Shown here: in pieces, positions 1-40,702 of the stretch
How the letters are laid out: every line of letters begins with the position of its first letter
How positions within the stretch are numbered: position 1 is the stretch's first letter
DNA from: a virus
Strand: one strand, 5' to 3'
Virus record (IMG/VR): IMGVR_UViG_3300028743_000013
Coordinates: 1-40,702 of that record
Length of the DNA: 40,702 nt
Position numbers and translations under genes: made by a program
The notes under the pieces: model-generated
Databases searched by the model: none
The model's input: only the letters and a program-made list of their open reading frames with translations
What the model was told of the DNA's origin: nothing

Positions 1-968
1 ATAGGCTTAAATATGGTGATATACGTGATCTTAGTGAGAATCAGAAAAAAATTAAAGGTTGGGAATATGTAAAAACAGATGGTAGTAGGGTAACATTATC
101 TGAAAATCAAATACTTTATATACCATATTTGGATATAGATACTACAGGAAATCTGTCTTATGTTGAAAGATTACTCAGGGATTTCAACTTAAAAAGAAAA
201 TTAGAGGATGCTACAGTTGGTTGGTTTATCATGAATTGCCAATCACGTATAAAGATGGTAGTACCTGTTGGTAATAAAACAACAGATAAAGCACTTGAAG
301 CATTAAGGAAATTTGTTAATCATTTTAAAGAAACATTACTTATAAATTTTGACAGTGGTGAGGTTACTGTAAACGGTCAACCATCTATATCGTACTCAAG
401 GAATATTGTAGTACCATCGGTTAATGGTTCTCAATCACAGATAGACACACTTAAACAGGAAGGTCCAGATTTGACAAACATGAAAGTTGTTGATTATTTT
501 AATGGTAGACTAAACGAAATATCTAGACTTCCAACAAAACGATTTGATAGAGCTGATAATAATGGTGGTGGAAAGGTTATATTTTACGCTGATGATAACT
601 TATCCTATGAGGATTTATCTTACTTCAATTTTATAAATCGTATGATGACTACTTTTAACCAAGTACTTTCAGCACCAATTTATATAAATTGTATGCTTAA
701 ACATAAAGAATTAAAAGCAGACAAATCTTTTAGAACATCGTTTGGAATAAAACACAATGCCAATTTCTTGATTGAGGATGCCAAACAAACAATGACAGTT
801 AAGAAAAAACTCGATATGATTAAATTGTATGAGGCTATAAAAAATGATAAAGGTCAACCAATGTACTCTCAAAAATATCTATATATTGACAAATTCGCAA
901 TTATGACATTGGAAGAATTTGAGAAAAACAAAACAATGATTGAAGAAGAATCACCACATACAAATTAA
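1..968 (+). CDS. Portal protein, T4 gp20-like (C-terminal part, cut by left edge)
   Basis: The reading frame is open to the left edge (first full codon at position 3), so only about the last 320 residues are present. The stretch SYVERLLRDFNLKRKLEDA, the following VVPVGN segment, and FNGRLNEISRLPTKRF match the order of conserved segments in T4 gp20 (clip/stem region, then the wing). The end, with SYFNFINRMMTTFN and FLIEDAKQTMTVKKKLDMI, matches the gp20 C-terminus. In the family the protein forms the dodecameric ring at the head vertex through which terminase pumps DNA. It has no start here; the TTG at 129 and internal ATGs lie inside conserved sequence and are not starts. Family call by eye, fairly sure. 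Confidence 0.85.
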   Translation, partial: RLKYGDIRDLSENQKKIKGWEYVKTDGSRVTLSENQILYIPYLDIDTTGNLSYVERLLRDFNLKRKLEDATVGWFIMNCQSRIKMVVPVGNKTTDKALEALRKFVNHFKETLLINFDSGEVTVNGQPSISYSRNIVVPSVNGSQSQIDTLKQEGPDLTNMKVVDYFNGRLNEISRLPTKRFDRADNNGGGKVIFYADDNLSYEDLSYFNFINRMMTTFNQVLSAPIYINCMLKHKELKADKSFRTSFGIKHNANFLIEDAKQTMTVKKKLDMIKLYEAIKNDKGQPMYSQKYLYIDKFAIMTLEEFEKNKTMIEEESPHTN

Positions 969-975
969 TACTATT

Positions 976-1749
976 ATGGCAAAACAGAACAATTATTACA
1001 TAGACAGGGAAAGATATGATGTTGAACTTAGAAAATGTATAATCAACAATCAACTCAGTACAGATTTTCTGAATATGTTCAGAAAGCATTGCTTACATGT
1101 TGGTAAAAGGTTCTATTTAGCTACCGATGATATACGAGAGGATGCAATCTCAACAGCAACTCATGATCTATGTAAATATTGGAGAACATTTAATATTTAT
1201 AATTGTGCGGCAATTAAATTATGTCAAAATTTTATTGTTGGAGATAAAATTGAGATCAATATTAAAAACTATGGTATAATATCTATAACAATAGGCGAAG
1301 ACGCTAATTATGAAAATGATATAGTATCTTTAGGAAGAAATGAAAATATAACTCTTAAAAATATAGTTAATCTAGTAAAAGAAAAGTATCAATCACAAGG
1401 TGTGATTAGATGTACAAATTACACAGTTCAAAAAAAGCTTTCCATAATTGACATTTTTAACAAAGAAGATATGTCTGTATTCTCAGATGTGTGTTTTAAA
1501 TTAATAGGTGATGAATCAAGGTTACAGGAAACTATATTTGAAGATAAATTTCAAAAGACAGAAATCGTTGACTGCCATTGTATAAAATACACAATGCTTG
1601 AATCATCTAATGCTTTTTCATTCCTTACATCGTTGATAACAAATTCAATGATAAATTCCTTAAATCTTTCAAACCCTAAAGAGCTTCGTGATGGCAATAG
1701 AGTACCTTTGAGTAGGCTTGTAAATGCTGAGGGTTCATATGAGGCTTGA
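976..1749 (+). CDS. gp55-like late sigma factor with a large insertion in region 2
   Basis: 257 residues. I chose ATG 976 because it follows ACTATT in the phage's usual ATTATG context; the in-frame ATG at 940 overlaps portal. Residues 44-73 (RFYLATDDIREDAIST, then HDLCKYWRTFN) resemble the first region-2 helices of T4 gp55 (the part around EMIADGIEASIKGLHNFD). Residues 212-231 (NAFSFLTSLITNSMINSLN) resemble its continuation NPHAYITQACFNAFVQRI. In T4 these are nearly adjacent; here about 135 residues, partly beta-rich, separate them. There is no obvious region-4 helix-turn-helix, as in gp55, which relies on the clamp and gp33. The likely role is late-promoter recognition by host RNA polymerase. 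The homology is remote, so the call is probable, not certain. Confidence 0.55.
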   Translation: MAKQNNYYIDRERYDVELRKCIINNQLSTDFLNMFRKHCLHVGKRFYLATDDIREDAISTATHDLCKYWRTFNIYNCAAIKLCQNFIVGDKIEINIKNYGIISITIGEDANYENDIVSLGRNENITLKNIVNLVKEKYQSQGVIRCTNYTVQKKLSIIDIFNKEDMSVFSDVCFKLIGDESRLQETIFEDKFQKTEIVDCHCIKYTMLESSNAFSFLTSLITNSMINSLNLSNPKELRDGNRVPLSRLVNAEGSYEA

Positions 1750-1794
1750 TTAATATTGGTCTGTTTTTATATAAAATTACAAAATATAATAAAA

Positions 1795-3192
1795 ATGGCT
1801 GATTTATCAAAACTTATTAAACCTGATTGGTTAGAAATAACAGACGAATTTGAAAAGGCATATGATACTGTAACAACAGAAAACGGTGTGTTTTTTATAA
1901 CAGGTTCTGCGGGTTCAGGAAAATCTACGTTCCTAAAACTTTTATTATCAAACATGAAACTTGGTTCGTATGTTGTGCTTTCTCCTACAGGGGTTGCCGC
2001 CAACAACCTAAGAACAGATGGTATAGAATGTGAAACCATACATTCTTATTTTGGATTCCCACCTAAGCCTTTATTTCCGTGTAATATACATAAGCCAAAT
2101 GAAAATAGCTTAGAAAAGTATGCCATACCCGAAACATTAGTTATAGATGAAATATCAATGGTTTCATCTTTAATGCTTTCGGCAATAGACGAATTTTATA
2201 GAAAAGCACTTAATATAGACGAATTTTTTGGTGGAAAGAGGCTAATATTAGTTGGTGATTTATACCAATTACCACCTGTAATTTCAGATAAATCTGAAAT
2301 GGATTATATCAGGCATACATTTGGCTCAAAATACTTTTATTCAGCAAAACCATTTGAATTTGTACCAATTACAACCATAAATTTTACAAGAATTTTTAGA
2401 CAGAAAGATGAAAAATTTATTTCATTTTTAAATTCTATAAAATATGGCACAATAACACGTTCTCAGCTTAATGAACATAACCAAATTATGGTTCATAACG
2501 AAATTAAAGATGATGCCATTGTATTATGTACTTATAATAAGGATGTAGAATATTATAATAATAAAAAACTTGACGAAATAAGTTCAAAACCAATAACTTT
2601 GGTTGGTAAAGTAGAAGGAAATTTCAATGTTAAGCAATGTGCTGTTGACGAGGTAATAAAAATAAAAATAGGTGCTAGGGTTATGATTCGCTCAAATGAT
2701 AGAGAAAGCGGGCAATATATCAATGGAACTGTTGGAAAACTTATTAATTTTGATGGTGAGCTTATGGATGTTGAATTAGACAGCGGCTGTATTGTAAGTA
2801 TAGGCAAGGTTGAGTTCCATTCTGAAAAATATGAATTTGATAAATCATCTAATGAGGTTAGGTCTATGGGTACAGGAAAATTTATCCAATATCCAATATC
2901 CATAGGTTATGCCATGTCTATACATAAATCTCAGTCTTGTACTATTGAAGAATATGTCATAGATACAGGTGAAAGAGGAATATTCGACACGGGTCAGACA
3001 TATGTTGCCTTATCTAGATGTACTAAATTATCAGGTATAAAATTAAAAAGACCATTAGGAATTTCTGAAGTAATGGTTGATAATGCGGTTATGGAATTTA
3101 TGAGTAATGTAAATAAAAATGATGTTAAAGAATATAAGAAGGAATCGGATGGTTTTGGTGGTATATTCAATAATATAAATGGTCAATTTTAA
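1795..3192 (+). CDS. SF1B DNA helicase, Pif1/RecD2-like
   Basis: 465 residues from ATG 1795; a longer frame from 1756 has no good initiation context. Visible motifs: Walker A GSAGSGKST (37-45), motif Ia SPTGVAANN followed by TIHSYFGF (Pif1-type signature), Walker B VIDEISM (116-122), motif III GDLYQLPP, an arginine-bearing FRQKDEKF, and near the C-terminus AMSIHKSQS and YVALSRC (motifs V and VI). This is the ATP-dependent 5'-3' DNA helicase fold, also seen in T4 Dda. It sits just before the polymerase fragment (2 bp gap) and probably works at the replication fork or in recombination. Complete and intact. Confidence 0.9.
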   Translation: MADLSKLIKPDWLEITDEFEKAYDTVTTENGVFFITGSAGSGKSTFLKLLLSNMKLGSYVVLSPTGVAANNLRTDGIECETIHSYFGFPPKPLFPCNIHKPNENSLEKYAIPETLVIDEISMVSSLMLSAIDEFYRKALNIDEFFGGKRLILVGDLYQLPPVISDKSEMDYIRHTFGSKYFYSAKPFEFVPITTINFTRIFRQKDEKFISFLNSIKYGTITRSQLNEHNQIMVHNEIKDDAIVLCTYNKDVEYYNNKKLDEISSKPITLVGKVEGNFNVKQCAVDEVIKIKIGARVMIRSNDRESGQYINGTVGKLINFDGELMDVELDSGCIVSIGKVEFHSEKYEFDKSSNEVRSMGTGKFIQYPISIGYAMSIHKSQSCTIEEYVIDTGERGIFDTGQTYVALSRCTKLSGIKLKRPLGISEVMVDNAVMEFMSNVNKNDVKEYKKESDGFGGIFNNINGQF

Positions 3193-3194
3193 TC

Positions 3195-4412
3195 ATGGTA
3201 TATAATTTAGGTTTACAGTACTGCAGGTTTAAGCAAGGACAAGAGGTGACAGTACAAGAAATTAAAGATGAAATTATACGTCTTGAAAACTTGAGATTTA
3301 CCAAAAAGAGTGAGGATTTATCTTTGAAAAAAATCCTCAATTCAATATATGGTGTATTTGGCTTTAGTAATTTTGTACTATATGACAAATATGTTGCCTC
3401 ATCAATATCAACACAATCAGCTTATGTAATTAAATATACCAAATTTTGGTTCAATAAGTACTTTAAGGAAAGATTTCCATACATATACGATGTTCATAAA
3501 CAACTTGGAATAACAAAGGTAATACCTGTGACAGGTGATATTGTTATATATGGTGATACTGATTCCATATTTGTTAATTATGGCAAAATTATTAAGAATA
3601 CTGATTATAAAGGTAGCGTTCAAGATTTCATATTAAAATTAAACGAACTTGACATATATCCCGCACTTGGTCATATGCTTTCGTATTTTATCGGCTTACA
3701 TAATGGTTTACAGACAAGAATATCGGGTAAGCCATGTCTTAACTTAACATTTGAGCAAATAGTTGGTAAATTCCTTATTACCGCTAAAAAAAGGTATATT
3801 AAGGAATCATTATGGGCTGATGGTAATACTTTTGGAAGATATGAAAATGTAAAAGCCGTTGGTCTCGAAATAAATCAGGCATCTGTACCAAAATTTATAC
3901 GTAATAAATTGAAAGAGATTGTTATTGACTATATTATAAAAGTAGATAATATAGATTATGCGGTAATAATAGAAAAAGTAAAGCAAGTAAAGGAAGAATT
4001 TATACATACTGACATAATAAATGTCCTACCCGCACAAAGGGTAAACAATTTGGGTAAATACATTCTTGAAAGTTCAAACAATGAAATAAAGACAATTGCG
4101 GGTTCTCAGGCATATATGAGAGCAATAGCACAATATAATAATGAGATTTCCATGTCATCTAATGAGATAAAGCAAAAATATTCTATAATAAAATCGGGTG
4201 ATAAAGTTCAATGGTATTGGACATCAAATGCATCAACAGATGTGTTTGCCTTTCCGATAGGTGTAATACCACCTCAATTTTTGCAGAAGTTTCCTGTATC
4301 ATACGATGTACAATTTATGACTAATTATTTAGCATATTTAAATAGAATATTATCAGCAATAGGATTACAAGAAATACCTTCATCTTTAGTGACTTTTAAT
4401 TCGCTTTGGTAA
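3195..4412 (+). CDS. Family B DNA polymerase, C-terminal half of a split gp43
   Basis: 405 residues. Motif B LKKILNSIYG (44-53), motif C YGDTDS (119-124; catalytic Asp121 and Asp123), the KKRYI segment and a thumb with YMRAIAQYN follow the T4 gp43 order. The end, YDVQFMTNYL to the terminal FNSLW, resembles the gp43 tail that contacts the sliding clamp. Missing are the exonuclease domain, motif A and most of the fingers: the protein starts only about 45 residues before motif B. The upstream stop belongs to the helicase and no N-terminal half is visible in the window, so the partner must be encoded elsewhere. It starts directly in polymerase sequence, with no C-intein seen. Confidence 0.88.
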   Translation: MVYNLGLQYCRFKQGQEVTVQEIKDEIIRLENLRFTKKSEDLSLKKILNSIYGVFGFSNFVLYDKYVASSISTQSAYVIKYTKFWFNKYFKERFPYIYDVHKQLGITKVIPVTGDIVIYGDTDSIFVNYGKIIKNTDYKGSVQDFILKLNELDIYPALGHMLSYFIGLHNGLQTRISGKPCLNLTFEQIVGKFLITAKKRYIKESLWADGNTFGRYENVKAVGLEINQASVPKFIRNKLKEIVIDYIIKVDNIDYAVIIEKVKQVKEEFIHTDIINVLPAQRVNNLGKYILESSNNEIKTIAGSQAYMRAIAQYNNEISMSSNEIKQKYSIIKSGDKVQWYWTSNASTDVFAFPIGVIPPQFLQKFPVSYDVQFMTNYLAYLNRILSAIGLQEIPSSLVTFNSLW

Positions 4413-4510
4413 GTTTTACATTTTCATGTTGTGCTTATACCATGAAAACTGTCTGAGTTCAAGGAAAATGCCTCTCCTGTAGCGGTAAATACAACGAAAA
4501 TATTGATATT

Positions 4511-5017
4511 ATGGCTAACGAAAATATATACAGTACCGAAAGGGTAGAAGAAATATTAAAAGAATATAATAAAACGGGATACTTACCAAGGAACAACCCA
4601 TTTTATCTTAAAGATATAAGGAAAAGGAAAGGTTATTTACATTTCCAATATACCGATAAAGAAATAACAGAGCTTGCTAAATTACAAGCATCATGTCTAT
4701 ACTTTGCTAATAATTATGCATATTGTATGACAGATGATGGTATTCAACAGATAAAATTAAGACCATATCAATCAAGAGTGCTTAGACAATTTGAAAGCTA
4801 TAGATTTAATATATTTTTATCAAGTAGACAATCAGGTAAATGCTTGTCGGGTGATTCAATTATAACTGTTAATAACGAGAATATAACAATTAAGGATTTT
4901 TTCGAGAATATTTATTACTACAAAATAAATAAGCCTTTAGCATTTTTATTAAGAATTAAGAGATTTCTTCAAAGAAAAGTAAATAATCAAAAATTAATTA
5001 GTACATCAACCATATGA
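4511..5017 (+). CDS. Terminase large subunit N-terminal fragment fused to an N-intein
   Basis: 168 residues. Residues 1-110 look like the start of a T4 gp17-type packaging ATPase: LRPYQSRVLRQFESYRFNIF followed by the Walker A start SSRQSGK. Immediately after Lys110 comes CLSGDSIITV (from Cys111), a classic intein block A, then ITIKDFFENI. The frame stops at 5017 before any intein block B, and before the rest of the ATPase and nuclease domains. An intein at exactly this point of TerL is known from the split AceL-TerL intein. The simplest reading is a split gene whose C-intein plus TerL remainder lies outside this window; a truncated, dead gene is the alternative. ATG 4511 has the typical ATTATGGC context. 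Confidence 0.8.
   Translation: MANENIYSTERVEEILKEYNKTGYLPRNNPFYLKDIRKRKGYLHFQYTDKEITELAKLQASCLYFANNYAYCMTDDGIQQIKLRPYQSRVLRQFESYRFNIFLSSRQSGKCLSGDSIITVNNENITIKDFFENIYYYKINKPLAFLLRIKRFLQRKVNNQKLISTSTI
4841..5014 (+). mobile_element. N-terminal half of a split intein in TerL
   Basis: 58 codons from Cys111 to the terminal Ile168 of the terminase fragment. Cys1, the CLSGDS block A and the following short strand/helix pattern ITIKDFF match intein N-termini; AceL-TerL also starts Cys-x-x-Gly-Asp-Thr. No block B (TxxH) or endonuclease is present. The last 30 residues are basic and helix-like (LLRIKRFLQRK) and could help the two halves associate (inference). The stop overlaps the next gene's ATG (ATGA). 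Confidence 0.78.
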
Positions 5018-5427
5018 AAAAGTTAAAAATAAACGAGGATTGGAATCCAACAGATGTTGTCTATATTCAACAAAATTCATTATGGACATCATACTCTCCT
5101 GGCTCAGGAATGACAACCCAAATTGCGGGTGATCCCTATAAATTTAGAGGGTATCTTACCGATAAGCAAGGTGATGATCATTTTGATTCCAATGTGGCTA
5201 ATATAGCTAAATGGGCTGATAAACAGGAAGGTATAAAAGTTAAAGATGGTACTACATTATTTAAAATACCTTGTTATTGGGGATATAAACCTCAAAGGGA
5301 TTTGTCAATTTGGGGTGGTAATGTCAATCCTGATTATTATCTTTGGATGTCATTTACAAAAGCACCTAATTATAATCTTATTAATTTCTTTAAAACTAAA
5401 AACGAGGCTTTAGGGTTTCATAAGTAA
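5014..5427 (+). CDS. MKKLKI-tag protein 1, unknown function
   Basis: 137 residues, starting MKKLKINEDW. First of four adjacent genes with the same eight-residue N-terminus. The body is rich in Trp, Tyr, Gly and Pro (for example WKPQ-like and NVNPDYYLWMS segments) and gives no recognisable enzyme motif. Its ATG overlaps the TGA of the terminase-intein fragment, so it is translationally coupled to it. By analogy with the short capsid-targeting peptides of T4 internal proteins (MK..Y.EF..E), the tag may send the protein into the prohead, but that is inference. Confidence 0.7.
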   Translation: MKKLKINEDWNPTDVVYIQQNSLWTSYSPGSGMTTQIAGDPYKFRGYLTDKQGDDHFDSNVANIAKWADKQEGIKVKDGTTLFKIPCYWGYKPQRDLSIWGGNVNPDYYLWMSFTKAPNYNLINFFKTKNEALGFHK

Positions 5428-5432
5428 GTACT

Positions 5433-5684
5433 ATGAAAAAACTTAAAATTTTTGAAGGTGATGCTAACCCTGATACAGATATTACAAAAGAAAAGGTTAT
5501 TGCAAAATTGATTTCATCAGGAACTGATAAAAAGACTGCTGAAGATGTTGTAATGTACCATTATGACTATGTAATGGATTGCTTTGATAATTTGACCGTT
5601 AAAGAGGTTGCGTATAAAGCTTATGCTATATACAACAAGGAAATAGCTACTAAAGCGAAAAATGATGGAAACTATTACAATTAA
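5433..5684 (+). CDS. MKKLKIFE-tag protein 2, unknown function
   Basis: 83 residues, starting MKKLKIFEGD. After the tag and a short acidic linker comes a helical segment (KEKVIAKLISSG to YAIYNKEIATKA) without known motifs. Five bases separate it from the preceding gene. Small, soluble, and of the size of T4 internal head proteins. Function not recognised. Confidence 0.7.
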   Translation: MKKLKIFEGDANPDTDITKEKVIAKLISSGTDKKTAEDVVMYHYDYVMDCFDNLTVKEVAYKAYAIYNKEIATKAKNDGNYYN

Positions 5685-5699
5685 AAAATATAAATTATT

Positions 5700-5939
5700 A
5701 TGAAAAAATTAAAAATATTCGAAAACAATAATTCAGAATCCAAAAATATAAAGGATTTTAATAATGATACATTAAAATCTTTTTTGCAAAAATTACATGA
5801 AACTGATGATAAAATAGAGTTTAATAATGCAACAATGAAAGATGTTGATTATATATTGGGATTAGGGTGGGCTGTAAGCCATCCACAAGAAAAAGACATT
5901 GTTGGTGAGGTTTTTGATATAACAGTGTCAAATGATTAA
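5700..5939 (+). CDS. MKKLKIFE-tag protein 3, unknown function
   Basis: 79 residues, starting MKKLKIFENN. The DNA around its start (leader AAATTATT plus the first 24 coding bases) is nearly identical to that of the next gene, showing a recent duplication of the leader and tag. The rest (LKSFLQKLHETDDKIEF, VDYILGLGWAVSHP) is unrelated to its neighbours and not recognised. Confidence 0.7.
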   Translation: MKKLKIFENNNSESKNIKDFNNDTLKSFLQKLHETDDKIEFNNATMKDVDYILGLGWAVSHPQEKDIVGEVFDITVSND

Positions 5940-5951
5940 ATGTAAATTATT

Positions 5952-6269
5952 ATGAAAAAATTAAAAATATTCGAAAGCAATAATAATAGTAGAAATGACA
6001 AATACTTTACAACAATTCCTGATAATTTCGAGGGTGATATAAGATTTAGCTGCTTTGAAGGCTCTTATCCTTATATAGAACCTGTTGCTCTTAAAAATAC
6101 CACTTTGGAGAAAGCCAAAGAAGAGGCTACAAAAAAACTACAGGAACGGATGAATTACAGGAAGACGGATGAAAAATTATGGGCAAGGTTTGAAATAAAC
6201 AGCGATGGAAATAATGGCGATGGTACTTGGAAAGCTGATTCATCTAAAGACTTGGTTTTAAATCCTTAA
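5952..6269 (+). CDS. MKKLKIFE-tag protein 4, unknown function
   Basis: 105 residues, starting MKKLKIFESN, with an Asn/Ser-rich linker, then a compact body with FEGDIRFSCFEGSYPYIEPVA and a helix TTLEKAKEEATKKLQER. Last gene of the tagged cluster; a strong terminator follows 18 bases after its stop. Function not recognised. Confidence 0.7.
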   Translation: MKKLKIFESNNNSRNDKYFTTIPDNFEGDIRFSCFEGSYPYIEPVALKNTTLEKAKEEATKKLQERMNYRKTDEKLWARFEINSDGNNGDGTWKADSSKDLVLNP

Positions 6270-6287
6270 TTATTTAAAATACTAATT

Positions 6288-6325
6288 GAGAAGCCTGATA
6301 GCAACCTGTCAGGCTTCTCTGTTTT
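6288..6325 (+). terminator. Intrinsic terminator after the MKKLKIFE cluster
   Basis: GAGAAGCCTGATAG pairs with CTGTCAGGCTTCTC around a CAAC loop (about 15 bp with one G-T pair), followed by TGTTTT. It separates the tagged cluster from the large gene that starts at 6347. Confidence 0.9.
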
Positions 6326-6346
6326 AAATAATTAAAACGCTTTGCC

Positions 6347-9300
6347 ATGAATGATATAGAAATTGAAGTCCTTTATGATTACCTTAAACAATCAAATTCT
6401 TTTTTAGAGGATATTTCTGAGTATTCATTTGATATATTATCGGCATCAACTGATATCTCCAAATCAGCTAAATTCATTAAAGATGCTATAGCGGGTGTTG
6501 ATGCAAAGACTCAAAATGTCGATGCAAAGACTATACAGCAGAATATACAAGCCGAAACAGCCAATACAGTTAATTCACAACAAAGCATGAATATAGGTTC
6601 TTATACTGAGGCTGATATTGCTAAACTATCAAAGATAATAACCATATATGCAAAATCAATTAATAAATCAGTTGGAACTTTACCAAAAGACACCAAGAAA
6701 CTTTCTGAATCCATAAAAGCAGTTGATGTTGGATTTATATCCGCTTTGGGTAAAATGAAAATGAAAGATGCTGAATCTATGGTAAAGAATTTCTTTAATG
6801 TTTTAGAATCATTTGTTAAACATCTTAATAAATTTAAAATTAAAAAAGAAATATCAAGCAGAGCTAAAAAATCAATTGGATATGTTAGGTCTACTATAAA
6901 TGAGGTTAGTAATGTAATGAAAGGTATAAATTTTGAAGGGCTTGATGGATTTGGTCATTCTCTTTTAAAAGTTGCTAGATCAATAACAGGATTTGTTGGT
7001 GCATTGGCTATTGGTGGTGCACTATCGATAATAGCAACTCCAGGATTATTGTTCTTTAAATTAGCACTTAGAGTTTTACAACCCGAATTTAAATCTTTAG
7101 CAAAAGATAATAAAAAACTTAAAGATGGTGCACAATCCGTAATGTATATTGGTGCGGGGATACTTGCTATGTCACTTGCTATAGCTGCATCAGCATATGC
7201 TATTTCAAAATTCTCAATTACAGATATGGTAGTTGGTATGGTAACTGTTATAGGTGTTACTTATATTGTAGCCAAATTTTATAAATACATGGGTCTGAGT
7301 GATAAATCAGACCTCAAGAATGGTATTAAAAATATGGTACTTATGTCATTATCATTATTAATGATGACAGGTACTTTTTGGGTTATATCCAAGTTGCCAA
7401 TAGACTATAAGCAGGTTGGTCTAACAGTTCTTTTGCTTGCGGGTACAGCAGCTTTATTTGCATTGATAGGAATGAAAACCGTATCTGATAAGGTTAAAGA
7501 AGGTGCTTTAGCTATAGGATTTGTATCATTGTCATTGTTGCTGTTTGGATTTTCAGTCTGTATAACCGCTAAAATGTTGGCGGGTCAGACTAATGCTATT
7601 TGGCAAATACCTTTGATGTTATTCGCTGTAACAGCACCATTTGTAGCTGCAGGATTTTTACTTCCTAAAATAGCTATGGGTGCTTTAGCCTTTGCACTAA
7701 TTGGAATATCTTTGTGGATAATGAAAAAGCCACTTACAGAGATAGGAAATATGATAGCTAAAAATGGTGGTTTGATTTGGAAGATACCAACATTTATTAC
7801 AGCTTTAGGGTTAGTTTATGCGGGTGCGGGATTGTTAATAGCACCGATATCTCTAGGTGCTTTAGCAGTTGGATTATTAGCGGGTTCTCTTTATGTATTA
7901 GCTAAAGCATTGAAACCAATATCTGAACTTAACTTGGAAAGGGAGCAAATGAGCATATTTGCCGATAGTTTAGGAATAGTAGTTAAAGGTGTTTCTGATG
8001 CATTTTCTAATTTGAGTATTGGCTCATTCTTGAAAATAACAATGATGGGTAACAAAGTGGGAGAAGTTGTTGGTGTATTTGCAAGGTCTTTATCATATTG
8101 GAAAGCTACAACAACTGATTGGAAGCCTGAGGATGCCAAGACATTAGCTGATACCATATTGGGTGTAACAACGGCTGTGGCGTTGGGTACATCTCCTGAA
8201 TATATAAAGAAAATGCATGGAATAGATGTTTCACAATGGCAAATACTTAAGGGTATAGCATTTACAATGAGTTTGGGTAGTAATCTTAAAAAATTAGCGG
8301 ATGGCGTTCTTGTTTGGAAAAATATGAAGTTAAGTCCTGATGATGCAAGAAATATCTCAGATAATATCAATACAATTTTGTCTGTTATACCCGCAACTAT
8401 AGCAAGGATAGGGAACGATGATATTACTAAACCCGCAACAGGGCTTCTAGGATTTATAACAGGTGGTGCTTGGACAACAACAAATACAGAAAGAGGTATT
8501 GATTACGTTAAAGGTATTGGTAAAGCAATGACAAAACTTGCTGATGGTGTTAAAATGTGGAAAGAAATGAAATTAACACCAAATGATGCTAAACTTATTT
8601 CGGACAATGTAAATACTGTACTTTCTATTATACCATCAACAATTTCAAAAATAGGAAATGATAATACTATAAAATCTAGCGGTCTTTTTGGGATTTGGAA
8701 AACAACAGATACAGAAAGAGGTATTGATTATGTTAAAGGCATAGGTAGGTCACTTTATGATTTGGGTGAGGGTGTAAAAACATGGAAAAGCATGAAATTA
8801 ACACCAACAGAAACAAAGCTAATTTCTGATAACATAAATGCGGTACTTTCGATTATACCTTCAACAATAGCCAAGATAGGTGATGATACAAAGACATCAA
8901 AGCCAGGACTATTTGGTATGTGGAAAACAACGGATACTGAACGTGGTATTAAATATGTTAATGGTCTTGGTGCTCCTTTAAAAGATTTATCAATCGCCGT
9001 ATTAAATTGGAAACAGGCTAAACTAACACCCGCTGATATAAAACTTATTGAGAAAAATATTACTGAACTTATAACAACTATACCATCGGCTTTTGCAGCA
9101 GTTGGTAGGGCTAAAAATAATGACAAGGGATTTTGGGGGATGTTTAAATCGGATGCTGAAAAAGGTATACGTGTTGTAAATAACATGATGTCACCTTTAA
9201 AGAGTTTATCGGATGTGGTTTCTAGTTTTTCAGGTACTACAGATATAAAGGATAGAGGAAAGCAAATTGGTGAGGGTGTAAAACAATTATTGGTTGGAAG

Positions 9301-9760
9301 TGCCATTGGTATGTCGCTTCTTACCACTGATAAAGTTGATATATTTAACAAATTTATAGACCCATTTAAGAGATTTGCTGATATTTATATTAAATTCCTT
9401 AAAGATTTAAAAAATGAATCTGCAGGTATAGGTGACTTATCAAAAATTATAGATTCATCAGCTAATTTTTATGATAAATATTCAGCAGCCAACATAAAAT
9501 CATCGGCTAGTTATAACAGTGTTTATAATTACAGCCAAACCTCACAGCAGCAAGCTGCAAAGCTTGTTGTACAAGCCCCACATAAGCCATTAACAAAAGA
9601 GGATAAATACGCACAAATGATGTTGTTGTTCACTGAGGCTACAAGTCAACAACAACAACAAACGAATTTATTATTCAGAGAAATTCAAAAATTGAACTCA
9701 AAAATTGAGGGTTTAGTTGGTCACGATGGAAGAATGAAAGTAGGACTAAGTAATAATTAA
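6347..9760 (+). CDS. Large membrane-segment protein with tandem repeats, tape-measure-like
   Basis: 1137 residues. The N-terminal 200 residues are helical and polar. Residues about 210-520 hold at least eight hydrophobic segments (for example FVGALAIGGALSIIATPGLL and VGLTVLLLAGTAALFALIG). Residues about 630-940 hold 75-residue repeats. The C-terminus is Gln-rich and coiled-coil-like (TSQQQQQTNLLFREIQKLN). Length, helical content and a central hydrophobic block fit tail tape-measure proteins, which set tail length and may enter the host membrane during DNA injection. No catalytic motif was seen. A different virion protein, or an internal injected membrane protein, is possible. It has its own terminator upstream and converges with the endonuclease gene downstream. 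Confidence 0.6.
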   Translation: MNDIEIEVLYDYLKQSNSFLEDISEYSFDILSASTDISKSAKFIKDAIAGVDAKTQNVDAKTIQQNIQAETANTVNSQQSMNIGSYTEADIAKLSKIITIYAKSINKSVGTLPKDTKKLSESIKAVDVGFISALGKMKMKDAESMVKNFFNVLESFVKHLNKFKIKKEISSRAKKSIGYVRSTINEVSNVMKGINFEGLDGFGHSLLKVARSITGFVGALAIGGALSIIATPGLLFFKLALRVLQPEFKSLAKDNKKLKDGAQSVMYIGAGILAMSLAIAASAYAISKFSITDMVVGMVTVIGVTYIVAKFYKYMGLSDKSDLKNGIKNMVLMSLSLLMMTGTFWVISKLPIDYKQVGLTVLLLAGTAALFALIGMKTVSDKVKEGALAIGFVSLSLLLFGFSVCITAKMLAGQTNAIWQIPLMLFAVTAPFVAAGFLLPKIAMGALAFALIGISLWIMKKPLTEIGNMIAKNGGLIWKIPTFITALGLVYAGAGLLIAPISLGALAVGLLAGSLYVLAKALKPISELNLEREQMSIFADSLGIVVKGVSDAFSNLSIGSFLKITMMGNKVGEVVGVFARSLSYWKATTTDWKPEDAKTLADTILGVTTAVALGTSPEYIKKMHGIDVSQWQILKGIAFTMSLGSNLKKLADGVLVWKNMKLSPDDARNISDNINTILSVIPATIARIGNDDITKPATGLLGFITGGAWTTTNTERGIDYVKGIGKAMTKLADGVKMWKEMKLTPNDAKLISDNVNTVLSIIPSTISKIGNDNTIKSSGLFGIWKTTDTERGIDYVKGIGRSLYDLGEGVKTWKSMKLTPTETKLISDNINAVLSIIPSTIAKIGDDTKTSKPGLFGMWKTTDTERGIKYVNGLGAPLKDLSIAVLNWKQAKLTPADIKLIEKNITELITTIPSAFAAVGRAKNNDKGFWGMFKSDAEKGIRVVNNMMSPLKSLSDVVSSFSGTTDIKDRGKQIGEGVKQLLVGSAIGMSLLTTDKVDIFNKFIDPFKRFADIYIKFLKDLKNESAGIGDLSKIIDSSANFYDKYSAANIKSSASYNSVYNYSQTSQQQAAKLVVQAPHKPLTKEDKYAQMMLLFTEATSQQQQQTNLLFREIQKLNSKIEGLVGHDGRMKVGLSNN
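8486..9157 (+). repeat. 75-residue tandem repeats within the large protein
   Basis: Units begin TERGIDYVKGIG at 8486 and 8711 and TERGIKYVNGLG at 8936, exactly 225 bases apart. Each continues with LADGV..WK.MKLTP and I..IPSTI.KIGND, ending GLFG.WKTTD. A diverged unit precedes (from about 8246) and a degenerate start follows at 9155. Confidence 0.9.
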
Positions 9761-9768
9761 TAAAACAA

Positions 9769-10758
9769 CTATATAGAAAAATCAGAAAATTTTCTAATAA
9801 ATTGTATATTTAAATTAATTTCCCTTGATATTTCTCTCTTCAAACAATCACGATTGTATGCAGAAATAGCACCTTTGTAATAATTACTAAATTCTGATTT
9901 TTCTTTCCATTTTTTAATCATTTCATTTCTTTCTTTCTCAGATAAATATTGTGGTTTATGTGTCCATATTCCATCATATTCTATAAACAAATCCAAAGAC
10001 TTGATATAAAAATCACAAGCAAATAAATATTTAGTTTCTTTACTATAATATCTTTTATCTCTATATTGACGAACAATATCTGAATATCCAAACAATTCTA
10101 TTAGATTATAATATATTTCATTCTCCTCTTTAGATTTTTCATAAGAACCATTTTTCTTTTTGGTTTCGTGTATTTTTGATATAGTACTTGATAGATATGA
10201 CATATTTCCTACACCATATCTTTCCAAACATGTTTTCTCATATTTTCCTTTGAATTCGTCAGTTTGTTGATACCATTCTACACCGTAAATTTTAAGATTT
10301 GTTTGCTTTGATTTTTCTACAAAATCTTCTATAAGCATATGATTTTCGACACCATATTTTTTCAAGCATGTTTCTTTATATTTTTCTTTATATTCATCAG
10401 TTTTGGAATAATTTTCGACACCATATTTTTCTAAACAAGTCAATTCTGCTTTTATATAATTTTTCTTACAATTGTCTGACCATTTTTCAGATGATTGAAA
10501 TTTTTTAGCACATATTTTTGAGCAGCAAACCTGATAACAGTATTTGTGTCTGTCAAAATTCGATTGCTTTCCACAAATTTCACAATATTGTATATTAAAA
10601 TTACTATTAATTATATGCCACATTCTTTGTTTTGGAGTTATGTGTTTGCAACTATCATCTAGAAATGAAGTTAATTCACATATTTTCCTAAATTCACATA
10701 TTTTAATACTTGATTTGTATGTGTTGTTATTATACCAATTTATTAAATCATTGTACAT
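9769..10758 (-). CDS. Homing endonuclease-like protein, Vsr/EDxHD type with zinc-finger and YGVEN repeats
   Basis: 329 residues on the minus strand, the only convincing reverse gene here. Residues about 58-85 carry a cysteine zinc finger (YCEICGKQSN ... CCSKICAKKF). Four repeats of about 26 residues follow, each with KYGVEN-like cores (CLEKYGVEN, CLKKYGVEN, NLKIYGVEW, CLERYGVGN), probably DNA-binding. The C-terminal domain has FACDFYIKSLDLFIEYDGIWTH: the E-x-D-G-x3-H pattern of Vsr-like/EDxHD homing nucleases. Such nucleases are known free-standing or associated with fractured, intein-split phage genes. It ends 8 bases from the tape-measure-like gene, suggesting insertion between genes. Target site unknown. 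Confidence 0.72.
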   Translation of the reverse strand: MYNDLINWYNNNTYKSSIKICEFRKICELTSFLDDSCKHITPKQRMWHIINSNFNIQYCEICGKQSNFDRHKYCYQVCCSKICAKKFQSSEKWSDNCKKNYIKAELTCLEKYGVENYSKTDEYKEKYKETCLKKYGVENHMLIEDFVEKSKQTNLKIYGVEWYQQTDEFKGKYEKTCLERYGVGNMSYLSSTISKIHETKKKNGSYEKSKEENEIYYNLIELFGYSDIVRQYRDKRYYSKETKYLFACDFYIKSLDLFIEYDGIWTHKPQYLSEKERNEMIKKWKEKSEFSNYYKGAISAYNRDCLKREISREINLNIQFIRKFSDFSI

Positions 10759-10822
10759 GTTTTTTAATTTTATTTATTTTAATCTATACGTAATACCAAT
10801 TTACTAAATAAAGTAAAAGGAC

Positions 10823-11320
10823 ATGGGGAAATTAGAAATATTAAATCCTATTCATGCTAATAGTAGATTTCATCAAGGATATCATCACTTGGAAAATCCT
10901 GATAAATTAATAGGATATTATAATATGAAATTAGGAATAATTTATAGGAGTGGATTGGAGTTAAAATTCATTCAAGTTTTAGATTCATCATCAAAATGTA
11001 AAAGATGGTCATACGAAAGTGATGATCTAATTATTAGCTATCTTAACCCTGTAAAACAAAAAATATGTAGCTACTACCCTGATTTTTATGTTGAAATGGT
11101 TGGAAACTCTAATAAACTTACGAAATACATAATTGAGGTAAAATCACGTAAAGATACTGAAAAACCTGACAGGGAGAAATATAAAAGTAAAGAAAAATAT
11201 TTATATCAGTTGGCTATATCAGCTGTAACTGAGGCAAAGAGAAAAGCAGCCGTTGAATTCTGTAAAAATAAAGGTATGCGGTATGAATACATTACGGAAG
11301 ACTATTTTATTAAGAAATGA
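10823..11320 (+). CDS. Head completion protein, T4 gp4-like nuclease-fold
   Basis: 165 residues. The order QGYHHLENPDKLIGY, IIYRSGLELKFIQVLD, RWSYESDDLIISYLNPVK, YYPDFYVEM, YIIEVKSRKDTEKP and a C-terminal AKRKAAVEFCKNKGMRYEYIT matches T4 gp4 (gp50/gp4 head completion). The family has a PD-(D/E)xK-like core: Glu in LELKF, Asp in PDFYVE, and the E-x-K of IEVKS are all visible. T4 gp4 acts after packaging, before tail joining. Slightly longer than the T4 protein. It is transcribed divergently from the endonuclease, with a 64-base gap that probably holds a promoter. Confidence 0.85.
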   Translation: MGKLEILNPIHANSRFHQGYHHLENPDKLIGYYNMKLGIIYRSGLELKFIQVLDSSSKCKRWSYESDDLIISYLNPVKQKICSYYPDFYVEMVGNSNKLTKYIIEVKSRKDTEKPDREKYKSKEKYLYQLAISAVTEAKRKAAVEFCKNKGMRYEYITEDYFIKK

Positions 11321-11330
11321 CATGACAAAC

Positions 11331-11388
11331 TGACATATATGGTAACTGACAAGTTACACGACATTTTGTCATATAAGTTTGTAAAAAG
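11331..11388 (+). promoter_or_regulatory. TGACAT-repeat region upstream of promoter module 1
   Basis: Contains TGACATATAT (11331-11340), which recurs at 11439, 14127, 14144 and 14250 (the 14127 and 14144 copies as TGACATACAT). It also has a small GTAACT/AGTTAC hairpin and a TTTTGTCATAT stretch. It lies just after the gp4 stop and may be an operator or the end of the gp4 transcript. Confidence 0.4.
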
Positions 11389-11409
11389 ATGTTAATAGCA
11401 ACGCTTTAT

Positions 11410-11475
11410 TTGTTAAAGATTGTTAAAGGTGTATGAATTGACATATATGATAACAAATTTGGCACGACTTTTGTA
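11410..11475 (+). promoter_or_regulatory. Sigma-54-like promoter module 1
   Basis: TTGGCACGACTTTTGTA (11459-11475) fits the -24/-12 consensus TGGCACG-N4-TTGCW with GT for GC and exactly 10 bases between GG and GT. Upstream are two TTGTTAAAG repeats spaced 10 bases apart (11410 and 11420) and TGACATATATGATAACAAAT. A near copy stands at 14221-14286. It reads into the operon from 11516. That an RpoN-type holoenzyme uses it is inference. Confidence 0.55.
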
Positions 11476-11515
11476 GTAAAAGAGGAAATAATCAATAATT
11501 TAAAAAATAGAAATT

Positions 11516-11743
11516 ATGACTGCAGCAGAATCAAAAGCCAAATCTTTAAAAGTTCAATCTTTAAAGAATTTTATAGGCGAAAATAGTGAAGAAATTGGTG
11601 TGTCAAAGGTTGATTCATCAACTATTAAGGGTGTCAAATACATTTCAATTCCTCAGGAATTAAGGGTATCAACGTCAATCTTTAAAAAAATAGGGATTGT
11701 AATACGTTATCATAACAATTTTTATTATTTATCAATAAAATAA
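11516..11743 (+). CDS. Small hypothetical protein, first gene of module-1 operon
   Basis: 75 residues, with an Ala/Lys/Ser-rich helical start (TAAESKAKSLKVQSLKNFI) and a basic, beta-like C-terminal half (IPQELRVSTSIFKKIGIVIRYHNNFYYLSI). Not recognised. Preceded by the conserved leader TTTAAAAAATAGAAATT directly before ATG, the same as at the first gene behind module 2. Confidence 0.65.
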   Translation: MTAAESKAKSLKVQSLKNFIGENSEEIGVSKVDSSTIKGVKYISIPQELRVSTSIFKKIGIVIRYHNNFYYLSIK

Positions 11744-11752
11744 TATAAAATT

Positions 11753-11977
11753 ATGGCTAAAAACATTATAATTAATAAAGCTGTTTCAAACGATAACAAA
11801 ATAGAATTCAGAGCTTTGGGATTGTATAATGAATGGTTCTCATTCAACGCTAACAAAGAAAATGGTTATTGGAATCTTATAAGAAGAATAGGAATGGATA
11901 AATTTCCTGTTGCTCAAAAAATACTCACAATAAAAGAAATTTATAAACTTGCAATACAAAATTGTAGTAAACACTAA
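11753..11977 (+). CDS. Small hypothetical protein
   Basis: 74 residues, basic, with an Asn-rich middle (YNEWFSFNANKENGYWNLIRRIG) and a helical end. No motif recognised. It starts at ATG after AAAATT, 9 bases after the previous stop, so it is probably in the same operon. Confidence 0.6.
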   Translation: MAKNIIINKAVSNDNKIEFRALGLYNEWFSFNANKENGYWNLIRRIGMDKFPVAQKILTIKEIYKLAIQNCSKH

Positions 11978-12006
11978 TTATAAACTAATTTAAAAATATA
12001 GGAACT

Positions 12007-12303
12007 ATGGTAGAAATCACTGATTGCGTAAAGACAACTAAAAATGATTATGAACTAATAACTAAAATTATTAGCAGAGCAATAGAACTTGTTAGGTTTG
12101 TACATTTAAATGAACCTATAAACCGTGGTTCATCACTAATGGATTTTGACAAATGTCATACTCACGGAAACCCTATTGATTTCAAACAACTTTTGGAATC
12201 AAATGATTCTGATTTTTATCATGATTTCTTTGGTATTAGAAACAATATTAACAGAGAAAATGGTATGCTAGAAAATAATTTCTTACCAAGGTGTTCTAAA
12301 TAA
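12007..12303 (+). CDS. Conserved phage-type small protein, unknown function
   Basis: 98 residues. The block MDFDKCHTHGNPIDFKQLL followed by DFYHDFFGIRNNINRENG and FLPRCS is a pattern I recognise from small proteins in many tailed phages, without an assigned role. The conserved Cys and His residues (DKCHTHG, LPRCS) might bind a metal. Same operon as its neighbours. Confidence 0.7.
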   Translation: MVEITDCVKTTKNDYELITKIISRAIELVRFVHLNEPINRGSSLMDFDKCHTHGNPIDFKQLLESNDSDFYHDFFGIRNNINRENGMLENNFLPRCSK

Positions 12304-12344
12304 AAATTTAATTTAACATAAGTATAATTTGAAAAATGGGGATT

Positions 12345-13829
12345 ATGGAATATAAAACAGGTAATAAAATCTTAGATATTAGATTAAAAGTAGCTATTGA
12401 TTTCGAAACTAAAAATTACTATAACTTGTCTGATACGTACAAAAAGAAATTCACACTTCAACAATGGATTGATACGCAGGTTTTTGGTAGATTGTTTTTA
12501 ACAGGAACTAAACATAATTTCGTTTGGTCTAAATTTTGGCAAGAATTTTATGAGCAGTGTTATTCCATCGCCTTTCAAGTAGTCAAAGACAGAGATATGG
12601 CTGACATAATTGTATGTAACCAATTTGACGCTTTCAGAAATAGGAAAAAATACGGCAATGCTGATCTTTATGATTTAAAAAAGAGTCTGAAAACCAAAAT
12701 AGAAAAACTATCAAAAACATATGATGATGTTGATGCCGCAATTTTAAAGTCATCTATATTATTATTGAAAACCAAAATATCAATTTTAGAGGATAAATTA
12801 ATTAATTTTCATTTTGAAGAATTAGAATACGCCAATAAATCACAAGATGAAATTTACGCATTAGAACTCCAAAAATTAACATCTTGTGATACAACCCTCC
12901 AAAATAATGAAATAAATCCAAACGGTTGGTTTAAACCTAAAGAGCCAATAGCGGGTTATGTTCTTATGGCTATAAGACATACAGCAATGATGGAATATAA
13001 CAAAGTTAATTGTGGTAAAGTTATCAATATTTCTAAAATCATTTCCAATTCGTCAAACAAGACAATATCTGAAGGTGATTTTACAGACATAATAGCTGAG
13101 GTTAAAAGCGAGGTTGATGAAATCTATGAAATCTATAATACCAATTTAACTGAATTCAGTATGAAATCAGAGGAAGATTTCAAACATGAAGAAATAGACC
13201 TAATACCAAAAAAGAAACTCAAAAGGGCAAAGGAATTATACGAGTTATCCAAAAACCCTGATATATTGATTGACTTCTTTTTCAATGATCTAACACACAA
13301 CCAATTATTCAAGAAATATGGTTTTAATACATCGGGTGCTGTTAAGTCAATAGTGTCAAGGGCTAATAGGTTTGTCGTTTCCGTAATAGCCAACGAGATA
13401 GAAACAGAAAAGATAACCAACAGGGAAGCAGATAATGGTACTGTCAGATTTTATTATCCAAATACATACGGATGTCTTAAAGAAAGCTGTGAAATTAATA
13501 ACAAGCAAAGACATGGTGAAAATATTCTATACTTTGAAAATGGCAATATCAAAAAGAAAAAACATTGGGAAAACGGGAAATTGGTAGGTGATTTTATTAC
13601 ATATTACGAAAACAAAAAAGTAAAGCAAAAAGGACAATTTGATAATGGTGAGAAAATAGGCAAATGGTTTAATTATGATGAATCGGGTAAAATCGAGGAA
13701 ATCAAAATTTATGGCGATGATAACTGTTACTCATATATCATTTATGATGAATTCGGGCAAGTAGAGGAAAAAGGACATATCAACGGATTTGGTAATCAAA
13801 TAATAGATTTCTCAAAATCAATTTATTAA
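12345..13829 (+). CDS. ECF-like sigma factor with a region-2 insertion and a C-terminal MORN/YwqK-type tail
   Basis: 494 residues; start at ATG 12345 (GGGATTATGG) rather than 12336. Residues 66-108 (EFYEQCYSIAFQVVKDRDMA, then CNQFDAFRNRKKYG) look like ECF region 2.1-2.2. Residues 199-222 (KEPIAGYVLMAIRHTAMMEY) look like region 2.3-2.4. About 90 mostly coiled-coil residues separate them. Residues 296-345 (KNPDILIDFFFNDLTHNQLF, then SGAVKSIVSRANRFV) resemble region 4 with its helix-turn-helix. Residues 389-460 carry MORN_2/YwqK repeats (HGENILYFENGNIKKKKHWE, GDFITYYENKKVKQKGQFDN). The likely role is a phage-encoded promoter-specificity factor; the tail may bind a partner. The sigma call is by pattern and probable; the MORN-type repeats are clear. 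Confidence 0.6.
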   Translation: MEYKTGNKILDIRLKVAIDFETKNYYNLSDTYKKKFTLQQWIDTQVFGRLFLTGTKHNFVWSKFWQEFYEQCYSIAFQVVKDRDMADIIVCNQFDAFRNRKKYGNADLYDLKKSLKTKIEKLSKTYDDVDAAILKSSILLLKTKISILEDKLINFHFEELEYANKSQDEIYALELQKLTSCDTTLQNNEINPNGWFKPKEPIAGYVLMAIRHTAMMEYNKVNCGKVINISKIISNSSNKTISEGDFTDIIAEVKSEVDEIYEIYNTNLTEFSMKSEEDFKHEEIDLIPKKKLKRAKELYELSKNPDILIDFFFNDLTHNQLFKKYGFNTSGAVKSIVSRANRFVVSVIANEIETEKITNREADNGTVRFYYPNTYGCLKESCEINNKQRHGENILYFENGNIKKKKHWENGKLVGDFITYYENKKVKQKGQFDNGEKIGKWFNYDESGKIEEIKIYGDDNCYSYIIYDEFGQVEEKGHINGFGNQIIDFSKSIY

Positions 13830-14125
13830 TGAAAATAATATCGACATATAAAGTGACATACCAAAACGGTATGTCACAAATAAAAAATCTCATAGAGCAT
13901 GAAGATTTTTTAAATGATATAAAACCTACTGATGTACAGATAGATGCTTTGGAATCAAAGAAAAAATTTAAAGAAACAAATTATTTAAAGAAACAATTAA
14001 AGGAAAAATACGGGCAATTTTGGTTTACTAATAAATCACCAATGTACTATGCAATTGAAAATAATGTATTGGAACTTTATAATGGAAAATCGATTTCAGT
14101 AATAATGGAAAAGTTAAAAATTTGA
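13829..14125 (+). CDS. Small hypothetical protein coupled to the sigma-like gene
   Basis: 98 residues, its ATG overlapping the TAA of the sigma-like gene by one base (TAATG), which implies translational coupling. Lys-rich and helical in the middle (DALESKKKFKETNYLKKQLKEK); the C-terminal half has FWFTNKSPMYYAIENNVLEL. Possibly a partner or anti-sigma of the upstream protein, from position only. No motif recognised. Confidence 0.6.
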   Translation: MKIISTYKVTYQNGMSQIKNLIEHEDFLNDIKPTDVQIDALESKKKFKETNYLKKQLKEKYGQFWFTNKSPMYYAIENNVLELYNGKSISVIMEKLKI

Positions 14126-14154
14126 CTGACATACATGGCGAACTGACATACATA

Positions 14155-14197
14155 TTAACTGACAGGTGACATGACAAACATGTCACCTGTCAGTTAA
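14155..14197 (+). terminator. 19-bp perfect inverted repeat, terminator or operator
   Basis: TTAACTGACAGGTGACATG (14155-14173) and its exact reverse complement (14179-14197) flank the loop ACAAA. It follows the last gene of the first operon. A-tracts, not T-tracts, follow on the + strand, so a classic intrinsic terminator is doubtful. The TGACA core is shared with nearby TGACAT repeats, so it may be an operator. Confidence 0.6.
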
Positions 14198-14220
14198 AAA
14201 ATGTTAAAATTATGCTTTTT

Positions 14221-14286
14221 GTGTTAAGGTTTGTTAAGGTTTTATGAATTGACATATATAATAACAAATTTGGCATGATTTTTGTA
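14221..14286 (+). promoter_or_regulatory. Sigma-54-like promoter module 2 (near copy of module 1)
   Basis: GTGTTAAGG and TTGTTAAGG spaced 10 bases apart, then ATGAATTGACATATATAATA, then TTGGCATGATTTTTGTA (14270-14286) with the same GG-10-GT spacing as module 1. It reads into the operon from 14320. Conservation of a block of about 65 bases between the two modules argues for function. Confidence 0.55.
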
Positions 14287-14319
14287 ATAATTTTGGAAAT
14301 AATTTAAAAAATAGAAATT

Positions 14320-14430
14320 ATGAAAACAGAAATCCTCTCAGCAGAAAATCTTTATAAAATTATTGGCGTTTTATTTGTAATTGGATGCTTATCGTTTTAT
14401 TGGTTGCGTGTAATTCAGGAAATAATTTAA
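14320..14430 (+). CDS. 36-residue single-span membrane peptide
   Basis: MKTEILSAENLYKIIGVLFV, then a further hydrophobic stretch through WLRVIQEII and TAA. One membrane segment (about residues 13-28). It is the first gene behind promoter module 2 and carries the exact conserved leader TTTAAAAAATAGAAATT before its ATG, which supports real translation despite its size. Function unknown. Confidence 0.6.
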   Translation: MKTEILSAENLYKIIGVLFVIGCLSFYWLRVIQEII

Positions 14431-14442
14431 TAAATAGAAATT

Positions 14443-14745
14443 ATGGCAACAGCTAGAGCATTAACAGCCTCTGAATTGAATGCTAAACTAATTAGCTTTG
14501 GATTCAAACCCAATCAAGGAATTAAAATTGAAAATGATAATAATTACAACGCAGACAGAATCATTTTTGGTGAAAATACTAAAAATGGTGATAGTAGCTT
14601 GGGTCTTTACATTTTCAAGCCTATGAAAGGTTATACAGACTGTGGAAACCTCTATTGTGTTTGTTGGTATTCTAAATGTAAAGCAGCACAGAAGCATGAA
14701 ATAGTAAAATTGATAGAAAAATCGTTAAATATAAAAATAATTTAA
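14443..14745 (+). CDS. Small hypothetical protein
   Basis: 100 residues. N-terminal helix (TASELNAKLISFGFKPN), then a beta-rich centre with four cysteines (DCGNLYCVCWYSKCKAAQ) that could bind zinc, and a C-terminal helix. Leader TTTAATAAATAGAAATT before ATG, one base different from its neighbours' leaders. Not recognised. Confidence 0.62.
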   Translation: MATARALTASELNAKLISFGFKPNQGIKIENDNNYNADRIIFGENTKNGDSSLGLYIFKPMKGYTDCGNLYCVCWYSKCKAAQKHEIVKLIEKSLNIKII

Positions 14746-14757
14746 AAAATACAAATT

Positions 14758-15177
14758 ATGAACTCAGCAGAAAATTACTTATCGTTATCAAATTTGCTTG
14801 AAATTAGGGAAATCATTCAAGAAGAATTATTAAAAAGGGGTTTTACAGCACCTATACTAAAAATTGAAGAAACTGTTGACATAATGGGTTCTCATCACAT
14901 TGAGCTTTCCACAGCTTATTTCCAAACCACACCCGTAATATTCAAAAAACTACGTATCACAAATTTTAATACCTCTGTAAGTATTGGTAAATTAAGTGAT
15001 CTAGCCACAAATGCAACTCCAAACCTGCTTGACAAGGATTATGTTATGGTATGGGTCACTACTAATTTATCTTATGAATCTTTTGGTGGTGGTTCAAATG
15101 GATTAAACTTACTTAATTTTTGGTTTAACGTTTTTGGAAAGAAAAAATTCGACGTTAAAATCAGCCACATAGATTAA
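14758..15177 (+). CDS. Hypothetical protein
   Basis: 139 residues with an N-terminal helix (LEIREIIQEELLKRGF) and a beta-rich remainder ending in SYESFGGGSNGLNLLNFWFN. No catalytic motif. Leader TTTAAAAAATACAAATT before ATG. In the module-2 operon. Not recognised. Confidence 0.62.
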   Translation: MNSAENYLSLSNLLEIREIIQEELLKRGFTAPILKIEETVDIMGSHHIELSTAYFQTTPVIFKKLRITNFNTSVSIGKLSDLATNATPNLLDKDYVMVWVTTNLSYESFGGGSNGLNLLNFWFNVFGKKKFDVKISHID

Positions 15178-15233
15178 TTATAAAATATCCAATTATAAAA
15201 TACAAACTAATTTAACAATAACAATTCATTATT

Positions 15234-15662
15234 ATGACAAAAGACGAAGAAATAAAATTACTAACCAAACTATGCAACTCTGATAGTTATTTTTCACAGT
15301 ATTTCGGTAAAAGTCTTGATTTGATGATTAACAATATCAATAACGATGTGGCTATAGAAAATGGGCTTCCGTTTGAAGCTAAGGAAACATTTTTGAAACA
15401 CGAAATAAAAACCTTGGAATCTTCAATTTTATCATTGGAATTAATCCATAAAGATGAAATTGCAGAAAAAGAAAAGCAAATATTGGCAGAAAAAATGGGT
15501 TGGATGGATTTTCTGCTAGTTAAAGCGGAAGAATTAAAGGATGATGGTCTTGAAATCATGGTAATAGAGGAAATAGGGTTGGATATGGTTTTAAAACGTA
15601 AACGCATATTGGAACTAAAATTATCTGAAACACAAATTGATTACTTAATATCAAAAATTTAA
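15234..15662 (+). CDS. Hypothetical helical protein
   Basis: 142 residues, highly charged and mostly helical; residues about 50-95 (ETFLKHEIKTLESSILSLEL, then HKDEIAEKEKQILAEK) look like a coiled coil. No motif recognised. It starts at ATTATG after a 56-base gap with no clear signal. Confidence 0.6.
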   Translation: MTKDEEIKLLTKLCNSDSYFSQYFGKSLDLMINNINNDVAIENGLPFEAKETFLKHEIKTLESSILSLELIHKDEIAEKEKQILAEKMGWMDFLLVKAEELKDDGLEIMVIEEIGLDMVLKRKRILELKLSETQIDYLISKI

Positions 15663-15678
15663 TTTAACAATTATAATC

Positions 15679-16365
15679 ATGGCAAAAGCAAATTTAGTAA
15701 AAACAGCACAGAGTAATATTTACTCAAGGGGAAAAAGGGTTGAATATACATCATTAAAAGGTAAAAGAGAGGGGCAAATACTTTCTAAAATTGACCGCAC
15801 ACAACCATATGACGAAACTGACACAGTTTTAATCAAAAAGGGTGAATCTTATTATTGGTGGCAGTTTTTACATGGTGGTAAAAATATAAGTAAAACACAA
15901 CCAAGACAATCACAACTTACACAAAGTGAATTCATGTCATGTTATTATTCCATGCAAGAGCAAATTGAGGACATTTCGGTTATAACTATAACTAATGCTG
16001 AGGAATTATCTGAATTTATTGAAAATATCAAATCCAATGCCGAAACTCTCCGTGATGAAACCCAAGACAAATTGGATGGTATACCTGATTCTTTACAGTC
16101 CTCACCAACAGGTGAACTTATGCAAGAACGTATTGATGAAATGGATGAAATAATATCACAATTTGACGATATTGATGTAGAATATGATGAAGACATTGAT
16201 GATATTAATACAGATGTTGCTAATGATTTGGATATCAATACAGGTGTAGATGGTTGGGAAAAAGAACTACCCGAAGAAAATGTAAATGATAAAAAGCAAG
16301 AAAAGCTTCAAGAGTGGGTTGATGAAAGAATCGAAGAAATTAGAAATGTTTGTTTTAGCTTTTAA
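15679..16365 (+). CDS. Conserved phage-type protein, acidic C-terminus
   Basis: 228 residues. The first half (KGESYYWWQFLHGGKNISKT, then QPRQSQLTQSEF) matches a pattern I recall from Bacteroidota phage proteins of unknown role. The second half is a helical, very acidic region (DIDVEYDEDIDDINTD) ending in a helix. Acidic tails of this kind can mimic DNA or mediate protein contacts, but that is speculation. Confidence 0.65.
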   Translation: MAKANLVKTAQSNIYSRGKRVEYTSLKGKREGQILSKIDRTQPYDETDTVLIKKGESYYWWQFLHGGKNISKTQPRQSQLTQSEFMSCYYSMQEQIEDISVITITNAEELSEFIENIKSNAETLRDETQDKLDGIPDSLQSSPTGELMQERIDEMDEIISQFDDIDVEYDEDIDDINTDVANDLDINTGVDGWEKELPEENVNDKKQEKLQEWVDERIEEIRNVCFSF

Positions 16366-16377
16366 AAATATATAAAA

Positions 16378-17406
16378 ATGAAAACTCATAAAGTATTAGA
16401 TTTAGTTTATACAGTTGAAGAAGGTCAAGACTGTTTCGATGGTACAAATCAGGAATGTAATGATTTTGTTGTATTACAACCTAACAATTTCATGTATAAA
16501 ATTGTTCCTATGACACAGGAAGAAATTGAATCACATCCAAACAACAAACAGATTAAGGTTGTAGGTTCAATTGATCTTTCCAAGTTTGAAAAACCCTCAA
16601 AATCAGTTAGGGTTTTGAATTTAACAGGACTTTCCAAAGAACAAAAAGAGGAAGCAATAAAAACTTTGGATAATGCCATGAAATTAGAACTATATAGACC
16701 AAGGCGTTCAGCATTAATGTTATCAAGACCAAAACTTGAAATTAAGAAGAAAAACTTGGACTTACCCAAATTGGCTGTTATTTACTCAAAACTTAAAACT
16801 GAATTTGGTGACCCTGAACCAGATGATGTCAACAGGGCTTTTAATCTTATTAAGGAAATTGAAAAGACTGAAAAAGGTCTTAATTTCCTTAACCATTTAG
16901 CAAGGGTATTCAATCCTTATAGCTTCAACCATATGTGTAAAGTTGTTGATGATGGCTCTGTTTGTTGTATTACTAACAAAAAAATCGTAGGTTTAATACC
17001 ACTATCACAAAAATTGGTTGAGGCTACAAGTGTTGTGTTTGTGGCTAAAAAAGCACTTGGTAAACTTTCACAAAAGGAAATTGATAAAAGAAATAAAAAT
17101 TTTGAGGAAATGCCTGAGGAATATAAAGCTCAAAGAATAGGCTATTTCTCACTCAAATCCGATAAAAAGATTTCAACCGCAGGATTTATAGCATTAAAAT
17201 ATTATTTGTTGGAAGATACCACAAGACTATTAAAATTTGAGGTAAAACCACCATCTGTTGAAGAAATACTTGGCATTGATAAGGAAACCCCAAGCGAATA
17301 TAATGAAAGACAAAGGAAAAACAAGCTTACATCACCCGATAGAACAATTTTCGGTCTTGATGAAAGCAATCTTTCCAAATTACAGGCATTAAGAGAAAAC
17401 ATGTAA
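16378..17406 (+). CDS. Hypothetical protein, 342 residues
   Basis: Mixed alpha/beta protein with a Lys-rich central stretch (PKLEIKKKNLDLPKLAVIYS) and an all-helical middle (DVNRAFNLIKEIEKTEKGLN). A Cys-bearing hairpin CKVVDDGSVCCITNKKIVGL follows. No enzyme motif seen. Last gene before a strong terminator. Confidence 0.6.
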   Translation: MKTHKVLDLVYTVEEGQDCFDGTNQECNDFVVLQPNNFMYKIVPMTQEEIESHPNNKQIKVVGSIDLSKFEKPSKSVRVLNLTGLSKEQKEEAIKTLDNAMKLELYRPRRSALMLSRPKLEIKKKNLDLPKLAVIYSKLKTEFGDPEPDDVNRAFNLIKEIEKTEKGLNFLNHLARVFNPYSFNHMCKVVDDGSVCCITNKKIVGLIPLSQKLVEATSVVFVAKKALGKLSQKEIDKRNKNFEEMPEEYKAQRIGYFSLKSDKKISTAGFIALKYYLLEDTTRLLKFEVKPPSVEEILGIDKETPSEYNERQRKNKLTSPDRTIFGLDESNLSKLQALRENM

Positions 17407-17411
17407 ATTTT

Positions 17412-17446
17412 AAAAATGCCTCTCCTGATACAGGAGAGGCATTTTT
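17412..17446 (+). terminator. Bidirectional intrinsic terminator
   Basis: AAAAATGCCTCTCCTG and CAGGAGAGGCATTTTT form a perfect 16-bp stem around ATA, with T-runs on both strands. It ends the module-2 operon. Confidence 0.93.
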
Positions 17447-17510
17447 CTTGCCTTTCACTATATTTAATGGAATTAACAGTTTTTATAAAAATAGAAAAAC
17501 AAAGAGAATA

Positions 17511-18161
17511 ATGGAAAAACAAATAATAAATATGGAAGGAGTTTTTGATAACTTTAATATGAAAGTCGGTGAGGTAAAGAAGCTTGGTTTGGCTAGGTTA
17601 TCAACTTTTGAATTTTCAAACAAGAAAAACCCATTATTTAACTTGAGAGCAATAAGAGATGGTGGGTTGAACTATATGAATGATGGTAAGTACATTAGAC
17701 TTAATGTTGACGGTGAGCTTATGATGACAGATACAAAAATGGAAATGGTTACAAATACCGATTTTTGTAATAATGCTAATGGTAGAGTTATGGTAGCTGG
17801 TCTTGGTATTGGTTTGATATTACAAAACATTAAAGACAAGGTTAAAAGCGGTGTAGTAACAGAGATTGTTATTATAGAAAAATATCAAGATGTAATAGAC
17901 CTTGTTTCACCAATTTATGCTGATATGCCAATAACCTATATTTGTGCCGATATTTTGGAATATAAGCCATTAAAAGACGAAATTTTCGACACAATTTATT
18001 TCGATATTTGGGCAATAGCTGATTTTGAGGTAAATTTACCTCAGATAAGTATGCTTCATAACAGGTGGAAATATAATAAAAATAAAAGCAATCCTAAATG
18101 TTGGATGAATTCTTGGATGCAAAAATGGATGCAAAAAGAAAATCGTGATTACAGAGCTTGA
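17511..18161 (+). CDS. SAM-dependent methyltransferase-like protein
   Basis: 216 residues from ATG 17511 (GAATAATGG), chosen over the upstream 17448, which lies in the terminator shoulder. Residues 91-102 (GRVMVAGLGIGL) are a glycine motif I, EIVIIEKYQDVI gives the acidic end of strand 2, CADILEY strand 3, and FDTIYFDIW strand 4. This is the order of Rossmann methyltransferases of the spermidine-synthase type. The substrate cannot be told. The tail has an odd tandem WMNSWMQKWMQK. Confidence 0.6.
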   Translation: MEKQIINMEGVFDNFNMKVGEVKKLGLARLSTFEFSNKKNPLFNLRAIRDGGLNYMNDGKYIRLNVDGELMMTDTKMEMVTNTDFCNNANGRVMVAGLGIGLILQNIKDKVKSGVVTEIVIIEKYQDVIDLVSPIYADMPITYICADILEYKPLKDEIFDTIYFDIWAIADFEVNLPQISMLHNRWKYNKNKSNPKCWMNSWMQKWMQKENRDYRA

Positions 18162-18183
18162 TCATAAATTAAGATATAAAATT

Positions 18184-18396
18184 ATGTCAGAAGTAAAAAT
18201 AAAATTAGTTGACAATAATATTGCTGTGGAATTCATCTTACAAAGGTTGTATTTCAGTGAATTTCAAATTATTGATGGACTAAATCAGCACCCTAATGGA
18301 ATCAATTTTTATAAATGGTTGCTTAATAATGATTTGATTTTAAAGGAAGAATATGACAGAATTACTGATAAAATACAATCTGAATATGATGAATAA
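18184..18396 (+). CDS. Small hypothetical protein
   Basis: 70 residues from ATG 18184 (AAAATTATG), inside a longer open frame. Helical, with LQRLYFSEFQIIDGLNQHPN and an acidic end. No motif recognised. Confidence 0.55.
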   Translation: MSEVKIKLVDNNIAVEFILQRLYFSEFQIIDGLNQHPNGINFYKWLLNNDLILKEEYDRITDKIQSEYDE

Positions 18397-18419
18397 TTAA
18401 TATTAATGCAAAATAAACT

Positions 18420-18884
18420 ATGAAAGAAATGAGTGATAATACTTTCGGTAGAGATTTTTATATTTCAGTTAATGAAAGTAAAAATCTTGTAATTATTTGT
18501 AAAAATCCTGAAACTCATTTAATAAGTTGGGATGATCTCTGTGATATGAAGAAACGTTATCTTTATAAAGTTGGTCAAAGGATACTAACACCATTTGGGA
18601 TTCAGACAATCAAGGATATCAAATATGATAATGGCACTATTCATGGTTATGAATGGCTGATTATGGTTGAGGAAAATGGAAATCAATACAAGCCGTGTGA
18701 ACTTATGGGTATAGTAAAGAAAACTATTACTTTACAAGATTTTAAATCTTTCATGCCCACAGATAAAGAACAAATAGAACATTTCACCTGTCATTATAAC
18801 AATTTAAATTGTCCATACATTAATATAGATGGACACTATACTAAACAATGTAATCGTTGTGAACATTATAAACCTCAATATTAA
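18420..18884 (+). CDS. Hypothetical protein with a Cys/His-rich C-terminus
   Basis: 154 residues. The N-terminal part looks beta-rich. The last 30 residues (HFTCHYNNLNCPYI ... QCNRCEHYK) hold four cysteines and several histidines, a probable zinc site. Some phage proteins of this size combine a short SH3-like barrel (VGQRILTPFGIQTIKDIKYD) with such a tail; the role is unknown. Confidence 0.6.
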   Translation: MKEMSDNTFGRDFYISVNESKNLVIICKNPETHLISWDDLCDMKKRYLYKVGQRILTPFGIQTIKDIKYDNGTIHGYEWLIMVEENGNQYKPCELMGIVKKTITLQDFKSFMPTDKEQIEHFTCHYNNLNCPYINIDGHYTKQCNRCEHYKPQY

Positions 18885-18927
18885 AAAGTGCTGATAATAA
18901 TTTAAAAATGATCTAAAAATAGAAATT

Positions 18928-19263
18928 ATGAAAAAATCATCAATTTACACTATCGAAGTTTATAGTTCTATAAATGAAAAATTTCATAGTGTTTCCAATA
19001 CTTTTGAAAACTCTTTAAAGGCATTGGAACTAATAATTTGTAACTTACAATTACAAAACAAATTAGGGCATTATCAGGCTTTCATTCAAGAGGTAAAATT
19101 TGATGCAAACGGAATATTAGTACTAAAAATCAATAAGGATAAGTACAGTATGAATGTTTTAACAGATTTTGTTTTAACAGATAATATTAATCAATTTAAT
19201 ATAATTGCAAAGGATTTGATAACCAAAATGAATCTTCGTAAAAAATTTAATGTTGCAATTTAA
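18928..19263 (+). CDS. Small hypothetical protein
   Basis: 111 residues, alternating strands and helices (SIYTIEVYSSINEKF, SLKALELIICNLQLQ). It carries the AAAAATAGAAATTATG leader seen behind the promoter modules. Not recognised. Confidence 0.6.
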   Translation: MKKSSIYTIEVYSSINEKFHSVSNTFENSLKALELIICNLQLQNKLGHYQAFIQEVKFDANGILVLKINKDKYSMNVLTDFVLTDNINQFNIIAKDLITKMNLRKKFNVAI

Positions 19264-19274
19264 AAATAAGTATT

Positions 19275-21149
19275 ATGGACTCTGTACAGAAAAATGATTC
19301 AAAGGAAATCTTAAAGAGTGAGGAATACAGCAAACTGATATTAACCAAAGATAATATCAAAATAGGTGACTTATTTATAGATAGTGGAGGAGATACATTA
19401 GTAACTATAAGCAATATATTTGAAAAAGATGGTTCTACAAATGTCGAAATATATACGGTTGATATTGATACTCTTGAACCAATACATCATTGGACAACAA
19501 AAAATATAGCAACGTTTATAAAAGAATACTCGCACAGATATATTCCTGATTTCGAGGAATACAAGAGAAAAGCTCAAGAATACTTATATAACGGAAAACC
19601 TTTTGAAATCAAGAAAGAGCAAACGGAAAATGAATACGGACTTGTACACAAAACAAGTAAAGTAGTTCTTGAAACCATGTATAACGGTATTGAAATTCAA
19701 CAACGCCAACTTGAAATTTTAAGAAATATGTCATTGCTTCTAATAAATCATCAAAAATCATCTTTAGACAAAATAAAACGAAAGATGGAGACACAAATAG
19801 CCATATTTGCAAAAGAAATGCAAAAGATCATGAAGGTTATAGGAATGATTGAACTTTATATGGGAATTGAGGAAGAACTTTATCAATTGACTAGTGGTGA
19901 ACCTGCGGGTAAGGATGAACCATTGGCACTTAGACAACTTGTTATATTTGCGGATGAAGAAGTTGGCAATTGTGATGATGGTGGTATAGATTATAATCAA
20001 CTTGATAAATTTGATGAATGGCTCATTGAAAATAATAGATACAAGGACATACTTCCTGAGGTAAGGGGTATTGTAGCATTAAAGCCAAGGCGAAAAGATA
20101 AAGAATACACCACAAATGCAATGGAAAATGCAATGATTAATGTTTGGAATCATCAAACATATTTCCTAATAAGGAACGGTGATAATATATACCGAATTTG
20201 CTCTCCTAATATTGGTATAGGAGAAACAATGTTTCCAAAGAAAGCGGAACTAGAAAAATTAATGAATGATTCCTCTGAGCACGAACAGGAAATGTTTAAT
20301 GACAAATATATGAAAATGTTTTTGTTTGTTCAGGGGCTGCTTGATAGAACCGAAATATTTTTACCAATACAATCGGGTATTAAAGTTACAGATATAGAAA
20401 ACGGGGGGTTGAGGCTTATATACGATGCCGAAGGTGCACTTACAGATGGTAGATTGTCATATGCTAATTGGGTAAAAGAAATAAATTTTAATGTTGGTCG
20501 TGGAAGTAGAATTATTCTTTCACCAACATACGGCGGAAATTCTTATAACGATAATGAAAATCATAATTATAAGAATTATAATAGAATACAAGAAGGATTT
20601 GTTCCATATTATGCTAACAAATGGAGCTGCCCTGCATTTCCACAAGATGGGTTATACACAATTGAAGAAATGAAAACAGATGTTTATGATAGCGAATTAA
20701 AAAAAAGAAAAGATATAAAAGTGCCTGTTATAAGGTATATGCCTGATAGGCAATCATTTTGGTATTATAAGGAATCGGAAAGAAAAATAAGGGTAACATG
20801 GGCAATAAGCCTAGAGAGAAGCGTATATTTGAATTATGATAGGATATGCGTTGATGATATAGAATATTATCTGAATTCAAGGCTTGAAAGAAAAAATTAC
20901 ATAAGCATGCTTCCAATACTCAGAAATATAAAGAAGCATTTAATTGCAGAACAAATTAAAGAAAACGATTTTAAATTAATGCTTAAGGGTATGATTTTGA
21001 GGAAGCACCCTACAATGCCTGAATCAGTGATGGAGCAATCAGTAAACGAGGCAATAGATTGGTGGAAATATAAGAACATTTGGAAACGACCAATAACACA
21101 AGATGATAAAAAAGCAGTAATAATGATTCAACAAAGATTAAAAATATAA
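19275..21149 (+). CDS. Large conserved-looking phage protein, unknown function
   Basis: 624 residues, complete. An N-terminal beta-rich part (GDLFIDSGGDTLVTISNIFE) is followed by a long coiled coil (residues about 130-190, with MYNGIEIQQRQLEILRNMS). The central block GIEEELYQLTSGEPAGKDEP, LALRQLVIFADEEVG, then GGIDYNQLDKFDEWL is a pattern I have seen in large phage proteins without a known activity. The C-terminal third has LSPTYGG and several aromatic-rich strands. No Walker or nuclease motif was found. It is the biggest unknown here after the tape-measure-like gene. Confidence 0.62.
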   Translation: MDSVQKNDSKEILKSEEYSKLILTKDNIKIGDLFIDSGGDTLVTISNIFEKDGSTNVEIYTVDIDTLEPIHHWTTKNIATFIKEYSHRYIPDFEEYKRKAQEYLYNGKPFEIKKEQTENEYGLVHKTSKVVLETMYNGIEIQQRQLEILRNMSLLLINHQKSSLDKIKRKMETQIAIFAKEMQKIMKVIGMIELYMGIEEELYQLTSGEPAGKDEPLALRQLVIFADEEVGNCDDGGIDYNQLDKFDEWLIENNRYKDILPEVRGIVALKPRRKDKEYTTNAMENAMINVWNHQTYFLIRNGDNIYRICSPNIGIGETMFPKKAELEKLMNDSSEHEQEMFNDKYMKMFLFVQGLLDRTEIFLPIQSGIKVTDIENGGLRLIYDAEGALTDGRLSYANWVKEINFNVGRGSRIILSPTYGGNSYNDNENHNYKNYNRIQEGFVPYYANKWSCPAFPQDGLYTIEEMKTDVYDSELKKRKDIKVPVIRYMPDRQSFWYYKESERKIRVTWAISLERSVYLNYDRICVDDIEYYLNSRLERKNYISMLPILRNIKKHLIAEQIKENDFKLMLKGMILRKHPTMPESVMEQSVNEAIDWWKYKNIWKRPITQDDKKAVIMIQQRLKI

Positions 21150-21153
21150 TATT

Positions 21154-21852
21154 ATGGCAAAAAGGGAATTTAAAGTATTCGATGAATCTTTATTAAGTAA
21201 TAGAGATTTTCATCTTACAAATCTTAATAAGTCTGATGGTAAAAACTATTCTTTATATACACTGCTAGCAGACTATTTGGCAATGTATGGTATCTATTTT
21301 CGTGGTGGTACAACAATTTGTGATTCATACAAAAATCATACCAACATTAAAGTTAATGGCTGTACTCTTGATAAGGATATTCCTGTTGAAAATATAGGTA
21401 TAATAAAACAAATGTACGGGTATGATTTAGCACTTGTTAATATATGTTTAGATAATAACGATAGCAGAGAATTTGCTTTTTGGTTTAATATAGATGATGA
21501 AAGTTGTGAATTGGAAAAACTTATTTTTGGCTCTGTTAAATGGAGCAAAAAATATAAAAATTTCGAGGAAATGATGAAAGATGTAAGGCAATACGATATA
21601 ATTGATGGAATAATACATGGTGTCCCAAAAATAGAACCATTTTATATAACTTTCGGTCAACATCATAGCCATACTCATGGCTCAATAATATTGGATAAGG
21701 ATTGTGTTGGTGTAATAAAAGCAGAATCCTATGAGAGAATGAGAGAAATAGCTTTTGAATTATTCAACGGTGAATTTGCTACAACATACACAAAGGAGCA
21801 GATATTACCATTAATGCATTTCTTTCCAAGAGGAACAATTGAATTAAACTAA
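21154..21852 (+). CDS. Hypothetical protein, 232 residues
   Basis: Four bases after the large unknown and probably co-translated with it. The C-terminal part (YITFGQHHSHTHGSIILDKD, then FELFNGEFATTYTKEQILP) looks like a compact domain with a histidine cluster. I recall the INGEFAT-like pattern from phage hypotheticals. No function assigned. Confidence 0.6.
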   Translation: MAKREFKVFDESLLSNRDFHLTNLNKSDGKNYSLYTLLADYLAMYGIYFRGGTTICDSYKNHTNIKVNGCTLDKDIPVENIGIIKQMYGYDLALVNICLDNNDSREFAFWFNIDDESCELEKLIFGSVKWSKKYKNFEEMMKDVRQYDIIDGIIHGVPKIEPFYITFGQHHSHTHGSIILDKDCVGVIKAESYERMREIAFELFNGEFATTYTKEQILPLMHFFPRGTIELN

Positions 21853-21858
21853 TATTGT

Positions 21859-22254
21859 ATGGATAATAATGAAGAAATTTTAGAAGGTAATAAATTGATA
21901 TGCGTATTTGCATGTAATAAGAACCCTGATGGCTCTATTGATAGCAATACTGTAGGTGGATATCCTATTGGAACTATGCATTTTAATATGTTTAGATGTC
22001 CGATAAATACTATATATCCGTTTGATCATGAGTATTCTTATGCTAATTTTGGTAGATGGAATTATGATTTTAGTTGGTTAATGCCTGTTGTAGAAAAAAT
22101 TGAATCAATGGGATATGTGTTTCACATAATTGGATGCTATTGTAAAATAACTACTTGTGGTTACATATGCTGTGAATACAAAGAAAATTCTAAAATGGAG
22201 GCAATTTATAAATCATGCGTTAACATTATTAAGCAGATTAATGCCATAACTTAA
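21859..22254 (+). CDS. Hypothetical phage-type protein, 131 residues
   Basis: Contains YSYANFGRWNYDFSWLMPVV and a Cys-rich strand pair (IIGCYCKITTCGYICCEYK). The pattern of a first-half loop, an F-x-x-D-W-W-like helix and a final helix is common among small phage hypotheticals. Function unknown. Confidence 0.62.
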   Translation: MDNNEEILEGNKLICVFACNKNPDGSIDSNTVGGYPIGTMHFNMFRCPINTIYPFDHEYSYANFGRWNYDFSWLMPVVEKIESMGYVFHIIGCYCKITTCGYICCEYKENSKMEAIYKSCVNIIKQINAIT

Positions 22255-22267
22255 AATGTAAAATTAT

Positions 22268-22447
22268 ATGCAAGTTTTTGAAGAAACAAATAACAAGACA
22301 GATAAAGTGTTTATCATGCTTGAGGCTATAGAGGCAGCAATGATGATTGATGCCATAGAGAAATTTTCCAAGGAAAATCCAAGGAAAACAAAACTTAAAA
22401 AATTTTCATCAGATGTGTTGAAATCAATTCCATATAAAAAATACTAA
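22268..22447 (+). CDS. 59-residue hypothetical protein
   Basis: Starts MQVFEETNNKTDKVFIMLEA after AAATTAT and ends KSIPYKKY. Helical with a basic C-terminus. It fills exactly the space between its neighbours (3 bases before the radical SAM gene), which supports it being real. Not recognised. Confidence 0.55.
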   Translation: MQVFEETNNKTDKVFIMLEAIEAAMMIDAIEKFSKENPRKTKLKKFSSDVLKSIPYKKY

Positions 22448-22450
22448 AAC

Positions 22451-23347
22451 ATGAATACAAAACTGAAATTAAGGAAGATGGTATTCTCAAAGGATGATGA
22501 TACTATAAAATATGTTTTTTTAAGAAATAGCACCTCTGCCACATTAGAATTTTCTTATATAAACAAAAAAGATGGCAAAAATATTATTTGTGTTCCGTGT
22601 CAGACAATGTGTAACATTGGATGTAAATTTTGTCATACCAAAGAATATATAGGAATAATCAATGTTACACCAATTTCGGCAGATGAATTGGTTGAGGGTA
22701 TTGAATATATTTATAATGATTTGAAGTTGGATAAAAACCCAAAGACGCTTTTAGTTAGCTTTATGGGGTGTGGTGAGCCTATATTAAACGTTAAGAATGT
22801 TATTCAGTCCATGTCACGAATAAGGGATAATTATCCTAAATTATATGTTCGTTTTGCTATTGCTACATCTTTACCAAATTATGCATCAATGGAATTTTTT
22901 AGACTATCAAAGCTTATAAAATCTTATGAACTTGATGTAAAATTACACTTATCTTTGCATTATACAAATAACGAACTTAGGAAAGAATGGATGCCGAAAT
23001 CAATGAATATAGAATCTACATTGGCTGCAGGTGAATTTTATAGAGTATATACCTCTAACAAAGTTGAAATACATTATGCTTTAATTGATGGCATAAATGA
23101 CTCAGTAGAAGATGCTGTAATATTGTGTAATCTGCTTAAAGGTAAGGACTTTAATGTTAAATTTTTGTTCTATAACGAAAAAACATCTTTGGGAATGCAT
23201 CCATCAGAGATAGCAAAATTTGAAATGTTCCAAGAATACCTTAACCAAATTGGTATAAGTTCTGAATATTATAAACCGCCAGGACTTGACGTTGGTGCTT
23301 CTTGTGGTCAATTCTTGATGGATGAATATTTACAACCCGAAATATAA
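22451..23347 (+). CDS. RlmN/Cfr-family radical SAM methyltransferase
   Basis: 298 residues. CVPCQTMCNIGCKFC places Cys47, then the iron-sulphur cysteines 54, 58 and 61, with the same 7-4-3 spacing as RlmN Cys118, 125, 129 and 132. SFMGCGEPILN, LHLSLHYTNNELR, VEIHYALIDGINDS and the terminal GASCGQF (Cys285, equivalent of RlmN Cys355) match the family's other signatures. So both catalytic cysteines are present. RlmN makes m2A2503 in 23S rRNA and m2A37 in tRNA; Cfr makes m8A2503. About 70 N-terminal residues (the accessory RNA-binding domain) are missing. A phage-borne copy could tune or protect ribosomes; RlmN versus Cfr specificity cannot be told. Confidence 0.85.
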   Translation: MNTKLKLRKMVFSKDDDTIKYVFLRNSTSATLEFSYINKKDGKNIICVPCQTMCNIGCKFCHTKEYIGIINVTPISADELVEGIEYIYNDLKLDKNPKTLLVSFMGCGEPILNVKNVIQSMSRIRDNYPKLYVRFAIATSLPNYASMEFFRLSKLIKSYELDVKLHLSLHYTNNELRKEWMPKSMNIESTLAAGEFYRVYTSNKVEIHYALIDGINDSVEDAVILCNLLKGKDFNVKFLFYNEKTSLGMHPSEIAKFEMFQEYLNQIGISSEYYKPPGLDVGASCGQFLMDEYLQPEI

Positions 23348-23355
23348 AATAAAAC

Positions 23356-23479
23356 AAATTAATAGGTATTGTTGTAAAAGATGCTGTACATTCGGTAGCA
23401 CTTAGATTCAGCGGGTTTGGTTCGATTCCAAAAAGCATTGATTAAAAGACGTTTTGATCACGACAATACTTATTAATTT
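23356..23479 (+). ncRNA. Unexplained structured RNA element with a 20-bp closing stem and a T-arm-like hairpin
   Basis: Positions 23356-23375 pair with 23460-23479 over 20 bp (two G-T pairs). Inside, TTTGG-TTCGATT-CCAAA (23416-23432) is a perfect tRNA-like T arm. GATGCTG (23380-23386) can pair with the AAGCATT right after it (six of seven), as an acceptor stem would. TTCGGTAGCAC resembles a D loop and its 3' strand, but no anticodon arm fits in the remaining space. No reading frame covers it. A decayed tRNA inside a stem, or a novel tRNA-like RNA, are the options. Confidence 0.5.
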
Positions 23480-23513
23480 AAGTTAAAAATGTTAAATTAA
23501 TTATAAAATTATT

Positions 23514-23948
23514 ATGAATATTAAAATTGTCAACAAATCTACAAACTCATTACCTAGATACGCCACTATTTTATCTGCGGGCATGGACTTACGTGCAAAT
23601 TTAGAAAGCCCTATATTACTCAAGCCTCTTGACAGAAAACTTATACCAACAGGTTTATTTATTGAATTACCTGAGGGATATGAGGCTCAAATACGACCAA
23701 GAAGCGGCTTGGCAATCAAACATGGAATTACGGTACTTAACAGTCCTGGAACTATTGATGCCGATTATCGTGGTGAGGTTTGTGTAATTTTGGTTAATTT
23801 ATCAAATCAAGACTTTGTAGTTGAACATGGAGAACGTATATGTCAAATGGTTGTAACCATATATAAACAAGCCGAATGGGAAGAGGTAGAAATATTAAGT
23901 GAAACTGTCCGTGGTGATGGTGGATTTGGTCATACAGGCAAAAAATAA
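23514..23948 (+). CDS. dut: Trimeric dUTPase (dUTP diphosphatase)
   Basis: 144 residues, the full family length. All five motifs are present: AGMDLRA (22-28), RPRSGLA (61-67), the substrate hairpin [17 protein letters not shown] (73-89) with Asp82 and Tyr85, ERICQMVV (107-114) and the flexible C-terminal [11 protein letters not shown] (133-143). It hydrolyses dUTP to dUMP and diphosphate, keeping uracil out of phage DNA. It starts at ATTATG and is followed at once by a small gene. Confidence 0.97.
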
Positions 23949-23949
23949 T

Positions 23950-24417
23950 ATGGATTTACCTATTAAACCTTTTGCAAATAATTTATGGTTGTGGAAATGT
24001 GAATTGCCTGAAAATGAAATTGATTTTTCAGAAATTGCAAAGGAAGTTCATGAATGGAAAAAAGCTGAATCTGATAGACTGAAATATGAATCATGGCTGA
24101 AACAGGAAGAAGAATTTAAAGTTTCTGAATGGTCACCCGAATTTGAATCTTTAATGCGTTCACACTTGATTATGGGTGCTTATAGATATGGAAAATTAGC
24201 ACATACTAAAGAACAACAAGCCGAAAAAAAATATTATGATTACATAGGTGAGATTATTAAACGTGCTAAATTGTATTTGGAAACAGGCAACAAAGCCTAT
24301 CTTGTAGATATAGCTAATTCATCCATGATTGAATTTGTACAAGAAGGAAATCATCCAAACCCACGATTTATTTTAGAGGATGATATAGTACATTTTGATT
24401 TAACTTTAGAAAAATAA
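23950..24417 (+). CDS. Conserved phage-type helical protein next to dUTPase
   Basis: 155 residues from ATG 23950, one base after the dut stop. The C-terminal half (DYIGEIIKRAKLYLETGNKA, then LVDIANSSMIEFVQEGNHPN) matches a pattern I recall from phage proteins, ending in HP-x-x-x-F and D..H residues. All-helical. The position beside dut hints at nucleotide metabolism, for example a MazG-like pyrophosphatase, but no MazG ExxED motif is clear. Function open. Confidence 0.6.
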   Translation: MDLPIKPFANNLWLWKCELPENEIDFSEIAKEVHEWKKAESDRLKYESWLKQEEEFKVSEWSPEFESLMRSHLIMGAYRYGKLAHTKEQQAEKKYYDYIGEIIKRAKLYLETGNKAYLVDIANSSMIEFVQEGNHPNPRFILEDDIVHFDLTLEK

Positions 24418-24497
24418 TTTGATAATATTATGTTAACAAAGATATAAAATATAAAATCCGATAAAGTTCGGTACTAGTATTAACTAAATCTATTAAA

Positions 24498-24950
24498 ATG
24501 AAGTTAACTTACAAGGTAATTTCCATAATTTTTGTATTACTAATATTACAATTAATTTTATTCAATAATACCCCTAAAAAAATAATCACAAAGCCTGTTA
24601 TAACCAAATCATTAAAGCTAATAAATTGGGAAAAATTGATTTGGTCTATAATTTTTATTGAGTCCAACAATGATGATGATGCTAAAAATGTAGGAAATTG
24701 TATTGGATGCCTTCAAATTACCCCAATATATGTTAAAGAGGTAAATAAAATTCTAAAATCAAAGCACTCAAATCAAGTTTATACAGTTTCAGATAGATAT
24801 GATAGAGAAAAATCAATTGAGATGTTTGAAATATTCCAAAATCATAAAAATCCAAATCGTGACTTTCATATGGCTATAAAATTACACAATCCAACAGCAA
24901 GTAAATCATATGAAAATAAAATAATGGAACTATACAGAAAGTTGAATTGA
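24498..24950 (+). CDS. Membrane-anchored lytic transglycosylase (SLT/lysozyme fold)
   Basis: 150 residues. The N-terminus is a signal-anchor (YKVISIIFVLLILQLILF, residues 5-22). The domain begins IIFIESNNDDDAKNVGN with Glu55-Ser56-Asn57 as catalytic Glu plus the usual ESxx, followed by GCLQITP (the GLMQI-type motif). Near the end come DRYDREKSIEMF and AIKLHNP. This fits phage lysis or peptidoglycan-penetrating enzymes. It lies beside a lipoprotein and a secreted protein, a likely lysis or envelope cassette. No holin was identified. Confidence 0.72.
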   Translation: MKLTYKVISIIFVLLILQLILFNNTPKKIITKPVITKSLKLINWEKLIWSIIFIESNNDDDAKNVGNCIGCLQITPIYVKEVNKILKSKHSNQVYTVSDRYDREKSIEMFEIFQNHKNPNRDFHMAIKLHNPTASKSYENKIMELYRKLN

Positions 24951-25006
24951 CACTATTATAACTTATTAAACATAAAATAGAAAACAAACAATTAAAAACA
25001 ATCATT

Positions 25007-25390
25007 ATGAGAAATTTCTTAATTTTACTAGTTTTAGCTTTTTCCATGGCTCTGACATCATGCCAAAACTATTCAAGTGGCGAACGTGTAGGGGTAATTA
25101 CTAAATTATCAGAAAAGGGTGCTGTTTACAAATCGTTTGAAATTGAAATTAAAATTTCACCCAATATTGCCCAAAGTAATCAGGTAATTGGAAATTATGA
25201 AACATTTCATGCATCAATTGATAACAGTAATACAATTAAATGTGAAACACCTATTGATTCCATTGAATCTTATATTTCCAAAGGTACACCAATTATTATA
25301 CAATATCAACAGGTTAAATATTTAAATCTGTTTAAGAATAGGGGAGAAACCAATTACTTTATAAAAAGTGTTAAACCCACAAGTAAATAA
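25007..25390 (+). CDS. Small lipoprotein
   Basis: 127 residues. The signal sequence RNFLILLVLAFSMALTSC has a lipobox (LTSC, Cys19), then a Ser/Gly-rich start. The segment GERVGVITKLSEKGAVYKSF resembles small bacterial and phage lipoproteins of unknown role, some linked to superinfection exclusion. Expected in the host envelope. No Asn/Asp export signal right after Cys is evident beyond QNYSSG. Confidence 0.7.
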   Translation: MRNFLILLVLAFSMALTSCQNYSSGERVGVITKLSEKGAVYKSFEIEIKISPNIAQSNQVIGNYETFHASIDNSNTIKCETPIDSIESYISKGTPIIIQYQQVKYLNLFKNRGETNYFIKSVKPTSK

Positions 25391-25454
25391 GTAAACACCG
25401 TTAAGTTTAACGTGTGAAAATCAAACTATTGTTTAATTAAAAAGAAAAAAAAAC

Positions 25455-25814
25455 ATGAAAAAGCTCTTTGGTATTCTACTGATGCTTGTTTTTAGTTTTG
25501 CTCTTTCAGCCGCCATTGCTGCACCGAAAGGTTCTCCGCCAACTGAAAAGCAAATTGTAACGGTCCAATCTACTGTGGTAGTTGACCAAGTTGTAAATTT
25601 TACAATCACCACACAGGTAAATGTTGTCCTAAATTATTGTGTTGAAAAGCAATTAATTAAAAACATTGATACACAGAACGCAATAAACCATGGTTATGTC
25701 TACACTTGTACAAATAAAGATTATGGAAGTGGAAATATAAATTGGATAATTGAAAAGTACGATAAAATTAGTTTACCGCCTATACTACCTTTTATGTCTG
25801 CCATAATTACCTAA
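25455..25814 (+). CDS. Secreted hypothetical protein
   Basis: 119 residues with a signal peptide (KKLFGILLMLVFSFALSAAI, cleavage expected after AAIAA) and no lipobox. The mature part is beta-like with two cysteines (LNYCVEK, YTCTN) that could form a disulphide. No motif recognised. Last gene before the tRNA/tmRNA locus. Confidence 0.65.
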   Translation: MKKLFGILLMLVFSFALSAAIAAPKGSPPTEKQIVTVQSTVVVDQVVNFTITTQVNVVLNYCVEKQLIKNIDTQNAINHGYVYTCTNKDYGSGNINWIIEKYDKISLPPILPFMSAIIT

Positions 25815-26021
25815 GACCCGCCAAACACTCTGAAACATTAAGCGGCTGCTCTTTTTTGAGCATATGGGATTATGGTAGTATAACAGCCACAGAAGCTGTG
25901 AGTGGTTAGCAGAATCAAGATAAGATATCCGGATTTAAAATACACTACCTCTTTGTGAACAATAAAAAGTAACTCAGAGGTTCTTTAAGGTGGTAGGCAA
26001 TACATGTAACTTGCCATTTTT
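25815..26021 (+). other. Non-coding, hairpin-rich stretch upstream of the tRNA
   Basis: No gene fits here. It has TGCTC/GAGCA (25847-25862), CACAG/CTGTG (25888-25900), CCTCT pairing with AGAGG in the centre, and GGCAA/TTGCC followed by ATTTTT just before the tRNA. It could be a leader RNA, a processed RNA or a remnant. I could not fold any of it as a tRNA. Confidence 0.35.
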
Positions 26022-26095
26022 GCTCCCTTAGCTCAGTTGGTCAGAGCAAAACACTCATAATGTTGAGGTCATAGGTTCAAGTCCTGTAGGGAGCA
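26022..26095 (+). tRNA. tRNA with CAU anticodon (Met or Ile2)
   Basis: Acceptor GCTCCCT pairs with AGGGAGC; D stem GCTC/GAGC with loop AGTTGGTCA; anticodon loop CTCATAA (anticodon CAT); T arm ATAGG-TTCAAGT-CCTGT (one G-T). Discriminator A; CCA not encoded. The first anticodon-stem pair is A/G, slightly off. CAU may mean elongator Met, initiator, or Ile after lysidine modification; the 5' G-C pair argues against an initiator. Confidence 0.93.
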
Positions 26096-26223
26096 CAGAC
26101 TGTTTATTAGATACGACTATAGAGAGAATATTGCATCTCTCTAATCTATGAACGAAAGGATGGTTAGTCCCATCCTGAGAGATACAGGATAAAGAGTTAT
26201 TCTGATATAAAAAGTGAAAAATC
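26096..26223 (+). other. Spacer RNA between tRNA and tmRNA with two hairpins
   Basis: AGAGAGA...TCTCTCT and AGGATGG...CCATCCT form clear hairpins. No reading frame. Probably part of the precursor transcript from which tRNA and tmRNA are cut. Confidence 0.4.
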
Positions 26224-26577
26224 GGGGGTGCTTGGTTTTGATTGCGGTTTAGGGTGGTATAAGTTCAATGGAGATTATCAGTTCTCCTTTTAAAAAGGTA
26301 AACCAAATAACAGGCAAAAATACAATCAAATCATTGGGTAACAAGGTTATTGCAATGATATCTCCAAGAGTAGTAGCATTTGCTGCTTAAGGAAGCCTAA
26401 TTTAGTTTTTTAAAGTTTGCCGATGTCATAAATCGGATGGTGGACTGCACTGTTTCCAAACAGTACCCAAATTCTTATAAGATGCTGAAAGGTGGTAAGA
26501 TTAACCTCATGCACTAAGTTGTAAAAAGACTTGTATTAACCAATCGTAAGACGAGTGTTCGACTCACTCCACCTCCA
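26224..26577 (+). ncRNA. ssrA: tmRNA (ssrA), phage-encoded
   Basis: 354 bases. GGGGGTG at the 5' end pairs with CACCTCC at the 3' end (one G-T). The 5' part GGTTTTGATTGCGG resembles the tmRNA D-loop region. The T arm GAGTG-TTCGACT-CACTC directly abuts the acceptor. A tag frame runs from GGC at 26313 to TAA at 26390, preceded by TAACA, which has the T and A expected at -5 and -4 of the resume codon. The tag is 25 residues, from GKNTIKSLGN to SPRVVAFAA. CCA is not encoded. tmRNA frees stalled ribosomes and tags the product for proteolysis. A strong terminator follows. Confidence 0.92.
26313..26390 (+). other. tmRNA tag reading frame (25 codons plus TAA)
   Basis: Begins with Gly, as Bacteroidota tags commonly do, and ends VAFAA, close to the ALAA degron end. 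The length is well above the usual 9-12 residues, and the middle (NKVIAMI) is hydrophobic. Resume codon assigned by the upstream TAACA and by frame with the TAA. Confidence 0.75.
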
Positions 26578-26585
26578 CTTTAAGT

Positions 26586-26628
26586 AAATTGGCTGTAATC
26601 TTTGAGATTACAGCCAATTTTGTATTTT
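26586..26628 (+). terminator. Intrinsic terminator after tmRNA
   Basis: AAATTGGCTGTAATC and GATTACAGCCAATTT form a perfect 15-bp stem around TTTGA, followed by TGTATTTT. Confidence 0.93.
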
Positions 26629-26695
26629 GCAACTATATTTTGGATTGACACAATTATAAGATATCGAATATAAATAATTAAAATCTATCTAGCTT

Positions 26696-27421
26696 ATGTT
26701 TAAAAATATATTCCAATTGTATAAACTGTTGACTGAAAATGAGGTCTTCATAGCTAATTATACGTTCCCTAATGAAAATACCATAATAGATAGACTTTCA
26801 AATAAATACACCAAGTCAGAAACCTTTGTTTTTTCAGATTTTGTAAGAATCGAGGATATGAAGTATAAAGCTAATGAAATCACAGTGTCGTTATTACTTA
26901 AATATAATGTTTTGATAATACTTGAGGATGGTGGTGTGATAATAGAACCTGTTAATGATATATTGACTATAATTGAAAGTGGAAAACATATTGTATCAAA
27001 TATCAATCTGCTTTCTAAAGAGAATGTTAGAAAACTTATAAATAATACATTCTTTAAATCAAAACAAAATCAAAACCTTGCCGATGTAGAATATTTTGTG
27101 AACATAAAAGATATTTGCCTTGATTGTGTAAAACTCAGCAACATAAATCATTCAGAAATATTTATAATATGGAAAAAATTAATAGACGAGAAGATAAAGC
27201 TTGTTAAGCAGCTTGGAATAACTACATCGTTTGATGTATACAATCCATATGAAAATAAAACATATAAAATGTCATTTAATCCTAATACTTATAATGCTTT
27301 CCTTAATGTAGATCAAATATTAGGCAATATAAACAAGATAGATTATTGGCTAGCTAGAATAAATTATACATCATTTTTGGGCGATAAGCATCAATTTTTG
27401 AAGCATACATTAGTAAATTAA
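26696..27421 (+). CDS. Hypothetical protein, 241 residues
   Basis: Helix-rich with a short beta pair (NVLIILEDGGVIIEPVNDI). It contains LLTENEVFIANYTFP near the N-terminus; a similar LTENEVFIA string occurs at residues 33-41 of the protein starting at 33165, so a short shared motif exists. No known domain. Confidence 0.58.
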   Translation: MFKNIFQLYKLLTENEVFIANYTFPNENTIIDRLSNKYTKSETFVFSDFVRIEDMKYKANEITVSLLLKYNVLIILEDGGVIIEPVNDILTIIESGKHIVSNINLLSKENVRKLINNTFFKSKQNQNLADVEYFVNIKDICLDCVKLSNINHSEIFIIWKKLIDEKIKLVKQLGITTSFDVYNPYENKTYKMSFNPNTYNAFLNVDQILGNINKIDYWLARINYTSFLGDKHQFLKHTLVN

Positions 27422-27426
27422 CCTAT

Positions 27427-27645
27427 ATGGATACTCACCAATGTTGTATGTGTGGAAGACCCGCTAGTATTATTTTAAAAAGAAATAAAAAATGGTATTG
27501 TGAGCTATGCATTGAGAAAGCTAGAAACAGAAATAATAAACCAATTATAAAAAAGAAAGAACAGAGCCGTAATGATCAATGTAATTGTGGTTCGGGGAAA
27601 AAATACAAATATTGTTGCTTATTAATTAAAAATAAAATCATTTAA
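27427..27645 (+). CDS. Two-zinc mini-protein with a SEC-C motif
   Basis: 72 residues. An N-terminal zinc ribbon uses CCMC (6-9) and CELC (25-28). The C-terminal part CNCGSGKKYKYCC (52-64) is a SEC-C zinc motif as in the SecA tail, which binds SecB and ribosomes. A Lys/Asn linker joins them. Such free-standing SEC-C proteins occur in phages and bacteria; the role here is unknown. Confidence 0.7.
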   Translation: MDTHQCCMCGRPASIILKRNKKWYCELCIEKARNRNNKPIIKKKEQSRNDQCNCGSGKKYKYCCLLIKNKII

Positions 27646-27654
27646 AATAAAATC

Positions 27655-28362
27655 ATGGATAAAGTTACTGAAAACATTCCAAAGAAAGGTGAAATTGTTA
27701 GCAACCCCGCTAAATGGACATCTAGAGAGAAGAAACATTGCAAGATCAGTTGGACTGAAAAGCTAAATGTAGGAACTAAAGCGGAGAAGGAAATACAACA
27801 TTCATTAATACCAAAAGAATGGTGTAAACTAGTTACAAAAGGATTGCCTATTTTTAAAAATGGTTTGGGGATTATTGTTGTTCACGCTGAATATGCCTTT
27901 AAGGAATACATGTCGGGTGGGTCATTCGAGGAATCAATCGAAAAGGTAAAAATTTATGCTGATAATGTAAGGAAATCTTACATGGAGCAAGTAAGGAAAT
28001 TCAGGCTTGAAACATTTATTAAGATTTGTGAGCAACACTACAATAACAATAACCTTGAAATAACTGTTGAAGAACTCAAGCTTTACCAATTTACCGATTT
28101 GGAAATAGATGTATTCACAAAGCATTTATCTGAAAATGGGGTTATTGATATTTCAGAGATAGACGGTAAAAAGATGTATATGCTTAAACAGCTTGATGCA
28201 ATTGATAATGAACTTGATGGAAGTCAACCCGAAATGATGGATGATAAAATTATAGATGAAGTGTCACAGCCTATCATAGTTGATAATGAGTCAAATGGAA
28301 GTCAACCCGAAATGATGGATGATAAAATGATGGATGAAGTGTCGCAGTCTGTAGTAATTTAA
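27655..28362 (+). CDS. Hypothetical protein with a duplicated acidic tail
   Basis: 235 residues. A helical body (SWTEKLNVGTKAEKEIQHSL, IYADNVRKSYMEQVRKF) is followed by a tail with two near-identical 26-residue units (GSQPEMMDDK..DEVSQ). No motif recognised in the body. Confidence 0.58.
   Translation: MDKVTENIPKKGEIVSNPAKWTSREKKHCKISWTEKLNVGTKAEKEIQHSLIPKEWCKLVTKGLPIFKNGLGIIVVHAEYAFKEYMSGGSFEESIEKVKIYADNVRKSYMEQVRKFRLETFIKICEQHYNNNNLEITVEELKLYQFTDLEIDVFTKHLSENGVIDISEIDGKKMYMLKQLDAIDNELDGSQPEMMDDKIIDEVSQPIIVDNESNGSQPEMMDDKMMDEVSQSVVI
28219..28359 (+). repeat. 78-base direct repeat in coding sequence
   Basis: Units start GGAAGTCAACCCGAAATGAT at 28219 and 28297, 78 bases (26 codons) apart. In-frame tandem duplication at the 3' end of the 27655 gene. 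Confidence 0.85.
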
Positions 28363-28376
28363 TAATGATTTATATA

Positions 28377-28418
28377 GGTGCTTGTGCTATTTTTTGCTTG
28401 GTTTATAACACAAGCACC
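28377..28418 (+). terminator. Hairpin between genes, possible terminator
   Basis: GGTGCTTGTG and CACAAGCACC (10 bp, perfect) around a 22-base T-rich loop. No T-run follows, so termination is uncertain. Confidence 0.45.
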
Positions 28419-28447
28419 AAAATAAATAAATAAAATTAATTACCATT

Positions 28448-28819
28448 ATGGAACTAACAAGATTTCAACCGACCAACCAAGTTTCTGACATACCTGATAT
28501 GTTGAATGCTGCATTTCAAATCTTAGAGGATACGTTAAATCCTATTCTTCAAATTATAAATACTACCACCAAAACAATAAATTTATCAGGTCTACAAGGT
28601 ACTTTACCTAATAAATCAATAATAGCTGACAATATAATACTCACAGGAACTAGTGGTAATGTATTGGTGGTTTCACCTGATGGTGTAACCATCAAATCAT
28701 CTATTGACAAAGATGGTGATTTCACACCTGCAAATATACAAACTGTTTCAGGTACTACGGATACAGAGAAATTAACATCTTTGATATTAGCACTTAAAAC
28801 ATTGGGATTAATACAATAA
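28448..28819 (+). CDS. Putative small virion or head-fibre-type protein
   Basis: 123 residues. An N-terminal segment (VSDIPDMLNAAFQILEDTLN) is followed by a Thr/Ser/Gly-rich beta region (NIILTGTSGNVLVVSPDGVT). The end DTEKLTSLILALKTLGLI resembles the C-terminus of small phage fibre or decoration proteins. No signal peptide. The assignment is a guess from composition and ending. Confidence 0.4.
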   Translation: MELTRFQPTNQVSDIPDMLNAAFQILEDTLNPILQIINTTTKTINLSGLQGTLPNKSIIADNIILTGTSGNVLVVSPDGVTIKSSIDKDGDFTPANIQTVSGTTDTEKLTSLILALKTLGLIQ

Positions 28820-28849
28820 TCAATAAAATTTATATCGACATCTAACCTA

Positions 28850-29413
28850 ATGGATGCCGATAATGTATTGAAAAGTATGAAAAAACTGCAGATATTCAAA
28901 CCTGATTTAGAAGGATTCCTACTCAACCATGTGGAACTCAATCCATCTAAATCTCAAATAGAATCGGGAGAATATGACAAAGCTGCAATTATTATTCAGG
29001 GGATGAATATAACCATTGAAAATCCAAAAGGTTCTACACGTTCGGGTGTTGATGATAATGGTAAAAAATGGTCAACGGAAATGAAAAATCATTATGGGTA
29101 CTTTGATAATACACATGACAGAATAGGAGAAGATATTGATGTATTTATAGGTGATAACACCAATAGTACTATGGTATATGTTGTAGATCAGATAGACCCT
29201 TTAACAGGTAAATTTGATGAAAGTAAAGTAATGCTTGGATATAACAGCCATCAAGATGCTAAAGAATCATATTTGAATAATTATGATAAAGATTGGAAAG
29301 GTTTTCAAAATATAACACCCGTACATATAGATAAATTCAAAGAATGGTTGTATGATGGCGGAAGGCAACTTATACCATTTCATAAATATCTCGATACCCC
29401 AAAACCAATATAA
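28850..29413 (+). CDS. Phage inorganic-pyrophosphatase-like (InPase) domain protein
   Basis: 187 residues. ENPKGSTRSGVDDNGKKWST, NHYGYFDNTHDRIGEDIDVF, VVDQIDPLTGKFDESKVMLG and GFQNITPVHIDKFKEWL are the ordered signatures of the InPase domain found in phage structural and polyvalent proteins. That domain is named for its fold; diphosphatase activity is not proven. An alternative start at 28877 would give MKKLQIFKPD, very like the MKKLKIFE tag of the 5-6 kb cluster. Confidence 0.75.
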   Translation: MDADNVLKSMKKLQIFKPDLEGFLLNHVELNPSKSQIESGEYDKAAIIIQGMNITIENPKGSTRSGVDDNGKKWSTEMKNHYGYFDNTHDRIGEDIDVFIGDNTNSTMVYVVDQIDPLTGKFDESKVMLGYNSHQDAKESYLNNYDKDWKGFQNITPVHIDKFKEWLYDGGRQLIPFHKYLDTPKPI

Positions 29414-29450
29414 ATAAGATTAACGTTGTTGTGCTTCTATATAAAGATGT

Positions 29451-30215
29451 ATGGTAACATTAAATTTGGTTCACGGCTGTGATATAGATTCCTGTGATCT
29501 ATACAAAACAGGGTTCTGCTATGTAAAAACCAAATTCTCCAATAAAAATTTCCTAAAAAACGACTTTCTAAAGCCTAAATATTATCCCGAATATTGGGAT
29601 AAATTACCAAAAAGACCCGATATTTATATATGTTCAATTATGGGTGATATGTTAAGTAGTACTATAACTGACCTAAATCTTATAGACATACTTGAACATA
29701 TAGAAAGAAGACCACACGATGTATTTTTCTTGCAATCAAAGAACCCAATAAGGTATTTTAAGTTTTTGAAAGAATGTTGGATAAAGGAAATACCCAAGAA
29801 CATTTATTTTGGAACTTCTGTTGAAAATAATAATTATAACTGCAGAATAAAAGATTTATCCAAACTTAAATTTTTAAATAAATCAATTCATCTTTGGTTA
29901 GAAATCGAACCTATCATGGGTGATTGTTCCAAACTTGATCTTTCACTTATGGAATATATAACAGTTTCAACTATAGGGTTTGATCAAACTTATAGATCAA
30001 CTATTGATAACCATATATTGAGCATAGGTGAGCTATATAAAGATGAATGGATAGAATCATTATATGAAAACCAAACGGTAAATAAAAATATACTTAGATT
30101 TTATAGCAATGTACTTGAACTGACACATTCATATAAAATATTGAAACATCCAAATTTTGATGTATATAAAATTTTGTATAAATTGGATAATAAACAAGTT
30201 AATTCTTTATTTTAA
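29451..30215 (+). CDS. DUF5131/Gp37-Gp68-like protein, radical-SAM related
   Basis: 254 residues. HGCDIDSCDLYKTGFCYVKT gives three cysteines (10, 15, 23) where DUF5131 proteins have GC..S.GC..CYA. PDIYICSIMGDML, VFFLQSKNPIRYFKFL, PKNIYFGTSVENN and HLWLEIEPIMGD follow the family's order (SMGDLF, LTKRP, NVWLGVSVE, SxEPLL). The family is widespread in phages; activity is not established. It overlaps the next gene by one base. Confidence 0.62.
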   Translation: MVTLNLVHGCDIDSCDLYKTGFCYVKTKFSNKNFLKNDFLKPKYYPEYWDKLPKRPDIYICSIMGDMLSSTITDLNLIDILEHIERRPHDVFFLQSKNPIRYFKFLKECWIKEIPKNIYFGTSVENNNYNCRIKDLSKLKFLNKSIHLWLEIEPIMGDCSKLDLSLMEYITVSTIGFDQTYRSTIDNHILSIGELYKDEWIESLYENQTVNKNILRFYSNVLELTHSYKILKHPNFDVYKILYKLDNKQVNSLF

Positions 30216-30595
30216 TGGGTAAAAAGAATGAAAGTCCTGTTATTGTCGGCAGGATAGCTTACGAACGTTATAGAGTTATAGAAACTGAAAATGGTATTAT
30301 AAGGCAAGGTATGGGCTTAAGCGGTAAAATTGAGGCAATAATAGTACATATCACAGGTGGTATACATGTCAGATTTTCTACAGATGTTGCAGCTAATACT
30401 GTTCCAATAGAATGGGTTACCACAGATGAAAAAATGTCCAAAATTGATATAACTATGCTTGAAAGTATTAAAATACTTTCAAGGCAAACAAAACATGTAT
30501 TATGTAATTCAAAGATAAGAGTTAATAGAAAAATGTTCTCGGAAAAATTAGAATTCTTAGCAAAACAAAGAAAGCAATATGCAAACAGAAACTAA
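30215..30595 (+). CDS. Hypothetical protein, 126 residues
   Basis: A beta-rich first half (ESPVIVGRIAYERYRVIETE) and a basic helical end (MFSEKLEFLAKQRKQYANRN). It starts on the stop of the preceding gene (TAATG) and overlaps the next by 17 bases. Not recognised. Confidence 0.6.
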   Translation: MGKKNESPVIVGRIAYERYRVIETENGIIRQGMGLSGKIEAIIVHITGGIHVRFSTDVAANTVPIEWVTTDEKMSKIDITMLESIKILSRQTKHVLCNSKIRVNRKMFSEKLEFLAKQRKQYANRN

Positions 30596-31109
30596 AGTAG
30601 CACATTTAAGAAATATTTTAACCCCAATAAAAAACTATTTCTCAATGTTGAAAGCCGATAAAAATAATCAGGTAATTAGTACTTTGCTGCTTGATAAAGA
30701 AGCTGACAATTGTATTAAAGTTCTACCTGAGATATTGGAACTTATGGATAAATTACCACCCCATTATCTTGGATTTTTTGAATATCCACAATACTGTAAT
30801 ACATGTGATTATTTCAGTAAAGATGTCAAGAAATGTAAAAAATGTGCTTCATCGGGTTTAGAAAAAAGAACTAATCACAGCGATAACTATTGGAACGGTG
30901 TTATTGTTGATGCAAGAATTGTTAGTGATACCACATTTGCAACAAGATTACATGGTTTTCTATCAGATGTGGAAACCAATGATTGTATATCATGTGAAGA
31001 GCTTGAATATCTGAAAACGATTTCTGAAAAACTATTGAAATTCCAACAAATGACAGCATCTGATGAAAAGGAAATTGAATACCTCAATACAACAAAAAAA
31101 GGCTTATAA
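30579..31109 (+). CDS. Hypothetical protein with H-box-like helix and zinc ribbon
   Basis: 176 residues. The N-terminal helix HLRNILTPIKNYFSMLKADK looks like the H-box helix of histidine kinases, though no ATPase domain follows. The middle CNTCDYFSKDVKKCKKC is a clear C-x2-C/C-x2-C zinc ribbon. The C-terminus is helical. Similar short helices occur in small phage proteins. Function unknown; the kinase resemblance may be chance. Confidence 0.6.
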   Translation: MQTETKVAHLRNILTPIKNYFSMLKADKNNQVISTLLLDKEADNCIKVLPEILELMDKLPPHYLGFFEYPQYCNTCDYFSKDVKKCKKCASSGLEKRTNHSDNYWNGVIVDARIVSDTTFATRLHGFLSDVETNDCISCEELEYLKTISEKLLKFQQMTASDEKEIEYLNTTKKGL

Positions 31110-31269
31110 TGTATTATGACTTTATGGGATATAAGGTTTTGCCTGTAATTTGGTTTTTTGAATATACAAATTGTTATATGATTATATACCTCATATTTCC
31201 TGAAAGAGTTCAGGTAATGATTTGAAACCGTTTAATATTAACTAATATAAAATAATGTTACGATTATAG

Positions 31270-31422
31270 ATAAATGATGGTGATTATTATTCGGCTTGGT
31301 GTTGTCGTTGTGGTAAATCCACAGACTTGACTATTAAATTAGGGCTGTCCCCTAATTCCGTTTCCAACCCGAAATCACCAAATCCGTTCCCGATATTCGG
31401 AGTCCATACAGGCATTTGGTAG
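31270..31422 (+). pseudogene. Possible gene remnant with a Cys-rich motif
   Basis: An open frame of 50 codons with no start codon, bounded upstream by TAG at 31267. It reads GDYYSAWCCRCGKSTDL and ends in FGVHTGIW. The WCCRCGK pattern suggests the end of a zinc-binding protein. It may equally be chance coding within a structured RNA. Confidence 0.25.
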
Positions 31423-31500
31423 AAATGCCATCAATACCTGACTTTGGACATCACAAGCAATCTGACCTACAACTCAGAGCATGCAACTATTGGGAACACT

Positions 31501-31543
31501 GATTCCGTGAAGATATAAGCCATCTTCACGGAATCTTCGTTTT
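31501..31543 (+). terminator. Intrinsic terminator
   Basis: GATTCCGTGAAGAT and ATCTTCACGGAATC form a 14-bp perfect stem around ATAAGCC, followed by TTCGTTTT. Confidence 0.92.
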
Positions 31544-31562
31544 AAATAATTAAACAAATCAT

Positions 31563-32102
31563 ATGCAACCATTACAAATGATACAAGATTATAAATGCAG
31601 AATAAATTTGACAGACTATGATTTTGCCTGTCTTATGGTGGATGTTTATCCTATACTTTTAATTACAAAATTACAAAATAAAATAGATTTGGATGATTTG
31701 GATGATAAAGGTATAGAAACAAATCAACACATAACAGTAGTATACGGAATTGATACTTATGTTGGACTTTCTAGGATGTTGACTATGATACCTAAAAATA
31801 TTGGCACTTTAAAATTAGGAAAGATAAGTGTTTTCGAAAATGAAAAATATGATGTATTAAAAGTGTCAATTATACCATCTAATGAATTGTTGAAATTAAG
31901 ATCAGATATAGTCAATAAATTACATGTTACATTAACATACCCAAATTTTGAACCTCATATAACGCTAGCATATCTTAAAAAAGGAACTGCGGCAAAATAT
32001 TTACTTAAATTTGGAAATATAGATTTAAGTAATGAGGTTGTTGTATTTGATAAATATAATTATTCAGGCGGTAATTTAAATGAAACATTTATAAAGTTAT
32101 AA
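31563..32102 (+). CDS. 2H phosphoesterase (LigT/2'-5' RNA ligase-like)
   Basis: 179 residues. Two H-x-T motifs 76 residues apart, HITVVYG (His56, Thr58) and HITLAYL (His132, Thr134), with alternating strands and helices between, define the 2H superfamily. Members hydrolyse cyclic phosphodiesters or 2'-5' bonds. T4-type Acb1, which degrades CBASS cyclic dinucleotides, belongs to the same superfamily. RNA-end processing is the other main possibility. It stands first after a terminator, with ATG 31563 in ATCATATG context. Confidence 0.8.
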   Translation: MQPLQMIQDYKCRINLTDYDFACLMVDVYPILLITKLQNKIDLDDLDDKGIETNQHITVVYGIDTYVGLSRMLTMIPKNIGTLKLGKISVFENEKYDVLKVSIIPSNELLKLRSDIVNKLHVTLTYPNFEPHITLAYLKKGTAAKYLLKFGNIDLSNEVVVFDKYNYSGGNLNETFIKL

Positions 32103-32824
32103 TGAAATTAATAGCCGAAACGTTGACCGATGAAATGATGATAACACCATATTCAACTATGGTATCTAGAAATCAAAAATGGTTTTACGATAATTACTTG
32201 ACTGATCAGTCTAGTAAAAATTTACCCGAAAAGAAAGATAAAATATTTTTAATTCCTGGTAAAATTTATACATTCGGATATAATCCAATAACCCCTGAGG
32301 AAAAATTACTTGCTCAATGCCCCGCTTTTTCATTCAGACCCATAAATTTCATAATAGGTCAAAAATTTACAAAATCAGGTGATTTCAACCCTTACGGAAT
32401 TAATCTTACATTCGTACCACCAAGGATAAGGATACAAATACTAGACCAAATCATACGTGTGTTTGGCTCAGAGATAATAAATCCATCAATTAATCAAATG
32501 AAAGCTGGGAATCAACCAACTAGAACTTTACCCGTTAATTGGGAAATGATGCAAAAAATGCTTGAAAATAGTGGATTTGAATATTGTATACGTTCATATA
32601 AATATTCGGCATTTACATCACCACCTCAAATTATTAGCTATGAAGATTGGCATAGATTATGTACTTTTACAATTCCTTTTATAAAGACAGCCAACCTTCT
32701 CGGTATAAGGAGTGTATATATGTCATATTACGATAATCTTACGGGTGTAAAAAAAGCACCAAAAGATTTAAAAATAGCTGAACGCACTATAAAAGATATT
32801 AAATCTTATAAACACCTGTTCTAA
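32102..32824 (+). CDS. Conserved myophage-type protein, unknown function
   Basis: 240 residues. PGKIYTFGYNPITPEE, LAQCPAFSFRP and PYGINLTFVPPRIRIQILDQ follow an order I recall from hypothetical proteins in T4-superfamily phages (GK.Y.F.Y, then GLN..YLPP..R). The end has YEDWHRLCTFTIPFIKTANL. It may be a virion or DNA-end protein, but no evidence decides. One-base overlap with the 2H gene. Confidence 0.6.
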   Translation: MKLIAETLTDEMMITPYSTMVSRNQKWFYDNYLTDQSSKNLPEKKDKIFLIPGKIYTFGYNPITPEEKLLAQCPAFSFRPINFIIGQKFTKSGDFNPYGINLTFVPPRIRIQILDQIIRVFGSEIINPSINQMKAGNQPTRTLPVNWEMMQKMLENSGFEYCIRSYKYSAFTSPPQIISYEDWHRLCTFTIPFIKTANLLGIRSVYMSYYDNLTGVKKAPKDLKIAERTIKDIKSYKHLF

Positions 32825-33078
32825 TGAATGAACATACCGATAAAATTAGAAAATTCTTTGTTGATTGTCCATCAGATATAAATATAAAGTCTGACGATTT
32901 TATCATATGTATAGGTCAGAAGCAAAGTAATTCAGTTTATCATGTAATTGAATCAAATAAAAGATTTGTAAGAAGCAAATTTAGATTTACAGTTAAGGTT
33001 TTTAAGTCTGAACTTATTGTGTGTTTAAAAAGATCAGAAAATCAAAATATAATACCAATGAGTTGGAATAAAAGATAA
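32824..33078 (+). CDS. Small hypothetical protein
   Basis: 84 residues, basic, beta-rich (DDFIICIGQKQSNSVYHVIE, FRFTVKVFKSELIVCLKR). One-base overlap with the preceding gene. Not recognised. The 86 bases after it contain no clear promoter match. Confidence 0.58.
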   Translation: MNEHTDKIRKFFVDCPSDINIKSDDFIICIGQKQSNSVYHVIESNKRFVRSKFRFTVKVFKSELIVCLKRSENQNIIPMSWNKR

Positions 33079-33164
33079 ATATGAAAATATTAATGTATTT
33101 GCTTATATAAGGGAGAAAATTATACAATACTTGTAATAATTAACATTCTTAAAAACAAAACATT

Positions 33165-33866
33165 ATGCCGTTTAAAAGAGCAAAAGTGGTTATGCTTCCT
33201 ACTAATCAAAAAGCACAAATTGGAAATTTAGTAAAGTCAAAGTGTAATGAGCTACATATACTCACCGAAAACGAGGTATTTATAGCTAAAACAACAATAG
33301 TTCAACATATTTACGTATTATCAGGTAAAAAAAATACTGAGGTAGGTGGAGAAATTAAAGTTGGTGATTATGCAATAGGTCTTGATCAAATTGTATATAA
33401 GCTGAAAGAGGGTGAATTTCCTTTAAGAGCCGATAGAAAGATTATTGCATCAACTGATTTAAGTTTGGGATTGGAAGAAGCAATTAAAATAGCTAATGAT
33501 TCTGATTGTATGAGTGGCTCTTCAGGTTGGGTTGAAATAAAGAACAAAAATTTGTTTCCACAATCATCGAAATCGTTTATTGATATTTATATTAAAGAAT
33601 ACAACAATGGTAGACAAATTACCGATGTTTTGGTTGAATATGAACAGGATACTCAATCTTGGATAAATGCATTTAATAAATCAGCAAAAGATTTTGAACG
33701 GTTAAAAATTAATCCAAAAGATAGAACTATAACAATAAGGAAGATTAAAAACAACTATACTTTTGAGGAAGTTGAAATACTAATAAATAAGCACAGAGAT
33801 GATAACCTTTCTGCGGGCGGAACTAACAAAATATTAACTGTAAATTGGATTTATGAAAACCTATAA
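33165..33866 (+). CDS. Conserved phage-type protein, 233 residues
   Basis: The N-terminus KRAKVVMLPTNQKAQIGNLV followed by a strand-rich segment and GGEIKVGDYAIG is a pattern I recall from many Bacteroidota phage proteins of unknown role. The C-terminal half has helices with DRTITIRKIKNNYTFEEVEI. It shares the short string LTENEVFIA with the protein starting at 26696. Confidence 0.65.
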   Translation: MPFKRAKVVMLPTNQKAQIGNLVKSKCNELHILTENEVFIAKTTIVQHIYVLSGKKNTEVGGEIKVGDYAIGLDQIVYKLKEGEFPLRADRKIIASTDLSLGLEEAIKIANDSDCMSGSSGWVEIKNKNLFPQSSKSFIDIYIKEYNNGRQITDVLVEYEQDTQSWINAFNKSAKDFERLKINPKDRTITIRKIKNNYTFEEVEILINKHRDDNLSAGGTNKILTVNWIYENL

Positions 33867-33878
33867 GTTGCTAACATT

Positions 33879-34475
33879 ATGAAAATAAAAGGTAAAATAG
33901 TTAAAATCTCGGAAAATATTCATTTTGCTGTAAAAGGTTATATAAGTGAAAATGAATACTTCATTGTAATGGAGAATAATGAGTGGTGCATCCATAAATG
34001 TCAACATATAATTAATGAATCATCTGTTATGTCTTTCACTAAAGATATAGAGAAAAACTGTCAAATTATTTATAAAGTATTTCAACTAGATGATTGTCTT
34101 AGAGTAAGGATTTCATCGGATACTAAAATATGTACAAAATTAAGACCTCCATATATTTACAACGATCAAGTGTTTTTGCTCAAAAAGGAGTCCACTGATT
34201 ATATTTTAAACATTAAAACACGTTTATTTGATACCGTATTTATAGAATTTAAAGAATATTGTATTCATAATTCTAAAAATAATTTTTTTGATGGGCAAGT
34301 AGACCTAACAAGCTGTGGTAATAGAGATACTTGGTATAGTGATGGTATTTGTACATTTTGTGGTAGACCTATAATACAAGATACTTTTGTAGGTGGTAGA
34401 CATTCAATATATTTAGAGCCAATGTATGACGATAAAAATATAATTGCATTTACTGAATTTACTATAACATTATGA
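33879..34475 (+). CDS. Hypothetical protein with a possible zinc site
   Basis: 198 residues, mostly beta. The C-terminal part CGNRDTWYSDGICTFCGRPI holds three cysteines in a C..CxxC arrangement; with nearby Cys127 (EYCIHNS) a zinc site is plausible. It overlaps the next gene by 4 bases (ATGA). Not recognised. Confidence 0.58.
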   Translation: MKIKGKIVKISENIHFAVKGYISENEYFIVMENNEWCIHKCQHIINESSVMSFTKDIEKNCQIIYKVFQLDDCLRVRISSDTKICTKLRPPYIYNDQVFLLKKESTDYILNIKTRLFDTVFIEFKEYCIHNSKNNFFDGQVDLTSCGNRDTWYSDGICTFCGRPIIQDTFVGGRHSIYLEPMYDDKNIIAFTEFTITL

Positions 34476-34828
34476 AACAATTAGCCATTGATCACTCTCA
34501 AACAAAGGACATAATTATAACAATACCATCAATCACAAAATGGGAAGAATACCAAAAGGAACTTGATTTGGTGAAAGATGGTAAGTATGTAATGAATTTC
34601 AAAGTTACCTCATATCCAAAGCAAACAGAGGTTGGTAAGAAATGTTATCTGTGTTATAAGGGAAACATAATAGGATATATGTTTATTACAGCACTAAGTG
34701 ATAAACCATTTAATTGTGAAACTACGGGTACTGCTTGGGTTGGTAAATTTATTCAAAGAAGTGGTGAATTTCATAAGATAGCACCTATTCCTATGAAAGG
34801 GTTTAGAGGCTTTAGATATTTTCAATAA
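34472..34828 (+). CDS. Conserved phage-type protein ending GFRGFRYF
   Basis: 118 residues. KKCYLCYKGNIIGYMFITAL, GTAWVGKFIQRSGEFHKI and the terminal MKGFRGFRYF form an order I recall from small phage proteins with an ASCH/PUA-like look (possible RNA binding). No proven function. Confidence 0.62.
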   Translation: MKQLAIDHSQTKDIIITIPSITKWEEYQKELDLVKDGKYVMNFKVTSYPKQTEVGKKCYLCYKGNIIGYMFITALSDKPFNCETTGTAWVGKFIQRSGEFHKIAPIPMKGFRGFRYFQ

Positions 34829-35011
34829 ATGAAAAAGATAATACTTGAATTAACTCAAAGGGAATTTGATTCAATGATTTCAATGATAGAGGATAATGCT
34901 ATAATGGTTGGTACTGCTGATAAAGAATTTGTTGTACCAACTAAAAATAATATAAAAATATTCAACAAAGCACTTAGTAGAAATAATATAAATTATAAAA
35001 TAATATCATGA
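34829..35011 (+). CDS. 60-residue hypothetical protein
   Basis: Starts directly after the previous stop and overlaps the next ATG by 4 bases, so it belongs to a tight cluster. The segment LELTQREFDSMISMIEDNAI is helical. Not recognised. Confidence 0.58.
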   Translation: MKKIILELTQREFDSMISMIEDNAIMVGTADKEFVVPTKNNIKIFNKALSRNNINYKIIS

Positions 35012-35577
35012 GTGAAACATTATTTGTGGATGGTTTTGATAATGCTATACTTGGTTTGAATGCTGAAACAAACCGTGTTGTATATTCCAAAAAGAAAATG
35101 ATTAACATGTTAGCCAAGCAGTATTCGGAAGACCCTGATAACAAAGATGACCCTGAATATGACCCTGAACTTGAGGCTATAATGTTTTTAGAATACAATA
35201 CATTTACAGCATATATGGGGGTAGGAACACCACTTTATAACGATGATGATGTGGATGAAGAGGAAATAGATGATTGTATGGCTATTACAATACATAATTA
35301 TACTCCAATGACTAAAGATGAAATTGTTGATTGCATAAGCATTGGGGATAATAGCCAAATTAAAGCATTTGAATTAGAGGACAAAACCGATAATTTATGT
35401 AATTATTGTAATTGTAATTATCCTGACTGTGAATCAAGAATACGATTCGGGGTTGGTGATGGTGATGATAATATAATAGGCTGTGATGTGTTTCAAGGTG
35501 ATATTTCAGACACCTTCATTGAAGAGAAGCAATATATTAAGGAAGAATTTAACTTAATTTACGAGGATAATGTCTAA
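35008..35577 (+). CDS. Acidic protein with a Cys-rich zinc-type motif
   Basis: 189 residues. Very acidic centre (DPDNKDDPEYDPELEAI, DDDVDEEEIDD). Near the C-terminus LCNYCNCNYPDCESRIRFGV and GDDNIIGCDVF match a cysteine motif I recall from many short phage proteins (N.CNYC...C, then DNI..CD.F), probably zinc-binding. Overlaps both neighbours slightly. Confidence 0.65.
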   Translation: MSETLFVDGFDNAILGLNAETNRVVYSKKKMINMLAKQYSEDPDNKDDPEYDPELEAIMFLEYNTFTAYMGVGTPLYNDDDVDEEEIDDCMAITIHNYTPMTKDEIVDCISIGDNSQIKAFELEDKTDNLCNYCNCNYPDCESRIRFGVGDGDDNIIGCDVFQGDISDTFIEEKQYIKEEFNLIYEDNV

Positions 35578-35767
35578 AATAGAAAATATAATACAGACAG
35601 TTGATGCAGACTATCAATGTCCTAGATGTATTATAGGAAGACTAAGACCAACAGGTAAAAAATTTATTGGACTATATTACCAACACAAATGTAATACACC
35701 AAAATGTGGTTATATTGAAACTCTTGATAAAATTTATCCTTATTCCGAAACACGTAAAATAAAATAA
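35570..35767 (+). CDS. Small zinc-ribbon protein
   Basis: 65 residues. YQCPRCIIGRLRPTGKKF with KCNTPKCGYIETL gives a C-x2-C ... C-x4-C ribbon like transcription- or topoisomerase-type zinc ribbons. Basic C-terminus. An 8-base overlap with the preceding gene. Confidence 0.65.
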   Translation: MSKIENIIQTVDADYQCPRCIIGRLRPTGKKFIGLYYQHKCNTPKCGYIETLDKIYPYSETRKIK

Positions 35768-35799
35768 AATCACACTTGTGTTACTTAAAATTAAAAATT

Positions 35800-35985
35800 A
35801 TGTGATATATAAATGAAGATGAATCAACGGTTACTTATACTTTTGAGGAGCTAAAAAAGGTAGTTGATAACGAGTCCGAAAATTTCCCTGATAGTCCAAG
35901 TTTTGAAGCATGTACACTTTCATCAATTAAAGAGGGAGAAACAGTTGAGTTGGATTTTAACAATCAATCTTTTAAAATATTATAA
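35800..35985 (+). pseudogene. Small gene with an in-frame TGA at codon 2
   Basis: ATG at 35800, in the usual AAAAATTATG context, is followed at once by TGA. The same frame then stays open for 59 codons, starting YINEDESTVTYTFEELKKVV and ending in FKIL. It fills the gap exactly to the next ATG, with typical phage codon use. A one-base nonsense change, a base-call error or a special start are possible. Other genes in the window use TGA as a genuine stop. Confidence 0.5.
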
Positions 35986-35988
35986 GGC

Positions 35989-36312
35989 ATGGAAATATTT
36001 CATAAAAAATTTAGACAAGAACCTGATTATAAATATGGAAAATTTGATGATAATCATGATGATAATCCCATTAAAATATCTCGTAAATTTTATATCCCAT
36101 GCAAAAGCTACAATCTTACATATGCTTTTGTATTTACCGAAGAAGAGGTATTAAATGGAATTCATGGAAATATCGATATTGAACAGGAACTTATGGTTAT
36201 TTGGCAAAGATGTCCAATATTCGAATATAAAATAATAAAGAAGAAATTTTGTAAAAAAAGCATGGGGATAATTTACTTAGTTAAGGTAACCAAATGTGAA
36301 GCCGATTGTTAA
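35989..36312 (+). CDS. Hypothetical protein, 107 residues
   Basis: Basic, with a Asp/Asn/His-rich N-terminal third (GKFDDNHDDNPIKISRKFYI) and a strand-helix-strand remainder. It starts three bases after the disrupted gene. Not recognised. Confidence 0.55.
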   Translation: MEIFHKKFRQEPDYKYGKFDDNHDDNPIKISRKFYIPCKSYNLTYAFVFTEEEVLNGIHGNIDIEQELMVIWQRCPIFEYKIIKKKFCKKSMGIIYLVKVTKCEADC

Positions 36313-36323
36313 TATTAAAATAT

Positions 36324-36524
36324 ATGTCATTAAGCACATTTCCAACAAAAGTCCAAGGGAAAATATTTGAATTTTTAAATCAATTTGAATTTTCTATTAA
36401 TGAGTTAAATGATATCAAAACAATATCTGTTAAAATTTTTGATAAATTTTATTTTCGTTATACATTGGATGAATGTACAGATTTAGCAAAAGACTATACA
36501 CAAAATAAATTAAAAGTATTATGA
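36324..36524 (+). CDS. 66-residue hypothetical protein
   Basis: Starts at ATG 36324 (ATATATGTC). One helix-rich domain (VQGKIFEFLNQFEFSINELN). Overlaps the next gene by 4 bases (ATGA). Not recognised. Confidence 0.55.
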   Translation: MSLSTFPTKVQGKIFEFLNQFEFSINELNDIKTISVKIFDKFYFRYTLDECTDLAKDYTQNKLKVL

Positions 36525-36973
36525 GAAAAAGCGGATATTATTGGGCTTATGCCTTAAGTTTGGATAACATACCAATTAATGATTGGGTTGTGGTTTTATA
36601 CAACAAGGGTGTTGATAAATATAAGTATTATAACAATAATTGGTATAAAGAATATTGTTTCAGGGAAGTCGATGCTGAAATGATTGTGCACTTGACAGCT
36701 AATGACAGGAAAAAACAGCAGTTGATGTTTATAGATGCTGCCTGTGAATTAAATCAGGAAATGTATAAAAAACATGGAGAAATCTGTGATCAGTTTTATT
36801 ATATGACAAATGGATATACAGACATTTTCGGATTTGGAGATAAGACACTTTGGGATTCTGAAAACGATGAACGTGTATGGATTGAGGAAAACGACGATTA
36901 TGAGAATTTTAAATCTTTCATAACTAACATATTTAATGTTTGGATTAAATCGTTAAACAAATTAAAATTATGA
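36521..36973 (+). CDS. Hypothetical protein, 150 residues
   Basis: The N-terminus SGYYWAYALSLDNIPINDWV with YKYYNNNWYKEY resembles short domains (DUF551-like) common in phage and bacterial small proteins; this is weak. The rest is helical with an acidic loop (DSENDERVWIEENDDYENF). Overlaps both neighbours by 4 bases. Confidence 0.55.
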   Translation: MRKSGYYWAYALSLDNIPINDWVVVLYNKGVDKYKYYNNNWYKEYCFREVDAEMIVHLTANDRKKQQLMFIDAACELNQEMYKKHGEICDQFYYMTNGYTDIFGFGDKTLWDSENDERVWIEENDDYENFKSFITNIFNVWIKSLNKLKL

Positions 36974-37326
36974 CAATAACAAGTCTTTTTGGTTTGGAAT
37001 CAGATGACCCAAAACTAAAACTATTCCATGATACACGTGGAAACCCGAAAAAAGTTATATGTACAAAAGACAATCCAAGAAGCAGGTCTATTGAGCATCA
37101 TATATTTAAAAAAGGTGATATAGTTGTTGTTAATGGAACTGTTGGGGAAGGAGATAATTTTATGGTTTCTATTCCTGAGGTGTGTGGTTTTTATGATTAT
37201 ACTCATTTTGAATTGGTGGATGATGAAGAAATAAAATTATGTGAAAGCCACAGTACTTGTTGTTATCCGTTGGATTCAGGGGAAATATGTTTGCCATCTA
37301 AAGGATGTTTTACAAAAGGTATATAA
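36970..37326 (+). CDS. Hypothetical protein with a Cys-rich tail
   Basis: 118 residues. The centre (KGDIVVVNGTVGEGDNFMVS) looks like a small beta barrel. The last 30 residues hold five cysteines (LCESHSTCCYPLDSGEICL, GCF). Not recognised. Confidence 0.56.
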   Translation: MTITSLFGLESDDPKLKLFHDTRGNPKKVICTKDNPRSRSIEHHIFKKGDIVVVNGTVGEGDNFMVSIPEVCGFYDYTHFELVDDEEIKLCESHSTCCYPLDSGEICLPSKGCFTKGI

Positions 37327-37347
37327 TAATTTTAAAATATATAAACA

Positions 37348-37776
37348 ATGGAAGCCATAGTACAATTAAGAAAATCAGAATATGACACTCTTGTTGAATC
37401 TGCAAGCTTGAGTATTAAAAATATAGAAAGGAAAGCTCAAGAACTCTATGAAGAAAATGGAACTTTTGCAATAAAGATTGAACTTGATGTTCAAGAGAAC
37501 TATCATAGTGATATAACCTTTAAAGCAAGTAGCTATGTAAAGGATTGGGATAATAAATTTCCTATATCAGACGATGACAAACGAAAGATAGTTAAATTCG
37601 TGAATTATAAAGCCAAAGACTTACTTGTCAGAAAATTCGGTAAGCAAATAGCCAATGTCAATTTTTATAATGATGAAATTAAAAAGCTTAATATTGCTAG
37701 GAATTCATCGATGATTTTTACTATTACGGGTTGGCTTGCCGCTTTGACTTTGGTTTTAATATCAATATTGAAGTAA
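37348..37776 (+). CDS. Tail-anchored membrane protein, unknown function
   Basis: 142 residues. An N-terminal helix (KSEYDTLVESASLSIKNIER), a charged middle, and one C-terminal membrane segment (SSMIFTITGWLAALTLVLIS, about residues 120-139). It would sit in the inner membrane with most of its mass in the cytoplasm. A terminator follows. Confidence 0.6.
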   Translation: MEAIVQLRKSEYDTLVESASLSIKNIERKAQELYEENGTFAIKIELDVQENYHSDITFKASSYVKDWDNKFPISDDDKRKIVKFVNYKAKDLLVRKFGKQIANVNFYNDEIKKLNIARNSSMIFTITGWLAALTLVLISILK

Positions 37777-37791
37777 ATACGCTAATTAAGC

Positions 37792-37830
37792 AAAGAGGAC
37801 TGAATACATACATTCAGTCCTCTTTATATG
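37792..37830 (+). terminator. Intrinsic terminator
   Basis: AAAGAGGACTGAAT and ATTCAGTCCTCTTT form a perfect 14-bp stem around ACATAC, followed by ATAT. Confidence 0.85.
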
Positions 37831-37928
37831 TCACCCAAGGTCACACGATATATTTTCCTTCAATTTTCGTACTTATAATCCTATTAAAACCTTTTTAAGT
37901 TTTCAATTATAAAAAGGAAAATCTTTAT

Positions 37929-38153
37929 ATGGATGCAATTATAACTATTACTTTAGATCAATTAAAATCTTTATTAGATCAACAAATAGAGATTACTATT
38001 GAAAAATGTATGTCCCAAACAAGTTATTACAATGATGAAAGCACAGACAGCTGTTCTAAATCTTTGCCTATAAATAAGGAAAGATTTTATAAAAATGGTC
38101 GTAATTCAAAATATCCAAATGATTTCATAGTTCTATCGAAATATCTTAAGTGA
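37929..38153 (+). CDS. Small hypothetical protein
   Basis: 74 residues. A helical start (TLDQLKSLLDQQIEITIEKC) followed by a Ser/Asn-rich, basic tail. Short gene-free DNA (about 100 bases) precedes it, probably with a promoter that I cannot pinpoint. Confidence 0.52.
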   Translation: MDAIITITLDQLKSLLDQQIEITIEKCMSQTSYYNDESTDSCSKSLPINKERFYKNGRNSKYPNDFIVLSKYLK

Positions 38154-38204
38154 TAATATAAATTGATTAAAAATATAAATTATTAAACCTCTAATACAAT
38201 TGAT

Positions 38205-38489
38205 ATGAATAATCCATTTTACTATTTACATGTTTGGTTCAGCAGACATCTGCTAGGTTTTTGCCCTGAGTGTAATTCATCATCACCTAAAATGTATGGT
38301 TGTCCTGTATGTCATCATGATAGAACAGCACCTTTTGACAAAAAGAAATCACATTCATATTGGTTACGTTGGCGGGTACTGCATGGATATACTCATGTTC
38401 ATTATACTAAAGAGGAAAGAGCGTTTATAATGTCAATATTGTTGGATACCCCTGTTGAACAGCACTATTATAATTTTAATCAATTGTAA
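38205..38489 (+). CDS. Small zinc-ribbon protein
   Basis: 94 residues. FCPECNSSSPKMYGCPVCHH is a C-x2-C ... C-x2-C ribbon. It is followed by a basic helix with SYWLRWRVLHGYTHVH. Possibly nucleic-acid binding. Not recognised further. Confidence 0.6.
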   Translation: MNNPFYYLHVWFSRHLLGFCPECNSSSPKMYGCPVCHHDRTAPFDKKKSHSYWLRWRVLHGYTHVHYTKEERAFIMSILLDTPVEQHYYNFNQL

Positions 38490-38495
38490 ATATTT

Positions 38496-38609
38496 ATGTT
38501 TTACTTAGCACATTTAAGAGTTACAAAATATTATGAAGACTTAAGTACACCTTATTATAAATCATATGAGATTGATAACTATATAAGCATAAATGCAATA
38601 ATTTCCTAA
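38496..38609 (+). CDS. 37-residue hypothetical peptide
   Basis: MFYLAHLRVTKYYEDLSTPY and 17 more residues, starting at TTTATG 6 bases after the preceding stop and ending 19 bases before the next gene. Position supports it; no motif. Confidence 0.4.
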   Translation: MFYLAHLRVTKYYEDLSTPYYKSYEIDNYISINAIIS

Positions 38610-38628
38610 TATAATAAACTTTACCGAT

Positions 38629-39504
38629 ATGATTGATACCGATAATAAAATAGAAAATTTAAGGAGTTTATTTAAACATTTATTTGAATTTTGTGATAAT
38701 GAGTGGGTTTCTGTAAAAGATCATCCTTTAACACCAATCTATAATATGTTTGGATTGGATAAATCATGGAGTGAGGCTATAATGTTTGTTTTGAGTAATT
38801 GTAATGAGTTCGCAATATCTAATGATGGTGGAAATATAAGATATAGGTCTAAAACCTCTGTAACTCCAAATTATACAAAATTAATTGGTGATGTGGTTAA
38901 GTATTTCGAACCTGTTGCTATTGATACAAAGCTTGTTAAATACGAAGTTCGTAAATATTATAATAAAACCGACACCGTGAATAATAAATTAAATAGTTCA
39001 CCACCAATGATATTCCTTAACGAAAATGATAAGCAACAAGTTTTTAGAGTAAAACGCAAATATGTACATAAGGTAAAGCCACTTGATTTAGATTCTATAC
39101 ATATATCAAGCAACACACAACCTAAGGTATTCCTTGATTTAAATGAAAAATTCATACAACCTATTAAAGAAAAACGTAAATATGTACATAAGGTAAATAC
39201 CTCTGAATTTAAAGACAATATTCCACCTATGCATGGTAATGATACTGCATCCCCTAATGGAGAATCTAATACAAATATACCATATAAAACACATTTTAAT
39301 GTGGATGATATTTGCTATACTGTTTATGATAATAAAATTATTGAAATGGAAATTGTTGGTGTCAATAAAAAGGGTAAAGATTATTTGCATAATCTTTATA
39401 ACGATGAATACAAAATCGATGTGTTTGATATGTTGGTAACTGATTTACATGATTCCCCTGAATCTTTATGTGCAAAATTGTTACAAAATTATAAAAACAA
39501 ATGA
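38629..39504 (+). CDS. Hypothetical protein with basic repeats, possibly DNA-binding
   Basis: 291 residues. The N-terminal domain is helical. The middle holds two 40-residue repeats, each ending KRKYVHKV (DNA 39053 and 39173), which look like basic hooks. The C-terminal domain (THFNVDDICYTVYDNKIIEM, then EIVGVNKKGKDYLHNLYNDE) resembles a small barrel common in phage proteins. Nucleic-acid binding is inference. Confidence 0.58.
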   Translation: MIDTDNKIENLRSLFKHLFEFCDNEWVSVKDHPLTPIYNMFGLDKSWSEAIMFVLSNCNEFAISNDGGNIRYRSKTSVTPNYTKLIGDVVKYFEPVAIDTKLVKYEVRKYYNKTDTVNNKLNSSPPMIFLNENDKQQVFRVKRKYVHKVKPLDLDSIHISSNTQPKVFLDLNEKFIQPIKEKRKYVHKVNTSEFKDNIPPMHGNDTASPNGESNTNIPYKTHFNVDDICYTVYDNKIIEMEIVGVNKKGKDYLHNLYNDEYKIDVFDMLVTDLHDSPESLCAKLLQNYKNK

Positions 39505-39974
39505 AGAAAATATATCAAACAATTTTTAAGAAGGGAAATGGTAATTGCTTACAAGCGGCTGCAGCAAGTTTGCTAGAAATTGATTTAGAGCTAGTACCAC
39601 ATTTCATATCTCATGGTGCTGAATGGTACGAGGTTCTTTTTAAGTTTATAATGGATTCAGGTTATGAATTTAAAGGAACTATATATAATCCAAGACAAAT
39701 AGGCTGCTATGGCGGTGATTCAATGCCTACAATAGTAGATAATAAAGGTGTTAGCGGATTGTTCATAGGTATTGTTTACTCCCCAAGTTCTTTTACGGCT
39801 GATGATTTAGCTAAATCATCAGCCTGTACTCATGCTGTGATTATAGATAAAGAATTCAGGATAGTTCATGACCCAAATCCTAATAATATAGACATATTTG
39901 ATTATCCATTATTTGATCAATTGGATTATCACGGAATATTAGAATTTTACTTAATAGAAAAATCCGAAAAATGA
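39501..39974 (+). CDS. C39/papain-like cysteine protease-fold protein
   Basis: 157 residues. NGNCLQAAAASLLEIDLELV places Cys16 at a helix start; THAVIIDKEFRIVHDPNPNN gives His111 and Asp124 or Asn126. This C...H...D order, with VPHF after the Cys helix, matches a family frequent in phages and related to C39 peptidases. Substrate unknown; possibly self- or host-protein cleavage. Overlaps the previous gene by 4 bases. Confidence 0.7.
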   Translation: MKKIYQTIFKKGNGNCLQAAAASLLEIDLELVPHFISHGAEWYEVLFKFIMDSGYEFKGTIYNPRQIGCYGGDSMPTIVDNKGVSGLFIGIVYSPSSFTADDLAKSSACTHAVIIDKEFRIVHDPNPNNIDIFDYPLFDQLDYHGILEFYLIEKSEK

Positions 39975-40153
39975 AAGAATTATTAAAAAAACAAATTAAG
40001 CAAGGTGTATTAATGGCAATTGTATGTTGGATTGGTGTACTTATTATGGTGGTTACTGATCATGTTGATGGTTGTGTAATGCTTGCTACAGGTGGTATAA
40101 TATTTCCTTTATGTACGCTTGCATTATACATCAAACTCAAGCGTAATTATTAA
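39971..40153 (+). CDS. Small two-span membrane protein
   Basis: 60 residues with two hydrophobic segments (VLMAIVCWIGVLIMVV and CVMLATGGIIFPLCTLAL) and a basic tail. It could be a holin-like or other membrane peptide; nothing decides this. Overlaps the protease gene by 4 bases. Confidence 0.6.
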   Translation: MKELLKKQIKQGVLMAIVCWIGVLIMVVTDHVDGCVMLATGGIIFPLCTLALYIKLKRNY

Positions 40154-40159
40154 TGAATT

Positions 40160-40411
40160 ATGCAGTTTGGTATAACAACAGGTCATAAATACAAAACTAA
40201 AGGTGGTTGGACTGCTTTCATAATGACTTTCATAGATGAAAATCCAATAGGATATCTAATTGATTGCTTAGGTCATAAAGAACCATTTACATGTGCATGG
40301 AACGTGGATACAGGTAAATGTATAAAACATGGGGATTTTACCGCCAAGGAAATAGTTACCCCATATGACATAATAGGTGAATGTACAGATGGCAAAGGTA
40401 GATGTAATTAA
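40160..40411 (+). CDS. Conserved phage-type small protein
   Basis: 83 residues. KYKTKGGWTAFIM, NPIGYLI, TCAWNVDTGKC and KEIVTPYDIIGEC follow a pattern I recall from small phage proteins (tR.G..A.v, then W...G....DLV). Unknown role. It overlaps the next gene. Confidence 0.6.
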   Translation: MQFGITTGHKYKTKGGWTAFIMTFIDENPIGYLIDCLGHKEPFTCAWNVDTGKCIKHGDFTAKEIVTPYDIIGECTDGKGRCN

Positions 40412-40601
40412 AGGTATCAAGGATGTGTATAAGCCTTTAGAGGATGAAATTTCTAGACGTGAGCTGATTTATAGTCAAAGGTCTAATAAATGGCAAAACT
40501 CAGATAAGGGAGATGATTATTGGAGTAACATTTATTATCTTAAAGATATATTACAAGACTTGAGAACTTTTATGGGTAATTTAATAATAATGGATAAATG
40601 A
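40389..40601 (+). CDS. 70-residue hypothetical protein
   Basis: From ATG 40389, within the end of the preceding gene. Helical and charged (YKPLEDEISRRELIYSQRSN). Not recognised. Confidence 0.5.
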   Translation: MAKVDVIKGIKDVYKPLEDEISRRELIYSQRSNKWQNSDKGDDYWSNIYYLKDILQDLRTFMGNLIIMDK

Positions 40602-40604
40602 CTT

Positions 40605-40702
40605 ATGGATACAGTAATACCTAAACCTATACACGCTAAACCAAGTTTGTTTGCTGTTTACTTTGAACCTTTAAAGGAGATAGCTATAAGATATGGTTAT
40701 AA
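40605..40702 (+). CDS. Nucleotidyltransferase-like phage protein (N-terminus, cut by right edge)
   Basis: 32 codons from ATG 40605 to the edge. KPSLFAVYFEPLKEIAIRYG is a start I recall from phage proteins that go on to a HGS..RD.D motif (nucleotidyltransferase-like). The diagnostic part lies outside the window, so this is tentative. Confidence 0.45.
   Translation, partial: MDTVIPKPIHAKPSLFAVYFEPLKEIAIRYGY

Follow-up and report, generated by a model that had tools for sequence, protein, structure and literature searches.

The window that we analyzed is a viral DNA stretch of 40,702 nucleotides (IMG/VR record IMGVR_UViG_3300028743_000013), and one of its genes, polC, encodes just the C-terminal half of a family-B DNA polymerase (PolB). 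Where is the other half, do the two parts still make up a replicative enzyme, and how did the gene come to be in pieces?

The two parts of the gene and their neighbors

The product of polC (Table 1) matched DNA_pol_B from Pfam (E = 1.7e-14) and, over residues 16-392, phrog_1918, a DNA polymerase family of 382 positions. It covered another family, phrog_262 (856 positions), at positions 494-840 only. This bears out an earlier sequence-only reading of the window, which had described a split polymerase with only the part from before motif B present. That reading also described motifs B, C, and KKRY as intact, and across seven aligned rows, one of which is the intact enzyme of Flavobacterium phage MaF61, K45, N49, Y52, and G53 of motif B, Y119 and D121-S124 of motif C, and K198, K199, and Y201 of KKRY do not vary. 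The family matches and the invariant motifs rule out a chance open reading frame. (We take the names motif A, motif B, motif C, and KKxY to apply to these polymerase residues.)

The window's record is a 40.7-kb fragment, and the N-terminal half was read in other contigs. The C-terminal half is encoded at seven IMG/VR loci, with 75-100% identity. We relied mostly on G007, a 125-kb contig whose polC DNA is identical to the window's, and G004, a 167-kb relative that is 75% identical. Both encode polN (492 aa), which is the exonuclease and motif A half that was proposed to lie elsewhere in the genome. polN matches phrog_2062 over residues 2-491, and D99, E101, D204, Y309, and D313 of the exonuclease and D397 of motif A are invariant in a 10-row alignment. 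Together they have the motifs of a gp43-type PolB: the exonuclease motifs and motif A are in polN, and motifs B, C, and KKxY are in polC. The two genes are on opposite strands in both contigs, about 37 kb apart in G007 and about 41 kb apart in G004.

On the polC side, the gene order is helicase, polC, and then terN, the first piece of the terminase large subunit (TerL). (Genomes of the G004 type have a methyltransferase-like gene between the helicase and polC; it was recognized by eye, is at 90606-91184 of G004, and is absent from the window's type.) On the polN side, the order is C-intein-terC, two small ORFs (three in G004), polN, GroES, and GroEL. These orders are consistent in the window and in all of the contigs that we fetched for the genus, within each contig's reach. 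The break had been described as adjoining a helicase and lying near a second fractured gene, and indeed the helicase's stop is 2 nt from the start of polC in the window and the TerL piece is downstream. The neighbors had also been called complete, which holds for the helicase upstream but not for the terminase piece.

Several other features of these regions drew our attention. By eye, polC in the window and polN in G007 and G004 lack a purine-rich ribosome-binding site upstream; our guess is that this would fit a host from the Bacteroidota. A tRNA-Met (CAT) and a tmRNA (RF00023, 70.6 bits) are side by side at 26022-26578 of the window. Four successive small ORFs at 5014-6269 share the start MKKLKI..., and small ORFs at three huge-phage or aquatic loci (L048, L055, and L142) start in much the same way. 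The shared start is possibly a capsid-targeting leader, which we presume to be like that of the internal proteins of T4.

Within the window's genus, TerL is putatively split by a split intein. As we read the junction, Cys1 follows the Walker A Lys, the C-intein ends in His-Asn before a Ser, and the N part is short. The C-intein partner is 1-2 kb upstream of polN in the relatives, and its match to Pfam's Intein_splicing (E = 2.7e-4) is below the family cut-off. A second break in TerL, before the nuclease domain, has no intein. Among the genes of MaF61, only those for the polymerase (two pieces) and TerL (three pieces) correspond to more than one separate ORF in G004 and G007. When we searched 17 records of relatives, TerL was an open frame of 587-635 residues in 12 of the 13 with a match. 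In LR756500, terN, an endonuclease-like ORF, and terC are consecutive, which looks like an undispersed stage. Because polC adjoins terN and C-intein-terC lies near polN, the same two broken genes are found at both sites, and one event may have dispersed both of them. (Dassa et al. reportedly discussed fractured genes in 2009.)

Table 1. Location of the features discussed (positions refer to the window unless a contig is given).
Feature	Location	Strand	Remarks
polC, C-terminal half of family-B DNA polymerase	3195..4412	+	405 aa; fingers helix P, palm motifs B and C, KKRY, thumb
Long predicted helix, polC residues 20-54, read as fingers helix P	3252..3356	+	From the model; low confidence from residue 34; RB69 gp43 register
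Motif B, polC residues 45-53	3327..3353	+	Invariant alignment columns
Motif C, polC residues 119-124	3549..3566	+	Invariant alignment columns
KKRY, polC residues 198-201	3786..3797	+	Invariant columns K198, K199, Y201
Dda-like helicase, complete, directly upstream of polC	1756..3192	+	TTG start at 1756; in-frame ATG at 1798
terN, N-terminal piece of TerL	4511..4840	+	110 aa, to the Walker A lysine
Putative N-intein fragment	4841..5014	+	58 aa; atypically split intein; together with terN spans 4511-5017
DUF7487-type homing-endonuclease-like gene	9769..10758	-	Relatives adjoin polN in LR756500 and (by eye) in Lak phages
polN in G007	37164-38642	-	PolB match
polC in G007	75674-76891	+	DNA equals the window's C-terminal half
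polN in G004	131677-133158	+	PolB match
polC in G004	89387-90604	-	PolB match
C-intein-terC in G004	129227-130303		Rest of TerL ATPase
C-intein-terC in G007	39500-40711		Rest of TerL ATPase
TerL nuclease-domain gene in G004	151754-152593		Without intein
TerL nuclease-domain gene in G007	18012-18848		Without intein

The break point and how the halves might be joined

When aligned to RB69 gp43, the polN profile corresponds to residues 74-503 and the polC profile to residues 526-886, which places the break within 504-525, at the tip of the fingers. The structural model of polN (mean pLDDT 84.2) terminates in a helix at residues 458-491. The model of polC (mean pLDDT 66.8) starts with a helix at residues 20-54, and its segments 34-74 and 172-228 are under 50. 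These are, in our reading, the antiparallel helix pair of the fingers, which we take to be helix N in polN and helix P in polC. With the break between two antiparallel helices, the palm and the fingers hairpin could form by association, without any splicing. The poor model of polC fits the absence of its partner, but the thin alignment (17 rows) would account for it equally well. The top Foldseek matches of both models were RB69 or T4 gp43. The superposition was poor for polC (query TM of 0.35-0.47 among the 50 matches listed), as expected for a chain that lacks its partner and also for a weak model.

We put at roughly 85% the probability that polC and polN form the replicative PolB as a non-covalent heterodimer and that the split at the fingers tip was inherited from one early fission. 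Heterodimer formation, activity, and the single origin are what we infer from the sequences. polN would supply the N-terminal domain, the 3'-5' exonuclease, motif A of the palm, and fingers helix N, while polC would supply fingers helix P, motifs B and C, KKRY, and the thumb; the two chains would associate without splicing to form a common palm and fingers hairpin. The fission would date to the early history of a large, mostly uncultured clade in which aquatic and gut phages predominate. Its products would have been near each other at first and would later have been separated several times, coming to be on opposite strands in the window's genus.

Could the chains be joined by splicing instead? 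If polN ended and polC began with cryptic halves of a split intein, then the polymerase would be assembled by protein trans-splicing, as TerL apparently is in the same genomes. Also, polC has a further break, at motif C and with intein-like ends, in LR756500 (L158) and Lak-A2 (L157), and for Pseudomonas phage MIJ3, PolB is reported to be encoded by two ORFs that flank an HNH endonuclease, a split that was attributed to an intein (PMC6892783). polN and polC are likewise two ORFs, but unlike MIJ3's PolB, they have no intein that we could find. Neither gene has an intein family match. Because Pfam also misses the N-intein of TerL, that test is weak by itself, and the length argument weighs most: polN stops 22-23 residues past the conserved Arg of the fingers and polC starts 48 residues before the Asn of motif B, which leaves no spare length for an intein. 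The sequence-only reading saw no C-intein at polC and proposed association without splicing, with an N-intein at the end of polN as something to check; with neither intein nor intron found, association is the explanation that we rate best, and trans-splicing seems very improbable. Joining at the RNA level, through a split group I or group II intron, is extremely improbable. Such genes commonly carry introns, and a group IA2 intron is annotated in 43B of Aeromonas phage 25, but the halves leave little room for one: polC follows the helicase so closely in the window, it abuts the methyltransferase-like gene in the 75% relative, and GroES begins within about 12 nt after polN. Furthermore, Rfam yielded only the tRNA and the tmRNA across the window and six loci around both halves.

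Alternatively, since essential genes in fragments can be a sign of decay, the polymerase might be a degenerate relic that is being lost while an enzyme from the host or another phage replicates the genome. This has very little chance of being correct, as both halves are intact and the catalytic residues are kept in distant relatives. Between G007 and G004, dN/dS (by NG86) is 0.060 for polN and 0.082 for polC, as compared to 0.070 for the helicase, 0.101 for the portal protein, and 0.121 for GroEL; these values are rough because dS exceeds 1 and is saturated. Judging from these ratios, both polN and polC evolve under purifying selection. Nor did we find a replacement. An intact polymerase elsewhere had been named as the finding that would make polC a relic, and there is no such PolB in the 125-kb and 167-kb relatives, neither of which has a family match for PolA or PolIII. 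Across seven records, there was no third PolB match at E ≤ 10 beyond the two halves. The ends of G004 overlap by 120 bp (97.5% identity), which suggests a complete genome, and it is as long as the complete genome of MaF61 (167.8 kb), so G004 is probably near complete. G007 may be incomplete, in which case a further polymerase could be encoded in its missing part.

Distribution and history of the split

A scan with the polN alignment confirmed at least 528 relatives from the environment. We considered the best 80 of these, which correspond to 79 loci; this sample is biased towards close relatives because it was selected by similarity to polN, and it includes near-duplicates (such as L088, L090, and L091). 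Among these best 80 of at least 528, the polN ORF ends in the fingers at 78 of 79 loci; L074 has an intact gene. All 78 split polN in the best-80 sample end 22-33 residues (median 23) past the conserved Arg. In the same best 80, we found polC at 43 of the 78 split loci (4 of them cut by the end of the contig), always on polN's strand and 808-5749 bp downstream, and all 43 start 42-54 residues (median 44) before the Asn of motif B. The 35 loci of the best 80 without polC include six from the window's own genus, and many of them stop soon after polN.

We also searched 17 longer records and detected polC in 14 of them, including the intact gene of L074, but missed it in 3. In six of these 14, polN and polC share a strand and are separated by about 10-19 kb. 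In several aquatic members, the genes for the small and large subunits of ribonucleotide reductase (RNR) are between the halves, and UvsX and a gp41-type helicase follow polC. Aquatic relatives also encode a conserved protein of about 249 aa immediately upstream of polC. That this might be a sliding clamp was only a suspicion: profile searches of PHROG and PDB gave no match for it, and comparisons to T4 gp45 and to G004's counterpart of the annotated clamp of MaF61 gave nothing.

The split is at the same point in two cultured phages, Sphingomonas phage PAU and Tenacibaculum phage pT24, in Lak phages, and in huge phages, and there was a polC match in all nine of the named jumbo or huge phage records. 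The two genes share a strand in pT24, PAU, and LR756500; in LR756504, LR756502, LR745206, LR756501, Lak-A1, and Lak-A2, they are on opposite strands. In LR756500, an ORF that resembles the DUF7487-type homing endonucleases (by eye) directly precedes the second piece of polC.

Was the gene broken just once in these phages? We built trees for the N-terminal half (44 rows) and the C-terminal half (26 rows), and a mixture-model tree of 35 rows after dropping 9 near-duplicates from the former; some deep branches are weakly supported, and pT24 and PAU sit on long branches. With a support of 100, the intact polymerases of MaF61 and L074 group next to the window's genus as its sisters, nested among the split lineages. 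It might be that their intact state is ancestral and that the same break at the fingers tip arose in parallel, which would require at least five independent fissions at one spot (by our count on the N-terminal tree). This bears on the history and not on the heterodimer. Aeromonas phage 25 shows that the spot can be hit independently, and homing-endonuclease-like genes are immediately 3' of polN in LR756500, Lak-A1, and Lak-C1, so a recurrent cause is thinkable. (In the window's genus, there is no homing endonuclease at either end of the break.) Against this, the fewest changes come to only three: a fission in phage 25, a fission at the base of the clade, and one re-fusion. A single all-split clade that excludes MaF61 and L074 was rejected (p-AU = 0.0049 for the N-terminal half with 35 rows, 0.0029 after removing pT24, PAU, and Lak to leave 32 rows, and 0.0034 for the C-terminal half with 26 rows), although these values are weakened because we named the groups after seeing the first tree. 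Also, from the conserved Arg to motif B, there are 69-70 residues in the two intact relatives, which is similar to the sum for the halves (66-75 across 16 split pairs), as an end-to-end joining of the halves would predict, and unlike the 40 residues in two cyanophage-type enzymes or the 81 in T4. Because MaF61 and L074 are nested inside the split clade, re-fusion is likelier than repeated fission. We consider parallel fissions to be unlikely, and a re-fusion of the halves in the branch leading to MaF61 and L074 to be probable given the tree and the spacing.

We also considered whether a single inversion, of the segment from polN to the helicase, dispersed the halves, as undoing it would place polN directly before polC on one strand. 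This idea is disfavored because the polymerase is beside GroES and GroEL in MaF61 and L074 as well, unlike the order before such an inversion, and we found no intermediate genome.

Known split systems and implications

That T4-related Aeromonas phages have a split gene 43 was pointed out in the sequence-only reading, and the comparison is apt. Like polN and polC, 43A and 43B of phages 25 and 44RR are of the gp43 type, are encoded by two ORFs, and have no intein at the break, which is at the fingers tip; for phage 25, we found it to be at the same place. 43A and 43B of phage 25 are reported to co-purify and to have polymerase activity (PMC2988022). There are differences as well. 43A and 43B are near neighbors on one strand, with a homing endonuclease between them in phage 25, while polN and polC are far apart on opposite strands in the window's genus, and neither end has an endonuclease there. 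Since phage 25 is beside T4 in our tree, far from the window, the two fissions are separate events.

Other split phage genes bear on the neighboring terminase. Atypical split inteins of the AceL-TerL and GOS-TerL kind are described with N fragments as short as 25 and 37 aa (PMC11766414). In the window's genus, the putative intein of TerL similarly combines a short N part, of 58 aa, with a long C part, in a neighbor of the polymerase rather than in the polymerase itself. For the Jug phages, PMC12363816 reports that terL is in 2-3 fragments, which are ascribed to group I introns, and that the DNA polymerase is often split by intervening endonuclease sequences; unlike in the terL of those phages, we found no group I intron around the window's polymerase halves. 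The halves are already separate public families (phrog_2062 and phrog_1918), but these are labelled just "DNA polymerase" and do not state that the enzyme is split. In the open-licence literature, we found no description of a clade-wide split PolB or of a re-fusion. Thus, split gp43 was already known, from a few Aeromonas phages, and what is new is the inheritance of the split across a clade, the repeated unlinking of the halves, their probable re-fusion, and the way in which they are interleaved with the pieces of a broken terminase.

A broader history could be right or wrong with about equal chances: across aquatic phages, pT24, PAU, Lak, and the huge phages of 462-735 kb, PolB might have been an obligate two-subunit enzyme for most of the clade's history, with one cut, repeated unlinking, some cuts at motif C, at least one re-fusion (in the branch leading to MaF61 and L074), and joint dispersal of the polymerase and the terminase. 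If the re-fusion is true, then a gene fission was undone in an enzyme at the core of replication, which would be a rare event. Half polymerases in such genomes should not be annotated as pseudogenes, and marker-gene trees that require a full-length PolB will miss the split clade. Overall, the two-piece state looks to be ancestral for a broad clade instead of being local to the window. The split clade provides a set of natural replicates in which to ask what is lost or gained by cutting the fingers at their tip, be it in fidelity, in dNTP binding, in escape from inhibitors or host defenses, or in the control of replication through the supply of subunits.

What the first reader, a model, noticed from the sequence alone, without database searches (positions are those of the whole stretch)
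4511..5017. Terminase gene broken inside an intein: candidate new TerL split intein
The ATPase Walker A start SSRQSGK runs straight into an intein block A (CLSGDSIITV), and the frame ends 58 residues later, before block B. That is the layout of an atypically split intein, at the same TerL site as AceL-TerL. If functional, packaging requires trans-splicing from two genes. The basic C-terminal extension of the N-intein is unusual and could drive assembly.
Basis: partly seen in the sequence, partly recalled or inferred. Interest (0 to 1): 0.9.

Follow-up and report, generated by a model that had tools for sequence, protein, structure and literature searches.

The report
Phage terminase rebuilt by split intein
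This phage stores its DNA-packaging motor in pieces far apart on the genome, and two of the pieces carry matching halves of a self-splicing element that should join the ATP-binding site into one protein, with an extra helix on each half that no described natural split intein is known to have.

Summary
Window 4511-5017 encodes the first 110 residues of a T4-type TerL ATPase, ending at the Walker A lysine, followed by a 58-residue N-intein and a stop. The partner is absent from the window but present in a 125-kb contig of the same phage (40.7 kb shared at ~100%): a 146-residue C-intein ending ILSHN, then Ser+1 and the rest of the ATPase, about 36.4 kb away on the opposite strand. Spliced, the halves restore SSRQSGK|S without gap or overlap. 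A relative (68% and 83% identity) keeps both halves in the same arrangement; both intein halves evolve under constraint. No intact TerL was found in either contig. The nuclease domain is a third gene. The 'extension' is a helix conserved in some 25 related split inteins; the C-half starts with a second helix. In natural unsplit relatives the two are adjacent, predicted as a confident hairpin in a Hint fold, and the split falls in its turn. Most relatives are N-half / homing endonuclease / C-half; here the halves are dispersed. It is of the AceL/GOS-TerL kind but differs by the helix pair, longer N-intein (58 versus 15-37 aa) and dispersal. Trans-splicing is inferred, not shown.

The parts
4511..4840 (+). 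TerL N-extein: residues 1-110 of a T4-type large terminase ATPase, ending at the Walker A lysine (SSRQSGK)
   Evidence: phrog_5989 E=7.6e-15; T4 gp17 (2o0h) phmmer E=6.7e-4; flush continuation in the partner gene
4841..4912 (+). N-intein core: Cys1, block A strands and first helix (CLSGDSIITVNNENITIKDFFENI)
   Evidence: sequence and alignments A1, A5; Hint fold of the contiguous homologue
4913..5014 (+). N-intein C-terminal extension containing the conserved helix (YYYKINKPLAFLLRIKRFLQRKVNNQKLISTSTI); first helix of the split hairpin; stop codon 5015-5017
   Evidence: conserved in all split relatives found; helix 162-174 with block pLDDT about 88-96 in the contiguous homologue
3195..4412 (+). 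Neighbour, not part of the intein: C-terminal half of family B DNA polymerase, itself split without an intein; conserved next to TerL-N in the relative
   Evidence: PF00136 E=1.7e-14; phrog_1918 E=3.3e-45; L034; comparison with MaF61 polymerase
3..968 (+). Neighbour: T4-type portal protein (gp20-like), 5' end outside the window
   Evidence: PF07230 E=8.6e-33

Best explanation
Window 4511-5017 is the N-terminal precursor of a naturally split TerL. Its N-intein (58 aa) and the C-intein (146 aa) encoded by a second gene on the other strand, about 36 kb away, bind through a helical hairpin (one helix from each half) plus completion of the Hint fold. They then splice: Cys1 N-S acyl shift, transesterification to Ser+1, Asn cyclisation. 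This joins the Walker A lysine to the Walker A serine and makes the TerL ATPase. A separate gene supplies the TerL nuclease domain. The arrangement most likely descends from an unsplit intein whose hairpin turn was invaded by a homing endonuclease (N-half / endonuclease / C-half, still seen in relatives), followed by endonuclease loss and dispersal of the halves. Shown by sequence: the halves, flush junction, conserved catalytic residues, constraint, conserved arrangement, family-wide helices. Inferred: that splicing occurs, that the helices pair in trans, and the order of evolutionary events.
For: Partner found in a 125-kb contig of the same phage, which contains the whole window at ~100% identity. 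It ends SYFSNDILSHN|SITSGIF with no residue lost or duplicated against T4 gp17: the N-half ends at gp17 chain position 191/192, and the C-half is homologous from 194 after S147/I148. Block B His, block F Asp and terminal Asn are invariant or nearly so in 17 C-halves. Both halves are kept in a relative with 83% C-half and 68% N-half identity, again on opposite strands and about 40 kb apart. dN/dS is 0.11 (N-extein), 0.23 (N-intein), 0.10 (C-intein), 0.07 (C-extein). No intact TerL was found in either contig. Profiles match solved inteins: CatC 6dsl_B E=1.1e-9, VidaL, gp41-1; the window phage's own C-half matches gp41-1 at 1.4e-5. Many related N- and C-halves occur together in the same contigs, usually 0.3-2.6 kb apart with an endonuclease ORF between them where that gap was read. 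Natural unsplit relatives L137, L156-158 and L164 carry both helices in one ORF. AlphaFold2 of L137 gives helices 162-174 and 179-193 as a confident hairpin (pLDDT about 88-96) between helix 1 and the next strand of a Hint fold.
Against: No splicing experiment, proteomics or transcript data. The 'whole genome' rests on metagenomic contigs of uncertain completeness, so an intact TerL elsewhere cannot be fully excluded. The window lineage sits on a long branch within the family. The helices' amphipathicity is only weakly above shuffles in individual sequences. Constraint on the first 30 codons of the C-half is weak (dN/dS 0.46, few codons). AlphaFold2 on the window phage's own C-half gave low overall confidence (mean pLDDT 56.6), although its N-terminal helix 3-28 scores about 72-79 over its first 20 residues. 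The pairing of the helices in trans could not be modelled with these tools.
Confidence: 0.9

Rival explanations
1. The two halves are decaying remnants: the split intein no longer splices and packaging uses another, intact terminase elsewhere in an incompletely assembled genome.
For: The contigs (125 kb and 167 kb) may be incomplete; the N-intein evolves faster than the exteins.
Against: Both halves, catalytic residues and the flush junction are conserved in two phages with dS well above 1, under purifying selection. Profile searches found no other TerL in either contig. TerL is an essential late gene, and the free ATPase halves lack a complete P-loop.
Confidence: 0.05
2. The two gene products associate without ligation, and the unspliced halves form a functional ATPase by fragment complementation, as assumed for the DNA polymerase of the same phage, which is split without an intein.
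For: The same genome has a polymerase split at the fingers with no intein and a free-standing nuclease domain, so naked gene fission is tolerated in this lineage.
Against: The break lies inside the P-loop (K|S), where a nicked loop is unlikely to bind ATP-Mg. All splicing motifs (Cys1, block B His, block F Asp, HN|S) are maintained, which complementation would not need.
Confidence: 0.03
3. The messages are joined at the RNA level (trans-spliced or split group I intron) rather than at the protein level.
For: Group I introns are common in terL genes of other large Bacteroidota phages (PMC12363816).
Against: The sequence between the exteins on both sides is open reading frame with intein blocks and Hint homology. 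No intron family reached Rfam's threshold in the window or the partner locus.
Confidence: 0.02

Closest known systems
AceL-TerL / GOS-TerL / consensus Cat atypically split inteins
   Same: Same host protein (T4-type TerL), short N-intein split after the first helix, Cys1 and Asn-end chemistry; detectable homology of the family profile to CatC (6dsl_B, E=1.1e-9; 30% identity over 103 columns by fold).
   Different: N-intein 58 aa here and 47-69 aa in relatives, against 25, 37 and 30 aa (PMC11766414) and a stated natural range of 15-37 aa (PMC13014065). Each half carries one helix of a conserved hairpin: the Cat C-fragment alignment starts only after the position of helix 2. Ser+1 here rather than Cys+1.
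'Fractured genes' (split intein halves flanking a free-standing homing endonuclease; Dassa et al. 2009, cited in PMC10448857 and PMC11766414; the paper itself was not readable here)
   Same: Close family members have N-half, endonuclease-like ORF, C-half in that order within about 1.0-1.1 kb, or 2.6 kb with two such ORFs.
   Different: In the window phage and its relative no endonuclease directly joins the halves; they are 36-40 kb apart on opposite strands.
Contiguous TerL inteins of Ackermannviridae (Klebsiella phage Magnus, Vibrio phage VAP7)
   Same: Same insertion site, Walker A K|T; mini-intein in one ORF.
   Different: Unsplit, and no hairpin motif recognisable in sequence.
VidaL and gp41-1 inteins
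   Same: Nearest solved folds of the contiguous homologue include 6vgv (TM 0.80 to target) and 6qaz (0.72).
   Different: Shorter targets (145 and 128 aa) without room for the roughly 50-residue helical insert; gp41-1 is canonically split.

Membership tests
Class 1 split intein | Nucleophile Cys/Ser at position 1 directly after the N-extein | tested here: met
   Cys at codon 111, TGC 4841-4843
Class 1 split intein | Block B His, block F/G motif, terminal HN followed by Cys/Ser/Thr | tested here: met
   H84 and D127 invariant, N146 nearly invariant across 17 C-halves; SHN|S in the partner gene
Class 1 split intein | Two halves on separate genes whose exteins form one protein without gap | tested here: met
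Class 1 split intein | Hint fold | tested here: met
   AlphaFold2 model of the contiguous homologue L137 and Foldseek; sequence profile hits. The window phage's own C-half model is low confidence
Class 1 split intein | Trans-splicing activity | not testable with these tools
   needs expression
AceL/GOS-TerL atypically split inteins | Insertion in TerL Walker A, split after helix 1 | tested here: met
site; split after helix 146-157 of the L137 model.
AceL/GOS-TerL atypically split inteins | N-intein of 15-37 aa (range stated in PMC13014065) | tested here: not met
   58 aa in the window, 47-69 aa in relatives
AceL/GOS-TerL atypically split inteins | Homology to the family consensus (Cat) | tested here: met
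   6dsl_B E=1.1e-9 with A5, 8.8e-6 with A3
Fractured gene arrangement | Free-standing homing endonuclease between the two halves | tested here: not met
   not met in the window phage and G005; met in L060-L065, L074, L140, L149, L153, L165
T4-type TerL | ATPase and nuclease domains in one polypeptide | tested here: not met
   nuclease is a separate ORF in G001 and G005, E about 1e-34 to 1e-36 with a TerL nuclease profile

The most novel reading that the evidence does not exclude
The helix pair is a dedicated natural docking module, a split hairpin that raises affinity and orders assembly of an atypically split intein. It lets the two halves be encoded far apart on opposite strands, so that trans-splicing of TerL acts as a check coupling two transcription units to DNA packaging.
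Probability: 0.35. Interest if true: 0.78.

Novelty: new variant of a known kind. Interest (0 to 1): 0.62.

Why it matters
The described natural atypically split inteins have N-fragments of 15-37 aa. This family shows a natural solution with a conserved helix on each half, in natural split and unsplit versions that can be compared directly: a ready test of how split inteins recognise each other and a source of new tools for protein ligation. It also traces a path from unsplit intein, to endonuclease-interrupted gene, to essential-gene halves 36 kb apart on opposite strands, and gives an unusual case of a terminase in three genes whose ATP-binding loop exists only after protein splicing.

Tried and rejected
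Sinorhizobium phage phiM12 gp17.2/gp17, suggested by two adjacent 'terminase' genes, has no intein; it is a TerL and a fragment-like paralogue. Cyanophages ACG-2014d and S-WAM2 hit the C-half but have intact TerL without an intein. The hypothesis that charge (a basic extension) drives pairing was not supported: both helices are net positive. The free-standing endonuclease at 9769-10758 of the window is not the endonuclease found between the halves in relatives (no blastp similarity to L060's; weak repeat-type similarity to a second ORF in L149). PF17289 did not detect the separate nuclease; a profile built here did. A simple single rearrangement explaining both the TerL and polymerase splits did not fit the gene order. 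The genome-contig scan gave one uninformative locus. Literature on TerL split inteins with helical extensions: nothing found in the searches made; Dassa 2009 and Bachmann & Mootz 2015 were not held.

Full report
OBSERVATION. ORF 4511-5017 (+) encodes 168 residues. Residues 36-111 match T4-type TerL (phrog_5989 E=7.6e-15) and T4 gp17 up to the Walker A lysine. From residue 111 the frame is an N-intein, CLSGDSIITVNNENITIKDFFENI..., ending with TGA after 58 residues and overlapping the next gene by ATGA. The window is itself a virus record of 40,702 bases, so absence of the partner in it means little.

PARTNER. The ORF occurs at 100% amino-acid identity in four further viral contigs. One, IMGVR_UViG_3300031521_000018 (125,373 bases, here G001), contains the whole window at ~100% identity. 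Profile searches of it gave two TerL matches only: the N-half, and a second place near 39.5-40.2 kb on the opposite strand. That ORF (L015 3501-4589, minus) reads MGLLEILEKTLNAILKIVIFLNYNLWKYKVEED... a 146-residue C-intein ending ILSHN, then SITSGIF... and the ATPase with Walker B (ILYCDEFA) and the following TST motif. The spliced product reads SSRQSGK|SITSGIF. By alignment to gp17 there is no gap or overlap: the +1 serine is the Walker A Ser/Thr. Neither precursor alone has a complete P-loop.

CONSERVATION. A relative, IMGVR_UViG_3300031918_000005 (G005, 167 kb), has both halves, again on opposite strands about 40 kb apart, with the same neighbours: polymerase C-half and an MKKLK(I/V)FE gene beside the N-half, polymerase N-half downstream of the C-half. 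Between the two phages dS is above 1 and dN/dS is 0.11 (N-extein), 0.23 (N-intein, 48 codons), 0.10 (C-intein) and 0.07 (C-extein). Both intein halves are maintained. No intact TerL was found in either contig.

THREE GENES. The C-half ends at the end of the ATPase domain. A profile built from eight TerL nuclease domains finds a separate nuclease gene in both phages: L019 18015-18890 (minus), E=6.7e-34, and L055 11745-12590 (plus), E=1e-36, with acidic motifs (DLAEG.GGD, LENN, GNDD) in place. So the terminase comes from three dispersed genes, two joined by the intein.

FAMILY. Searches with alignments of N-halves and C-inteins brought in a broad family. Split N-halves end in a conserved tail such as LYFETLKLQRPLTLIEKIKWSLWKAYTWLDSF (N-inteins of 47-69 aa). 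Split C-halves begin with a helix such as MINLLKGIILILIGFIETIEYR. In most contigs with both halves they are close, 0.3-2.6 kb on the same strand; where the gap was read it usually holds an endonuclease-like ORF (IIEFNGDYWH motif; homing endonuclease phrog_3339 E=2.9e-7). Two groups are wider, about 4.5 kb and 9-12 kb, including huge-phage record LR756501 (735 kb). The window lineage is the only one found with halves on opposite strands. Three natural unsplit forms exist: L137 (801 aa), L156-158 (815 aa) and L164 (800 aa), with the two helices adjacent. In a tree of 34 C-halves, split and unsplit forms are intermixed (at least two changes forced by well-supported branches), and the window lineage sits on a long branch inside the helix-bearing family.

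STRUCTURE. AlphaFold2 of L137 (25-row alignment) gives mean pLDDT 77.6, with the intein mostly above 87. After helix 146-157 come helices 162-174 and 179-193 with a four-residue turn, then the remaining Hint strands. Foldseek places it among inteins: VidaL 6vgv (TM 0.80 to target), Mvu TFIIB, gp41-1, and Cat 6dsl (30% identity). The natural split of all other members falls at this turn (alignment A5). The model of the window phage's own C-half was poor overall (pLDDT 56.6) but shows helix 3-28. Both helices are net positive and only weakly amphipathic against shuffles, so pairing, if it happens, is more likely hydrophobic than electrostatic. That part is inference.

COMPARISON. By homology (CatC E=1.1e-9), insertion site and split after helix 1, this works like the AceL/GOS-TerL inteins and is related to them. 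It departs in N-intein length (stated natural range 15-37 aa, PMC13014065; AceL 25, GOS 37, Cat 30, PMC11766414) and in the helix pair. The endonuclease-interrupted relatives match the published 'fractured gene' arrangement as it is cited; the window phage has lost that feature. I found no report of TerL split inteins with helical extensions in the papers searched, but key papers were not readable, so novelty of the helix pair is probable rather than proven.

VERDICT.

Noticed in passing
window 3195-4412 and L015 1165-2649 (minus): Family B DNA polymerase is also split into two distant genes, between the palm motif A and the fingers motif B, without an intein. The C-half lies next to TerL-N and the N-half near TerL-C, conserved in the relative. 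PHROGs phrog_2062 and phrog_1918 look like existing families of such halves.
   Followed up: partly
window 5014-6269 and 28850-29413; G001 119.4 and 121.0 kb; seven in G005: Small unrelated-looking ORFs share an N-terminal leader MKKLKIFE(S/G/N), four in a row behind TerL-N. It recalls the cleaved capsid-targeting leaders of T4 internal proteins (from memory, untested).
   Followed up: partly
window 26022-26580: Phage-borne tmRNA (RF00023, 70.6 bits; predicted tag GKNTIKSLGNKVIAMISPRVVAFAA) next to a tRNA-Met.
   Followed up: no
window 9769-10758 (minus): Free-standing DUF7487 / phrog_3339 homing-endonuclease-like gene between the 1137-aa protein and a head-closure-like gene.
   Followed up: partly
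L039 (LR756500.1 190000-202000): The huge-phage TerL C-intein ends SSQ|T, with Gln in place of the terminal Asn; behind it lies a second, shorter TerL-like ATPase ORF (3336-4151, minus), and ORFs with an MKYIQTYKDFL leader lie upstream of the N-half.
   Followed up: no
L097, L098, L102: Between the halves only a 111-aa remnant of the endonuclease remains, an apparent intermediate in endonuclease loss.
   Followed up: partly
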